Assembly (NCBI GenBank): GCA_034401795.1
Contig: CM067360.1
Location: 120,150,609-120,214,608, forward strand
Direction: 5' to 3'
From: Chaetoderma sp. LZ-2023a
Lineage: Eukaryota; Mollusca; Caudofoveata; Chaetodermatida; Chaetodermatidae
Length of the DNA: 64,000 bases
The position numbers and the translations under genes were made by a program. Below are positions 1-64,000 of this stretch, piece after piece (position 1 is the first letter of the stretch; the number at the start of each line of letters is the position of its first letter). Under the pieces are notes generated by a model. It was not told the origin of the DNA. It made no database searches and saw only the letters and a list, made by a program, of their open reading frames with translations.

Positions 1-200
1 GGTGGTTGGGTGGGTGGTTGGTTGGTCGGGTGGGTGGTTGGGTGGGTGGGTGGGTGGGTGGGTGGGTGGGTGTTTGGTTGGTTGTGTGGTTGGATTATTG
101 GGTGGTTGGGTGGTTGATTGGATGTTCGTTTGGGTGGTTGGTTAGTTGGGTGGTCAGTTGGGCGGTTGGTTGGGTGGTTGATTGGTTGGGTGATCGGTTT
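1..200 (+). repeat. GGTT/GGGT simple repeat at unit start
   Basis: G-rich array of GGTT, GGGT and GGTG words with a few interruptions. It is the same array as 7320-7505 in copy 2. The plus strand has many closely spaced G runs, so G-quadruplex formation is plausible. The long reading frames through it are low-complexity artefacts. Confidence 0.9.
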
Positions 201-801
201 GTTCTGTCCATCCTTCTCTCCTTGTATCATTCAATCATGCGATTTGCTTATTCATTCATCTGTTTTAGAGAGAAAATTACACACAAAAATGGACTTTATT
301 TCTCAACACAATGATAATCTTTGAAATCAATACCCACGGAAACTACTGACATTTGAGTAACTATATTACAAAGCAAAAGTTTTAATCAAAATTACTCATT
401 CAGATCAAAGATTTTCAAACAAGGCCATCAGTTACGTATTTCTTTGAAATGTTTTCTTTGCATTCCAAATTGTTTATTATACTTTGAAAAGGTCACTTAA
501 GCACCTTTCAAATGATCTCACGGTTCACATCAAAGTCAGATTATTAGTTCTCTTTGAACCAGTGACCAGTCCGCCGCTAAGCCATTGAAAGTAGCTCAAT
601 CCTTAACACCTTTCCAAATTGAAACCAACGAGCTCAATTAGTCAACAATACATTACTACAATGAATTATAACACCTTATTAGCGGCGTGTACCTCAAAGC
701 AAACAACTTAGTAACTTTAAAGAAAATGATTAAGTCTCAAAAACGTTCACTTGGCCAATAAATAGTAGGGCAAACTGTTGGACTGGTAGATTTGTCTAAA
801 A

Positions 802-842
802 GGCTGCTGAAGAAGTGTAATCAACACGAAACGCGTCCAGCC
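802..842 (+). ncRNA. Hammerhead-ribozyme-like motif, copy 1
   Basis: Elements fall in type I order: GGCTG (802-806), CTGAAGA (807-813, fits CUGANGA), a GTGT/ACAC hairpin with loop AATCA (815-827), GAAA (828-831), CGCG, then TC, and CAGCC (838-842) pairing with GGCTG. Predicted cleavage is after C837. Known: PLEs carry minimal hammerhead ribozymes. Odd points: one extra A (814) between CTGAAGA and stem II, and stem III is at most two base pairs. The identical motif recurs in copy 2 at the same place in the unit. Activity is inferred, not shown. Confidence 0.5.
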
Positions 843-931
843 CTCTGACGATGTAAAAAATGTCATTACTGTGTATTCCTGTGTATTTCTGTGTATTCCT
901 GGATATTTACTGTATTCCTGCATTGCTGCGA

Positions 932-1039
932 GTAAGTTATAATATTTATACTGTTATTTCTGTATTGCCTGTCCTTAAATATTAAATATTATCATGTCAC
1001 CACTAATCATTACTAATAACCACATTTCTCTTATTTCAG
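932..1039 (+). other. Candidate spliceosomal intron in PLE leader, copy 1
   Basis: A strong donor (GCGA/GTAAGT at 932) is followed 108 nt later by a pyrimidine-rich tract and acceptor TTTCTCTTATTTCAG ending at 1039. A branch-site-like TACTAAT lies about 20 nt upstream of the AG; in copy 2 it is a perfect TACTAAC. The interval is AT-rich, as animal introns are. Known: some Penelope-family elements retain short introns in their 5' region. No splice product can be seen from DNA alone. Confidence 0.5.
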
Positions 1040-1139
1040 CTTTGTAAATTAAGCCCTCTTTGATTGGAAAAATATATATAGACAGACAGACTATCTGACA
1101 AACCTACCACTTGTAGAGTGTGCGCCCGGTAGCATTTTT

Positions 1140-2455
1140 GTATTGATTGACTGTCTGGCTGCTTTAGAGTTTGATTGATTTATTGATTGCTTGGTTGGTT
1201 GCTTGAGTCTTACTTGATTTGACAGGTTGCTTGATTTGATTGTTTGTTTGAGTTGATTGCTTGCATGACTTGTTATTTGACCTGATTGGTTGCGTGATTT
1301 GATCTGATTGGTTGCGTGATTTATTGCTTGAATTGGGTGCATGATTTGTTGCTTGAATTGATTGGTTGCATGATTTGTTGCTTGAATTGATTGGTTACGT
1401 GATTGGTTGCTTGAATTGATTGGGAGCGACAGATTGATTGAAATTGATTGAAATTGATTGAAATTGATTGAAATTGATTGAAATTGATTGAAATTGATTG
1501 AAATTGATTGAAATTGATTGATTATTGATTGATTATTGATTGATTAAGATTGATTAAGATTGATTAAGATTGATTAAGATTGATTAAGATTGATTAAGAT
1601 TGATTAAGATTGATTAAGATTGATTAAGATTGATTAAGCTTGATTAAGATTGATCGAGATTGATCGAGATTGATTAAGATTGACTGATTGACTGGGATTT
1701 TCCTGATTAACTGGGGGCTTGAGTTGATTGATTGATTGATTGATTTGATTGCTTGCGTAACCTGTTGCTTGATTGGTTACATGATGTGTTGCTTGAATTG
1801 ATTGGTTGCATGATTGGTTGTTTGAATTGATTGATTGCGTGATTGATTATTTGATGTGAGTGGTTGCGTGACTTGTTGTTTAATCTGATTGGTAGCGTGA
1901 GTAGTTGCGTGATTGATTGGCTGCTTGAATTGATTGTCTGAACTGATTGGTTGCGTGATTGATTGCTTGGATTGATAAGGTGGTTGACTGGTTGTTTGCC
2001 TATTTGCCCACTTGATTGATTGCCTGATTATTTAAGATTGATTAAGATTGATTGAGATTGATTGAGATTAATTAAGGTTGATTAAGATTAATTGAGATTA
2101 ATTAAGATTAATTGACGATAATTAAGATTAATTAAGGTTAATTAAGATTAATTGAGATTGATTGAGATTGATTAAGGTTGATTGAAACTGATTGAGATTG
2201 ATTGAAATTGATTGAAATTGATTGAGATTGATTGAAATTGATTGAAATTGATTGATATTGATTGAAATTGATTGATATTGATTGAAATTAATTGAAATTA
2301 ATTGAGATTGATTGGGATTGATTGAGATTGATTGAGATTGATTGAGATTGATTGAGATTAATTGAGATTAATTGAGATTAATTGAGATTGATTGAGATTA
2401 ATTGAGATTAATTGAGATTAATTGAGATTTAGATTGATTGATTGACTGGGATTGC
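1140..2455 (+). repeat. TTGA-based array in PLE leader, copy 1
   Basis: Starts as a diverged TTGATTGCTTGAATTGATTGG-like array (1140-1430), passes through ATTGATTGAA units (1430-1520), ATTGATTAAG units (1550-1680), a second irregular stretch (1700-2030), then ATTGATTGAG/ATTAATTGAG units (2030-2430). The plus strand is nearly devoid of C in the core arrays. The last part (2030-2460) contains no ATG before the ORF1 start at 2466. Small minus-strand ORFs here are artefacts. Confidence 0.9.
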
Positions 2456-2465
2456 TTGTGATTCC

Positions 2466-3905
2466 ATGGCTAGACCGTGCAGGGGTAGGCGAGGGGCTGG
2501 TGATGACTCTGGATCACACCACCCATCATCTGCTCATGCACGCCTGGTTAAGGTATACTACATGGTAATCCAATGTTTTCACCACCTGGGCGTGCTGAAC
2601 AAGCATCTGGACAGCGACACCGTGCCAAATGGCCTCGGTCGAAAGGTCAAGAGCTTGACAGACTTCTGTAAACCGGCGATGCCAGATGCTGAGGTCCACT
2701 TCGACATTCGTAATGTCAACTTCGAGTGGGCGAAAACAATGATTAAAACATGGGTTCGCCACTATAACTGTCAACTAGGAGTCCTCCGTTCTGAGCTACT
2801 CTCAGCCCAAACTCTTCCATATTTAGACCTCGGTCGGGCCAAGTCCACTGCAATCCATTGGGCCAAAAAGAATTATCACAGAAAATTGGATCACAATGCC
2901 ATCTCAGCATTTTATGATTGTATTAGACCACTTGATCCGAATTATAAGCCTGCTACTAAACCACTAAATGTCACCCCTGTTATCAAACCAGTACAAAATG
3001 CAAATTTAGTACAATCCGCTCATCCCAAAAAGCGGCTACATTCACCTGTAGAGGCCTCACCACCACTAAAACGACCGTCTCCCATTAGCTCTCTTCCTGG
3101 CACATCCATTGACCACAGTATTTACATTCCAGTGGATCCCTCTATGATCCCTCTACCAGACTCACCTCCACCAGCGCCGCCATTCTCTCCTGAGGATTTT
3201 CCTCCTCTCCCGCAGAGGGTGTCAAATTCTAAAGGTGCTAGTAAACAGCCTGGTCCAAGGACCCAAGCTACACCAAAGGTCCCCCAACCACGGTTCACAC
3301 CATCTCCATGCGCCAGACCAAAGAAGCCCACACCCTTGGGACAGAATAAGTTCTGGAGATTTAGAAATGAGGCCACCAACAGACCAAATTGGCAACTTCC
3401 TACCCTCGACAAAAAGATCTTGATCGTCGGAGATTCAAACTTGAGTCGGATTAATGTGGATCCCCATCCAGATACTCAGATTGCCTGTTTCCCTGGAGCA
3501 TCGATTAATGATCTCAGAACGATCATTAATAGATACACAGGGAAATTGCAACCTGAGAAAGTAGTCCTCACCATAGGAATAAATGATAGGAATAATCTAA
3601 TCTCAGCCTCCGAGTATCGACTTAGGTTATTATTCAGTATGGTACGAAAGAAATTTCCCAAGTCTATGATCTACTTCACTGAACTAAATTTCTCCGCAAC
3701 CTCGACCCCTCAGCAAAAGCAGGCACTCGATGCAATTAATCAGACTGCCGCATCAAGCAAGGCCAAGTCCCCTGAGTCCAAGGTTATTGTCATACCCAGT
3801 CTTCCTTCGACAGAATTCGAAGTGGGCCATGACAATATTCATTGGACTGAGAGGACAGCGAATGACATGTATAATAACTGGCTTGTAGCCCTTAATTTAA
3901 ACTAA
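2466..3905 (+). CDS. PLE ORF1: SGNH/GDSL-hydrolase-domain protein, intact
   Basis: 479-aa protein from ATG 2466 (MARP...), the first ATG after the TTGA array; the frame is open upstream only to a TTG at 2442. Residues about 20-165 form an unrecognised, probably helical domain. About 180-300 is proline-rich linker (PPPAPP, several KP/RP). About 315-479 is an SGNH-hydrolase fold: block I GDSN (Ser324), block III GIND (Asn373) and block V DNIH (Asp456, His459), so all four signature residues are present. Known: SGNH esterase-like domains occur in ORF1 of some CR1-type LINEs and in giant bdelloid telomeric PLEs. The substrate is unknown; a lipid or ester role, or a structural RNA-binding role, is possible. 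ORF2 begins 29 nt after the TAA, so reinitiation or a bicistronic message would be needed. Confidence 0.82.
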   Translation: MARPCRGRRGAGDDSGSHHPSSAHARLVKVYYMVIQCFHHLGVLNKHLDSDTVPNGLGRKVKSLTDFCKPAMPDAEVHFDIRNVNFEWAKTMIKTWVRHYNCQLGVLRSELLSAQTLPYLDLGRAKSTAIHWAKKNYHRKLDHNAISAFYDCIRPLDPNYKPATKPLNVTPVIKPVQNANLVQSAHPKKRLHSPVEASPPLKRPSPISSLPGTSIDHSIYIPVDPSMIPLPDSPPPAPPFSPEDFPPLPQRVSNSKGASKQPGPRTQATPKVPQPRFTPSPCARPKKPTPLGQNKFWRFRNEATNRPNWQLPTLDKKILIVGDSNLSRINVDPHPDTQIACFPGASINDLRTIINRYTGKLQPEKVVLTIGINDRNNLISASEYRLRLLFSMVRKKFPKSMIYFTELNFSATSTPQQKQALDAINQTAASSKAKSPESKVIVIPSLPSTEFEVGHDNIHWTERTANDMYNNWLVALNLN

Positions 3906-3934
3906 ACTCGGGTCAAGGTACCAACCACCCAGAA

Positions 3935-6203
3935 ATGGGACTGGGTAGTAATATTGTAAACCTAACCGGCTCTGCATTAGGTGAAGCAGAACAGTCACTG
4001 CTTAACTTTGGCTTGATATTTGTCCCAACACCAAAACCTAAAACAGGTTTGGATGCCGATTTAGATAATGGCTTTACTGAAACTGCTGAATTTGGTCACC
4101 GTGTGAAATTGGCAGATTTTTTTCGAAACTCCAATAGTAATATTCCACCATTCATTGAAAAAACCGGCTGGGCTCCAAACTTAAAATGTGTTGACCCAGC
4201 AATCGGTGAAAGTATAAAACTTTACTCTGAACGTATTGAAAATACTACATTTCCAAACGATCAGCAAAATTTATCCTATGAGCAACGCCAGGCCATATTA
4301 GGTTTATCTAGAAAAAGTGAAATTGTCATCAAACCTGCGGATAAAGGGTCGGCTACTGTAATAATGGATAAAGACAACTACATCAAAGAAGCGCATAGAC
4401 AGCTTAGTAATCCGAAGCATTACCGAAAACTAAATGAACCACTTTGGCAAAATAACTGTAGCAAATTCAACGAAATTCTCCAAAAAATGGTTGATAGCAA
4501 GAAGATAACTGAAAAGCAATTTACATACCTGTGCGCAAAAGATGATTTGAAACTACGTACATTTTATCTTCTTCCTAAAATCCATAAGTCTGTTGACTCA
4601 TGGACCGACCAATGACACCACAGGGCGACCCATTATTTCAGATTGTGGTTCGGAATCATATAGGATTAGTGAATTTATCGACTACCATCTTCAGCCAATT
4701 GCAAATAGACATTTTAGCTATCTGAAAAACACTGAAGACTTCCTAGCCCAGGTCTCTAAGATCTCGGTCCCTCCAAATTCATTCTTAATTACAATGGACG
4801 TCGATGCTATGTACACAAACATTGACATCGAAAAGGGTCTAAATTCAATTCGTAGAGCGTTTGCCGACTATCCTGACACAAACAGGCCCGACAGAGAAGT
4901 AATAGCTCTATTAGAGCTTAGTCTGAAGGGCAATGACTTTGAATTTGCTGGTGAAATTTTCCAACAAATTTGTGGCTGTGCAATGGGTAAGCGTTTCAGC
5001 CCAGGTTTCGCTAACCTTTACATGGCAGAGTGGGAAAAGGAAGCACTCGAAAACTGTCCAAATCAGCCGCTCATTTACCGCAGGTACCTCGATGATATTT
5101 TTATGATCTGGCAACATAGTAAGGAAGCATTTACCGAATTTCTGGCCATTCTGAATAATCATGATCCGAATATCAAGCTAAAAGCTCAAATTGATGAGCT
5201 GTCCGTAGATTTCCTGGATGTAACTTTATACAAAGGTATAAAGTATGAAACAACTGGTTACCTAGACTACAAAGTTTATTTTAAGCCAACCGACTCGCAT
5301 CAACTACTGCACAAGAAATCATTCCATCCACCGCATACTTTCAAGGGACTTGTAAAATCACAAATAATCCGTTTTCATAGAAATTCGAGTGATAAGAAAA
5401 ACTTTGAATCATCATGTTTGACCTTATTCAAAGCCCTCAAACCGAGAGGATACTCTTCTCGGTTCCTGCGTAAAATAAAGTCTGAAACTTTGCATAATTT
5501 GGAAATCATTCCGGATAATGCCAGAAATTCTCGGCCTACCAAAATTTGTCATAATCGTCCGATTATTGGTGATGGTGAATCTCGGAAATGTGAAAAGAAA
5601 AGGTGTAAATTGGATAAATTTCTTCCCTCCCAGAGTACATTCATGAGCTTTCAAAACAAAAGCAAATTTCAAATTCAGTCGAAATTAGATTGCGATTCTG
5701 AAAATGTCATTTACTTAATTTCATGCAAATTGTGTCAAAAGCAGTATGTTGGCGAAACGAAAAATCGACTATGATGCCGAGCAACTAGACACCTTTCAGA
5801 TATTAGACTAGAGGAAGACACACATGTGGCTGAACATTTTAATCTTCCTGATCATTTAGTCACTCGTGACTTTGAAATTATGCCTATCGAACAGCTACCT
5901 CTTTCAGTCACAATAGAGGAAACTGATAGACAAAGAAAACTGAGAGAATCATTTTGGATTAAAGAACTCCAAACACAATGGCCAAGGGGCATAAATTCGG
6001 ACCCAGGCCTCTCTGATCAACGTGAGATTATCCCATTTACTCTCACATACATTCGGAAAAATGTTGAAATTGCGAAAATCCTAAAGGATGAGTATCACAA
6101 AGTACAGGACAATTTAAAACAACCATTCAACAAGCGTCCGGTAATTGCATTTAAGAAAAATCCTAATCTACGCGACATCTTGGTAAAAGCGAAACTCAAA
6201 TAA
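3935..6203 (+). pseudogene. PLE ORF2: reverse transcriptase + GIY-YIG endonuclease, frameshifted and with one stop
   Basis: Would make about 755 aa. Visible RT motifs: KPADKGSATVI, YLLPKIHK, RPIISDCGS, motif A DVDAMYTNID, motif B GCAMGKRFSPGFANL, motif C YRRYLDDIF, then VDFLDVTLYKG. Next come a thumb segment (GYSSRFLRKIKSE), a Cys-containing linker (KICHNRP, RKCEKKRCK), and GIY-YIG (VIYLISCKLC, QYVGET) running to RESFWIKELQTQWPRGIN. Two breaks: single-base losses near 4608 and 4620 against copy 2 (net -2) shift the frame, and CGA to TGA at 5772-5774 interrupts the endonuclease right after KNRL; the frame continues open to 6203. The last 58 residues (6027-6200) resemble the LTY...VAF...NLRD...AKL segment that in other PLEs precedes the Cys linker, so domain order is unusual. 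Role in the family: target-primed reverse transcription of the element RNA. Confidence 0.93.
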
Positions 6204-6570
6204 GTGTTCAAAACATCAATCAATGATTTATCATTGTATACTAATCAGGCCATATGGCATCTCTTAAACAAAATTGACAATCTCAGGTGATAAAATAAGC
6301 AAAAATATTTTCAATTTTTTCAATTTTGAAAATTCTGAGCCGGTGCGTTTACAATATTACATACATACATGCCAGTGCCAGTTCCGTTATTTTATTACTT
6401 TATAAATCCATAACTTGTGTATAATATTCGTCTACATCGTCAGGCAATCTATCAGTCCTTCATTAGATCCACCTAACAAACGGTATATAGAAATCTCATC
6501 TTCTCCACATAAATCATTAAATTGAACCTATTATTACCTCTTGAATTGCATGATTGTTTGAGCAAGAAAA
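6204..6570 (+). other. PLE 3' untranslated region, copy 1
   Basis: AT-rich, no ORF. Contains a self-complementary stretch around 6305-6335 (AATTTTTTCAATTTTGAAAATT). No polyadenylation signal stands out as decisive. It is followed by pyrimidine-rich simple repeats. Copy 2 lacks this part, so its conservation cannot be checked inside the window. Confidence 0.6.
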
Positions 6571-6574
6571 CTGT

Positions 6575-7195
6575 CATTCATTCCATCCTTCCTCCCTCTA
6601 TCCTTCCCTCTACCTGTCATTTCCTCCCTTCACTCATTCATTCATTACCTCATTTCTTCATTCTTTCTAGCCTTTCTTCCTGCTTTCCATCCACTAGCAT
6701 TTGTTCGTTCGTTCGTTCGTCCGTCCGGCCGTTCGTTCGTTCGTTCGTTCGTTCGTTCGTTCGTTCGTTCGTTCGTTCGTTCGTTCGTTCGTTCGTTCGT
6801 TCGTTCGTTCGTTCGTTCGTTCGTTCGTTCGTTCGTTCGTTCTTCCCTCACTCCTTCCTCACTCCTTCCTCACTCCTTCCTCCTTCATCCCCACCTCCAT
6901 CCTTCCTTCCTTCCTTCCTTCCTTCCTTCCTTCCTTCCTTCCTCCTTCCTTCCTCCCTTCCTTCCTCCTCCCTTCCTTCCTCCCGCATCCCTCGCTCCTT
7001 CCTGCCTGCTTCATCCTCCTTCTCTCCATCCCTTCATCTATTCCTTCGAGCCATCCATCCTTCCTTCCTTCCAGCCTTCATCCCGTTCATCGTTCCTCCC
7101 TCCCATCATCCCGTCCGTCCTTCAAGCCCTCATTCCTTCCATCTTTCCTTCACCCTACCCTTCCTTCCTTCCATCCGTCCTTCCATTCGTCCATC
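6575..7195 (+). repeat. TTCC and GTTC simple-repeat block between PLE units
   Basis: Pyrimidine-rich strand: scattered TTCC/CTTC (6575-6690), a pure GTTC array of about 145 bases (6699-6842), then TTCC with CCTCC and CATCC variants (6890-7190). All long ORFs here, including one of 370 codons on the plus strand, are readings of SFVR, SFLP or GWLV repeats and not genes. Confidence 0.95.
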
Positions 7196-7197
7196 AT

Positions 7198-7505
7198 GGT
7201 TGGTTGGTTGGTTGGTTGGTTGGTTGGTTGGTTGGTTGGTTGGTGGGTTGGTGGGTTGGTTGGTTGGTTGGTTGGTTGGGTGGGTGGTTGGTTGGTTGGT
7301 TGGGTGGATGTGGGTTTGGGTGGTTGGTTGGGTGGGTGGTTGGGTGGGTGGGTGGGTGGGTGGGTGGGTGGGTGTTTGGTTGGTTGTGTGGTTGGATTAT
7401 TGGGTGGTTGGGTGGTTGATTGGATGTTCGTTTGGGTGGTTGGTTAGTTGGGTGGTCAGTTGGGCGGTTGGTTGGGTGGTTGATCGGTTGGGTGATCGGT
7501 TTGTT
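7198..7505 (+). repeat. GGTT/GGGT array opening PLE unit copy 2
   Basis: Pure GGTT to about 7245, then GGTG/GGGT mixtures. It matches 1-200. The abrupt switch from C-rich to G-rich on one strand at 7197 gives a TTCC...GGTT boundary that could fold or recombine. Confidence 0.93.
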
Positions 7506-8111
7506 CTGTCCATCCTTCTCTCCTTCTATCCTTGTATCATTCAATTATGCGATTTGCTTATTCATTCATCTGTTTTAGAGAGAAAATTACACACAAAAAT
7601 GGACTTTATTTCTCAACACAATGATAATCTTTGAAATCAATACCCACGGAAACTACTGACATTTGAGTAACTATATTACAAAGCAAAAGTTGTAATCAAA
7701 ATTACTCATTCAGATCAAAGATTTTCAAACAAGGCCATCAGTTACGTATTTCTTTGAAATGTTTTCTTTGCATTCCAAATTGTTTATTATACTTTGAAAA
7801 GGTCACTTAAGCACCTTTCAAATGATCTCACGGTTCACATCAAAGTCAGATTATTAGTTCTCTTTGAACCAGTGACCAGTCCGCCGCTAAGCCATTGAAA
7901 GTAGCTCAATCCTTAACACCTTTCCAAATTGAAACCAACGAGCTCAATTAGTCAACAATACATTACTACAATGAATTATAACACCTTATTAGCGGCGTGT
8001 ACCTCAAAGCAAACAACTTAGTAACTTTAAAGAAAATGATTAAGTCTCAAAAACGTTCACTTGGCCAATAAATAGTAGGGCAAACTGTTGGACTGGTAGA
8101 TTTGTCTAAAA

Positions 8112-8152
8112 GGCTGCTGAAGAAGTGTAATCAACACGAAACGCGTCCAGCC
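8112..8152 (+). ncRNA. Hammerhead-ribozyme-like motif, copy 2
   Basis: Identical in sequence to the copy 1 motif: GGCTG, CTGAAGA, hairpin, GAAA, CAGCC. Predicted cleavage is after 8147. Cleavage at both sites would release a 7310-nt RNA carrying both complete ORF regions of copy 1. The same deviation, an extra A before stem II, is present. Confidence 0.5.
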
Positions 8153-8241
8153 CTCTGACGATGTAAAACATTTCATTACTGTGTATTCCTGTGTATTTCT
8201 GTGTATTCCTGGATATTTACTGTATTCCTGCATTGCTGCGA

Positions 8242-8349
8242 GTAAGTTATAATATTTATACTGTTATTTCTGTATTGCCTGTCCTTAAATATTAAATATT
8301 ATCATGTCACCACTAATCATTACTACTAACCACATTTCTCTTATTTCAG
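8242..8349 (+). other. Candidate intron in PLE leader, copy 2
   Basis: Same donor GTAAGT and acceptor TTATTTCAG as copy 1, same 108-nt length. The branch site is a perfect TACTAAC at 8324-8330, 20 nt from the acceptor AG. Confidence 0.5.
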
Positions 8350-8449
8350 CTTTGTAAATTAAGCCCTCTTTGATTGGAAAAATATATATAGACAGACAGA
8401 CTATCTGACAAACCTACCACTTGTAGAGTGTGCGCCCGGTAGCATTTTT

Positions 8450-9734
8450 GTATTGATTGACTGTCTGGCTGCTTTAGAGTTTGATTGATTTATTGATTGC
8501 TTGGTTGGTTGCGTGAGTCTTACTTGATTTGACAGGTTGCTTGATTTGATTGTTTGTTTGAGTTGATTGCTTGCATGACTTGTTATTTGACCTGATTGGT
8601 TGCGTGATTTGATCTGATTGGTTGCGTGATTTATTGCTTGAATTGGGTGCATGATTTGTTGCTTGAATTGATTGGTTGCATGATTTGTTGCTTGAATTGA
8701 TTGGTTACGTGATTGGTTGCTTGAATTGATTGGGAGCGACAGATTGATTGAAATTGATTGAAATTGATTGAAATTGATTGAAATTGATTGAAATTGATTG
8801 AAATTGATTGAAATTGATTGATTATTGATTGATTATTGATTGATTATTGATTGATTAAGATTGATTAAGATTGATTAAGATTGATTAAGATTGATTAAGA
8901 TTGATTAAGATTGATCGAGATTGATCGAGATTGATCGAGATTGATTAAGATTGACTGATTGACTGATTGACTGGGATTTTCCTGATTGACTGGGGGATTG
9001 AGTTGATTGATTGATTGATTGATTTGATTGCTTGCGTAACCTGTTGCTTGATTGGTTACATGATTTGTTGCTTGAATTGATTGGTTGCGTGATTGGTTGT
9101 TTGAATTGATTGATTGCGTGATTGATTATTTGATGTGAGTGGTTGCGTGACTTGTTGTTTAATCTGATTGGTAGCGTGAGTAGTTGCGTGATTGATTGGC
9201 TGCTTGAATTGATTGTCTGAACTGATTGGTTGCGTGATTGATTGCTTGGATTGATAAGGTGGTTGACTGGTTGTTTGCCTATTTGCCCACTTGATTGATT
9301 GCCTGATTATTTAAGATTGATTAAGATTGATTGAGATTGATTGAGATTAATTAAGGTTGATTAATATTAATTGAGATTAATTAAGATTAATTGATGTTAA
9401 TTAAGATTAATTACGGTTAATTAAGATTAATTGAGATTGATTGAGATTGATTAAGGTTGATTGAAACTGATTGAGATTGATTGAAATTGATTGAAATTGA
9501 TTGAGATTGATTGAGATTGATTGAGATTGATTGAGATTGATTGAGATTGATTGAAATTGATTGAAATTGATTGAAATTGATTGAAATTAATTGAGATTGA
9601 TTGAGATTGATTGAGATTGATTGAGATTGATTGAGATTAATTGAGATTAATTGAGATTGATTGAGATTGATTGAGATTAATTGAGATTAATTGAGATTAA
9701 TTGAGATTTAGATTGATTGATTGACTGGGATTGC
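8450..9734 (+). repeat. TTGA-based array in PLE leader, copy 2
   Basis: Same sub-blocks as copy 1 with different unit numbers, net 31 bases shorter from motif to ORF1. Unlike copy 1 it has an ATG just before ORF1 (in TTGATGTTAA near 9391). Confidence 0.9.
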
Positions 9735-9744
9735 TTGTGATTCC

Positions 9745-11184
9745 ATGGCTAGACCGAGCAGGGGTAGGCGAGGGGCTGGTGATGACTCTGGATCACACCA
9801 CCCATCATCTGCTCATGCACGCCTGGTTAAGGTATACTACATGGTAATCCAATGTTTTCACCACCTGGGCGTGCTGAACAAGCATCTGGACAGCGACACC
9901 GTGCCAAATGGCCTCGGTCGAAAGGTCAAGAGCTTGACAGACTTCTGTAAACCGGCGATGCCAGATGCTGAGGTCCACTTCGACATTCGTAATGTCAACT
10001 TCGAGTGGGCGAAAACAATGATTAAAACATGGGTTCGCCACTATAACTGTCAACTAGGAGTCCTCCGTTCTGAGCTACTCTCAGCCCAAACTCTTCCATA
10101 TTTAGACCTCGGTCGGGCCAAGTCCACTGCAATCCATTGGGCCAAAAAGAAAATTGGATCACAATGCCATCTCAGCATTTTATGATTTTATTAGACCACT
10201 TGATCCGAATTATAAGCCTGCTACTAAACCACTAAATGTCACCCCTGTTATCAAACCAGTACAAAATGCAAATTTAGTACAATCCGCTCATCCCAAAAAG
10301 CGCTACATTCACCTGTAGAGGCCTCACCACCACTAAAACGTCCAGATAAACGACCGTCTCCCATTAGCTCTCTTCCTGGCACATCCATTGACCACAGTAT
10401 TTACATTCCAGTGGATCGCTCTATGATCCCTCTACCAGACTCACCTCCACCAGCGCCGCCATTCTCTCCTGAGGATTTTCCTCCTCTCCCGCAGAGGGTG
10501 TCAAATTCTAAAGGTGCTAGTAAACAGCCTGGTCCAAGGACCCAAGCTACACCAAAGGTCCCCCAACCACGGTTCACACCATCTCCATGCGCCAGACCAA
10601 AGAAGCCCACACCCTTGGGACAGAATAAGTTCTGGAGATTTAGAAATGAGGCCACCAACAGACCAAATTGGCAACTTCCTACCCTCGACAAAAAGATCTT
10701 GATCGTCGGAGATTCAAACTTGAGTCGGATTAATGTGGATCCCCATCCAGATACTCAGATTGCCTGTTTCCCTGGAGCATCGATTAATGATCTCAGAACG
10801 ATCATTAATAGATACACAGGGAAATTGCAACCTGAGAAAGTAGTCCTCACCATGGGAATAAATGATAGGAATAATCTAATCTCAGCCTCCGAGTATCGAC
10901 TTAGGTTATTATTCAGTATGGTACGAAAGAAATTTCCCAAGTCTATGATCTACTTCACTGAACTAAATTTCTCCGCAACCTCGACCCCTCAGCAAAAGCA
11001 GGCACTCGATGCAATTAATCAGACTGCCGCATCAAGCAAGGCCAAGTCCCCTGAGTCCAAGGTTATTGTCATACCCAGTCTTCCTTCGACAGAATTCGAA
11101 GTGGGCCATGACAATATTCATTGGACTGAGAGGACAGCGAATGACATGTATAATAACTGGCTTGTAGCCCTTAATTTAAACTAA
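9745..11184 (+). pseudogene. PLE ORF1 copy 2, SGNH-hydrolase domain, interrupted
   Basis: Near-identical to copy 1 ORF1. An 11-base deletion after GCCAAAAAG (about 10150), between two AGA microrepeats, shifts the frame and leads to a stop at 10183-10185. A 1-base loss near 10303 (AAGCG-CTAC) and a 12-base insertion near 10340 (GTCCAGATAAAC) follow, so the net change is zero and the downstream frame is the original one. From about 10310 to 11184 the linker and the whole SGNH domain stay open, with GDSN, GIND (the preceding Ile is Met here) and DNIH intact. The full-length product cannot be made; a start at the internal ATG 10411 would give a 257-aa SGNH-only protein. Confidence 0.85.
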
Positions 11185-11213
11185 ACTCGGGTCAAGGTAC
11201 CAACCACCCAGAA

Positions 11214-12454
11214 ATGGGACTGGGTAGTAATATTGTAAACCTAACCGGCTCTGCATTAGGTGAAGCAGAACAGTCACTGCTTAACTTTGGCTTGACATTT
11301 GTCCCAACACCAAAACCTAAAACAGGTTTGGATGCCGATTTAGATAATGGCTTTACTGAAACTGCTGAATTTGGTCACCGTGTGAAATTGGCAGATTTTT
11401 TTCGAAACTCCAATAGTAATATTCCACCATTCATTGAAAAAACCGGCTGGGCTCCAAACTTAAAATGTGTTGACCCAGCAATCGGTGAAAGTATAAAACT
11501 TTACTCTGAACGTATTGAAAATACTACATTTCCAAACGATCAGCAAAATTTATCCTATGAGCAACGCCAGGCCATATTAGGTTTATCTAGAAAAAGTGAA
11601 ATTGTCATCAAACCTGCGGATAAAGGGTCGGCTACTGTAATAAAAGATAAAGACAACTACATCAAAGAAGCGCATAGACAGCTTAGTAATCCGAAGCATT
11701 ACCGAAAACTAAATGAACCACTTTGGCAAAATAACTGTAGCAAATTCAACGAAATTCTCCAAAAAATGGTTGATAGCAAGAAGATAACTGAAAAGCAATT
11801 TAAATACCTGTGCGCAAAAGATGATTCGAAACCACGTACATTTTATCTTCTTCCTAAAATCCATAAGTCTGTTGACTCATGGACCGACCCAATGACACCA
11901 CCAGGGCGACCCATTATTTCAGATTGTGGTTCGGAATCATATAGGATTAGTGAATTTATCGACTACCATCTTCAGCCAATTGCAAATAGACATTTTAGCT
12001 ATCTGAAAAACACTGAAGACTTCCTAGTCCAGGTCTCTAAGATCTCGGTCCCTCCAAATTCATTCTTAATTACAATGGACGTCGATGCTATGTACACAAA
12101 CATTGACATCGAAAAGGGTCTAAATTCAATTCGTAGAGCGTTTGCCGACTATCCTGACACAAACAGGCCCGACAGAGAAGTAATAGCTCTAGTAGAGCTT
12201 AGTCTGAAGGGCAATGACTTTGAATTTGCTGGTGAAATTTTCCAACAAATTTGTGGCTGTGCAATGGGTAAGCGTTTCAGCCCAGGTTTCGCTAACCTTT
12301 ACATGGCAGAGTGGGAAAAGGAAGCACTCGAAAACTGTCCAAATCAGCCGCTCATTTACCGCAGGTACCTCGATGATATTTTTATGATCTGGCAACATAG
12401 TAAGGAAGCATTTACCGAATTTCTGGCCATTCTGAATAATCATGATCCGAATAT
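11214..12454 (+). pseudogene. PLE ORF2 copy 2, reverse transcriptase truncated after motif C
   Basis: Open for 414 PLE-derived residues without the frameshift seen in copy 1. KPADKGSATVI at about 133-143, YLLPKIHK at 211-218, GRPIIS at 231-236, motif A DVDAMYTNID at 289-298, motif B CAMGKRFSP at 349-357, and YLDD at 385-388. After DPNI (residue 414) the frame runs for 44 codons through the unrelated A repeat and stops at 12590. Thumb and endonuclease are absent, so it is not autonomous. It serves as a reference for the ancestral frame at the copy 1 break. Confidence 0.93.
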
Positions 12455-12900
12455 TCAGCCAGCATATTATATATTTGAAACGATTTTGTTCGCATCGGTT
12501 ATAAAACGCACACACCAGAGCGAAATTTGTATTATGGTCCAGAGCATTCATTTTATTGAGTGCCATTTAATAATGGCATATTTATACTAGCTGTGCCATC
12601 AACAATGGATATCAGTCCATGTATTGAAGATGACAGGTTAGAGAGACGCTAACTGTGATGAATGAAATCGTGGTGTGTGTCTGTTACGACATAAGCATTT
12701 AGCAACAAATGATGTAGAAATACTATATAAAACGAACTGTGATGCACAACTCGCATACATACTTTCCATTGACTCCACATAAATGAACACTGTATGCCTC
12801 AGAGGTCTCGTCACAGCAATGTCAATAGTGTATGCTGTGATTGCATATTGATTGCTGCTCTCACAACAGCTTATTGTGTGCATGTATTTGTCATCCACAC
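12455..12900 (+). repeat. Dispersed 'A' repeat block, copy 1 (abuts PLE)
   Basis: Starts TTCAGCCAGCATATTATAT and continues through GAGTGCCATTT and TGTGCCATCAACAATGG, then AACAAATGATGTAGAAAT and TTTCCATTGACTCCACATAAA. The same ordered words occur at 15.5, 29.7, 38.9 and 48.8 kb. Non-coding; small ORFs here are not conserved between copies. Confidence 0.75.
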
Positions 12901-13014
12901 ATCATGTCTTTGCAAAAGCTTGACTACATCGACACCTTCTTATCCTCTGACTCAGGCTTGGCCCGTCCACCTCCTAACATTGTCTCCCCTTCTTGCTTTT
13001 ATTTACAAACTACC

Positions 13015-13119
13015 CAGATAATGCAGCTTACTGGGCTGGTGCTGGGCCGATACCGGGCCGATACTCAAAGTATCGGCCCGGTATTGGCCCAGCATCGGCC
13101 CAGTAAGCTGCATTATCTG
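13015..13119. repeat. 105-bp near-perfect palindrome (MITE-like hairpin)
   Basis: Two 51-base arms with three mismatches around a 3-base CAA loop; ends CAGATAATGCAG / CTGCATTATCTG. Each arm carries GGGCCGATAC twice. Weaker half-copies (TTGGCCCAGTAGTGG...TTACATTATC) occur at about 38020-38075 and 47900-47945. It is much more GC-rich than its surroundings. Probably a foldback element. Confidence 0.85.
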
Positions 13120-13955
13120 CGTATGTCACCATCTGGCAAGATAGTCAGTTAGAACATCACTATTTATTTATAAGCAATGTCTTTAGGGAAAAAAAGGAAA
13201 AACTAATCGGAATGATCCCATCTGCCACTCAAGTATATGATGTCATATTAAAATATGTAGCAGTTTAGCTAATGTCACGATTAAAATACAGTGTATTCCA
13301 AACCTAACCTTCAATTCCATAGTGCAGAAAATCACCAATGCTCTCCCACTCTACGTATGGCTGCATGTTCCACTTCACGTTGTATTCACACCATCGCAGG
13401 TTAATACTGCACACACACACCCCACCCCCACCCACTGCAATGCGTCATCATGAAACGGTAGCCAATGAGTGTAACTCCCAGCTGTGTTGGTGTTGTTAAT
13501 CTGCCAATGGCAGCAATATAGTCTCCATATAAAATCTAAATTAGCGGCAATAAAGCTACTCTGAACCCAGTAATTCTACCAACATCAAATTCAGAAAGTG
13601 GTCATCTTGTATTTCAAACGTAATTTAGGATGAGCATGATGAACATGTGCATGTGGTTACAGAAGCAACACAGTCATTGTTGTTTCCAACTTTCAATGTG
13701 GGAAAGCCAAGATGCATATTGTAAATCTTTTGGAGATATAGCTATTATATGTATATGACCATGATGCAAAGCTTTCATTTTGCAAAAAAGAGTAAAAAAT
13801 TCAATAAGGTGATTCATAGCGTAAGATATTTATACATGCTCACATTTTTGAAAAAAATTGTTAGGGTGCCTATGTGACTTACTAGGTTAAGTTCTAACTA
13901 TTTACCAACCAATTGGCAAACAATACCCACCCAGTTCTCCAGAATTGCCTTGGAA
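13120..13955. other. Intergenic, no gene seen
   Basis: AT-rich unique-looking sequence with a CACACA/CACCCC run near 13410-13435. No convincing coding frame, RNA gene or element end. Confidence 0.5.
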
Positions 13956-13958
13956 TAG

Positions 13959-14115
13959 CCTAGTAAGTACAACGTCCAGTACACATTACAATGGATAGAC
14001 CTAGTAAGTCGATTAACCAATCAGATTGTCATTGAAAAACATAGCAAGTACATTCTTGCACAAACAACACAATGGATAAACCTAGCAAGTCCAATAACTA
14101 ACAAATAGCATGGAG
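13959..14115. repeat. 41-bp diverged tandem repeat (CCTAGYAAGT spacing)
   Basis: CCTAGTAAGT at 13959, CCTAGTAAGT at 14000, CATAGCAAGT at 14040 and CCTAGCAAGT at 14081 are spaced 41, 40 and 41 bases. Units 1 and 3 share more sequence (ACACATTACAATGGATA against ACAACACAATGGATA), so the ancestral period may be about 81. Confidence 0.7.
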
Positions 14116-15035
14116 CTATCAAGTGAACTATTAGAGATTTGTTCCTGCAGAAAAAACCCTGGTGTGCATGTATGCGTGCATGTGTGTGCTAATATGTGTT
14201 TGCGAGATATCATGGATGGATTTGTGCTTGCCACTAAATCAATTCCACACAATTTGCAGTACATTACCACCTGCATTTGTTAAAGTGTTATTTCAGAGAA
14301 AGAACAACACCTCAACGTCTCGAGAAAGTGTGACTAGAGGACTAGAAACCAACCAGGGAGGGAGAATCTGCATGCAGTTGACATGCAGAAGGCTATTATA
14401 TTGCTGACGCTAACGATCAAGGAACATTTCTTTATGGGCAGATTAGTCGTATTCAATAAGACATTAGCAGCTGTTACCCAGGAGATACGCTCTAATGTTG
14501 TGCTGTGGCATGGTGCAAATTAATGTGTCGGTGGAAGACCATTGATGTAACCTCGACATTTACTATAAAGATCATCCAACTTAGCTCAACGTGTTGTGAA
14601 TATAGTTGCCGTGGCCAAAATAAGAGCTGCGTTTGCTGCGCAAATGCTCAGTCAGAACTAGAATAAGGTCCATCATAATACCATGAAATGGGCATACATT
14701 TACGAAGGTTGCTTCCGTTCATGGATCAATTGATAATAAGATGGCGAAGATTGCAGTAATGCGCGCATTTAATGATTCTGTTGGTCTAAGTGAATCAGCA
14801 GACAAATCTCATGAATCATCAGGATATCCGCGGCACTGAGTCAGGGTGTCACACTAGGGAAACAGACATCGCATAGTGTTGCCATTGGTTGCTAACATTA
14901 GTAAGGTTGTAATCAAAAAGGGATCGGAGTCCATGCTTTACACATTTGGGTTTGGTGGCGACAGCAGTGTGCTGCTTTTCCTCAAGTGTACGTTTGACAT
15001 GAATCGATTTCCTCCAAGAAATTGTGAGTTTCCTG

Positions 15036-15036
<1 letters not shown>
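14116..15036. other. Intergenic, no gene seen
   Basis: Short TG-rich stretch at 14160-14200 (TGCATGTATGCGTGCATG) like those in other repeat blocks. No supported coding region. Confidence 0.45.

Positions 15037-15111
<75 letters not shown>
15037..15111. repeat. (TA)n microsatellite
   Basis: About 74 bases of pure TA; the IY-repeat reading frame across it is an artefact. Confidence 0.97.
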
Positions 15112-15114
<3 letters not shown>

Positions 15115-15419
15115 AGTTGTCTAACATGTAAAGTTCATTCCTGTTACTCTTATGATTGTTTCTTTATACAACTTCGGTGAGCATCACTTGTGTTTATGAT
15201 TACATCTTATATAATCAAACTTTGTTCTTACTAGGTTGTTAAAATAAAAATGCATGCAATTGTTCTAGAAAATACCATGGAAAAAATAGTAAGTCACATT
15301 ACACACCTTTAATCATGAAATGGGAGGATATCATTTATTGAATGTTAAATGTCTTCATAATAAAACAGTTCCACCCATTAAGTTGGAATGTTCAGCTATT
15401 GGGGCATTAAGGCACGACA

Positions 15420-15860
15420 ATTTGACGTTTTCTTAATTATCTTTGAGTCAACATAATATCAGTTGCTAGGTTTTTCCTTTTGGCGGCAGTAGTGTAATTC
15501 AGGCACGGTATTATGCATTTGAAATGATTTAGTTCTCATCAATCATAGCAATGCATACCCCAGGCCGAATACTTTATTAAGGTTCAACGCTTTCCTTGTA
15601 TTGAGCACCAGTTGATTGGAGTAGATCTATACTTGCTGTGCCACCAACAACTGGTATTACTCCAGTGATTGTGTATAGCAGTTTGGAGAGAATCTAACCA
15701 CGAGACTGAAATCCGTAATTGTGTAGCCTAGGATATGAGCATTTCGGAGCAAATGATGTAGAAATGTTATATCTAGCAAACTGTGAGGCGCAACCCAAAC
15801 ATGTCGCCCTGTATGCTGGATATACAAAAAATAACGAAAATCCGGCATTTAAAACAAAAT
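15420..15860 (+). repeat. Dispersed 'A' repeat block, copy 2
   Basis: GGTATTATGCATTTGAAATG, CAATCATAGCAATGCATAC, TTGTATTGAGCACCAG, GTGCCACCAACAACTGG and GCAAATGATGTAGAAATG occur in the same order as in the other copies. The 3' part is shorter than at 39 or 49 kb because the next tandem repeat interrupts it. Confidence 0.75.
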
Positions 15861-15914
15861 AAGATACTATGAGGATGAGGGTCCACAGTTTCAGAATTCG
15901 CATGATTTATCATT

Positions 15915-16690
15915 ATCCCCACGTTTCAACAACAACGTCGGGGTTATTTTAATCGTCTCCGTCCGTTTTTCCGTCTGTCCGTCCATCCGGCACGCTATCT
16001 CCTCCCAAACAATTGGGTGAAATTGAATACAATCTGATAAGTGTGTTAACCATATGATTCCGCTTTGCAAGACGATATTTAGATTTCGCTCCGGTCCCAT
16101 GGGGCGTGGCAAGGGTCAAAGAGTTAAATCAGTTTTAACGCAACTTCTCTGAAATCGTTAGACAGAGCTCAAACAAATTTGGTAACTGCGTTACCCATAT
16201 AATTGTGGAGTGCACGAGGCTATTTAGATTTGCCTCCGACCCCAGGGGGTTGGGGAATGGTCAAAACGTCAAATTTTAACCTGCGGAAATTGATTGTAAT
16301 GCATCTCCTCCGAAACCGTTGACAAAATTCAATGTGGAGTACATGAGTACATTTACAGTTGGCCCCGACCCCAGGTGTGGGTGGGGTGCGGTGTGTCAAA
16401 AGTAAAACATTGATTGTAATGCAACTCCTCTGAAACTGATGTACGGAATTCAACCACATTTAGTATGTCAGTTACCCATACCAATGTGGAGTGGGTGAGC
16501 ACATTTAGATTTGGCCTCGGCCTCAGGGTGTGCGGGATGTAGTAAAAAGGTCACGCAATTGATTGTAATGTAACTCGTCTGACACTAGTGCGAAAGGACG
16601 TTGACATTTGGCTCCACCCCAGGTGGTAGGTTGTAGAGTGTGTCAAATGTTCAAAGCGGTGAACATGGGGATTTGCGATGATGCGTCATC
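15915..16690. repeat. Degenerate 120-160-bp tandem repeat (about five units)
   Basis: Recurring words are GTAATGCAACTCCTCTGAAAC, GTTACCCATATAATTGTGGAG and CATTTAGATTTGGCC followed by GACCCCAGGG. Unit starts fall near 15985, 16135, 16293, 16413 and 16560. The left edge has TCCGTCCGTTTTTCCGTCTG-type pyrimidines. It lies inside the larger repeat fabric and is seen once in this window. Confidence 0.75.
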
Positions 16691-16699
16691 GACCGATCA

Positions 16700-18860
16700 C
16701 TCTAGTTTTCATTGAAATTCTAGACACACAGACATGTACATGAGTATGCCCACAAACAACTCTAACCAACATTCCTGCTCCAATTCCCACAACATCTTGA
16801 TCGATTCACTCACAGCTGTTAGAGTAGGCTACCAAACGCCTTATCAAATAAAAGGGGGTTGGACCAAATAGGACCAATGTCAATCAACAAGGTATTAATT
16901 ATAAGACTCTCATCAGTGTACTGCATTCACTGATCGTGAACGAGGCGATATAGTAGAACTCTATTCAGCATTTACCGAATTCAACGATAAATCCCATGTA
17001 CTTTAATCGCAGGGCAAACAAACAGAAACTCCATTGAATGTTTTTAAAATTAATATGACTGGAAGCTACTGCTACTTTAGGCAGCAATGGTTCCCTGTCG
17101 TATTAAATAAAACATATTCGCCAGAATATGCCAGACATTGTAAAGAATTTACTTTTCTCCGCGATTTGTGGTTGAAAGGGTAAAGCAGACATATACAACC
17201 CTACCAAATGTCATGCCTTTGCTCTAAGATGTATTATCGAACTATCGAACAGTGATCTGATATCGTCTTGAATGATATTGCATATGTATCCACACACTGC
17301 TCAGTACGGATTGCTCGCCGTGCGGCATTCATCTAATAATATTGTGGTATACAATATAAAGATGTGTGATCTCGTTGCTTCTGCCACATTTAGAAAGAAT
17401 AAAAAAAACTAGGAGACGAATGAGTGCTAGAGCGTGGATTCCAATAGCACGTGTAAGGAAGCGTCCGTATTTATAGGTACTACAGTACATATTCCGATAA
17501 ATGTAGGAAATATAGTAAATCATTGGGCCCAGGTTTATACTAATTGCTATTGTCTAACGATGGTGATACAGGTAATCAGTCCGACAAATTTCAAAATAAT
17601 CAATATAATATGCATTTACTCCTCCTGCATATTGGTTTGTTGGTAGTTCGGAGTCGACGGGTTACATTATATCGAAAATACGCTTTGAAAATAATTTTTT
17701 TGACAAGCATTATCAAACCTCTATTTGGCAACTGTCTTTGTTAATGCGGCACGCATGTATGTGGTTGTAGACTGCGTGCTTACTCGCTGTCACACTTAAT
17801 TTAATTAAAAGAGATGTCAGTGAATTCAGCAAAGCATCTTCTCAGACACACAATGGATACCTCCAGTCAGCAATTCAGCGCTCTTCTTTAACTAAGTTCA
17901 ACTGCACCCAGTGAAATTAGTTTCAAAATATTCAACAGAATTGTATTGAATACCAAAGACATACACAATCCATACACAATTGCTTAGACCGTCATCAATG
18001 AAGCGGCTGTGACGAACTTACCTACGCCATTCATGACCTAACTTAGTACGGCGTAAGCCTAGACGTCACGTAGTTGATTATGGCATCATATGATTCTTGG
18101 ATACATTAGAAATGTCCATCGACAATATATAAAGATGCGCTTTAGGTCATCGGAAAAAAAAAAAGTTTGGCATGATCATGTCAGCTGTCAAACACCCAGC
18201 TCAATTCTGTCTGGCTGTATGTATGCCCCTATGCATGTACATATCTTTGCTGAACATCAACAATAGCACAGCCACTACTCAAGCCATGCGAGTCGAAATC
18301 ACAATCTCAAAAATGTCCTGATTTTGGTATTGTTTTCACTCGCTCAAGAAGAACAGTTTACAGTTGCAGTGTATGTGTGTACGTGTATGCATAGATGAGG
18401 AGTACATATGCACGCGTGCGGTATATGAGCGGATGCGTGATCATGTGTGCGCAAATGCATGCATATGTGTACTTTAGCGTATGCGTTACCATTGTTTCAT
18501 GGAAAACCAGAATTTTCCAAATCTGATAAATAACATGGCACTATATTTGCTGCAAACTAACATGGGTAACAAGATAGCCATCATCAATATGTATACGTTA
18601 TCATAGAGATGACTGGGCTATTATGCTCAATAATTCCATCGATATGATTTGATATCGACAGACAGCAGAAAGCAAATTCTACTGCAATCAGTGCTGCAAT
18701 CGACTACTATTCTGTCATATTAATTGAAATGACTCCTTGATGGACCCCTACAGTAATGGACACACAGACTAGTGTTGATGTCTCCGATACAAATACGAAG
18801 GACAGGACCATATGTCGACATAGCCGCTTCTATAAATGAGTGTAAACATACATAATCGGC
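16700..18860. repeat. Long non-coding repeat block, homologous to about 55690-56360
   Basis: Shared ordered words with the 55.7 kb region: CACGCTCCAATTCTCATAAC-like, TTCACTGATCGTGAACGAG/TCTCTGATACCGAGCTGGAC, a TGCGTG-rich stretch, CATTGTTTCATGG/CATTGTCCTATGG, and AAGATAGCCATCATCAATATG. Contains a palindrome-core remnant at 17010-17070. No coding region. Confidence 0.6.
17900..18118 (-). mobile_element. Palindromic MITE family C, truncated copy
   Basis: TTAGTTTCAAAATATTCAAC at the left and GTAGTTGATTATGGCATCAT plus GGATACATTAGAAATGTCCA at the right match the reverse-oriented copy at 58528-58809. The terminal repeat is decayed. Confidence 0.55.
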
Positions 18861-18869
18861 GGCAAATGG

Positions 18870-19964
18870 GAAAGCTAATATCTCGTGAATCCATCCTTGA
18901 GGATACACTGTGAAAGTTACAGCAGGAACAAAACATAGCGACGGATAATCCCTTGCGCAAAACTCGCTATCATAACTTTATTTTGAATCTAATTACGTGC
19001 TCTCATGATAATTTATGATAGGTTTATGCAGGCTGGGATGTTCGTTAATCGGCAACAGCTTGAATACATACAAAACCTTTACTGGAGATGGCAAGATTTG
19101 TTTTAGAGCATTGGATTACCGCTGATTAGAAAAAGACTTAGCTAGCACAATCGTTGGCATTACCTATATGTATGGTGCGAGACTATGTATGCGCGCATGT
19201 GCGTGTATGTGTATGCATGTTGGTGCAGCACATGTGTATGGGCGTATGTGTGTGCACGTGAATGTGTGTGCCCGCGTGTGTGGTTGTGCAATTTAAGATA
19301 TACGCTACTTCTTTTCGGGATGCCATTCAATTCAATGATGGTGCCTTACATTTCTCAGGTCAGCATCAGGGTCAGTGTTTAACTATACAAAGGACCATAT
19401 ATTCATGTTGTTTACTGTCCGAAATGGGATACCTAGAGAATTTTATAGACTTGCTGGGGTATGGAAAAGTATACCCCTCTCAACTTAAAGCTATCTCACT
19501 AGCAGGTGGTCCTTGCCAATAATGTTGTGTTTTGTGTCTATTGCATGCACCTTCCACTGTGTTTTTACCTCTCGGCCTCAATTTGTATCTAAAATTATAA
19601 TATTAACATGGCCCCCAACATGCTTCACATCCACTTTGTCTGGTCATGTTGTCTATCATTTCCTCAAATACTAAATCCACATCCCTGACTCTGTGGTTTA
19701 GCAGCACACACAACATTCGTAGTCTGGTTCACCTTCAATTTTAATCAAAATTACCTCATCAATTTTCGAGTAGCAATGCAGATGTCTTAATTAAATAAAT
19801 GCAGATCGGGTTGCATCAGCTAAAAGAAATCTTAACACCTTGGCTTAAATATTACAAATCTGGCATAAGCTTACATCATTTCCTGATCCGAAACGAGACG
19901 GTACACTGAGATGAAATTGCTTCCAGGATTCAATCACACCCTAACACACCTCACATACCATCTT

Positions 19965-20005
<41 letters not shown>

Positions 20006-20640
20006 TGTGCGTGAATGTATGCGTGCCTGGATGCGTGCGTGTGCGCACGTGCATGCGTGTGTGCGTTCATGCACGTGTGCGTGCGTGTGTATGTGTATGT
20101 TTTCTGTGTTATGGACTGATGGACAACCACCTGCAATTACACAAATACAATTATTTTGAATTCCTTATGTATATAAAGCCTACTTTCGCTGACTTTGTTC
20201 AGTACTATTTTCTCAATATCTGATACATTACAATGAAGTCAAGAATTAGCATCCACGAAAAGCCCGTCACGAGACACTCACTGTGAGCAAGTCGGCCGTT
20301 TCAAAGTCGTTGAAAGCTCTACATATTCCTTTACGGAAATATATTTGTCAATTTGTGCCGATTTTCGATCACAGTCTAATTATTAGCAATCAAGTGGACA
20401 CTAGAAATCGAGGCGAATGTATTCCCTGATCAGAATTAGCACGTGTGTTTCTATCTTTAGATACTACGCATTTCAAGATCCTGGCGGTCCCTAACTCAAT
20501 TTTACAACTAAAACAGTATATTATTCTCCATGAAATAAAACCAACATCCGTTAAGTTTCATATCGTTTCATTACACCTAGATACGCAATTTAAATATCTC
20601 AAAGTATACAATGTTAGCAGTTTTATTCTCAAGGAATTTG
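18870..20640. repeat. Long repeat block with GT-rich stretches, homologous to about 39990-40640
   Basis: CATTTCTCAGGTCAGCATCAGG at 19350 matches CATTCCTCAGGTCAGGGCCAG at 40355, followed in both by ATTCATGTTG/ATTCGTGTTA and an ACTGTCC/ACTGTAC stretch. Further on, CACAGTCTAATTATTAGCA matches CACAGTCTAATTCCTAGC. TG/TGCG-rich runs at 19185-19285 and 19964-20100. No supported gene. Confidence 0.6.
19964..20100. repeat. (GT)n and TGCG-rich microsatellite
   Basis: Pure GT to about 20000, then TGCGTG-rich imperfect sequence. Its ORFs on both strands are artefacts. Confidence 0.95.
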
Positions 20641-21830
20641 GTTTGAATATATACCTTTAATCTTTGCCACTCAGATGTCAATATTCTTTCATTCACTATG
20701 GCAATAGCAATGAAACGGGTATACATTGCTCAACACATTTGGTGGACGATGTTTCTGTCTACCAAGTTTGTTGGACAAAATAACACCAGCACAGCTTTTA
20801 ATTTAATTAAAATATTACACATTTTAACATCAGTGCTGTAAGGGTTAACGAGGCCCGTTTGGTGTGCAAGGATATCTTGGAAGTTGAAGTACTGCAAAAT
20901 CAGGATAAAGTCAAGATATAGGGTACGCAGCTTTGCCATAATGCATAGTATCTCATGATATCAGTGGGAGTTGAGAAAACGGAAGCATTCGATCTTTCGC
21001 TTAAGCATCTGACATCATGATCACATACATCATGTTTTACCTGCCGTCACAATCAAAATTACTTTTCTTCGTAAACAAAATAGAAACTTCCGTCACAAAG
21101 GTGTATGAATAGTATTCTCTTAATCCATCCTTTGTAAACACAACTGTGCAGTGGTCTTCTACATGACTATTTGAAAGGCCTATAGAAGAGTATTTTTTTT
21201 AATTTAACAATAGAATGATGGACTCGGTAACCGAGTCGAGTGGTAAGTTTTCAAAGATACCCTTCTCTCTGACTGGAGATAGACAATGGCTAAGTAAACA
21301 CTTTATTTGTCTTTATCATTACCCCTTTCAGGTTCAAGCCGGCGAAAGCAAATTCATTTGTAAATTTACAAAAATAGTCTTCGAAAATTTAAATATCGTG
21401 AGGAATATTGACCATCAATATGTTTAGACATATCAAGTAGTATTTGTTAGCGCTGTGGGTGCTGTTGACTCAATAGGGGTTAAGAACGTATACACTAATA
21501 AACATTATGTTGGATTTAAAAAAATTAAAATTAGTCAAAGTTGTTTTAAAATCAGCAAAGATTCAGCTGTATATTATTCAACTTGACATTTAGATTCTGC
21601 GGTTTCAGGTCTGTCACAAATATATACAAATAGTTTTCTTTGAAGCGTGTACACGTTATTAAACATTCCATTGAATTTTTGAAAATGAAAATTAATCAAC
21701 TTTGTTTTAAAATCTGCGATGGTTTACCTGTATAATATTTACGTTGTAATTTTGATTTTACGGTTTCAGATTTCAGAAAATGTGCTTTTAAACATTTGCC
21801 AAAATAGTGTTAACTAATATAAGTAACAGT
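20640..21830. other. AT-rich repeat-derived sequence, no gene
   Basis: Contains two diverged direct copies about 150 bases apart (21500-21625 and 21650-21780) sharing AATTAATCAACTTTGTTTTAAAATC-like and GGTTTCAG words. Also a palindrome core GACTCGGTAACCGAGTC at 21221-21237 with flanks of the TTAACCC MITE family. Confidence 0.55.
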
Positions 21831-21834
21831 TTGA

Positions 21835-22470
21835 GCGGTGTGAAACGCTGTTGACACGAGATGTGTTATGTTAACCGCATTTGGACCATATTGTCAGCAA
21901 AATTACACTTAGCAATACAGCAAAACAGAAATATACTATCATGCCGTCCCGATTAAGTTCTGTAGAACAATTCCATCTTCATCACATTAAATGTCATCGT
22001 TCTTCCGTGTGTTAATCATGTCACGTTCAGGGTTGCTGCACACAAGAGAGTGGCTACAGGTGATGAATTCAGAAAACAATAACTAATGTTCGTCTTAGAC
22101 GATCCAAGATAGATTTCCCATGGCTTGGGGAATCTTCAATATAATATGGATATATATATTTTATGTGATGTAATTCCCTCCTGAACGGGGTTTGTGAGAT
22201 GCTGGTCAAGGAAGCAGAGACTCTGTGACGAGTCGCCGATCTTGGCCTAGATGCAACATGCTGAGAAATTATCAAAGTCACGCAATCGGCTACACTAATG
22301 AGGGAGTGGAGTTGAGCAATTTCTCTTTCCTTTAGCTCGTGGTTTTCTTAGCCAGGAAATTCGTCACAGTGTCAGCTTTCACGCAGTAGTAAAATGGTGT
22401 CTGATCTTGAATGTAGTGAGAGAAACTGAACACACGCTGTAATCATTGTGAATGGGTCAATTACACCAAA
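21835..22470 (+). repeat. Dispersed 'D/E' repeat block, copy 1
   Basis: Ordered words: GAAACGCTGTTGACACGAGA, CATTTGGACCATA, TAGATTTCCCATGGCTTGGG, CAATCGGCTACACTAATGAG, GAAACTGAACACACGCTGTA and GTGAATGGGTCAATTACACC. The same order occurs at 41365-42850 and 57105-57850, and in part at 51100-51335 with 54590-54680. Non-coding. Confidence 0.75.
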
Positions 22471-22599
22471 GTCTTTAGTTAGAGAGTAACGTTTGGAAGA
22501 GAGCAATAGTTGATCGCAGAAGATTGAGACTTATAATGTAGGAAGGCGTCTTATAATAGAAGGAGCAGTTCTGTCACTCATGTATCTGGCATCAAACTC

Positions 22600-22920
22600 A
22601 AATGTGGCACGTGTTAGCTAGTCAGTGTTAGCTGACATCACGCGTGGCAATCATAATGAGATAGCTATGTTACAAATATGCAAATGTTCATTACAAGACC
22701 GTATACATTTTATGTTGTTCTGGAATTTACAATTTAATAAACATACCGTTGAAAATGTTGAAAGTATGTTGACTGGGGGTTGTTACTGTCAAACATTCAC
22801 TAGTCAAATTAGTTTTAAAATAGTGAACATCTTACCTATGGTTATCTACAATTGAGATTCTGCGAATTCAGGTTTCAACGTGTCAAATCGATCCCAAAAC
22901 ACATACAAATAAGGATGGTT
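22600..22920 (+). repeat. Palindrome-core repeat (MITE family C relative)
   Basis: CCGTTGAAAATGTTGAAAGT, TTGACTGGGGGTTGTTACTG, then AGTCAAATTAGTTTTAAAAT: a decayed inverted-repeat core, followed by GATTCTGCGAATTCAGG. The same arrangement occurs at 43140-43320, 57960-58260 and 60180-60450. Confidence 0.6.
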
Positions 22921-22959
22921 ATAGATAGAAAACGACTGGCATGGCGAGAAATAAACCCT

Positions 22960-23113
22960 TTAATCGAGGTGGGTTTATGATTGCATTCGAAAAAAATAGT
23001 TCATGTTAAATGGATAGTATCCGCTTACATTATCAGAACCACAATATACCGCTTGTTATTGATGAGGATGATGATAATGTGTCTCCTGCTGGTGGCTCGA
23101 GCACGCGCACACA

Positions 23114-23161
<48 letters not shown>

Positions 23162-23420
23162 CACGTCCTGTTCATCCTCTCTCATTTAGTATTGCTGTCT
23201 GACTATCATGCGTATCGAGTATTTACGATTACGCGAAGGCTACTGTATCGTTCTGGTGGGGCCAATTTATGGGCTTGTGTAAGACCCCAGCTGTCGGATT
23301 AGGAATATGGTCCTTAATCGTGGTAATACTGACATGTGATAAAAGCATTGTAACGTGCTTTAGAAATAATATTTATCTTGGCATAAATATCAGGATGACA
23401 AATACACTGTACATTTCATA
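22960..23420 (+). repeat. Dispersed 'G/H' repeat block, copy 1, with (CACG)n
   Basis: TTATGATTGCATTCGAAAAAA and CATTATCAGAACCACAATAT match 43415-43500. TATTGCTGTCTGACTATCATG and CGTATCGAGTATTTACGATTA match 58930-58970. Between them is a pure CACG array at 23104-23160. Confidence 0.7.
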
Positions 23421-24240
23421 CAAAATATGTCCGTCCTGAGATGTATTGGCCGTAATGGGCAAATGGTAATATCTATGGACATAGCTCAAAGCACGTGTTT
23501 CATATTACAGTGGATGAACCAAAATAAAATTTAATTTGCAGCTGCCGATTGTGTGGTTGCTACCTGCAAAATCGGGCTGATATGGCACTCAAGTAGCTGT
23601 CTTCATAATCAAATACAGCCACACGTTATCCATTCTCGCAACACCATCGGACAGTACTAATTACGTCGTAATTCGTCGTACGGTACCTCTGGTTGTTTTC
23701 TCCCAGAAAAGCCCGCGCGCAGTCACAGAAAGTAGTTTTTACTCAGCCAATGAAAATGCGCGTTACGGGTTTCGGCAGATGTTGACAGTCATCTATCGCT
23801 AACGTAAACGCCATGTGTAAACCGTGTAGGCTATCGTCGCTCCAAAAATGTCCGCGAATTTTAAATGCTTTTTCTTCGTCTAATTAACGTTGATCACAAT
23901 GTACCGACATATATGTTGGAAGATCGTATGGCTCCTGTTCTACTACGCATTCGTTTATGTAATCCCGATTGAACAATCCCTTAAGACTGCACGACACGTC
24001 TTTAGTATTTGGTAACTAGTTTGACTTGAACTGTGTGGGTTAATTATAGGTAGCAAAACACATTCCAGTCAAATTAGTTCCAAATTATTCAACATAATAT
24101 ACTAGAGCTCATACATCATAAATGATTTGTTGTTGCATCTGGTATGTAGTGGTGAGATTGTTAAAATTAGTTATTTTTATTAAAAACATTGGATTGTGTA
24201 ACGCTTAATATTATCAAACAATCATCATATCGAAACACCC
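23421..24240. other. Intergenic, locally GC-richer stretch, no gene
   Basis: 23690-23840 is richer in CG dinucleotides and has AGCCAATGAAAATGCGCG (a CCAAT box), so a promoter-like role is conceivable but unsupported. A palindrome-core remnant lies near 24060-24100. Confidence 0.4.
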
Positions 24241-24399
24241 ATATATATGAATGGAGATTACTTCTTTAACCATTGAAACACACAGTGACAACTATATTTG
24301 TCTAGTTTCGGACATGGTTGAATGTTTCGGGGTAGGCCAACTGGAAGCTGCAGTTGTAATAAATAGCACCCCATACCACCTTTCAAACTGTCTCAACGT

Positions 24400-24560
24400 G
24401 GTCCTGGAAATGTCCATTTGCAGACCAAGAGAAGCCAAATTTTGAAAATTTACCACTAGAATCATTTCGGTAAATGTTCAAAGATAGTCTTCCTTTTGTC
24501 TACAAATGGACAGTTTCTTTGAGAAAATTGAAATTTTCTTGAACAAATTTAAGGGTTAAG
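24400..24560. mobile_element. TTAACCC palindromic MITE (family P), decayed copy
   Basis: GTCCATTTGCAGACCAAGAG and its complement-like CTTCCTTTTGTCTACAAATGG surround a centre near 24467; the right end is AAGGGTTAAG. Confidence 0.5.
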
Positions 24561-25398
24561 GTGTTAAAACAGTCAACAACATGTTGCCTACACCAGAAGG
24601 GGGATGAGATTGATCCTTTAACACCTGAAAGCCCAAAGCATATCATGAGCTTTATCTAATAAATGTGATCTGCAGAAATTCAGCAGAAAGACAACACAGG
24701 GTGCATGGTCAGGTGTGTAGACTGACTAAGCCTAAATTTAACCACAGAGACACTGAAAAGCCAGAGTGCTAATTATATGTCTAGTTAAATACTAGCCATA
24801 CTAATTGTTATTGTAGCAATCTATACTTCCTGCACCTGCATTATTGTCGTTTATGTATTCCTTCAAAGTAGCCAGTGCAGCTTTCCGGGCTAGTGTTACT
24901 CCATATAAATGTGTGTCTATTCTCCAACACCCAATTATATATAGTGTTAGCTATACTACCAATTATATTTAGTGTCAACTATATATTTAGGCTCTGACAT
25001 GTTTCAATATTTTGGAGCTAGTTTGACTGGAAGCTGTTGTTGTCATGGACAGCCCCACTTCAAACTGTCTTAAAACATTCAACAAAATGCTCCCTAAACC
25101 ATGGGGGAATGATATTGAACCTTTAACCCTTGAAATCACAAAGTGTCAACTTAATGTCAAACTTCTGACAAGGTGAATGTTTTTAGGTTAGTTTACACTG
25201 GAATCTGTTGTTGTTCTTGGCCTATACATGGATGTTCACTAAACACAAACTCTTGACCATTAAAGATTAAAAAGGGTAACAGTTGTGTATGTTGACTGTT
25301 GAGCCAGATATGTGTGCTAGTTGATCTGAATCTTGATTAAAGGTGACTCTTTATGTGATATGTAATATAATATATAAATAAAGTTGAGTTTCTGTTTA
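24561..25398. repeat. Diverged repeat segments, no gene
   Basis: Two related segments: AACAGTCAACAACATGTTGCC...GATTGATCCTTTAACACC (24570-24625) and AACATTCAACAAAATGCTCCC...GATATTGAACCTTTAACCC (25075-25128). A palindrome-core copy (CTAGTTTGACTGGAAGCTG) lies at 25018-25036. Confidence 0.5.
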
Positions 25399-25637
25399 TT
25401 AACCTTTTAATGGCCAAGCCGGCCAAAACCAGCTACTACAGGCGTGTCAATGCCAATTTGCAGGCCAAAATAAGAATATGTTTTTAGGAAATTTACCCCT
25501 GGAATGACTGGGTCGATAACCGAAATCAGTGATTACAGTGGTTAATTCCCACAAGTAGCCTCAGAATCTGGCCTTGCAAACGGACTTCAATAAGCAGATT
25601 TCAATTTTCTTGAAAAGTCCTGACCATTTAGGGTTAA
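25399..25637. mobile_element. TTAACCC palindromic MITE (family P), near full length
   Basis: Left end TTAACCTTTTAATGGCCAAG, right end CCTGACCATTTAGGGTTAA; centre GGAATGACTGGGTCGATAACC. TTAA at both ends suggests piggyBac-type mobilisation. Confidence 0.65.
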
Positions 25638-25853
25638 GAATGTAATATTGTTTATATTTCAGCCAATAAACAAGCTATATGAAAAATACATCATACCCCA
25701 CAGATAGCATACATGGATATTTATCACTCATCATCTCATTTGACTGGCTGTTTTTTTCCACAACACAATCATGTTAGCAATAGCTGTGTGCTTTTCAGCC
25801 TGGATTTTCAGTACTGTGTGTGTTCTGGATGCTAGCCAGTTGAATTTGTTTAA

Positions 25854-26060
25854 TTAACCCTTTAATGGTAAAGATTTGTTAAGAAAATTGTCAATTTTAC
25901 TTATTGAATGTCCATTTGCAGGCTAAGAATTGAAAATGTATCCCTGGAATGCGTGGCTCGGTTCTTGAGCCAGGCATTCCAGTGATAAATTCTTCAAAAT
26001 ATTTTCAATACCATCGCAGAGGGTGTTTTTTGCCGCCGTCTTGACCATTAAAGGACTCTG
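25854..26060. mobile_element. TTAACCC palindromic MITE (family P), second copy
   Basis: Left end TTAACCCTTTAATGGTAAAG; centre GGCTCGGTTCTTGAGCC (25955-25971) flanked by CTGGAATGCGT / GGCATTCCAG; right end GTCTTGACCATTAAAGGACT (decayed after that). Confidence 0.7.
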
Positions 26061-26149
26061 TTAGTTGATGATTTTTCACAGTGAACATGTCAATCATATA
26101 GGATTTGGACCTGTTGAATAGGAGTTTGACATTATTGGTCAGTGGTCAT

Positions 26150-27110
26150 CATTTCATAACCAAGTTTTTTTCATTTTTGGCCTAAATTTTTTCATTCTTT
26201 GCCTAAAATGTTCATGTTTCCTGTTAAAATGTTCATATTTGGAACATAGATATCAATTCTTCATATAGAAATGTTTGAATTTCCAGCATAAATTCTCATA
26301 CTTTTGCATTTTGCATCCATATTTGTGGTTACTGAACAACGCAGTTGCTTTTTAGTCTAGATTGTCTTATTTCCCGTCAAAAATTTTGTCTGTTTCTTAA
26401 CATTTCCAGCTAAAATTGTCATATTACTACTCATTTGAAATTCTTTTTACCATTTCGAACCCAGATATATGGATATTAATTATCAACAGTTATATATTTC
26501 TGGGTAAACACTTGCTTATAATCCCAAATTCACAGATTTCAGTAACACATCTTTGAATTGTCACACATACATGTATTCTTGCACTATAGGTCCAAATGTT
26601 CTTGTTTCCTGTCAAGGCTTGTGCAATAAGAATCCAAAATGTCCATGTTTCTGACCAGAGTTTTCAGATTTCCAACTTAAATTTTAAACACTAGCCTATA
26701 TTTAGCAAAATATTAATATTTCCATTGGAAAATATAAGATTTTGAGCCCATATATGCATATTAGCTGTCAAAATGTATATATTTCTGGGTAAACATTTTC
26801 TCTTAAACACAAAGTCACATATTTCAGTACCACATCTTTGAATTTTCACACATATTCTTGCATTTTAGGTCCACATCTACTGGTTTCCTGTAACATTTTA
26901 TACACTGGTTAATATTTTATGAAAAGTTCCATTAAAAATTTAGAATTTTTAACCCAGATATATGCATATTAACTGTCAAAATGTATATATATCTCTGTAA
27001 ACCTTTGCTTTTAACACAAAATTCACAAATCTCAGTACAAAATGTGTGTTGCATTTCAACATCAATTTCTGCATTATGTACAATTTGCCATGATTCATGC
27101 CAGAATGTGT
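26150..27110. repeat. Degenerate long-period repeats, AT-rich
   Basis: Three diverged copies of an ordered series AACCCAGATATATGCATATTA, TGTATATATTTCTGGGTAAA, CAGTAACACATCTTTGAATT, TATTCTTGCATTTTAGGTCC start near 26458, 26745 and 26952 (spacings about 287 and 207). 26160-26260 has several short GCCTAAAATGTTCATGTTTC-like repeats. No gene. Confidence 0.65.
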
Positions 27111-27715
27111 ATTTTCAACCTAATTTTAAATGTTTCTTATTCAAACACTGATATCACAGGCCTATTATTCTAATTGGACTGGTACACTGAAATTGTAGAC
27201 TGACATCTGAGGCCATTCTTAAATTAGTGTCTGTGTGTATTAATTATATAACATAATATAATTTGGATATATAAGCATTGGATAACATTTATGAATTGGA
27301 AAACAATTGTAGAAAACGTTTATGAGCTTAATTACGTCTTTCAAAAATGTATGCAAAATTCATGATTGAATACCTATTTTGCTGAATATTTTGAAATGAA
27401 ATTGTTATGGTTTCATTCAGCAATGTGTTCAAGGGGGAAAGGCAACTTAATTGAATGCAGATACAGAGCCTATACAATTTCCATTAGATCACAAAAAGTG
27501 TGTCAATCCAGAAAAATCATGAGGTTCCCATGGGGTGGGGGCATGCTACCTTAATGGGAATTGGGTCGGTGGGGGGGGGGGCCGGAGCGATGCCCCGCCC
27601 CCACCACCTTTGATACAATCCTGGTATATAGTGCTGCCTTAGCATCCAAGCAAATAATGTACTTGACAAATTCTGCAACTTTCCTGTGTTAGGCCAGACC
27701 AATTTAATGTTTTGT
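27111..27715. other. AT-rich intergenic, short poly-G, no gene
   Basis: Contains a run of 12 G at 27571-27582 next to CCCCGCCCCC (27593-27602). No coding region supported. Confidence 0.45.
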
Positions 27716-27767
27716 TTGCCTGCAAATCGACATTTCTCAAGACCGGCTTGACCATTAAAGGGTTAAC
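27716..27767. mobile_element. TTAACCC palindromic MITE (family P), right end only
   Basis: CTGCAAATCGACATTTCTCA then CTTGACCATTAAAGGGTTAA, an intact terminal sequence. The left half is not seen next to it. Confidence 0.65.
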
Positions 27768-28884
27768 ACAACTACAGAGAACACAGAGTTACAGAAAATT
27801 CTGAGGAATTCCGAGTGTTTATGACTTGTTTGCCAAAAATTGTTAGGTGGAAAGAATGTTAAAAATAATACCTTAACATTCCATCTTTATCTAGGGAAAA
27901 ACTAAGTTAGGATGGTTTGTAAAACAACAAATTAAATTGGTGGTTCTTGCATTGAAATGGAAAATGTCAAATGCATGGATTCCTGAATAGTACACTAATA
28001 GTGTGGCAAATACTGATGATATCCACATTCAGTTCAGTTTATATCACATTTGAGAATGGGTGTACTAGCCTACACACATATTGTCGGAATATTCATCAAC
28101 ACGGAATGGCCTCCTGATATATATTATTAACATATTTTTGCTCAATATATTTATTTAATCTTATAATTAATTAATTATAGCATTTAAAATTAACTCCACC
28201 CGGCAGGTGGCACAGTGGCCATTATTTGTTCTTCATCCTCCCAATGTACTTCACCAGCCCCATGCAGCCACTGTAACACCCAGGATATGATTGCGAAAAT
28301 GGCAGGCGAAGGGTTACCTCTTGATATATTGTGCTAGGTAATTTAGACATTTGACTTTTTATCCAAAGTTGTGCTTAGATTTATAAATATGCCATCAACC
28401 CACACACTTTCCAACAATTCCATAGATATGTTATAGATTTCAATGGCCTTCCTGGGGATTATGACCTCACACAAGACAGTCAAATTGGAGAGAGCCCCTG
28501 ACCCCACCACACCCCACCTCCATACACAAAATAAAGGAGAGTGGGGGCATTAACTATGCTATCATTTATCATAATAAACTGTGGGATAACCAGCCCCTAT
28601 ACTATAACTACTTAGCTGGCCATAAAAATCCCATACTTTATTACTGAATTGAAATGTGAAATTAGGAATCTGTCATTACAGGCGTTAATCTTCTCACAGA
28701 AATGGAATATGATTGCTTGCTTGCTTGCTTGATTGCTTGATTGATTGATTGATTGATTGATTAACATATGTATTCAATAAAATGTGGTCATAAAATCCAG
28801 ATTTTAAATTATTATTATTATTATTAGGCAGACTAAATTTAATGTACTGTGAGAAGCAACTTTTCACAATCTGTCTAATTTTCT
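27768..28884. other. AT-rich intergenic with small microsatellites
   Basis: TTGC/TTGA tetranucleotides at 28713-28763 and a short TTA run at 28812-28827. 28196-28290 is a GC-richer patch of unknown nature. No gene recognised. Confidence 0.45.
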
Positions 28885-28886
28885 GA

Positions 28887-28934
<48 letters not shown>

Positions 28935-28970
28935 CACACGCACACACACACGCACGCACACACACCTTTA
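28885..28970. repeat. (CACG)n and CA-rich microsatellite
   Basis: Pure ACGC tetranucleotides followed by CACACACGCACGCACACAC. ORFs across it are artefacts. Confidence 0.95.
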
Positions 28971-29254
28971 ATACAAAACAGGGAGCAGATCGACTAGCCG
29001 CGCCATTGATTACATCCGATCATCAAGCGCTTACCACTGGTATCTAAGGCATTTTATATTATTGCCCGAAAACAGTGTTATATTATATGTATACTACCTA
29101 AAATATACTAGCATCTCACAAATTGTTCTCAAATATTGCCTCCTGTGATTGTCGCTAGGCCTACACATCCATCTCTCGTTTATTTACACGGATACACGAG
29201 GCGTGGCTTCGTGCCAAGATGTCGGTCATGTCGCCGAAATGTAGATAGAACTAC

Positions 29255-29403
29255 GATTTTGATTGGATCGCTCAATTTAGTAACGACGCGCTTTGATTGG
29301 CTGAACACGTTGCACAGCAAACATGCGCCCCGTGATTTTGGCTGGTTATGCGGCAGAGGGTCTGTCTGGAGTTACGACGTCACAGAGGATTAACCCTCTG
29401 CCG
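29255..29403. promoter_or_regulatory. Possible promoter-like patch: CCAAT boxes and CRE-like site
   Basis: Two inverted CCAAT boxes (TTGATTGG near 29255 and near 29294) and a CRE-like TACGACGTCA near 29373-29382, in a locally CG-rich stretch. An inverted repeat CGGCAGAGGGT (29351-29361) / ACCCTCTGCCG (29393-29403) brackets the CRE. The TTAACCCTCTGCCGG at 29390 also resembles a TTAA-type element end. No downstream gene is visible, so function is only suggested. Confidence 0.3.
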
Positions 29404-29459
29404 GCAGGAAAATGCACGTTTTCCAACGTCATAATTAAAATAGACAGCTTCAACATTAT

Positions 29460-30140
29460 TTTGCAAAAATAGCACGACAACATGTAACCCGGTATTTGCA
29501 TTATGTACAGTTTTGTCTTTAAAAATTCAGCCTAAAATAGATCTATTATCTAGTTCAGTGCGCATTCCCTGAACTCATTCTGGACTACAACAAGCGACTT
29601 TAACATTAACACAATTTAATATTAGTAAAAAGTGATGTCACTGAAGAAAACGTAAGACCCTTTTTCGTTTATCCCATCTTGACATGCCGCAATAACCGTG
29701 CCATGTTCAACAGCCCTCCGCCAGGATATTATGCATTTAGAAATGATTTAGTTTCACATTGATCATAGCAATGCACACGCCTAAGCAAATAATATATTAC
29801 CGTCCATAGTTGTCATTGTATTGAATGCCATTTGATTAGAGCGTATGTATCCTTGCTGCGCCACCAGCAGTCGGATCAATCGATAGATCGAGCAAGGCAG
29901 TTTGACGAGAAGCTAAACACAAATATTGTGACCCTGAATTATGTCGCATATCATAATTATGAGCATTTACAACAAATAACATAGAAACTGTATATCCAGC
30001 TGGCTGGGAAACATGCCCATACAATTTCCATTGAATTCACGCACATTAGCATGGCATGCCTCGGAGGTCCTGGCATTGCAATTCCGAGTTCTATGTTTTG
30101 AAATCATGTTAATTGCTCTTCTCACAATGATGGAATTCAA
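29460..30140 (+). repeat. Dispersed 'A' repeat block, copy 3
   Basis: CAGGATATTATGCATTTAGAAATG, TTGAATGCCATTTGATTAGAGCG, GCGCCACCAGCAGTCGGATC, GCATTTACAACAAATAACATAG, CAATTTCCATTGAATTCACG and CATGCCTCGGAGGTCC occur in the shared order. One of the best preserved copies. Confidence 0.8.
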
Positions 30141-30765
30141 AGATCTCGGAACGAAATTTAATCTCAGTAAACAATATTATACAGTTAATGGAAACAGGAC
30201 AAACGATTACAAATCTCTATTCCTCCTCGCTTCCCTTGAATCCATCAACCAAGAGCGCATATAATTACGACTGACAGCATTATCCTCCGAATGTAACCAA
30301 CTCCATATTGAATAATCCGGACCACTAAATCATTGTCATCCAGTGCATTTGAAGAGGGTTATTATGTACAGATCTGTGTACCAGTCCCCTATGAATATCC
30401 TAATCTCTATAGTGATTAACCACGACCCCTGCACCATTGCACCACTACAATAGACCTTTCCCACATTAGCGTATTTTGGGAAAATACCTTCCCAGAATGC
30501 ATCGCGCATACCACTTCCGACCGGTAACCGCGATAGCCGACGCGCAAACAGCGTTACTTTACTATGGGAATGAGAGGCATTGCACTTTAGGCAGTGCATA
30601 TGAAAAACTATGTTCATAATATTTTTGAAGTCATACATCATTCGAAAGCTAAGCCGATTTTCTACACATTTCTGTATTAGTTTTTATAGTTTTAGAAAAT
30701 GTAATACAGTTGATTCCAATTTTAAAATATCCCCTATTGTCCACTGGATTTAATGAATCTAAGTC
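30141..30765. other. Intergenic, no gene seen
   Basis: The short ORFs (up to 101 codons on the minus strand) lack recognisable motifs and are not repeated in related blocks. Confidence 0.4.
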
Positions 30766-30766
30766 G

Positions 30767-30805
<39 letters not shown>

Positions 30806-30902
30806 GGCGGGCGGGCGGGCGGGCGGGCGGGCGGGCGGGCGGGCGGGCGGGCGGGCGGGCGGGCGGACGGGCGGGCGGGCGGGTGGGCGGGCGCGTGTGT
30901 GT
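30766..30902. repeat. GCGT then GCGG tetranucleotide array
   Basis: GCGT (30766-30804) changes sharply to GCGG (30804-30893). The G-run side has strong G-quadruplex potential on the plus strand. ORFs of the AGGR/RARP type are artefacts. Confidence 0.96.
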
Positions 30903-31076
30903 GGGTGCCTGTCGCGGGAATACTTACTTCTGATTTGTAAATTAAGCATGACCTATTGCATGCATTTGATATTAGTTATGTGAATGTGCATGAGCGGAGA
31001 TAAGTGAAGATAGCGCTAGTGATAACAGCGATTTCGATGTTAGCAAGGAGAGTAATCATGTTCGAAGCAATGCAAT

Positions 31077-31313
31077 TCACCTTTCCAGAGTATTCTTCCA
31101 TCAGCTGACCACGTATTACGTCATAATCAGCTCAGCCCGTGTATTATGACGTCGCAAGCATTACATCACACAGGGTTCCATATAGACCGTCATCAAATCT
31201 CAAATAGTCTGACACGTTGTATGAATTGCATGTCTTTGGAATTTTTTGCTATTTAATAAACATGCTGTTGAATATTTTGAAACCAATTTGACTGGGTGCT
31301 GTTGCTGCCCTAG
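31077..31313 (+). mobile_element. Palindromic MITE family C, left half
   Basis: Terminal TTCACCTTTCCAG, then GTCATAATCAGCTCAGCCCG, CCATATAGACCGTCATCAAA, GTCTGACACGTTGTATGAAT and GCTGTTGAATATTTTGAAACC up to GACTGGGTGCTGTTGCTGCCC. It stops at the palindrome centre, exactly where the next inverted repeat begins. Confidence 0.75.
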
Positions 31314-31316
31314 GTG

Positions 31317-31526
31317 ATGCGCTTTGTCGATAACTGAAAGAGATACATTTTAAGTTCTTGATTTACACGCTCTGTAAGCATGCGCTCTCTCGCATGTTAA
31401 TATAGATGCAAAACACACTGGCGTGAGATAATATTATCTTTATTAACATGCGAGAGAGCGCATGCTTACAGAGCGTGTAAATCAAGAACTTAAAATGTAT
31501 CTCTTTCAGTTATCGACAAAGCGCAT
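31317..31526. repeat. Perfect 86-bp-arm inverted repeat (hairpin)
   Basis: Arm 1 at 31317-31402 and arm 2 at 31441-31526 are perfect reverse complements over 86 bases (ATGCGCTTTGTCGATAACTG ... CAGTTATCGACAAAGCGCAT), with a 38-base loop. The perfect match implies recent origin, gene conversion or an assembly fold-back. Could be a foldback element or an siRNA-producing hairpin. Confidence 0.93.
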
Positions 31527-33112
31527 TTTTTACAGTAAGCCACCTGTATTTAAGGACCACGTCTGCATAGTATCGAAATGCATGTACTTGTGCAAGGCGA
31601 TCGCAAGGACATGGTTTATTTTGCTATATTTAGTTGAATATATCATACCTTATGTCACTCGATTACCTTTCGCTAAAGGGCGATGTACACAAGAGATATC
31701 TGCTTTACAAGCATGTAAACGCATATCACACACGTACAAGATAATCGCTGTGAGGGCATCTATGATACAGAGGACTGGAGAGGTTCAGTACACGCAGACA
31801 GACACACACACAAGAACGCGCAACTGACCACACGATTCATAAACAGACATATATGGTACCGGTGGTTGTTCTTATGGTGGTTCTTATGGGGATTTAGCTC
31901 GCCACAGTCTCAACCCGTGTACCGACCAGGATCTTCCTTCTAGCGGAGATGGGTGGAATGGATGACACAATGCTCTATTCTATTAATGCTGACTCGGTTA
32001 GTGAACTTTCCTAATCCTATAGTTTACACATATACTTCCAAATTCTAGTCACCTGTCTCTTACCTATTCCAAACCTATTCTACTTAACTACAATCGATTC
32101 CTAAGAGATATGTATTATAATAAAATAGAATAAAGTTAACCTTAAGTACGTCTCTGTAACTGACCAGTCAGCTAACTACATAGCTGACAATCTCAATACT
32201 CACTACCTGTCACTAGCGGTCAGAGACCGCTGTGGAAGTCCGCCCGAGTCCATAACCGTAACTCTCACTGTCTGACTTCAACTCTAGGTCCTGTCGGCAA
32301 GATTCGTCCACTCTTAAATATGTTGTTGTCGTTATGTCAACAAATGTGTGTGTATTCAGTGATGGCGGGCATGTATGCGCGTGAATGTGTCCTATGAGTA
32401 TAATTAACTAATTTGAATAATACTAATTAACGTATATAATACAATCGTAAAGCAGCATATTAAAACATGGTTACATTGATTTGCAAGAGTTATACTCTGC
32501 CCGTGTCCATTCCAACTAATAAATGAGTGTTCCATGTAGGGCGTGTCGATTAATAGTCTATGCATATATGTGTCCATTTATTGCTGTAAGGCTCGTGGTC
32601 TGCCCGTTCTATGTTGTCACGTGTTACTGGGCGTGTCCGTCATTCAGCGTATTTCGGAGTTGTGTCGTCGCATGTGCGTGACTGGGTGTGTCTATTGCCA
32701 AGCGTGATGCCGATGCGTCCGTATGTGCGTGTGTCTCTATGCCCCTCCATATGTGTTGGTGTGTCCATGTGGCTATATCCCTGTACCATATTGAATATGA
32801 TACGGAGTACGGGAGAGGTTCAGCACACGCAGAAAGACGCACACAAGAAGACGCAACTGACCATACAATTCATAAACAGACATACAACATGCGCACCAGA
32901 ACACAGCATATACACAGCATACTCCAGGACAGAAATGGATATACACACACGCCCATAAAGGAGAATACAGAAGATCCCAGGCACGCACGCACAGGACATA
33001 CATGAATACATGAACAAGCCACGCCGACAGATAAACGCACAAGTGAACTAACATGCATCGACAGTGACACACACCGCCATTGAATTACACACACGACTAC
33101 GGATTATATACA
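31527..33112. other. Intergenic with a diverged direct repeat, no gene
   Basis: 31758-31850 and 32798-32888 are related direct copies about 1040 bases apart (GAGAGGTTCAGYACACGCAG, CGCAACTGACCACACGATTC, ATAAACAGACATA). TGCG-rich and CACA-rich stretches give spurious ORFs on both strands. Confidence 0.55.
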
Positions 33113-33425
33113 CTATAGGTGTATACGAAAGAGGATTGCCGGTTATATTGTGTCCATGCTTTAATGTTATACTTAATCTATACATATGTACAGTGCATAC
33201 AAAATGTGTTGTCATGGACCAGATGAAACTGTTTGTCACCAAGGTTCGTGACTATGGACTGACGTCACATGGTTCGAATAGAACATGGGACGGCAGTCAG
33301 TTGGAGTTTGGCGTTGGCCACGGTCACTTGTTGTTTTGGATAGTTGGTCCCACTCCACGACTTGCATATCAAACTGTGGATTGTGGCTAACTGTGCAAAC
33401 GAGCCAGGGACAGTGTTACAGCGTA
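33113..33425 (+). repeat. 312-bp direct duplication, copy 1
   Basis: Matches 34694-35005 at about 96% by eye (a dozen differences). Both read VILCPCFNVILNLYICTVHT then MDQMKLFVTKVRDYGLTSHG in one frame. In copy 1 a one-base insertion ends that frame at 33390. Not recognised. Confidence 0.85.
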
Positions 33426-33716
33426 TACAGATGGTCAAACGGTCAACATAGCAAATACAAATGTGAATGTAATGTATGTTCTCAGCTTACTTATGGAAAT
33501 GCACTAAATACTCATAGCAAAAAGCTGAAATATCGGGATGATCTGGCAAGCAGAGCACAAGATAAATTAGCTAAGGGGCAGGTCGCACGGACTGATATAG
33601 AGTTATTAATGCACATACATAAAGAACTTAACAGCCTCGCCAGAACAATGGGCAAACCCCAGACAAACCCTGCAGTAGGAGATGTTCTGAAGAAGCGACT
33701 ACAATCAATGAGTTAG
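33410..33716 (+). CDS. Unrecognised open segment, possible 3' coding exon
   Basis: The frame ending at TAG 33714-33716 is open back to 33285 and encodes a charged, natural-looking C-terminal stretch (KYKCECNVCSQLTYGN, KLKYRDDLASRAQDKLAKGQ, TDIELLMHIHKELN, VGDVLKKRLQSMS) with helix-like periodicity and a CEC-x2-C cysteine group. It joins the 312-bp duplication exactly where copy 2 shows a GTAAGT donor. It may be the last exon of an unrecognised gene or element; no domain was recognised and no start can be assigned. Confidence 0.3.
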
Positions 33717-34693
33717 ATTCATCTTGAAGGAAATCTCCCCATTCCCAAAGCAAACCATCTCTCCTTGATCAATACTATTGCTGGATGATAGATAATATTT
33801 TGGAGAATAACTTAATTACATGGCACTGCTAATGAAAATCATGGTATCCAGTAATAAAAGGTGATATGTATCACATAGTGTATCATATTCAAGTAATATG
33901 TTTACTAGATCTGATAATTATCGAGTGCTGTCTATGTAATGTTCAAAGGAATACCCAACTTTTCATCCATTTTAAAAAAACCCAACCAATATGGTAATGT
34001 AATTGATTAAAATGATTCTGCTGTGCATTCTTTTATTTTACAGGACAGGCAGCAAGCAAGAGACGATCGAAACACGAGGCGAGGATAGTATGTATATAAT
34101 GTAATGAATAAGCCATGATAAAGGTGAGTATATTGTATCAAAGTGACTATTAATGAGTCCATTATATGGTCTAAAAGTGAAATCGTTAAAGTATGCGATG
34201 TAACCATGTCTGTATCTTGGTTCATGCAGGAAATATGCATGGATTTGGTATGCAAGCAAAGATTACTTGCATAATGGCCTGGTATCTAGGATGGCAGTAT
34301 TGGGTGCACACAATACTACCTCCGCTGATTCCGCCTTTTGTTTGCATTTGGAAACATCTTTTGGGAAATAGTATTCAGGAAAGATGTTCCTAGAAACTTG
34401 AAAAAGGTACCTTTTAATGTATTTGTCTATTATTGTTACCAACTTGAATCCTATATCAGGTTCTTGCCTGGGGACACGATCATCTGACAGATTCATTCTC
34501 TCATAAAACGTTTAAAATGGGACGATGGATGGGTAATAAAATGTGAATGAATAATAAACTATGAATAAATACTAAAGTATAAAGGAGTAATAAAGTATGA
34601 ATTAGTAATAATGAATGAGTGCATAATCAAGGATGCACGAGTAATGAAGTTTGATGGGAAGTGGAGATATTATTAGCTAGTATCCTAGAAAAT
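33717..34693. other. AT-rich intergenic with one acceptor-like site
   Basis: A splice-acceptor-like tract (CATTCTTTTATTTTACAG) ends at about 34043, followed by GACAGGCAGCAAGCAAGAG. Imperfect AGTAATAA/GAATGAAT repeats at 34540-34660. No gene model can be completed. Confidence 0.35.
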
Positions 34694-35005
34694 CTATAGG
34701 TGTATACGAAAGAGGATTGCCGGTTATATTGTGTCCATGCTTTAATGTTATACTTAATCTATACATATGTACAGTGCATACAAAATGTGTTGTCATGGAC
34801 CAGATGAAACTGTTTGTTACCAAGGTTCGTGACTATGGACTGACGTCACATGGTTCGAATAGAACATGGGAAGGCAGTCAGTTGGAGTGTGGCGTTGGGC
34901 ACAGTCACTTGTTGTCTTGGATATTTGGTCCCACTCCACGACTTGAATATAAACTGTGGATTGTGGCTAACTGTGCGAACGAGCCAGGGACAGTGTCACA
35001 GCGTA
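34694..35005 (+). repeat. 312-bp direct duplication, copy 2, ending at a splice-donor-like site
   Basis: The frame MDQMKLFVTKVRDYGLTSHG stays open to LWIVANCANEPGTVSQ. Identity with copy 1 ends at CAGCGTA, where copy 2 continues as GTAAGTTC, a consensus 5' splice site. A duplicated exon is possible; the protein is not recognised. Confidence 0.7.
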
Positions 35006-36630
35006 AGTTCTATATTAATAAAGTATTACCGTAACTATAGAGACGCGTATGTGTTATCTCACCAGCCGGATGAAAGATCCTGCGGTACAGGCAAACGAAT
35101 GGTATTAGACATGCATACTTTAACCTCTATCAAAATATAATTTTACAACTTTGTGTGAGCTGCCATTTAAAAAAAAAACATGTGACATACATCTGCATTG
35201 TCATTGATAGTTTAGCTAAGCTATATGCTTTACTCAGTAATTTCTCTGGAAGAGTGACTCACGGTCATTTCGTGTTAAGAATTCAGTCACAGTCATAGCA
35301 CAAATGAGCTATCAACTTAGCAATCCGTCATTTAGTGCCTGTTTGCTAAGCCGATTGCTCTTAAGCGCGGCCTGCCTTAGACGCGTGTGTTCACTCTCAC
35401 AGATATACATAAATCCTATTTGTAAATCAAATGGCATGTGTTACTTGTATTTGCTGTTAATTACACACTCATGAACGCCATTTCAACCTACGAGTGTGCC
35501 AGCTACTAACATGTGACGTATTTGATAATGACAAGTTTGATCATTGAATAGATAGATGATCAATACTGGATAGTCTCTCCAAAGTGTCTAAATATATCTC
35601 TAAGCTGAACAATCTAAATAAGCATAAACTTGGTTAGTGTAAGCTCCCATTCTCCTCTTCCGTATTCGAGATGATACAATCCGCGTGCACTGCTTATATT
35701 GAAAAGAGCTTACACGCAAGCTACACGTGCATGCACATCGTATCTCAATCACCCTTCTAAGAATACAAGAATATGGAATAGCAACATTGTCTATATATCC
35801 CACATGCAGAATGCAGCCATCACTCTCAAGAATATCCGACCTTCCAAGAGGCTACAGTGTCATTGTTCACGGTTGAACAATTATGGCACATATCTTCAAT
35901 CGCTAAAATACGACTGACTGAGTTTCCTTTCATGATATATATCGGAGTATGTATTGATCATACTGGCGTGTATCTGCCAAGTATGTGTTCTTTAGAAGTG
36001 TTCTTAGCCTGATATCCCATGGAATGGACATCCTCACTAAGAAGTTGCACGAATGAAGTACTTGGGACAGAAATGTCATCGATCAAGAGAAGCCAACTGT
36101 TCGTCTGGCTCTATGTATGCCGATGCACAGCAGGCACATCACAGGCGCCTCATTCATCGGTTTATCTATCAAATTATGCCCAGCGAATTCAACACCCAGG
36201 CTGCCATCGCATCATGTACTAAATCAGCCTTATTTTCGGCGTCCATCTTCATCGGAAAATAATAACATGGACATCGTAACGAGACGTGTTGGCCGTTACG
36301 TGTGACAGAGGCGAGCGTATGGGATAGGTGTATCTTAAATCTAATCTATAATAGTGTGTACGCGATGATCGTGGATTAATTTACGGCTACCGGTTATGTG
36401 TAGTTTTCAGTTCTCTTCAATGACGTCGAGTGAGCTCAGACTAACCCATTCAAGTGTTTCCTTACAAATTCCTATTTTAAACTAATCATACTAATAAGAT
36501 GTTACATATCATTGATCTAATTTGATTTGATGTTGCTGCTGTAAGGAATTTCCCATGCTCCCAGGCAAGACATCGTTTTGAGGTATCGTTCCGAAAGTAG
36601 TTTAGGTGATTATCGCAATGGTCCAGCAGT
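35006..36630. other. Intergenic, no gene seen
   Basis: No element ends, RNA genes or convincing ORFs found. Overlapping small ORFs at 36019-36305 in three frames have no recognisable motifs. Confidence 0.4.
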
Positions 36631-36632
36631 AG

Positions 36633-36870
<238 letters not shown>

Positions 36871-36879
36871 TGGCGATGT

Positions 36880-38560
36880 GTTGTAAAACAACTAGATGGA
36901 TGCCCATATGTAGCGTATCTCCTAACAAGGCTATGGGCGGAAATTAAAGTGTGGATGTAAATATAGTGGCGAAGTGCGTGTCTTATACTTAATTACCCAT
37001 TTTGGCCGTTTTTATCTCAGCAATGTATTCTGTTTAGCAGCACCTGTCATGGATAACTTTTACAAGTTAGCATTTACAGGAGTCAACTCATTCAGCTAGC
37101 ATACTAATAATCTCTAAATATTTTAATTCAGATAACTAGTGTCTAGCCATTTATATTTATTTGTAAAGAAACAATCTATACAGTATTGCATCGTCCAAAC
37201 TAACTATTATCTGTAGCAAGAAATACATATTACAACGATTACATTTACATTTTGTTTCAGAACACACACTTTTCAAAGGCATCACGTGTAGTCTTCCACA
37301 CTAACATACAAGCATGATAGGCATGCATGATATGATATCTGACAGCAATCATCATTTCATAATTTACCAGGGTATGATTTTTTGCCCTTGACGTGTCCAA
37401 GCTCGAAAATACTCTTTGGCACAACCTTGGCAAGACATAATGCGACAATGTGTAAGCTGCAGATTAACGAGCTATACTGCTAGTTCAGCAAACTATGGTA
37501 GTAATACAATTGCAGCCATGACACACTCAGCGGAAACCCCACACCCCATTCAATTTCCAGTCAAGTCCCAGTCATATTAGACCACTCGCTTTCCTGTTGC
37601 CGGCATCCTTCTTCATTTGGAGTCATATTAGACACAAGGAACATCGTATTTTTTTAATAAGATGTAAATGAGGAGAACTGGAACACCTTAAATAAGAGAG
37701 TGGAGAAGAAGGTGGACATATAGAGGAGTCCATTTCATTTAACAACATGCATAAAAAGCCAATGGTTTAGACATGGCGATCCGAAAAAAACACGGGATGA
37801 ACAAGTTCTCGTCATAGAAAGATTAATGGGAGGAGGTGAATAAAGCTGCTAGAATATGTTCCTCAAACTGAATATGAATAGTCTGAATGATGTGTTGACG
37901 TCATCCTGCTGATGAGACAGCCTGACAGTTCAGCATATTTGAGGGCGTATTCAATAGATGATCTTGGAGGCGAAGACTGGATAATGTTGGGTACTGCCTC
38001 ACTACTACGACAATAATGGTCCGCGTTGGCCCAGTAGTGGTCCAGTACCAGCCCGGAAAGTTACATTATCAGGGATTTGGCTGAACAGCCTTATTGACAA
38101 TTCCTAGTTTGAGCCTTACATAGACATGTGTTCTGGTTAACAGACTACAATAAAAGAGCGAATAAATAGGGGAAATTCGCAGGAGAATCGCATAGTAGAA
38201 ATGTGGCCGGCTAGTGTACTAAGCGTGGAACTCCAGCAGCAAAGTAGTGTAAAGTGTATCGGTAAATTTGAAAATCTCGTTATGCTGCCCTCATATCAGC
38301 TCTGTGGAACACAGACCACCTGCTTGCAGTCTGTGTCTAATTGTCTGACTAGATATTGTCAACCTGGTCATGTCTATAAATTTAACACTTGTGGATCCTT
38401 TTTGGCAGAAAGAGGTGAAAAGGAAACCGGCCTGTTGCGTGTGTCGTATCCCACGCACATCCGCCATTATATCGTGTGTTCAATTACTGTGGCTCCTGAT
38501 ACTGGTCTAATGCCATGGAGATGACGTTCTACCTGACTCAAGGGCAATAGCCACGCTGTT
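36880..38560 (+). repeat. Long repeat block 'M', copy 1
   Basis: Colinear with 46205-48530. Shared words include GAATAGTCTGAATGATGT, GACGTCATCCTGC, GACAGTTCAACATCTGGGAG/GACAGTTCAGCATATTTGAG, AGAACTGGAACACC, TTCATTTGGAGTC and CTAGCATACTAATAATCTC. A 107-codon ORF at 38201-38524 is not preserved in copy 2, so the block is taken as non-coding. Confidence 0.75.
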
Positions 38561-38599
38561 GCATTGATTTGTCTAGGTGTGTTGCACCAGACCACTGAC

Positions 38600-39340
38600 G
38601 TGATACTAGCGCCGTCATCATCTTAGGTGTGGATGCATTGACGTCGATCTTATTTCGTTTTGCAAACAATAACAATTTACTATTTAACCTGATATTTCTC
38701 TATGGATTTATACATTTGCATTACAAGATTCAACCCAAAATATAATATTATCCAGGTTAGTCCCCATTTCCAAAGGTCTTTCTCGACTATCAATCCACAA
38801 CGATTACTGGTACTTGAGGAAATTGGCGTCACTGACGAATATATTCAGATACATTTTTTTTAATCTTAGCTTGTCTTTTCGTAATAATAGTCTCTTGGTC
38901 AGTGCCATTCAACCAGAATAGTATGCATTTATTAATGATTTAGTTCGCATACTGTATTAAGGACCCGATTATTCATTGTATCGAGTGTCATTTGAGTAGA
39001 GCGCATTCGTTCTGGTCGTGCCACAAGCAGAGAGATCAATCGACCGATTGAGTAAGGCAGGATTTGGAACTAACTGCGCTGACAGAAAATCCATGACTGT
39101 ATTTCGATTAGGACATGCACATTTAGCTACTCCTGATGCAGACGTGTTATAACATGCGCATTGAGATCAACAGCTAGCGCGTATATTTCCATTAGCTTCA
39201 CATAAATCTCTACAGAATGTCTTGAAGGCAGGGGCACAGCAATATCGATATGATGGGCTGTGATTGCATTGTGATTGCTGATCTTCCAATGAGTTAATCC
39301 AAACATGACGGAACGTGATTTAATTTGCTCTACACTATTT
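38600..39340 (+). repeat. Dispersed 'A' repeat block, copy 4
   Basis: AACCTGATATTTCTCTATGG, CCCCATTTCCAAAGGTCTTTC, AGTATGCATTTATTAATG, GAGTGTCATTTGAGTAGAGCG, GTGCCACAAGCAGAGAGATC and ATTTCCATTAGCTTCACATA. Colinear with 48560-49330. Confidence 0.8.
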
Positions 39341-39391
39341 TGAACTGCAATGCAGTTATATGGGGGTTTTCTTTATGCCATTGGCCGATTA

Positions 39392-39462
39392 TCAACAACA
39401 ACAACAACAACAACAGCAGCAGCAACAACAACAACAACAACAACAACATCAACAAAAACAAT
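39392..39462. repeat. (CAA)n/(CAG)n trinucleotide repeat
   Basis: CAACAA with an internal CAGCAGCAG. A 100-codon plus-strand frame reads poly-Thr/Ala through it; no homology is recognised outside the repeat. Followed by an 11-base poly-C near 39719. Confidence 0.9.
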
Positions 39463-39469
39463 GCCAGGC

Positions 39470-41364
39470 GTTAGACCTATTACATGGCCTTCTATAATGG
39501 TAGTTGCCGGGGATTTATTAAACAGTGATGTTCGAAGCGCGTGTGCATTTTCTTCATGCGATAAAAAGGGCAAAGTAAGTTTAGCGAGGGTGCCTGTTGT
39601 AATGCTATCTTTCGGTGTTTTCTTAGAGACGATTGGGTTGAAAGGAGAATAATAGCTATGCTGACGCACAATGGGAGGATCAACTTCTTGTCACACCACG
39701 ATCACGTTCTCGCTAAGTCCCCCCCCCCACCCATGCTGGAGAAATTTCGACTAAAATCAGTTAAAAATTGTGGAGCTAAGTCGCTGCATTCAACAATCTC
39801 AAGTGTTCACACTGAACCAAAGTGACAACACACAACGAATCATTTATGATAGAATAATCATTATGTCGAATATTTTCAAACGTATCTGACATGAAGTAAC
39901 ATATTCCTGTCAATGTTATTACACCGTTTTCAATAGCTTACCTATACACTTATTTTGAAAATGATAATCTGGATATTCATGGTTCAATGGGTTAACACAT
40001 GCATCAAATTGCAATGTTTCTTTACAATAGTATAATGCTATTGGGCACATGGCGTCTGTATGACAGCGACGGTATACAATATAATGACTTTGACTATATA
40101 CAACATGCTATGCGTGTGGCCTGCCATGATGCTGATATTTGGGACACCATACCGGTAATATTTACGGTAATATTTACGGTAGCGGAGCGCACTTACAATG
40201 GTTTGTGGACATCACAGTGTGTGGACATAACACGAGAATGTGTATGTTAGTGCGTGCGTGTATGTGTATGCGTATGTGCGTGTATGAGGTTATGTTATTA
40301 AAGGACTACTCTACCTCTGTTATTCAAACTATTCACGTCGATGGTCATTGTGTGCATTCCTCAGGTCAGGGCCAGTGGTTGACCATGCATAGGAGCATGC
40401 ATTCGTGTTAATTACTGTACACATTGGAATAGCCAGAGATTGAGATTGTTCTCTAGGCGTGATAAAATATGTGAAACGGCTACCATTGCCAACTTCACAC
40501 TGTTTCACTAGCATGTCCTTGTAGGCAAATGTGCCTGCTATTTGCGGAGATTTTCCAGCACAGTCTAATTCCTAGCTAGCAGTAGACATTGTCAGCTAGT
40601 TGAGTGAATTCCAATATCAGAATTATTCAACTATTTGACATTATATGATTCACGATGTATGGTCGCCATCCGTCATCGCCTCGCAATAATAAATTATTAT
40701 TCAGATTTGGATCTTCAAAATAACATAGCTACATATATGCTTTGAAATATTAACCCTCACGACGCTGATGCTAATATTCTATCTCTTAATGTGCCAATAT
40801 CAAACAACCCTGTGTATATCTGTCAAACATCTTGGTAGCCTACGACAGCAACATCTTCCAACAAATTTTTTTTTAAATCAACACATTTTAATCGTTTAAT
40901 TTAATTTGAATAATTAAAATGTTGACATCTGACTGATAATGTTGCAACTAGTGTGGTGTGGAATGCATGGAGCTATTGGAATGTGAACCACTGGAAACTC
41001 AGGATGAAGAAAGGCAATATAAAATGTACACATCTTGTGCTATAAGGTATCATTTACCAATAATTCAAATTAATTCCAACGCGCATGAAACTGGCGGAGC
41101 TTAGCTAGAAATGTCTATTGAAATGGCATATGGACAAAATATATATTTCTGAAGGGCATGACAGTTGAAATTCGTGACACCAGAACAGATGCCATTAATT
41201 AAGAAGAAGAGGATTTATTTTAACAGGAATAACGATAGCTGCTTTTTTCAATTACAGTGGTAAATTTACAAAATGTGTGTTCTTCTGGCCTGAAAATGGA
41301 CATTATCAAAGCAGATATTTCATGTTTACATTTAATATACTACTTGATATAAGTAGCATTGTGA
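39470..41364. repeat. Long repeat block between A and D, no gene
   Basis: 40300-40640 matches 19300-20420 (CATTCCTCAGGTCAG, CACAGTCTAATTCCTAGC). ATATTTACGGTAATATTTACGG near 40158 is a small direct repeat. Otherwise AT-rich sequence without supported genes. Confidence 0.5.
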
Positions 41365-41523
41365 GCGGCTTGAAGCGGCGTTGACGCAAACTGTATTAAT
41401 TTAATGCCATTTGGACCATATAACTATTGCCGCATGCATTGCGCTGAACAAAACAGCTAGGCGTAACTATACATATAGCCCTGGCCCATTTCTGTAGAAT
41501 AATGGCAGATTCATCCCACTTAA

Positions 41524-42477
<954 letters not shown>

Positions 42478-42520
42478 CGTGCGAGCGTGCGTGCGACCGT
42501 GCGTGCGAGCGTGCGTGCGT

Positions 42521-42842
42521 GTTATGCGATTTAATTACCGCGAGAATGGGTTTTGTGAGCCGCTAAGAAACCACGCAAAGATTCGGTGACTATTCGTCCA
42601 TCTTGACCGAGATGCATTCCGCTGGGAACATCACAAGGCCACACACTCGGCTACACTAATGAAGGGTGCTGGTTGGGGGAATTCGCTTTCCTCGGTTACG
42701 GCGTTTTCATAGTCAGGGCATTACCCATAACAGATATCGTTAAATTCGTTACAGTGCCAGCGTTCACGTAGTAATAAAACGGTGCCTGGTCTTAAATGAA
42801 GCGAGAACAACTGAAACAAAGCTGTACTCATTGTGAATGAAA
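42521..42842 (+). repeat. Dispersed 'E' repeat block, copy 2
   Basis: ACTCGGCTACACTAATGAAG, GTTCACGTAGTAATAAAACG, AAATGAAGCGAGAACAACTG and CATTGTGAATGA match 22290-22450 and 57490-57830. Confidence 0.75.
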
Positions 42843-42872
42843 AAATGAACGCTCATCTCTAGCTAACCTACA

Positions 42873-42940
<68 letters not shown>

Positions 42941-43054
42941 CGTGCGCACATCTCACATGTATGATGTAATCGTTATGACGTTATCATACATGTCGCTTAG
43001 CTGGTATGGCGTCATATGAGGTACAATCACAGATGGATACTCTGGAAAGGTGAA
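42843..43054 (-). mobile_element. Palindromic MITE family C inserted in E block, with (ACGC)n
   Basis: Interrupts the E block exactly between GTGAATGA and AATTACACC, which are adjacent in the other copies (22443, 57828). Ends: AAATGAAC...CATCTCTAGCTAA at the left and GGATACTCTGGAAAGGTGAA at the right. The core is replaced by a pure ACGC array (42872-42943). Confidence 0.75.
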
Positions 43055-43860
43055 TTACACCATCGTCTTTATTTAGAGAGCCACATTTGGAATAGATCAA
43101 TAGTCGGCCACAGAAGACCTATTTTTATAATGACGTTGATGATTTACAGTTTGATAAAGATTCTGTTAAATATTTTGAAGATAGTTTGACTGAGAGATGT
43201 TGCTACCATATTTATAAACAGTGCACATTCAAACTAATTTTAAAATAGTGAACAGTTTCCCTATATCGTTACCATGATTCCGGAATTCTAGGTTTTCACT
43301 TTTCAAATCAATTCCAAAACGTGTAAAAATATAGTTGTTGATGTTAGGTAGAACACCCGGTGCTTAGGTAGAATTGGACGGGGCCTAGATAAAAATTGGC
43401 CCCTCCATCGAGATGGATATACGATTGTATTCAAAGATATACTCCGTATTAAATGCTTATCATCTACTCGCATTATCATAAGCACAATATAGCACAATAT
43501 AACGTGTATTGTTGGCTGTGATTATAATGCTCTTGCGGCTGTGGTTGCCTTCGCCCAAGCACAAACAATCTATTTTTCTTTCGATATTCAGCATATGGCA
43601 TGTATTGTTGACATACGATTAGTGTAGTAAATGGAATTAGCGGTATTTCATCAGCGAACGTTGTCCTATAATACAGATATCCGTGCGTTTCTAGTGTTAG
43701 CTAGAGACATATTAATTGCTAGTATAGTGGCCATGCTTCGCTATAGATCATCTTTATACACGAACAATCCACATGATATACTGTCGCGGACACGTTCCTC
43801 TTCCCTAGATTAGTATGCTATCCGACAGCCTTGTGTATCGATCATTTACGATTAAGCAAT
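43055..43860 (+). repeat. Repeat with palindrome core, then 'G/H' block copy 2
   Basis: CTGTTAAATATTTTGAAGATA and TTTGACTGAGAGATGTTGCT at 43160-43205 with AACTAATTTTAAAATAGTG after it. Then GTATTCAAAGATATACTCCG and GCATTATCATAAGCACAATA (G), and GTGTATCGATCATTTACGATT (H). Confidence 0.65.
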
Positions 43861-44110
43861 GGACATTTACAACAGATGATGCAGAAAGGCTTTATCCAGC
43901 TGACTGAGATCTGAAACCCACGCATACACTTTCCACTGGATTCACTTAAATCAGCATGGTACGCCTCGGAGGGTCCTAGCAAACCAATGGCCCTATTATA
44001 TGCTGTGGTTGCATATTGTTTGCTGCCCTAAAATCATGGAAATCAAACGTGTCGGAACGAAATTTAAATAAATTTCGAATCAGCATTACACATCTAGTGG
44101 GAACAGGCAC
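43861..44110 (+). repeat. Isolated second half of 'A' block, fused after H
   Basis: CATTTACAACAGATGATGCAG, CTTTATCCAGCTGACTGAG, CACTTTCCACTGGATTCAC and GTACGCCTCGGAGGGTCC. The first half of A is missing; the join to H at about 43860 looks like a recombination junction. Confidence 0.65.
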
Positions 44111-45480
44111 ACCGATCATGTTGCTCGCGTTTGCTCTGCCCTCTCCAGGAATCCATCACCTAAAATCATACACAGTTACGACTGACAACATTCCTCACTG
44201 AATGTACCCATAGTAATTGATCTGAGCACTCAATCACTGGCATCCGTTACATTTGAAGGTGGCATTTATGAACATATCTCTTTACCATTCCACTCTGTAG
44301 CCATCTGCATATGATTAGTATCGGCCATACAATACATGACAAATGGAGACGCTGTGCATGTGAGTATTTTTTGCCATACGGTCCACAGGCTGATCAGCTT
44401 ACCATGCGTATGTGTTTGGAATATAAATTTGGACCAGCGCAAGAGTGTGTGGTTTGCCCCTTTCGGGCATAGCACGCACGCGTACGATGTGTCTCTTTGT
44501 GCTCAAATTAGAAATATGTATCTTCGTTATTTAAATATGTGATACATTAGTTAAATTTCTATTCCCGGATGAAGATTATGACGTCATAAGTTGAACGTTT
44601 TTCTCGCTGTCATCCAACGCTATCGCAATAAAATTGCGAATTGCGTTTTAAAGAGTTTTTTCTTCAGCGATGTTAGGAATATAAAAAAATTAATTTGCGG
44701 AAATGCTGAAGAATATGTAATAACACTCCTTTGTCTGATTTCTCTGATGGTGCCGATTTTAACATAAAGTTTTGATCTTGAGATAAATTAATGACGTGAC
44801 AGTATAAGCATATCAATATAATTGCCACATTTGAATCAACTCTCTCGCGGGCGCTACGTCACATAAGGTTATTAAAGTCGCATCTATTACTATGAGAGTT
44901 TAAATAGTTCTTACATACACCCAATACATCTGTATGTACTTATGTGTTCATACTAGCCTCAAAGGTTCCTGAGCTATTGTAATATTCATGAAATTGGCAG
45001 GCATCATCATACAAAATGTCCACCCTAATGTTCGGCAACTAATGTATGAACATAACAAATATATTCCATAAATTTGTGAATAGAGTGATACACGTCTTAA
45101 TCTCTTCAAGCTGTGCATATATAAATGATGTCGATAGCATTATCACCGATAGAAATATCACCATCCAAATGCATGCATTCCTGTCTTCGGATTGCCGTTA
45201 TCATGGTTTTTGTCGTGATGGGATTCAACCTGTGACGTCATAGGATTAATTAATTCGCAGAAAATTATAGTAGCATAGCGTTTTCAACACCATTTTAATC
45301 GGATTTATATATAAATGTCGCAGGAAATGTGTACACAGTAGCTTAAATATGGGCTCTACGATGGAACTGCGTGCTTTATGCAAACGATGGTGACCCTTCT
45401 TGTGTTCCTCTTTAAGGCTCATGAGAACTAACCAGTGTAATGCGGCGCAGTCAAATAGCGAATACTAGGGTTAATTACAT
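44111..45480. other. Intergenic, no gene seen
   Basis: CRE-like TGACGTCA words at 44579-44586 and 45233-45240. No coding or RNA gene supported. Confidence 0.4.
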
Positions 45481-45488
45481 GTGTTAAA

Positions 45489-45570
45489 CGTTGGCAGGGA
45501 ATCGAACCCATACCTGACTAAACCGCCAAGCATCATATCCCGCAAACGCTTCCACCTCACCAACGCCGCA
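45489..45570 (-). mobile_element. tRNA-derived SINE head, minus strand
   Basis: Reverse complement reads GGCGTTGGTGAGGTGGAAGC (A-box-like), then GGGTTCGATTCCCTGCC (canonical B box GGTTCGATTCC) about 50 bases on. Length and box spacing fit a tRNA-related promoter, but the acceptor stems do not pair as in a real tRNA. SINE body and 3' tail are not delimited. Confidence 0.6.
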
Positions 45571-45800
45571 AGACAAAGTCTTACATTGCCAGTGAGGCGT
45601 TCACGATGTAAGTTTCTGATGCACCGTGGCTTTCTGTGGTAGCTGGTGTTGACCGTAATTACTACAACTGGCAAGCGAGTTAGTGATTTATCAGCACAGA
45701 TGGTCAGACAATACCGTGCCTGTACACACACATCAGATAGACCACGCAGTGTATACCCATTATAAATAGGTATGCATGTAGTCGTGACAGTATGGTAATT

Positions 45801-45890
45801 TGGCATTGCCAGGGAAGTGATCCCACACCCGACGAAAGCCCCAATCATCATAGGCCCACAAATGCTTCACCTACACCAACGCAATGTCGT
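45801..45890 (-). mobile_element. Second tRNA-derived SINE head, decayed B box
   Basis: Reverse complement GCGTTGGTGTAGGTGAAGC, TTTGTGGGCCTATGATGATT and GGGATCACTTCCCTGGC: the same family as 45489-45570, about 310 bases away, same orientation. Confidence 0.6.
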
Positions 45891-45937
45891 GGGTGGATGA
45901 GGTTCAAGTACTTAGCTCAATGTGAGTATGTGCTTGC

Positions 45938-46204
<267 letters not shown>

Positions 46205-48530
46205 GATTTATGGCACTGTGCTCTAAACCAATCAGATGCATGTTCATATTTAATCTGTCTCTTTGCAAACTGATGGACGTAAATTAATGTCATTATGTAA
46301 ATATATTGGGGACGCGCTTGTCCTATGGGAAAGCGCATGTGTCGTGGGAATTCACCTTTCCAGAGTATCCATCCATCATCTGACCTCGAATGACGTCATA
46401 ATCAGCTCAACGCGTGTATGATGACGCCACACTCATTACGTCAGAAAGGGTTCCATATAGACCGTCCTCAAATCTCAAACAGTCCGACACGTTGTATGAC
46501 AGTCTTTGTCATTCTTTGCCATTTAATAAGGCAGCAACAGCACACAGTCAAATTAGTTACAAAATATTCAACAGCTTACCTGTGTAGGTCTTTGGTAATT
46601 GATAGTCAGTGTATTCAGAGATCGATCGATCCCAAGACGAGTGAGGTGTGGGCGGAGATTAGCTAGAGATGGGCGGGGCCTAGCTAAAACCGGAAAGATG
46701 CATTGCCAGTGCTGCGCGTGAATTTAGTAAAATCGTAACCTTTTTCCTCTCAGCAGTTTTATTCAGCTTTGCCGCGCCTATATTGGCTAGATATACAAGG
46801 TGATCCAATATAAATTAGCATCGATAGTCATCATCAGCTCATTCAACTGGCATACTAGTAATTTCAAAATATTTTAATTCAAATAACTAACATTTAGAGA
46901 TTTATTTTTCTTTGTAAAGCAGCAAACTGCATAACATGATATGTACAAGCTTGGTTATCTGCAATGGCCTGTACAAAAAAGCTATTGCAATGGTCACAAT
47001 TACATTTCGCCAGAAAAAATTCTCTGCTATGAGATTAATGATTCGTCTGGGCGTCTCACTCTCTTCGAGGGTATTACTTTTAGTATGATAAACTAACCTA
47101 TACTCATGACCGGCTAAAAGAGTTGAGTGAACAAGAAAGATTTAAAATGTCTAAAAATATAATATATTTTTACAAAAAGACTGATGGTCCATAATTGTCT
47201 CTGAAAATACTGGATATGTCCTCCGAGAGCATCTGGAATTCAAAATTTACCATGGGAGGATTACTGGCCCCTCCCCAGTCTGCTGTGTCTTTAGCGTTTG
47301 CCTCAGCTATAAGATAGTGTATGCCTCAACCCACGCAAGTTGTAATCCGGCACTGTTCAAACTCTATATTAAAGAGCTATATGTTAAGTTGGCAAAGCAT
47401 GGTAATATACTTGAAAACAGTGACAAGCCAGAGGAAACCATCTCGTTTCAATTTCTAGTTATATTAGCCTAGTTGTGTGCATGGCTATATGTGACTAAGA
47501 TCCGTCTTCCGGGTGAAACCTTCAGCAGGATTCAGATAACAGCAAGAAATATAACTAAGTTAAACAGAATGAAAAGAAAGAGAACTGGAACCGCTTAAAG
47601 GAGAAGTAGATCAAACACGGGAGGCCGAAGGTGTAGGCATGTTGATCAGAAAAGCAGAAAAAAACAAGTGCTGGTCACAGAAAAGATAACATGACGTGAA
47701 TACATATGCTAGAATCTGTTCATGAGACATGATGTGAATAGTCTGAATGATGTACACTCATTTTCGTGACGTCATCCTGCATACGATGTATATACAGACA
47801 GTTCAACATCTGGGAGGGTATCTTCAACAGATGTTCCTGGTGCCGAAGATTTATATTTATCATTCAGATTCTCGAATACTGCAGGTTACTGTGCTGCTAC
47901 TGTACCAATATCGTGCCGAGCGGGGTCCGGTATGCTGCGTTATTAGGGATTTGACCGAGGTACTTAGAATATAGCTAGTTTGAGCATTTAATAGATATGC
48001 ATTTCTCATTAACTGAATGTAATATAAGAGGGTACTAAAAGAGGAACTCCGGGAGAGAATAGTTGGCAGCATAGGATAGATGTGTCAGTCTGGTCTGCTG
48101 AAATGTAACTATAGCAGCAGAGTAGGACGAGGTGTGTCGAAGCATGTCAGCATATTTGAACATTACGTTAGGTTACATTCACAGCAAGTATCAAACCAAT
48201 TGCCCGCAGTACGATCAAAATAAGCTAACTAGATATCGTCAACACCGTCGCGGCTCTATAGAAGTTTCACAATATTGTAGCAAGGGTGATTTGAGCAGCA
48301 AGAGATGACAAGGAACTTGACATGTGGGTGTGTAGCAGCTCTCCCACTTACTCCACCATGACGGCTGTTCACCTGACTTGTCTTATAATACGGATTTCAT
48401 GCTTGGGACGTGACACTTTGTCTGACATCAAGGGAAACGTCTACTCTTTGCGGCGTTTACTCGCTCTGCAGCAGACACATGTCATGAAACTAGCGCCTTC
48501 ATGATTTAATGTATGCATGCATGGACGCCT
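46205..48530 (+). repeat. Long repeat block 'M', copy 2 (interrupted by a MITE)
   Basis: Colinear with 36880-38560 apart from the MITE at 46351-46703. Best matches are 46790-47020 and 47690-48000. Both copies have a GT/GTGC array upstream and an A block downstream, indicating a head-to-tail duplication of about 9.5-10 kb. Confidence 0.75.
46351..46703 (+). mobile_element. Palindromic MITE family C, complete copy
   Basis: Ends TTCACCTTTCCAGAG and CCGGAAAGATGCA. Interior order: GACGTCATAATCAGCTCAAC, GTCCGACACGTTGTATGA, GGCAGCAACAGCACACAGTC, AAATATTCAACAGCTTACC, ATCGATCGATCCC, GTGTGGGCGGAG and GATGGGCGGGGCCTAGC. The left palindrome arm is deleted here (CATTTAATAAGGCAGC). Confidence 0.8.
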
Positions 48531-48559
48531 TTCTTATTTCGTTTTGCAAATAATAACAA

Positions 48560-49340
48560 TTAATTTGTAACCCGATATTTCCCTACCATCATACTCAAAA
48601 GAGTTTTTCAGACCTGTGCGTCATCAACTTGAACCAAAAATATCCATATTATCTGGGGCAATCCCCATTTCCAGAGGCCTATCTCGGCTATGTAAAGTCA
48701 CTGTACAATTAACGATTCTTGAAGAAAAGATTCAGATAGATTGTTTTCAAATCTCATCACGCATTGTTATAATTACTGTCACTTGTTAACTCCCATTTGG
48801 TGAGGCTATCATGCATTTAGAAACTATATAGCAAAGTATACGGCCGAGCAAACACGGTATTAAGGTTCAGAATTGTTTTTGTATTGCCTTTGTATTGAGT
48901 GTCATTTGATCAGAGCGTATTTATCCTAACCGTGCCACAAGCGGCTAGATCAGTTCATGGATTCAACAATGGAGTTTGTGGAGAAGCAAACTGCACTGAG
49001 CGAAAACCCTATATTTTGTGCCGCTTATGGCATTAGTATTTCGTCACAAATGACGCAGAAATGTTATAGCCAGCTGACTGATATTCGCAACCCGCACATA
49101 TACTTTCCAATGGATTCCCATAAATCATCACAGAATGTCTTGGAGCTTATGGCACAGCAATAGTGATCTGCTTATGGCACAGCAATAATGATATTATTTA
49201 CTGTGTTTGTAGAATGATTGCTGTTCTCGCAATGAGGGAATAGAAACATATTGGAACACGAATTAATGTCATCTGCACAATTTTGAACCCGCATTATACG
49301 TGCAATGGAAACAAACAAATCGATCATATGTTCACCCCGT
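48560..49340 (+). repeat. Dispersed 'A' repeat block, copy 5
   Basis: CCCGATATTTCCC, CCCCATTTCCAGAGGCC, TATCATGCATTTAGAAAC, GAGTGTCATTTGATCAGAGCG, GTGCCACAAGCGGCTAGATC and CTTTCCAATGGATTCCCATAA. Confidence 0.8.
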
Positions 49341-49372
49341 CCGTCAAACTGTCAAGGAATTCATTACATTAA

Positions 49373-49720
49373 CAGACCATTCCAAGAGTATCCACCCACC
49401 ACAAGACGGCATATGGCGTCATAATCAACTGCGTGACGTGTATGATGAATTCATAATCATGGCGTGAGGGAGGACTCGATATCGTCCGTCTTTAGCGCTT
49501 AACAGTCCGACACGTCGTGCGAATTGTATGACTTTCCCATTTAATAAACATTCTCTTGAATGTTTTTGAAACTAATTTGACTTGGTGTTGTTGCTGCCAT
49601 AGGCAGGGATCAACAGCGCCCAGTCAGGGAGTTCAGAGATGGATCGATCACCACACGAGCTAGGAGCATGTGGCTCGTGGATAAAGATGGGCGAGGAATA
49701 GCTAAAACTGGAAAGGTCCA
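49373..49720 (+). mobile_element. Palindromic MITE family C, complete copy
   Basis: Left end CAGACCATTCCAAGAG, right end CTGGAAAGGTCCA (49708-49720). Both arms of the core are partly present: TTTGACTTGGTGTTGTTGCTGCC and a shortened CAACAGCGCCCAGTCA. Confidence 0.8.
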
Positions 49721-51343
49721 TTAGGACTGGCAACATTTCCCTCTGTTGAGTGATCTGGGGCGCAAATTATGGGGCATTACATTTTCAAAGAGCAATTATG
49801 CACATTTAGCCCACGGCAGTAAATAAGATGAATACGCAAATTGCTTTAAGATGAAGGAACTGCTCTGGTGAGTATTTTGAATTTAATTTGGCTTGGAGAG
49901 TCTATTGCCTATGGCGGCAATAGGTTCCTGTCTAATTAATTTCTAAATAATCAAGAACCTAGTTGCAGTTGTCTTGAAACTAAGGCCGTTGTATCAGTAG
50001 ATACTTAAGCGGCGTAACGCAATACGGAGGTACGCCGTTATTTCCGAGTAACTCTCCAATGAGAACACGGTCTGAGATTCCGTGAAATCACGGTTCAGAT
50101 TATTTAACCGCAACTTGTGGCTTTCTCCACATGAACTGTTTTGGTAAAGCCGCTACGGAAAACCCACTACATCAATGGTACCATAGCATAAGCACACACC
50201 TCACGATTCTAGATACTACGTATGCCTGCCTAATGACTACCAGTCACGCGTGCGTGCCCATTTCCATACACATGTCTACCATTTAGCGCTAAGTCGCACA
50301 ATCAATAGCGAGTCTCTTAGAACACCCATGATATCAACAGTTGGGTTTGATTTGCCACTCAAGTATATGAGATCATAATTAAATCTAACTGACGTCGTCG
50401 TAATGCATATCATTAGAAAGAAGGACATTTTCACATATGTCAATATGTGGGCGTTTGCACGTGCATAGTACAACCAAATATACAATTATGCTGGTTCCCA
50501 CGTGGGAACAAGAAATGATACAGTGTGTATCTGTATATCTTAAAATCAAGCTAAATGAGCTAGCGCATTTGGTGTACAATTTATATCGAGGTGACCGTCA
50601 CCAGATACGCCTATGTCTTCCTGTACTCCCCAATTTCGACAAGAACAGGGGCGCCAATGCACGACTACGCACGATTACTCTGGCATGTACGCTGCGAAGC
50701 TACAAACATTACATCCGTGATGGAATCTTCCATTCCCATTAATGTCGGTAACACGAGAAAATCGTCAACCATATGTAACTTGATCTCAACTGCCCACTAT
50801 TGGTTGCATAACTGCGTTAAAGACTAATGCTAACAGAGCCGTGCCTGTAGAATAAACTGAATTATCTAAAAGACTGCAGTCGCCATCACACTAGAACGCG
50901 CCGTTTTCCTTTTGATGATCATGCTATTTGCATATGTTTGACTCCAGAATAGAGCAGCTTCCGATGCAGCAAGGAAGATAGCATGATAAAGACGTGCAGG
51001 GATTTTTAGGTGAATGGTACGAATCTGTAGCCATGGGGCACTCGCCCCCACTATAATCTAGATAGTCCACCGACGTCACCACCGCGGAAATTCTCGTGTA
51101 GGATACATTGACGCATGAACAGGTTTTGTAACATCTTTCCGCTTTAGAATTGTTGTAACTGACGAAGCATGATGTACGATTGCCGATCGTAGTCTGTGTA
51201 TGCATCTATTTGTCCAAGCTGCATCCTGCTAGAGCCATTCCAAAGTCATGTAATCCTCGACACTAATGGAGCATACGATTGGCCTGGGTCTCTGTCTCGT
51301 TGAATCGGTGACTTTTATAGGCCATGAGCGTATGCCTCGTTAG
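49721..51343. repeat. Repeat-derived intergenic sequence, no gene; D block at its end
   Basis: 51100-51335 carries D-block words (CATGAACAGGTTTTG, CCTCGACACTAATGGAGC), interrupted by the piggyBac insertion. Small ORFs (up to 101 codons at 50437-50742) have no recognisable motif. Confidence 0.5.
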
Positions 51344-54300
51344 CCCTAATCCTGCCCTTTGGGGTGTAATTGCACCCCATGCATATATTTTATTCGATAT
51401 CTCTTCATATATTTCCATTGCGACTCTATGCGTTTATGACATTGTTCCTATAAATGTGTTGCCATTTAATCACAAATATATACTACGTACATGATGGAAA
51501 TTTAGGTGTACTAGAATAATACACACGGGGTGCGCCTACACCCCATTTGAAAAATATGTCATTTCGGATTTGCTAGCCATATACTATTTTGCAATGAATT
51601 AAATTGTCTTGTTCTACTATTTTATTGCAGATTGTGAACAGCTTATACGTGCTCTGAAATAAAACGCATCCTAAATGGCAGCAAAACAGGCTAAGTACAC
51701 ACTGGGGGAAACTCTTAGACTACTTACTGAAGAGAGTGATGGACCAGCTGACTTTTCTGCAAACGAAAGTGACAGTAATGATGAGTATATGCCTAGCATT
51801 GAGTCTCTATCTGAAGAGGAAGAGCATTTATCCGAACTTTCTATTGATGAAGATGTGCCTATTCCACTAGATTCCGACTCACAACCGGCTGGCAGAAATG
51901 TTCCCAGAAACCGGCAACTAGGAGAACAAAGCCAGATTCTGGTAGAACATGACCGACAAGCAGATGCTGGTGAATCGATTCAACAACCAATCGCTCAACC
52001 CGGCAGTTGTGGCGGAGCTCGAGGTCGCCGGGTCGTGGACAACCACGTGACCGCGGTCGTAGTAGAGGACTAAATCAAATTCCAGAACAAGCAACTGTAA
52101 CTCAAAACTGAGACGAAGCTCTACAAACAGGGCGGTAAATATGATTGGAAGAAATGGAAAGCTTAGGTCGACACGGGTTCCAACTCAGCATAGAAGACGG
52201 CTTCATGATATAATTCGTCAACAGCCTGACACCACAGCAGAAGGGCGCAAGGAAACAATTCTTGAAGTGGTTAGGCTATACCTCACAACTGTTATTGTGC
52301 CCATGTGCATACATGAAACTAACAGAGAGGGTGAACGTGTGTACACAGAGTAGAACGACGCCCAGCAGAAAACAAGGAAGCGTATAACTAGAGGTGAAAT
52401 GCTTGCATTCATTGGACTTCTAATGTTATCTGGCGTTTATAAGGAAAACCACGAACCACTTGAAGAGGCATGGTCTTCTAAACCTGGCAGACTCATCTTT
52501 CTTGCTACTTTGAGTCTGAATCCATTCCAGTGCATCCTGCGTTTTCTCCAGTTTGATAATAAAAACACACGAGCAGAGAGAAGAGCAACAGACAAGCTTG
52601 CGCCAATACGTGATGTTTAGGGCATGTTTATCATACAACTACGCACGTTTTATGTACCCGGTGCCAATATAACAGTACATGAGCAGTTGGTACCATTCCT
52701 TGGACGCTTTGCATTCCGACAGTATATACCCAGCAAACCAGCGAAGTAAAATATCACGATATGGTGGGTGTCTGATGCCATTACATACCATCCATTGAAT
52801 GGCGCCATTTCCCTAGGCGGACAACCAGGATAACAGCGAGAACAAAATCAAGGTGCCAATGTTGTGAAATCATTAGTCGGTCCGTGGTACAAGAATGGTA
52901 GGAATATTGTAGGTGATAACCTTTTGACTAATGTGCTTCTTGTTGGTGAACTCTTTGGAGAGAGACTGGCATATGTAGGAACTGTGCGACAGAATAAGCC
53001 AGATCTTCCACCAGCATTCAACTGTGTTCGGTTTCAGTGACCAACACACTCTTGCATCATTTGCCCCCAATAAAGTCAAGGCTGTTATTCTGTTGTCTTC
53101 TATGCTTCGCGACACTGCAGTTGTTGGTGACTTGCACAAACCTGAAATGATCATTCATTATAATAAGACCAAGAGCGGTATTGATAATATGGATCAGCTT
53201 GCAAGTGTTCTAACATGTCGTCGCTAAAACAACAGATGGCCAGTTGTTATATTTTTCAACATCATAGACGTTGCCGGCATAGCTGCTCTTATTGTCTGTC
53301 TTTGCAATAACCCTACCTGGCACAGAGAGGCACCAAGGCGTAAGCGACGCAAGTTTATTATAGAATTAGGACATGAACTTGTATCGGGCTTGATTCAGGA
53401 AAGGGTCCGAGCATCCAGCACCTTCCGTAGCCAAGCAAGGATACTTTGCGTCAGTTGGGATTTCTTCCACTGGGCAGATTGGCATACAGAACAGCTTAAA
53501 GACCAAACAGGGAAGATGCCATATCTGTCCACGAATTGTTGATTGAGAAATTCGAAAACGCTATGACGTGTGTCAAGATTTCGTTTGCGACGACGATATT
53601 ACCAGTACACTACTCTGTGAGAACTGTGTTTAATTCAAATGCATGGTAAAACACAGATTCGTGATCTTATGACTAATTAAAAGTACTATTAGCATAACTC
53701 TCGATGTAATTATTATGATTTCAGTGTTGATATCCCTAGCAAACTGTGATTAAGTTTACTTTCCTTCGGGTGAAAATAGACCCCAGGCCAAAACCAATGA
53801 TAATATGTGTCTAAGGCAATAAATCGGCTAATTATGTTGAAGGGAACTACGTAAACATATTTGCAATTTATCTAGTTACAAGTCTATGTTTTTTAATTAA
53901 TGATTATGCGTATGTAAGGTAATTGATGTGTTTCCTGTGGGGTGCAAGCACATCCCAGAAATATACATTTAAATGAGTTTTTGACATTTATATACAAGTA
54001 AGCATTAAATCATACTGAGTTATATACATGCGTAATTCGATTTTAGTATACAGACAATACTAGAGTGCATGTGTATTCTTAGAGTTAGGTAACTTTGCAT
54101 GGGACAGTTACTCACAATTTACTAGCATGTGAGGTGTAAATACACCCCAGGTCTAAGTATCACAAACATATATGTTAGAGATATCTGATGCATCCAGTGA
54201 TAATACACATTGACGGGCAGTCACATTCTATCTCTATAAACCATACAACTATCATATATTGTAGAAATGCATGGAAGTATCAGCAAAATGGCTGAATTTT

Positions 54301-54536
54301 TAATTTTTTGTCGATAAAATATTTCGTTTGTTTGTAACCATGGCACCACTATGAAAGTGTTTACGAGACGAATCTGTTGTGTGATTCCCATACCATAGCC
54401 AAAAAAAATAAATGAATATTAATTATATTAACATTTCTTTATATATGTGGTGCTTATTCTTGTTTTAAAAGCACGGGGGCGTGCGCACGCCCCATAGGTC
54501 TGAATTAGTTGATTTTACCGTAAGACAGGATTAAGG
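51344..54536 (+). mobile_element. piggyBac-family DNA transposon, inactivated
   Basis: Terminal inverted repeats CCCTAATCCTGCC (51344-51356) and its near complement ending CAGGATTAAGG (54536); 11 of 13 positions match. Flanks TTAG (51340) and TTAA (54537) fit a decayed TTAA target duplication. Subterminal 18-bp palindromes GGGGTGTAATTGCACCCC (51361-51378) and GGGGCGTGCGCACGCCCC (54476-54493) stand 4 and 30 bp from the 13-mers. The ORF in between is a broken piggyBac transposase. It interrupts the D/E block, which is continuous at the three other D/E sites. Confidence 0.93.
51675..53641 (+). pseudogene. piggyBac transposase (DDE_Tnp_1_7 type), degenerate
   Basis: Start ATG 51675, acidic N-terminus (DEYMPSIESLSEEEEH), RG-rich stretch with a frameshift near 52035, then the core: GEMLAFIGLLMLSGVYKENH, ILRFLQFDNKNTR, DKLAPIRDV, HEQLVPFLGRFAFRQYIPSK, NIVGDNLLTN, KPEMIIHYNKTKSGIDNMDQ, and RWPVVIFFNIIDVAG (one stop before it). 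The C-terminus retains a cysteine-rich zinc-finger-like end (RCHICPR, YDVCQDFVC, LLCENC). In-frame stops: 52351, 52618, 52747, 52831, 53038 and 53224; a further frameshift lies near 53030. Catalytic triad: the first Asp is His (CAT 52678-52680, in TVHEQL); the second (52915) and third (53183) are kept. At least two stops (RDV-stop, E-stop before ND) are Trp-to-TAG changes. Not functional. Confidence 0.95.
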
Positions 54537-54540
54537 TTAA

Positions 54541-55110
54541 ACATTTTGAAATTTCATGGCAAAAGTGTAATTTCACTCAGCCTTAGAAAAAGTTCACCAG
54601 CTTTTAATGAAGCGGGAGTAACGAGACATCAACCTGCACTCATAGTGAATGTAGAAAAAACCCAGAAATCTAATACACCACGATCTTTGCATTTCTGAAC
54701 GAATCCGAAACAGTATAATCGAAGGGTTTGAAAAATCCCTGCGCAAAGGACATTCCGTGTCATAGTGTTTAGTAAATTGCAAATCTGCCAAAGATACTCA
54801 ATTCATACAATTCTGTAATCAATTTTTCGACTAGTGTGACGAAGCTATATCATTTTGATTGTGGCGTCAGCTAAAGCGTGTTTTATGGCGTCTACTTGAG
54901 AAGAGGATCATACCTCTCCATTGGCAGCATATTGGTAGACTGTCGTCTTGGTTACTGCATCATCGAGTCAACTTTTTCTTATTACCATTAGCCCATGTGT
55001 ATGTGCATATGTGTGTTTGTGTAGCGGAAGCTCTGAAACAACCGATCTGTTTTGTCTAAAATATTAAAGATAAATTAGTTGATACATTTTGAAATTTAAC
55101 ATATTTAAGT
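54541..55110. repeat. E-block fragment downstream of piggyBac, no gene
   Basis: CTTTTAATGAAGCGGGAGTAACG and GCACTCATAGTGAATG (54600-54650) match the E block at 22415, 42795 and 57790, so the D/E block continues across the transposon. Confidence 0.65.
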
Positions 55111-55114
55111 CATG

Positions 55115-55481
55115 TGTCTGATGACGTCATAATCAGTATGCCAAGAATGTTACGATATAGTCCGCCATTAGCGCGTAATAGTCCGACACCATGTACGTCT
55201 TTACTATTTCATACACGTTCTGCCGGATACTTTGCAACACATTTGACTGGGCGTTGTTGCTGCCATAGTTTAATCGAGGGTTTGAAAAATTACGTGGGCA
55301 GCAGGCGTAGGCAGCAACAGCGCGCAGTCAAATTAATTTCAAAATATTCAACAGCTTACATGTATAGTTTCTGGAAATTGATAATCAGGGAGTTCATAAA
55401 TCGATCGTTTCCAACACGGACGCGGTGTGGGTGGAGCTTAGATTGAGATGGGCGGTGCATAGCTAAAAGTGGAAAGGTTCA
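55115..55481 (+). mobile_element. Palindromic MITE family C copy
   Basis: GATGACGTCATAATCAG, AGTCCGACACCATGTACG, CATTTGACTGGGCGTTGTTGC, GGCAGCAACAGCGCGCAGTC, AAATATTCAACAGCTTAC, GTGGGTGGAGCTTAG and GTGGAAAGGTTCA (55469-55481). The left terminus is decayed. Both palindrome arms are present, with about 40 bases between them. Confidence 0.8.
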
Positions 55482-57100
55482 TGATCACCGTGACGCAGAA
55501 ACAGTATTCTCTATTTACTGGTTGCATGTGAGTCATTGAGGGCATTGCTAGTTTTGGCGTGTATGATGGTCACCCAAATTTACATTTTAGAAACACACCA
55601 GGACAATCCGAAATGAAAAAGCAATGTGACGAAAACGCCAGGATGACGGTCTACAGTTTATATATGTAATCGAGATCCTAGACTCGCCGACTGGCCATCG
55701 TGGTTACCAGCACTAACCATCATTCACGCTCCAATTCTCATAACATCGTCATCTACTATTCATCACGAATGTGCGTATAAGCCATCAAACATATTTTTTT
55801 AAATACAATTCTGCTTGGAGTACATCAAAGATTAACAATACCAATAGCAATGTAGTAATTACCATATTCTAATCAGATTGCTGTATTCTCTGATACCGAG
55901 CTGGACGAACCACGGAACCAGGGAGGAAGAATTACAGAATTACATTCAGATAAACTCGTGCAAATCTCCAAAATGTTATAGTTTTGTTATCGGATGTATA
56001 AGATTACTGGCTCAAGAACAGTGTCTTATAGGTGTGGTGCACGAGGTAGTCAGTTAAGATCATCAGGCCATCTCTAGCATGCGTGAGCGCGCGCGTGTGT
56101 GTGTGAGTGAGTGGGTGCGTGGTTGAGCGCTTGATCGCTTGCGTGTACTTTCGCTTGCGCATTTCCATTGTCCTATGGACAATCAGCATTTTATCAAATG
56201 TGTTAAAGGAAATGTCGCTATAAGGGCATCAGAATAAAGAGGATAGCAAGATAACCACCATCAATCTGTATATGTTCCCATGCATATGACTGGACTATTA
56301 AGGCCAACATATCTTTCGATATGGACACCAGGAGTGACACGCGGATTAATCTCCTACTACAACCCAAGCAGCGATCCACTAAAGCTAAATTATCTTTTAT
56401 GGATCGTCATGCGTGCGCACGTACGTACGCGCGTTGGTGTGTGCATGCGTGTGTGGAAATTAACGTACTGTGAATTCAGGATGGATAACGTCAATACATA
56501 TGTAAGCGGCTTGCCGCTTAATGCAGGATTTATCACACATGAAATCAGTAGTACAAATGCTAAGAAAATGCCGGCATGCAATATATCAGTTATGTATATG
56601 ATCGTATGGTCATATAGGTCACATTATAGTCGACGTCACACTCAAAATGACGCATTTCAGTTACAGACATCGCCATCCGTACAAATTGTATCTCTACAAT
56701 TTAATAAACATCCTCTTGAATTAAAAATAAATTTGTCGAAATCTCCAAAAGCTTACTTCTATTTGAAATTTAGATTCTGGGAATGCAGGTTTCCCCGATT
56801 TCATCACGCCATTCATTCGCATAAAAGTCGATGGTTCTTAGCTAGAAATCGGCTGGGTATAGGTCGAAATGGATCCTTATATTAAAATAGCGGATGACAA
56901 CCATACATGTGTGAATGACATGGCACTCTAAGTTCGCGGCATTACTTTCTAAAAGCGTATTTATTTCTCTTTACACGACAACGATAACTGTATGTTTGTA
57001 AATTCCAATTGTAAATTAACATAATTAAATGGACATTGAATGAGTAGTTATTTCATTTGTGTTAACTATTTACCACTGGATTATTAATTGGTATATGTAG
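55482..57100. repeat. Long repeat block homologous to 16700-18800, no gene
   Basis: Shared words listed at 16700. The 201-codon ORF at 56280-56885 runs through repeat sequence (GTACGTACGCGCGTTGG, AATTTAATAAACATCC) and lacks recognisable motifs, so it is not annotated as a gene. Confidence 0.55.
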
Positions 57101-57104
57101 TATT

Positions 57105-57860
57105 TTGAACGGTTTGAAATGCTATTGACACACGATATGTTAAGTTAATGGTATTTGCTCCATACGTTCGCAGCAATTACGTCTTATAGAAGAATGCCAC
57201 ATTCATAAACATAAACCTCTTCTTTTTACTTTGGCATTCTTATCAGAAACATGTTTGCAACCCTCAAGATAGCCGTTCCAGATGATGACAATAAAACTAC
57301 GTTCCGCTTAAACTATGTGTGACAAATTTCCCATGGCGGATGCACGCTTCAATATAATACGGAATTGAATGGTGTATGCGATTTAATTACCTCATGAACG
57401 GGTTTTGCGATATCATGGCAAACGGAGCAACGAGTTGGTGAGTATTCATCATTCTTGACCGAGAAGCAACTTGCTGGACACATCGCAAGGTCACGCAATC
57501 GGTTACACGAATGGAGCGTGCGAATTATGTGTGTGTGTGTGTGTGGATGGGTGTGTGGGAGGGAATGGCGTGGAGGGGTGGGGTGGGGTTGGGGTGGGAT
57601 TTGAGTGGGTGGGTTGGGTGGGAAGGGTGGGGGCGGGAGTGGCTAGTGGGGGGGGGGGGGGGGTTGAGGGGCTTGAGTTCGCTTGCCTCGAGTACTCGAT
57701 TTTTTTAGCCAGGACATTACTCATAGCTACTATTGGTAAATTCGTTACAGTGGCAAATTTCAGGCAGTAGTAAACAAAATCCGATCTTCAATGAAGCGAG
57801 AGAAATTGACCTCAAAGCTGTAATCACTGTGAATGAATCAATTACACCAAAGTCCAAAGT
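57105..57860 (+). repeat. Dispersed 'D/E' repeat block, copy 4, with G-rich insert
   Basis: GTTTGAAATGCTATTGACACACG, ATTTCCCATGGCGGATGC, CGGTTACACGAATGGAGC, AATGAAGCGAGAGAAATTGAC and GTGAATGAATCAATTACACC. A GT then G-rich run (57525-57663, with a 13-base poly-G near 57651) replaces sequence seen in other copies. Confidence 0.75.
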
Positions 57861-58527
57861 AAGAGAGTCACGTTAGGAATAGATCAATAGTCGGTCACAG
57901 AAGATCGAGACCTATAATGTAGGACAGTATCTTATAATAGAGGGATGAGATATGCCACTCAAGCAGCTGACGCCATGCTCAAGCCATCTTCCAGATGACG
58001 TCACGATTGCAATGACATAGCTATGTTGCAAATAGCAAAACTATGATCATAGATCTGTCTAAATTTCATGTTTTTAATGAATTTACAATTTGATAAAGAT
58101 TCTGCTGAATATTTTGAATGGAGTTTGACTGAGAGGTGTTGCTGCCATATGCATAACTAGTTCAAATTAGTTTCAAATTCGTGAACAGATTTCCTTTATA
58201 GTTACCTTGAAAATTAAATTCTGGAAATTCAATTTAAACGTATCAAATCGATCACATATAGCGTAAAATAGGTATGTGCTTAGGTACAAATGGGCGGGTC
58301 TTATATAGAAACGGAATCCTCAATTGTGATTAAAACGGCACACGCCCAAGCACACACACACGCGCACACATATGTGCACCTGATCTATTTTCTCGATACT
58401 CAGCATATGCCCTTTATTGTTCACTTGACATTAGCGAATTAAATAGAGTTTAGATTTCATCAGTGAACGTTGTCATAATATAATACAGATATCCGTAGTT
58501 TTCCGGCGTCAGCTGAAGACAGAGTAA
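57861..58527. repeat. Palindrome-core repeat and G block, no gene
   Basis: CTGCTGAATATTTTGAATGGA and TTTGACTGAGAGGTGTTGCTGCC at 58100-58150, then CAAATTAGTTTCAAATTCGTG. Equivalent to 22600-22920 and 43140-43320. Confidence 0.6.
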
Positions 58528-58809
58528 TGGACCTTTCCAGTTTTAGTTATGCACCCGCCCCCCGCCCCATCTCTAGATAAGCTCGCCCGTGATGGGATTG
58601 ATCGATCCCTGAACTCCCTGCCCATCCATTTCCAGAATACAGGTAAGCTGTTAACTATTTTGAATCTAATTGGACTGGATGCTGTTGCTGCCTGTGTTCG
58701 TGACGCACTTATCTACGTCATTCATGGCGTCATTGATTATTCCGTCATCCTCCGCGCCACATAGTTGATTATGACGTCATATGATGCATGGATACACTGG
58801 AAAGGCTCA
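58528..58809 (-). mobile_element. Palindromic MITE family C, complete, reverse orientation
   Basis: Terminal inverted repeat TGGACCTTTCCAG (58528-58540) / CTGGAAAGGCTCA (58797-58809). Interior on the minus strand follows the same order as 46351-46703. One palindrome arm remains (GACTGGATGCTGTTGCTGCC-like). Confidence 0.85.
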
Positions 58810-59232
58810 TTTCTGGTATGATGGCCATGCTTCGCAATAAACCATCTGTATACACAAGCAGGTCCCGTAACACGAACACTGCATCGGATATACGTATACA
58901 GTCCTGGACCCATTCATCGTCATTTATTAGTATTGCTGTCTGACTACCCGGCGTATCGACCATTGACGAGTAAGCGATGCTACTGGCTCGCTCTGCTACG
59001 GCGATTTATTGGCGCGTGTAAAACCACAGATGCCCGATTAGTAATATTTCTATCCTTGATCATAATCTTATTGGCAAATGGCGAAGGAATTGTAAAATGT
59101 TGGGGGATTAATGTCTATATCTTCGCATACATGCCAGGGCGACAGCAGCTCCGTGCGCTGAATACGGACTATGTGCGTGTGTAGACACAGTGTCCGTAAC
59201 GGTAACAATAACTATGGCCAACTCGAAATATA
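58810..59232 (+). repeat. Dispersed 'G/H' repeat block, copy 3
   Basis: TATTGCTGTCTGACTACC, CGTATCGACCATTGACGAG, GATGCCCGATTAGTAATATT and GGCAAATGG match 23180-23350. No gene. Confidence 0.65.
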
Positions 59233-59552
59233 ATGGAGAACTCCAGTTTATCCAAAAACATACCACGTCATAATCAACTACGTCATGAATGGCGTAGTTA
59301 GGTTAGTCACGACGTGTACGAATTGCATCTTTTTACACTTTAATACACATTATGTTGGCTATTTTGAGACTAATTTGACTGGGAGCTGTTGCTGCAATAC
59401 ACAGCAATTATAACACCCAGTCAAATTACTTTTAAAATCGTCAACAGAATGCATATATAGTTTTCTGAAAATTGAATTTCAGAGGTGCACAACACGGTCA
59501 AGGTGTTGGTGGAGCTTAGCTAAAGATGACCGGACATAGCTAACACTTTATT
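59233..59552 (+). mobile_element. Palindromic MITE family C with intact core palindrome
   Basis: ATGGAGAACTCCAG at left. Core TTTGACTGGGAGCTGTTGCTG / CAATTATAACACCCAGTCAAA with outer TATTTTGAGACTAATTT / AATTACTTTTAAAATCGTC is a long imperfect palindrome. Then GGTGTTGGTGGAGCTTAGC. Confidence 0.75.
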
Positions 59553-59644
59553 CCTAGCCTCGCCAGGTAAGCAGAACCGGGTATTGTAAATGGGTCTATC
59601 TCCACCTATGGCTATGTGTCTGTCAGTTCACCAGTGTGTCCGGA

Positions 59645-59737
59645 GAGAAGACTATTTTTGAAAGGGTACCACTGGAAGGACTGGCTCGGTTATCGAGCCA
59701 GTCATTCAAGTGGTACATTTTCAAAAATCGTCTTCTC
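59645..59737. repeat. 93-bp palindrome of the TTAACCC MITE family (family P)
   Basis: Arms GAGAAGACTATTTTTGAAA... and ...TTTTCAAAAATCGTCTTCTC meet at GGCTCGGTTATCGAGCC. Flanked by TTGGTCTGCAAATCGACATT, the same words as at 27720. The best preserved core of this family in the window. Confidence 0.8.
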
Positions 59738-60493
59738 TTGGTCTGCAAATCGACATTTCTCAAGACCACTGTAGTTTTTGGCTGATATGAGGGTAAAGGG
59801 TTATATTGGCTCACATTCTAACACAACGAATGAACTTATTTCAAGAGGATTTCCAGACATTATCCGTAATCTAGATAAAAGAACACGGCTCCGGATCCGA
59901 TACAATCATGAATATCGATATCTCGGATACTACTGCTCCCAGTTCACTCAAGTTGTAGCATTAGAACGGGCGTGACAAAACACTAGGATTTCACAATTGC
60001 AGGCGTGATCCGAAGACACCCAGACAGTCTGAGAACCAAAAACGTTTTACAATCTGTCAAAAAGGGAAGGACTATGGCCAGCAATATCTGATTGCTCTTT
60101 GTTAGCGATTCGGTCGCTGCTACTGCAAGTGAATCCGGTCTGTCACTCTGGTTTTATAATAAAATATAAGCACATGTTAGCTGACGTCACAATCCGTTTC
60201 GTATCGCAAAAACATCGAAAATCTGTCATTAAGGCGTGCAAATTATGTGTATTTAATTAATTTACAATTGAATAAACATTATGTTGAACATTGCGAAACT
60301 TCTTTGACTGGGAGATGTTCTTCCCACTAGTTTTAAAATATTGAATAGCTTACCTGTGTAATTACCATGAGAGTGGGAATTCTATGAATTCAGGGATCGA
60401 GGTATATAAATTGATTCTTACACACATTAAAAAACCGGGTGGAGCTTAGTTAGAAATGGATCCCTATTAGATATGATTCAAAGCCTGCCACAA
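59738..60493. repeat. Repeat-derived sequence with palindrome core, no gene
   Basis: 60180-60450 has GTTAGCTGACGTCACAATCC, TTGAACATTGCGAAACTTC, TTTGACTGGGAGATGTTC and TGAATTCAGGGATCGAGG, i.e. the core repeat equivalent to 22600-22920. No supported ORF. Confidence 0.5.
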
Positions 60494-60853
60494 TGGAACT
60501 GTCCAGTGTATCCATCCATCATATGACGCCATAAGCAACTACGGGACGTACATGGTGACGGCATAATCAATGCCGTCATGAATAGGTCGAGTTAGTCCGT
60601 ATTAAATGCTTAATAGCTAGACAAGTTGTACGAAGTGCATGCATTTGCTATTTAATAAACAGTATGTTAAATATTTTGAAAATAGACAGAAAAAGCAGCC
60701 GGTTAAATTAGTTTCGAAATAGTCAACAGCTTGCCTGCATAATTGTCATGAAATTAGTAGCCAGACCATTCGGGAAACGATCGATTCCAACGCGTGCCAA
60801 ATGTGGGTGAAGCTTCACTGGGGAGTGACGTGGCATAACTAAAATGGGGAATG
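60494..60853 (+). mobile_element. Palindromic MITE family C, Tc1 inserted at its right end
   Basis: Left end TGGAACTGTCCAG (60494-60506); GTTAGTCCGTATTAAATGC; core remnants TATGTTAAATATTTTGAAAA and AAATTAGTTTCGAAATAGTC; right end CATAACTAAAATGGGGAATG abutting the Tc1 element. Confidence 0.75.
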
Positions 60854-62518
60854 TATACACCTGTGCAAAAGTTAAGCACCACCCTATTTTTACGCACATG
60901 CGAGGGTATATTCATGTGCTATGAAGAAAGCAATAGCATAAACATTTATGTACCCATCCATCTTAGTGCAAGAGGTAATAATGCAACTAGAGGAATGCTG
61001 ATTATGATGGTGGGGAAACACTGTATGTTTTTGTTTGAACTTGAAAACGAGGCCTGAATATGGTTACGTTGACACAACTGACAACTATTGCCCTACAGTT
61101 GACACACGTGGCTAGATTGTCATTAATGGTGTCTGAAAACGAAGTTTAACATCTGTGCACGAGTTTGAGACTGTCATTATTAATACCGGGTATATCCACC
61201 TTGTGCCTGGATGACGGCCTGGACACGACGTCTCATGCTGGTCACCAACCGACTGATACGCCATTGTGGTATTCGTTGCCATTCAAGATGGAGTGCGTCT
61301 GTTAATTCCTGTAGGTTCTGCACAGGAGGATCCCTCCTTCTCACCATGTTTCCCAGAATGTCCCAGATATGCTCAATAGGGTTCATGTCAAGGCTCCTTG
61401 CTGGCCATGGTAGGGTTTCGATGGCATTCTGGCGGAGGTATTCATGCACAGCTCTAGCACGATGTGGTCGGGCGTTGTCATCCATGAATATAGGGTGGGT
61501 TCCAGGTGCATGATTTACAAAATGAGGGACCACAACTCTATCCAGTATGGAAGCTTGATATCTTTGTCCATTTAGTGTTCCAGGTACAGTCAACAGATCC
61601 AGCTTACAATCAAATGAGATGCACCCCCATATCATAACGGAACCTCCACCAAATGGAATTTCTTCCATGATGTTACGTTGGTCGTACGCCGTGCGTCTGG
61701 ACGTCCATACACGAGTTCGACCATCTGTGGCATGAAGCAGGAACCGACTTTCATCGGACCAGTGTACCCGTCTCCAGGATCTCATGTTCCAGTGTCTTCT
61801 TTCGTTGCACCACCTCAGACGCTCCTCTTTGTGGTGTGCAGTGAGGAGAGGACGTCTGACAGGTCTCCTAGCCTTCATGCCAGCAGCATACAGTCTCCTT
61901 TTGACGGTAGACATTGACACTCTATTGCGCGTTTCCCATTGCTGGCTGAGCACTCTGCTGTTGGTGAATGGAGATCTCCTAACAAGGTGTACTAGGGCTC
62001 GATCATCACGGGCAGTAGTCTTCTTCGGTCTTCCAGATCTAGGCCTGTCCTTCACCTCGTTAGTTTGCCCATGTTTTGCAATCAAACGACTGATTACAGT
62101 ATGGTTAATGTTCAGCTGTCTGCCAATCTCTCTGCATGACATACCAGTGGTATGCATGCCTATGATTTGCCAATTCACACGATCACTTAACCTTCGTCTT
62201 GCCATAGCGGCTCACAATCAAGAGCTAATTCTCTCTGTACAAATAAACCACGGTCATGAACACAAAATTCCTAATCTTGTCGCCTAAATCTGTGTGTAAT
62301 GTTCTACACCTCAAACTGGACTTTTACATAACTGAACACGTGTGCTGTTTCCCGCCACGCACAGACATCAAGCGGCGTGAAGTCATGCATGCATGTGCAT
62401 TTCGTACTTGGAATTATGTCAGCTAACGCGGAGACAAAAAGTATGGCAGCCTAGTTGTACCATCATGTTTCTACGTTCTATTGTTTTTGCTGGTGCTTAA
62501 CTTTTGCACAGGTGTATA
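60854..62518 (-). mobile_element. Tc1-family DNA transposon, apparently intact
   Basis: The first 28 bases (TATACACCTGTGCAAAAG...CACCA) are the perfect reverse complement of the last 28 (TGGTGCTTAACTTTTGCACA...TATA, ending 62518). TA dinucleotides at both edges fit the Tc1 TA target duplication. One open transposase gene on the minus strand. Total about 1.66 kb, normal for Tc1. Perfect ends and an open ORF indicate recent insertion. Confidence 0.95.
61180..62205 (-). CDS. Tc1 transposase, DD34E, full length
   Basis: 341 aa, open from ATG 62205 (MARRRLSDR) to the stop at 61180-61182. It cuts and inserts the element at TA sites in the nucleus. Residues about 8-50 form the first helix-turn-helix (TTGMSCREIGRQLNINHTVI), RSGRPKK at 56-62 is a GRPR-type minor-groove motif, about 66-118 is the second helix-turn-helix. 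The catalytic domain has Asp151 (HWSDESRF), Asp243 (FMDDNARPHRA) and Glu278 (DMNPIEHIWD), giving 34 residues between the second Asp and Glu, the Tc1 signature. The glycine-rich GGGSVMIWG lies at 186-194. Length, motifs and spacing are all normal, no stop or frameshift. The gene lies within the 28-bp terminal repeats; no intron. Confidence 0.97.
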   Translation of the reverse strand: MARRRLSDRVNWQIIGMHTTGMSCREIGRQLNINHTVISRLIAKHGQTNEVKDRPRSGRPKKTTARDDRALVHLVRRSPFTNSRVLSQQWETRNRVSMSTVKRRLYAAGMKARRPVRRPLLTAHHKEERLRWCNERRHWNMRSWRRVHWSDESRFLLHATDGRTRVWTSRRTAYDQRNIMEEIPFGGGSVMIWGCISFDCKLDLLTVPGTLNGQRYQASILDRVVVPHFVNHAPGTHPIFMDDNARPHRARAVHEYLRQNAIETLPWPARSLDMNPIEHIWDILGNMVRRRDPPVQNLQELTDALHLEWQRIPQWRISRLVTSMRRRVQAVIQAQGGYTRY

Positions 62519-62674
62519 TATGCCGTTAACTAGACAATGCCATTTGAAATGCTACTACTGACATGTGTGCTATTTGACGCAGTGACTACGGGGTAAAACG
62601 CGGACATAAACGTGGCTACAGTAGAATGAGCTGAAGAAATGGCTAATATTTGTTATTGCTGCACGACGCAAAAC

Positions 62675-62727
<53 letters not shown>

Positions 62728-63084
62728 CAGTAAACAATGTCCAATATCCAACATGCATATGTTCATGGTTTAAAAGGAGCATGTAACTGTTGAACCTGAA
62801 GAACATGTTTGATATCTGTTTTGAAAAATACCTATTCAAACATCAATCCAAGCAGTATTTCTAACAGTATCACGTTAACTTGTTTGTGTTACCAAATTCA
62901 ACCCTGTATCCCTATTATCTCGCACAGACCCCCTTTTCTGAGGTCATTCCAGACTATGCAGACCACTTTCAGCATAGATACAGTACGTACGACTTACAGA
63001 AAGTGCGTAACTCAAGAATAGATTGAGAGATTTTATTTTAAATCTCAGCTTGTCATTTTTGTCAATTACTGTGCCATGTTCCAC
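62519..63084. other. Intergenic with (AAT)n, then start of A-type block
   Basis: AAT/ATA array at 62677-62725. 62850-63084 shares words with the sequence before other A blocks (ACCCTGTATCCCTATTATC, TTTAAATCTCAGCTTGTC). No gene. Confidence 0.5.
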
Positions 63085-63134
63085 GTCGTTCAGTCAGGAT
63101 ATTATGCATTAAAAAATTATTTAGTTACGCATCG
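63085..63134 (+). repeat. Dispersed 'A' repeat block, copy 6, cut by gap
   Basis: GTTCAGTCAGGATATTATGC and AATTATTTAGTTACGCATCG match the opening of the A block, then the assembly gap begins. Confidence 0.75.
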
Positions 63135-63634
63135 NNNNNNNNNNNNNNNNNNNNNNNNNNNNNNNNNNNNNNNNNNNNNNNNNNNNNNNNNNNNNNNNNN
63201 NNNNNNNNNNNNNNNNNNNNNNNNNNNNNNNNNNNNNNNNNNNNNNNNNNNNNNNNNNNNNNNNNNNNNNNNNNNNNNNNNNNNNNNNNNNNNNNNNNNN
63301 NNNNNNNNNNNNNNNNNNNNNNNNNNNNNNNNNNNNNNNNNNNNNNNNNNNNNNNNNNNNNNNNNNNNNNNNNNNNNNNNNNNNNNNNNNNNNNNNNNNN
63401 NNNNNNNNNNNNNNNNNNNNNNNNNNNNNNNNNNNNNNNNNNNNNNNNNNNNNNNNNNNNNNNNNNNNNNNNNNNNNNNNNNNNNNNNNNNNNNNNNNNN
63501 NNNNNNNNNNNNNNNNNNNNNNNNNNNNNNNNNNNNNNNNNNNNNNNNNNNNNNNNNNNNNNNNNNNNNNNNNNNNNNNNNNNNNNNNNNNNNNNNNNNN
63601 NNNNNNNNNNNNNNNNNNNNNNNNNNNNNNNNNN
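63135..63634. other. Assembly gap (500 N)
   Basis: Exactly 500 N, a conventional placeholder length, so the true gap size is unknown. It falls inside a repeat block, as expected for a collapse-prone region. Confidence 0.99.
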
Positions 63635-64000
63635 AATCTTTCAGTCAAATTGTCTTGATAATTCTTAAAACTGCAACGCGCTTTCTTGAAACAACATGGT
63701 TTTCTTAAATTTGGGATGAACAGGAGATCTTGTGGACAGATCGTTGGCGCTATGAGCCAACCTGTCTATAGCGGCCACGGTATGACCCACACTAAGGTAG
63801 ATCTCATTGGCGTATAGCGTATATTGGAGCCTTAATACCATTACCGAAAGAAACGTAATTTTTACCGAAACTCTACGTACAGTGCAGCTCATGAATAAGT
63901 TAATAGGCCCTGTTTCCAAAACATTCAGTTGGACATTTTGAACTAATTTGGTTGGAAGACATAAGGCAGCAATGTGTTCCAATCCAATTATGTAATGTTC
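63635..64000. other. Post-gap sequence, no gene; palindrome-core remnant at end
   Basis: TTTTGAACTAATTTGGTTGG and AAGGCAGCAATG (63938-63975) resemble the family C core. A 105-codon minus-strand ORF lacks motifs. Confidence 0.45.

Follow-up and report, generated by a model that had tools for sequence, protein, structure and literature searches.

A PLE Family of the Caudofoveate Chaetoderma with a Conserved Segment Placed after the GIY-YIG Endonuclease

The PLE Array and Its Open Reading Frames

The DNA analyzed here, called the window, is a stretch of 64,000 nt from Chaetoderma sp. LZ-2023a (GCA_034401795.1, contig CM067360.1, positions 120,150,609-120,214,608, forward strand). Its left end holds a tandem array of a Penelope-like element (PLE) with a period of about 7.27-7.31 kb, an arrangement in tandem or partial tandem that is characteristic of PLEs. 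Copies A and B of the array are 98.5% identical over 2,887 aligned bases. Unit spacings near 7 kb also occur at several other loci of the genome, as found in a DNA search with window positions 5000-6300. All features of the element described below lie on the + strand.

In copy A, ORF1 (2442-3905) has a C-terminal SGNH/GDSL esterase-like domain (about 3483-3800), which matches Pfam PF13472 with E 2.3e-5 and 25.4 bits, under the cut-off of 32.9. The best PDB sequence match of ORF1 is 4c1b ('ORF1-encoded protein'), at E 0.036. ORF2 (3935-6203) comprises the RT, the Cys linker, the GIY-YIG endonuclease and the relocated segment that is the subject of this study. It is broken in the window by a frame shift near 4600-4620 and by an in-frame TGA at 5772-5774, the downstream reading frame covering 4593-6203. 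Selenocysteine was considered at this TGA and dropped, as none of the seven further loci fetched from this family has a stop there.

The RT of ORF2 is related to telomerase RT, as in other PLEs. Its part in the second frame, including the thumb, extends from 4623 to 5513, with the arginine codon of the thumb motif RGYSSRFLRKI at 5445. Alignment places a short link of ~30 residues (5493-5585), which in the model overlaps with the last part of the thumb, at the site where canonical proteins have a stretch running from LTY to NLRD. The Cys linker and GIY-YIG endonuclease typical of PLEs follow at 5586-5996: the first cysteine lies at 5589, YVGET at 5745-5759, and the endonuclease ends in WPRGIN, with the asparagine codon at 5994. 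Pfam detects the GIY-YIG domain below threshold (E 0.1) on the piece before the TGA. Behind the endonuclease comes a C-terminal extension, or tail, of 68 residues (5997-6203), containing the homologous segment (6030-6197) and the stop (6201-6203). Copy B, whose unit starts at about 7303, has a broken ORF1 and an ORF2 from 11214 (9721-12454 together). It breaks off within the RT, at about 12454, and lacks both endonuclease and tail; copy A is the only PLE copy in the window that reaches the tail.

A strict motif search revealed a minimal hammerhead-ribozyme-like motif upstream of ORF1 (802-842) and a second one in tandem unit B (8112-8152). These are the only two matches in the first 16 kb, compared to none in 200 Markov-1 resamples. 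The motif is composed of a stem I of 5 bp, a CTGAAGA core, a stem II of 4 bp, GAA, a very short stem III and a GTC cleavage triplet; the palindrome ACGCGT forms the minimal stem III in both units. Rfam, with thresholds up to E 5 and 10, gave no match for the motif of either unit. Long simple repeats, (TTCG)n and (TTGG)n, occupy 6700-7550 within the tandem unit, behind ORF2 and ahead of the next hammerhead-like motif. Elsewhere in the window, a 341-aa open frame at 61180-62205 (-) resembles a Tc1/mariner-type transposase by eye, and a near-perfect GC-rich palindrome at 13011-13123, with several sub-threshold Rfam miRNA matches, is probably a hairpin repeat.

The Relocated Segment and the Domain Order of ORF2

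A reading made from the sequence alone had proposed that a segment lying between RT and Cys linker in other C-terminal-endonuclease PLEs had moved behind the endonuclease in ORF2. The canonical order on which this reading relied is found both in further PLE families of this genome and in L010, a contig in the assembly of a Bathymodiolus symbiont that starts inside a PLE, holds no RT and presumably represents host contamination. L010 shows the order segment, Cys linker, endonuclease. A BLASTP comparison with the window's ORF2 gave two HSPs in swapped order: residues 22-79 of L010, before its Cys linker, match window positions 6030-6197, while residues 86-223, its Cys linker and endonuclease, match 5571-5996 (E 2e-25). 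The Smith-Waterman score of the tail against L010 was 89, and the best score among 5,000 shuffles was 54.

The intact ORF2 of locus L015, a member of the window's family that is referred to as W, gave a similar picture. When compared with the canonical ORF of L054, W residues 7-515 correspond to 135-658, residues 700-755 to 683-740 and residues 553-688 to 760-894. At E 0.01, an HSP to the tail was obtained in 8 of 12 canonical ORFs of the genome, each time before the Cys linker and, wherever an RT is present, between RT and Cys linker. At the same threshold the tail HSP was missed in the other four, i.e., L053 (a short frame), L055, L062 and L063; in the last three the segment is nonetheless visible at its canonical place, for L063 also by alignment. 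A profile built from five canonical segments has a single match in the ORF2 of W, at residues 700-755 (E 1.1e-11), and the best of 1,000 shuffled ORF2s reached E 0.029.

By BLASTP, shuffles and profile, the terminal residues are homologous to the canonical segment, and the C-terminal-endonuclease PLE families under comparison all conserve this segment. The swapped HSPs and the profile match bear out the order RT–Cys linker–GIY-YIG–segment, and the window's ORF2 departs from the canonical architecture, in which the segment joins the thumb to the Cys linker and the endonuclease closes the protein. The proposal that all this stands in one open frame holds downstream of the TGA and in seven other loci of the family, and fails across the whole ORF2 of the window.

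Searches in other sequence collections added little. Viral contigs contained no usable relatives, the eight pattern matches not being PLEs, and phages yielded nothing usable (a single weak match, covering 35% of the query). Sequence searches of the PDB found no relative for an ORF2 piece, and none for L010, whose single match (E 1.8) was an antibody chain.

Permuted and Canonical Families in the Genome

The genome searched comprises 2.44 Gb in 2,753 contigs. With window positions 5000-6300 as a DNA query, 43 matches were scored out of 3,635 first-look candidates. Forty of these, including the window's own, span at least 1,299 of the 1,301 bases at 99-100% identity, and three are partial; no copy of the family was seen with the segment before the Cys linker. 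Eight loci of the family were fetched, and seven of them have an intact frame of 769 codons (stop-to-stop) ending in the segment, the eighth being the broken window copy. The window's family is a young, high-copy PLE family. Neither finding that would have refuted the sequence-only reading turned up: no family copy with the segment in front of the Cys linker, and no lack of kinship between tail and canonical segment.

A protein query in which the L010 pieces were joined in swapped order was matched contiguously at all 150 scored places, of 15,210 candidates. Because the query was built to put permuted places at the top, the result demonstrates their existence and abundance, not their share. 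The ten loci fetched from it (two of which, L070 and L071, resemble a single locus represented on two contigs) form a second family with the same order, and three further places listed by the query also fit this family when fetched. At the six loci measured, its protein is 83.5-84.8% identical to that of the window's family.

The long open frames of canonical order fall into four families told apart by sequence: F1 (L052, L053, L059), F2 (L054, L058, L061, L062), F3 (L056, L057) and F4 (L055, L063); L060 has no suitable frame. The Cys-endonuclease part of the window's element is 36-43% identical to that of F1, F2 and F4, and in F3 it is contained within one long HSP. L010 as a query, which ranks the canonical order first, was colinear with 150 of 150 scored places, of 15,482 candidates. 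With an F4 ORF as query, 58 places were scored out of 21,660 candidates; each is a near-identical F4 copy with the canonical order, and none of the 58 is a relative nearer to the window's family.

Altogether, 80 loci were fetched, with 84 endonuclease hits. The segment precedes the endonuclease in 53 hits, follows it in 21, is found on both sides in none and on neither side in 10. The latter class, defined as having no segment within 300 nt, consists of L009, L011-L013, L083 and L088 together with second hits in L026, L032, L034 and L040. All 21 cases with the segment behind the endonuclease are loci of the two permuted families, and the position is constant in 21 of 21 fetched loci of these families. 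The tally did not change when the permuted families were omitted from the segment profile, also at E 10. The permuted order is kept in every examined copy of two related families, where other PLE families of the genome have the canonical order.

An intermediate with a duplicated segment was searched for by means of a query flanked by the segment on either side. None of the 142 scored places (of 15,274 candidates) has both segments in an open frame; 34 places are matched from the Cys linker up to the rear segment, and 108 beginning with the front segment. Of the latter, eight continue beyond the endonuclease, to positions 213-257 of 272, every one of them crossing one or more stop codons. Four of these eight lie in fetched loci (L022, L026, L027/L059, L081), and there no segment is present behind the endonuclease.

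Selection on the Segment

To estimate constraint, Nei-Gojobori dN/dS values were calculated for L015 against six of the 13 second-family loci (L065, L072-L076), while L018, L019 and L021, of the same family as L015, were left out of the ranges because they differ too little from it. For these six loci, which come from one family and are not mutually independent, dN/dS is 0.031-0.053 in the relocated segment (56 codons), 0.059-0.085 in the whole tail (68 codons), 0.070-0.083 in the RT and 0.080-0.087 in the Cys linker and endonuclease, compared to 0.275-0.350 in the link at the vacated site (31 codons). The underlying dS is about 0.8-1.5, values near 1 being close to saturation, and 0.5-0.6 in the link. 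The low value of the segment and the higher one of the link indicate that the segment is constrained like the catalytic parts and that its former place is more relaxed. As the moved segment is preserved as strongly as the enzyme domains, the swap seems to be a functional arrangement; it does not look like damage to a copy. Purifying selection maintains RT–Cys linker–GIY-YIG–segment as a variant of the PLE domain order.

From the window alone, the tail could be taken for junk read-through in one degenerate copy with a chance likeness to the segment, since the copy is broken by a frame shift and an in-frame TGA and no other copy in the window reaches the tail. This explanation is hardly credible: the tail is intact in seven of eight fetched loci, 40 of 43 scored genome matches keep the order, the segment has a dN/dS of 0.03-0.05, and its profile match (E 1e-11) stands against 0.03 for the best of 1,000 shuffles. 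Genome matches, dN/dS and profile together already refute it.

RT Phylogeny, Structure Models and Origin of the Permuted Order

In an RT tree of nine rows, W groups with the C-terminal-endonuclease families (100/100), and the RTs of elements with an N-terminal endonuclease form a separate clade (100/100). Within the C-terminal-endonuclease group, the branch point of W relative to F1-F4 is weakly supported (66/61), with the canonical rows on one side of the branch; given this position, the direction of change is something we infer.

The permuted order would have arisen once, in an ancestor of canonical type, although this step is less firm than the others. It is improbable that the order with the segment behind the endonuclease is ancestral for C-terminal-endonuclease PLEs and that the canonical families were rearranged. 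The support of 66/61 leaves room for this polarity, but the segment precedes the endonuclease in F1-F3, in the distant F4 and in L010 alike, and the canonical rows share one side of the branch, albeit with the same weak support.

The main rival explanation has the segment come from outside its own lineage: the canonical one was lost, and template switching added the copy of another PLE family at the C-terminus. The genome is rich in PLEs, with several co-resident families, and the tail, with 27-33% identity to L010, F1, F2 and F3, is not clearly closest to any of them, as would fit such an event. Against this, no donor was identified among the families compared, and the segment, at about 58 residues, lacks the length needed for a tree to tell the two origins apart. 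Capture is rather unlikely, yet deserves to be kept in mind. Considered as a whole, a selected domain-order variant in which the segment is a separate module, with a single origin in a canonical-type ancestor, very probably provides the best explanation.

The simplest route to this order would be an in-frame duplication of the block segment–Cys–endonuclease, by template jumping or by unequal exchange in tandem arrays. The first segment would then have been lost, and the protein truncated after the second one. In textbook accounts, circular permutations arise in this way, by duplication and then reciprocal loss.

Fold prediction, suggested as a check by the sequence-only reading, produced models that are too weak around the segment to place its docking. 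AlphaFold mean pLDDT is 60.9 for W and 61.5 for the canonical protein. In the W model pLDDT is below 50 for residues 682-715 and 724-756; in the canonical model it is moderate for 607-630 and below 50 at 586-606 and 642-671. In the canonical model, whose segment begins at 599, the furthest-reaching TERT alignments (rmsd 5.0-9.7) end at 589-592; in the W model they extend to 525-527. In these models the segment would lie outside the TERT-like fold.

The segment, modeled at low confidence, would be a small module of mostly helical structure, distinct from the telomerase-like RT and its thumb. Because a segment placed directly after the endonuclease stays beside that block, a role with the endonuclease, or at the interface between RT and endonuclease, is favored, and the segment probably acts together with the Cys linker and endonuclease or at this interface. 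If it works with the endonuclease block, it would tolerate being joined to either end of that block. Target binding, dimer contact and strand hand-over during target-primed reverse transcription are candidate roles; the PLE literature passages covered assign none to it. In the anole PLE, both strands are cleaved and RT initiation is internal, and helices 232-250 and 795-818 meet in the predicted dimer (PMC11167929). As a natural permutation under strong selection parts the segment from the RT thumb and joins it to the endonuclease block, its role becomes directly testable. On balance, it is reasonably probable that a third PLE architecture exists in at least two high-copy families, that the segment is an autonomous functional module serving the endonuclease block from whichever end it is attached, and that the C-terminal half of the protein can be circularly permuted without loss of activity.

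Comparison with Known PLEs

The window's element shares several features with the canonical C-terminal-endonuclease PLEs, i.e., Neptune and Penelope/Poseidon, the latter including PAc of the green anole (PMC11167929): a telomerase-like RT, a C-terminal GIY-YIG and tandem units. Upstream it has a candidate for the hammerhead ribozyme motif that PLEs carry near the unit start. It differs from the canonical families fetched here in that their segment lies between thumb and Cys linker and their protein ends soon after the endonuclease, whereas in the window's family the segment follows. The SGNH/GDSL esterase-like ORF that accompanies it is reminiscent of Neptune-like PLEs of fish and molluscs, for which esterases are mentioned (PMC5408684).

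In the literature searched, which lay apart from the main paper on permuted PLEs and its Hydra clade, no description of the order RT–Cys linker–GIY-YIG–segment was found. The Hydra clade of Craig et al. (2021) reportedly consists of metazoan PLEs with a C-terminal endonuclease, and the window's element could be a member of it. A permuted domain order is also what likens the element to PLEs with an N-terminal endonuclease (Naiad/Chlamys), which Craig et al. are said to have described in the same work. L009 and L011-L013, which we take to be of Naiad type, sit in bacterial MAG contigs (Planctomycetota, Halanaerobiales, Flavobacteriaceae, Maribacter) that are presumably eukaryotic contamination.

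In these four loci a similar-looking stretch comes after the N-terminal endonuclease, and it is conceivable that a Naiad-type order was turned round, the block Cys–endonuclease–segment having moved whole from before the RT to after it. The stretch of L011 gives p 0.014 with the tail and 0.03 with the L010 segment (5,000 shuffles), the BLASTP E-value is 0.06, and a two-row profile of the segment also lands there, at 0.8 bits. For L009, L012 and L013, in contrast, p with the tail is 0.09-0.7; hhalign finds nothing, the five-row profile reports none of the four loci at E 10, and the RT of W belongs with the C-terminal-endonuclease families. Such a turn is quite improbable, slightly more so than an ancestral rear position. 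The related idea of a cyclic order, in which the segment would correspond to the stretch behind the N-terminal endonuclease, is not supported at present: L011 offers hints, and L009, L012 and L013 show none there. L013 as a query of the element's own genome gave 47 scored places of 12,059 candidates, all within residues 27-252 of 967 and none reaching the RT.

Since its endonuclease follows the RT and its RT falls outside the N-terminal-endonuclease clade, W is not of Naiad type. The selected domain-order variant represents a second kind of PLE domain permutation, beside the N-terminal endonuclease, and it would mislead repeat annotation based on domain order. While in L009 and L011-L013 the endonuclease is found before the RT, the window's family has it after the RT.
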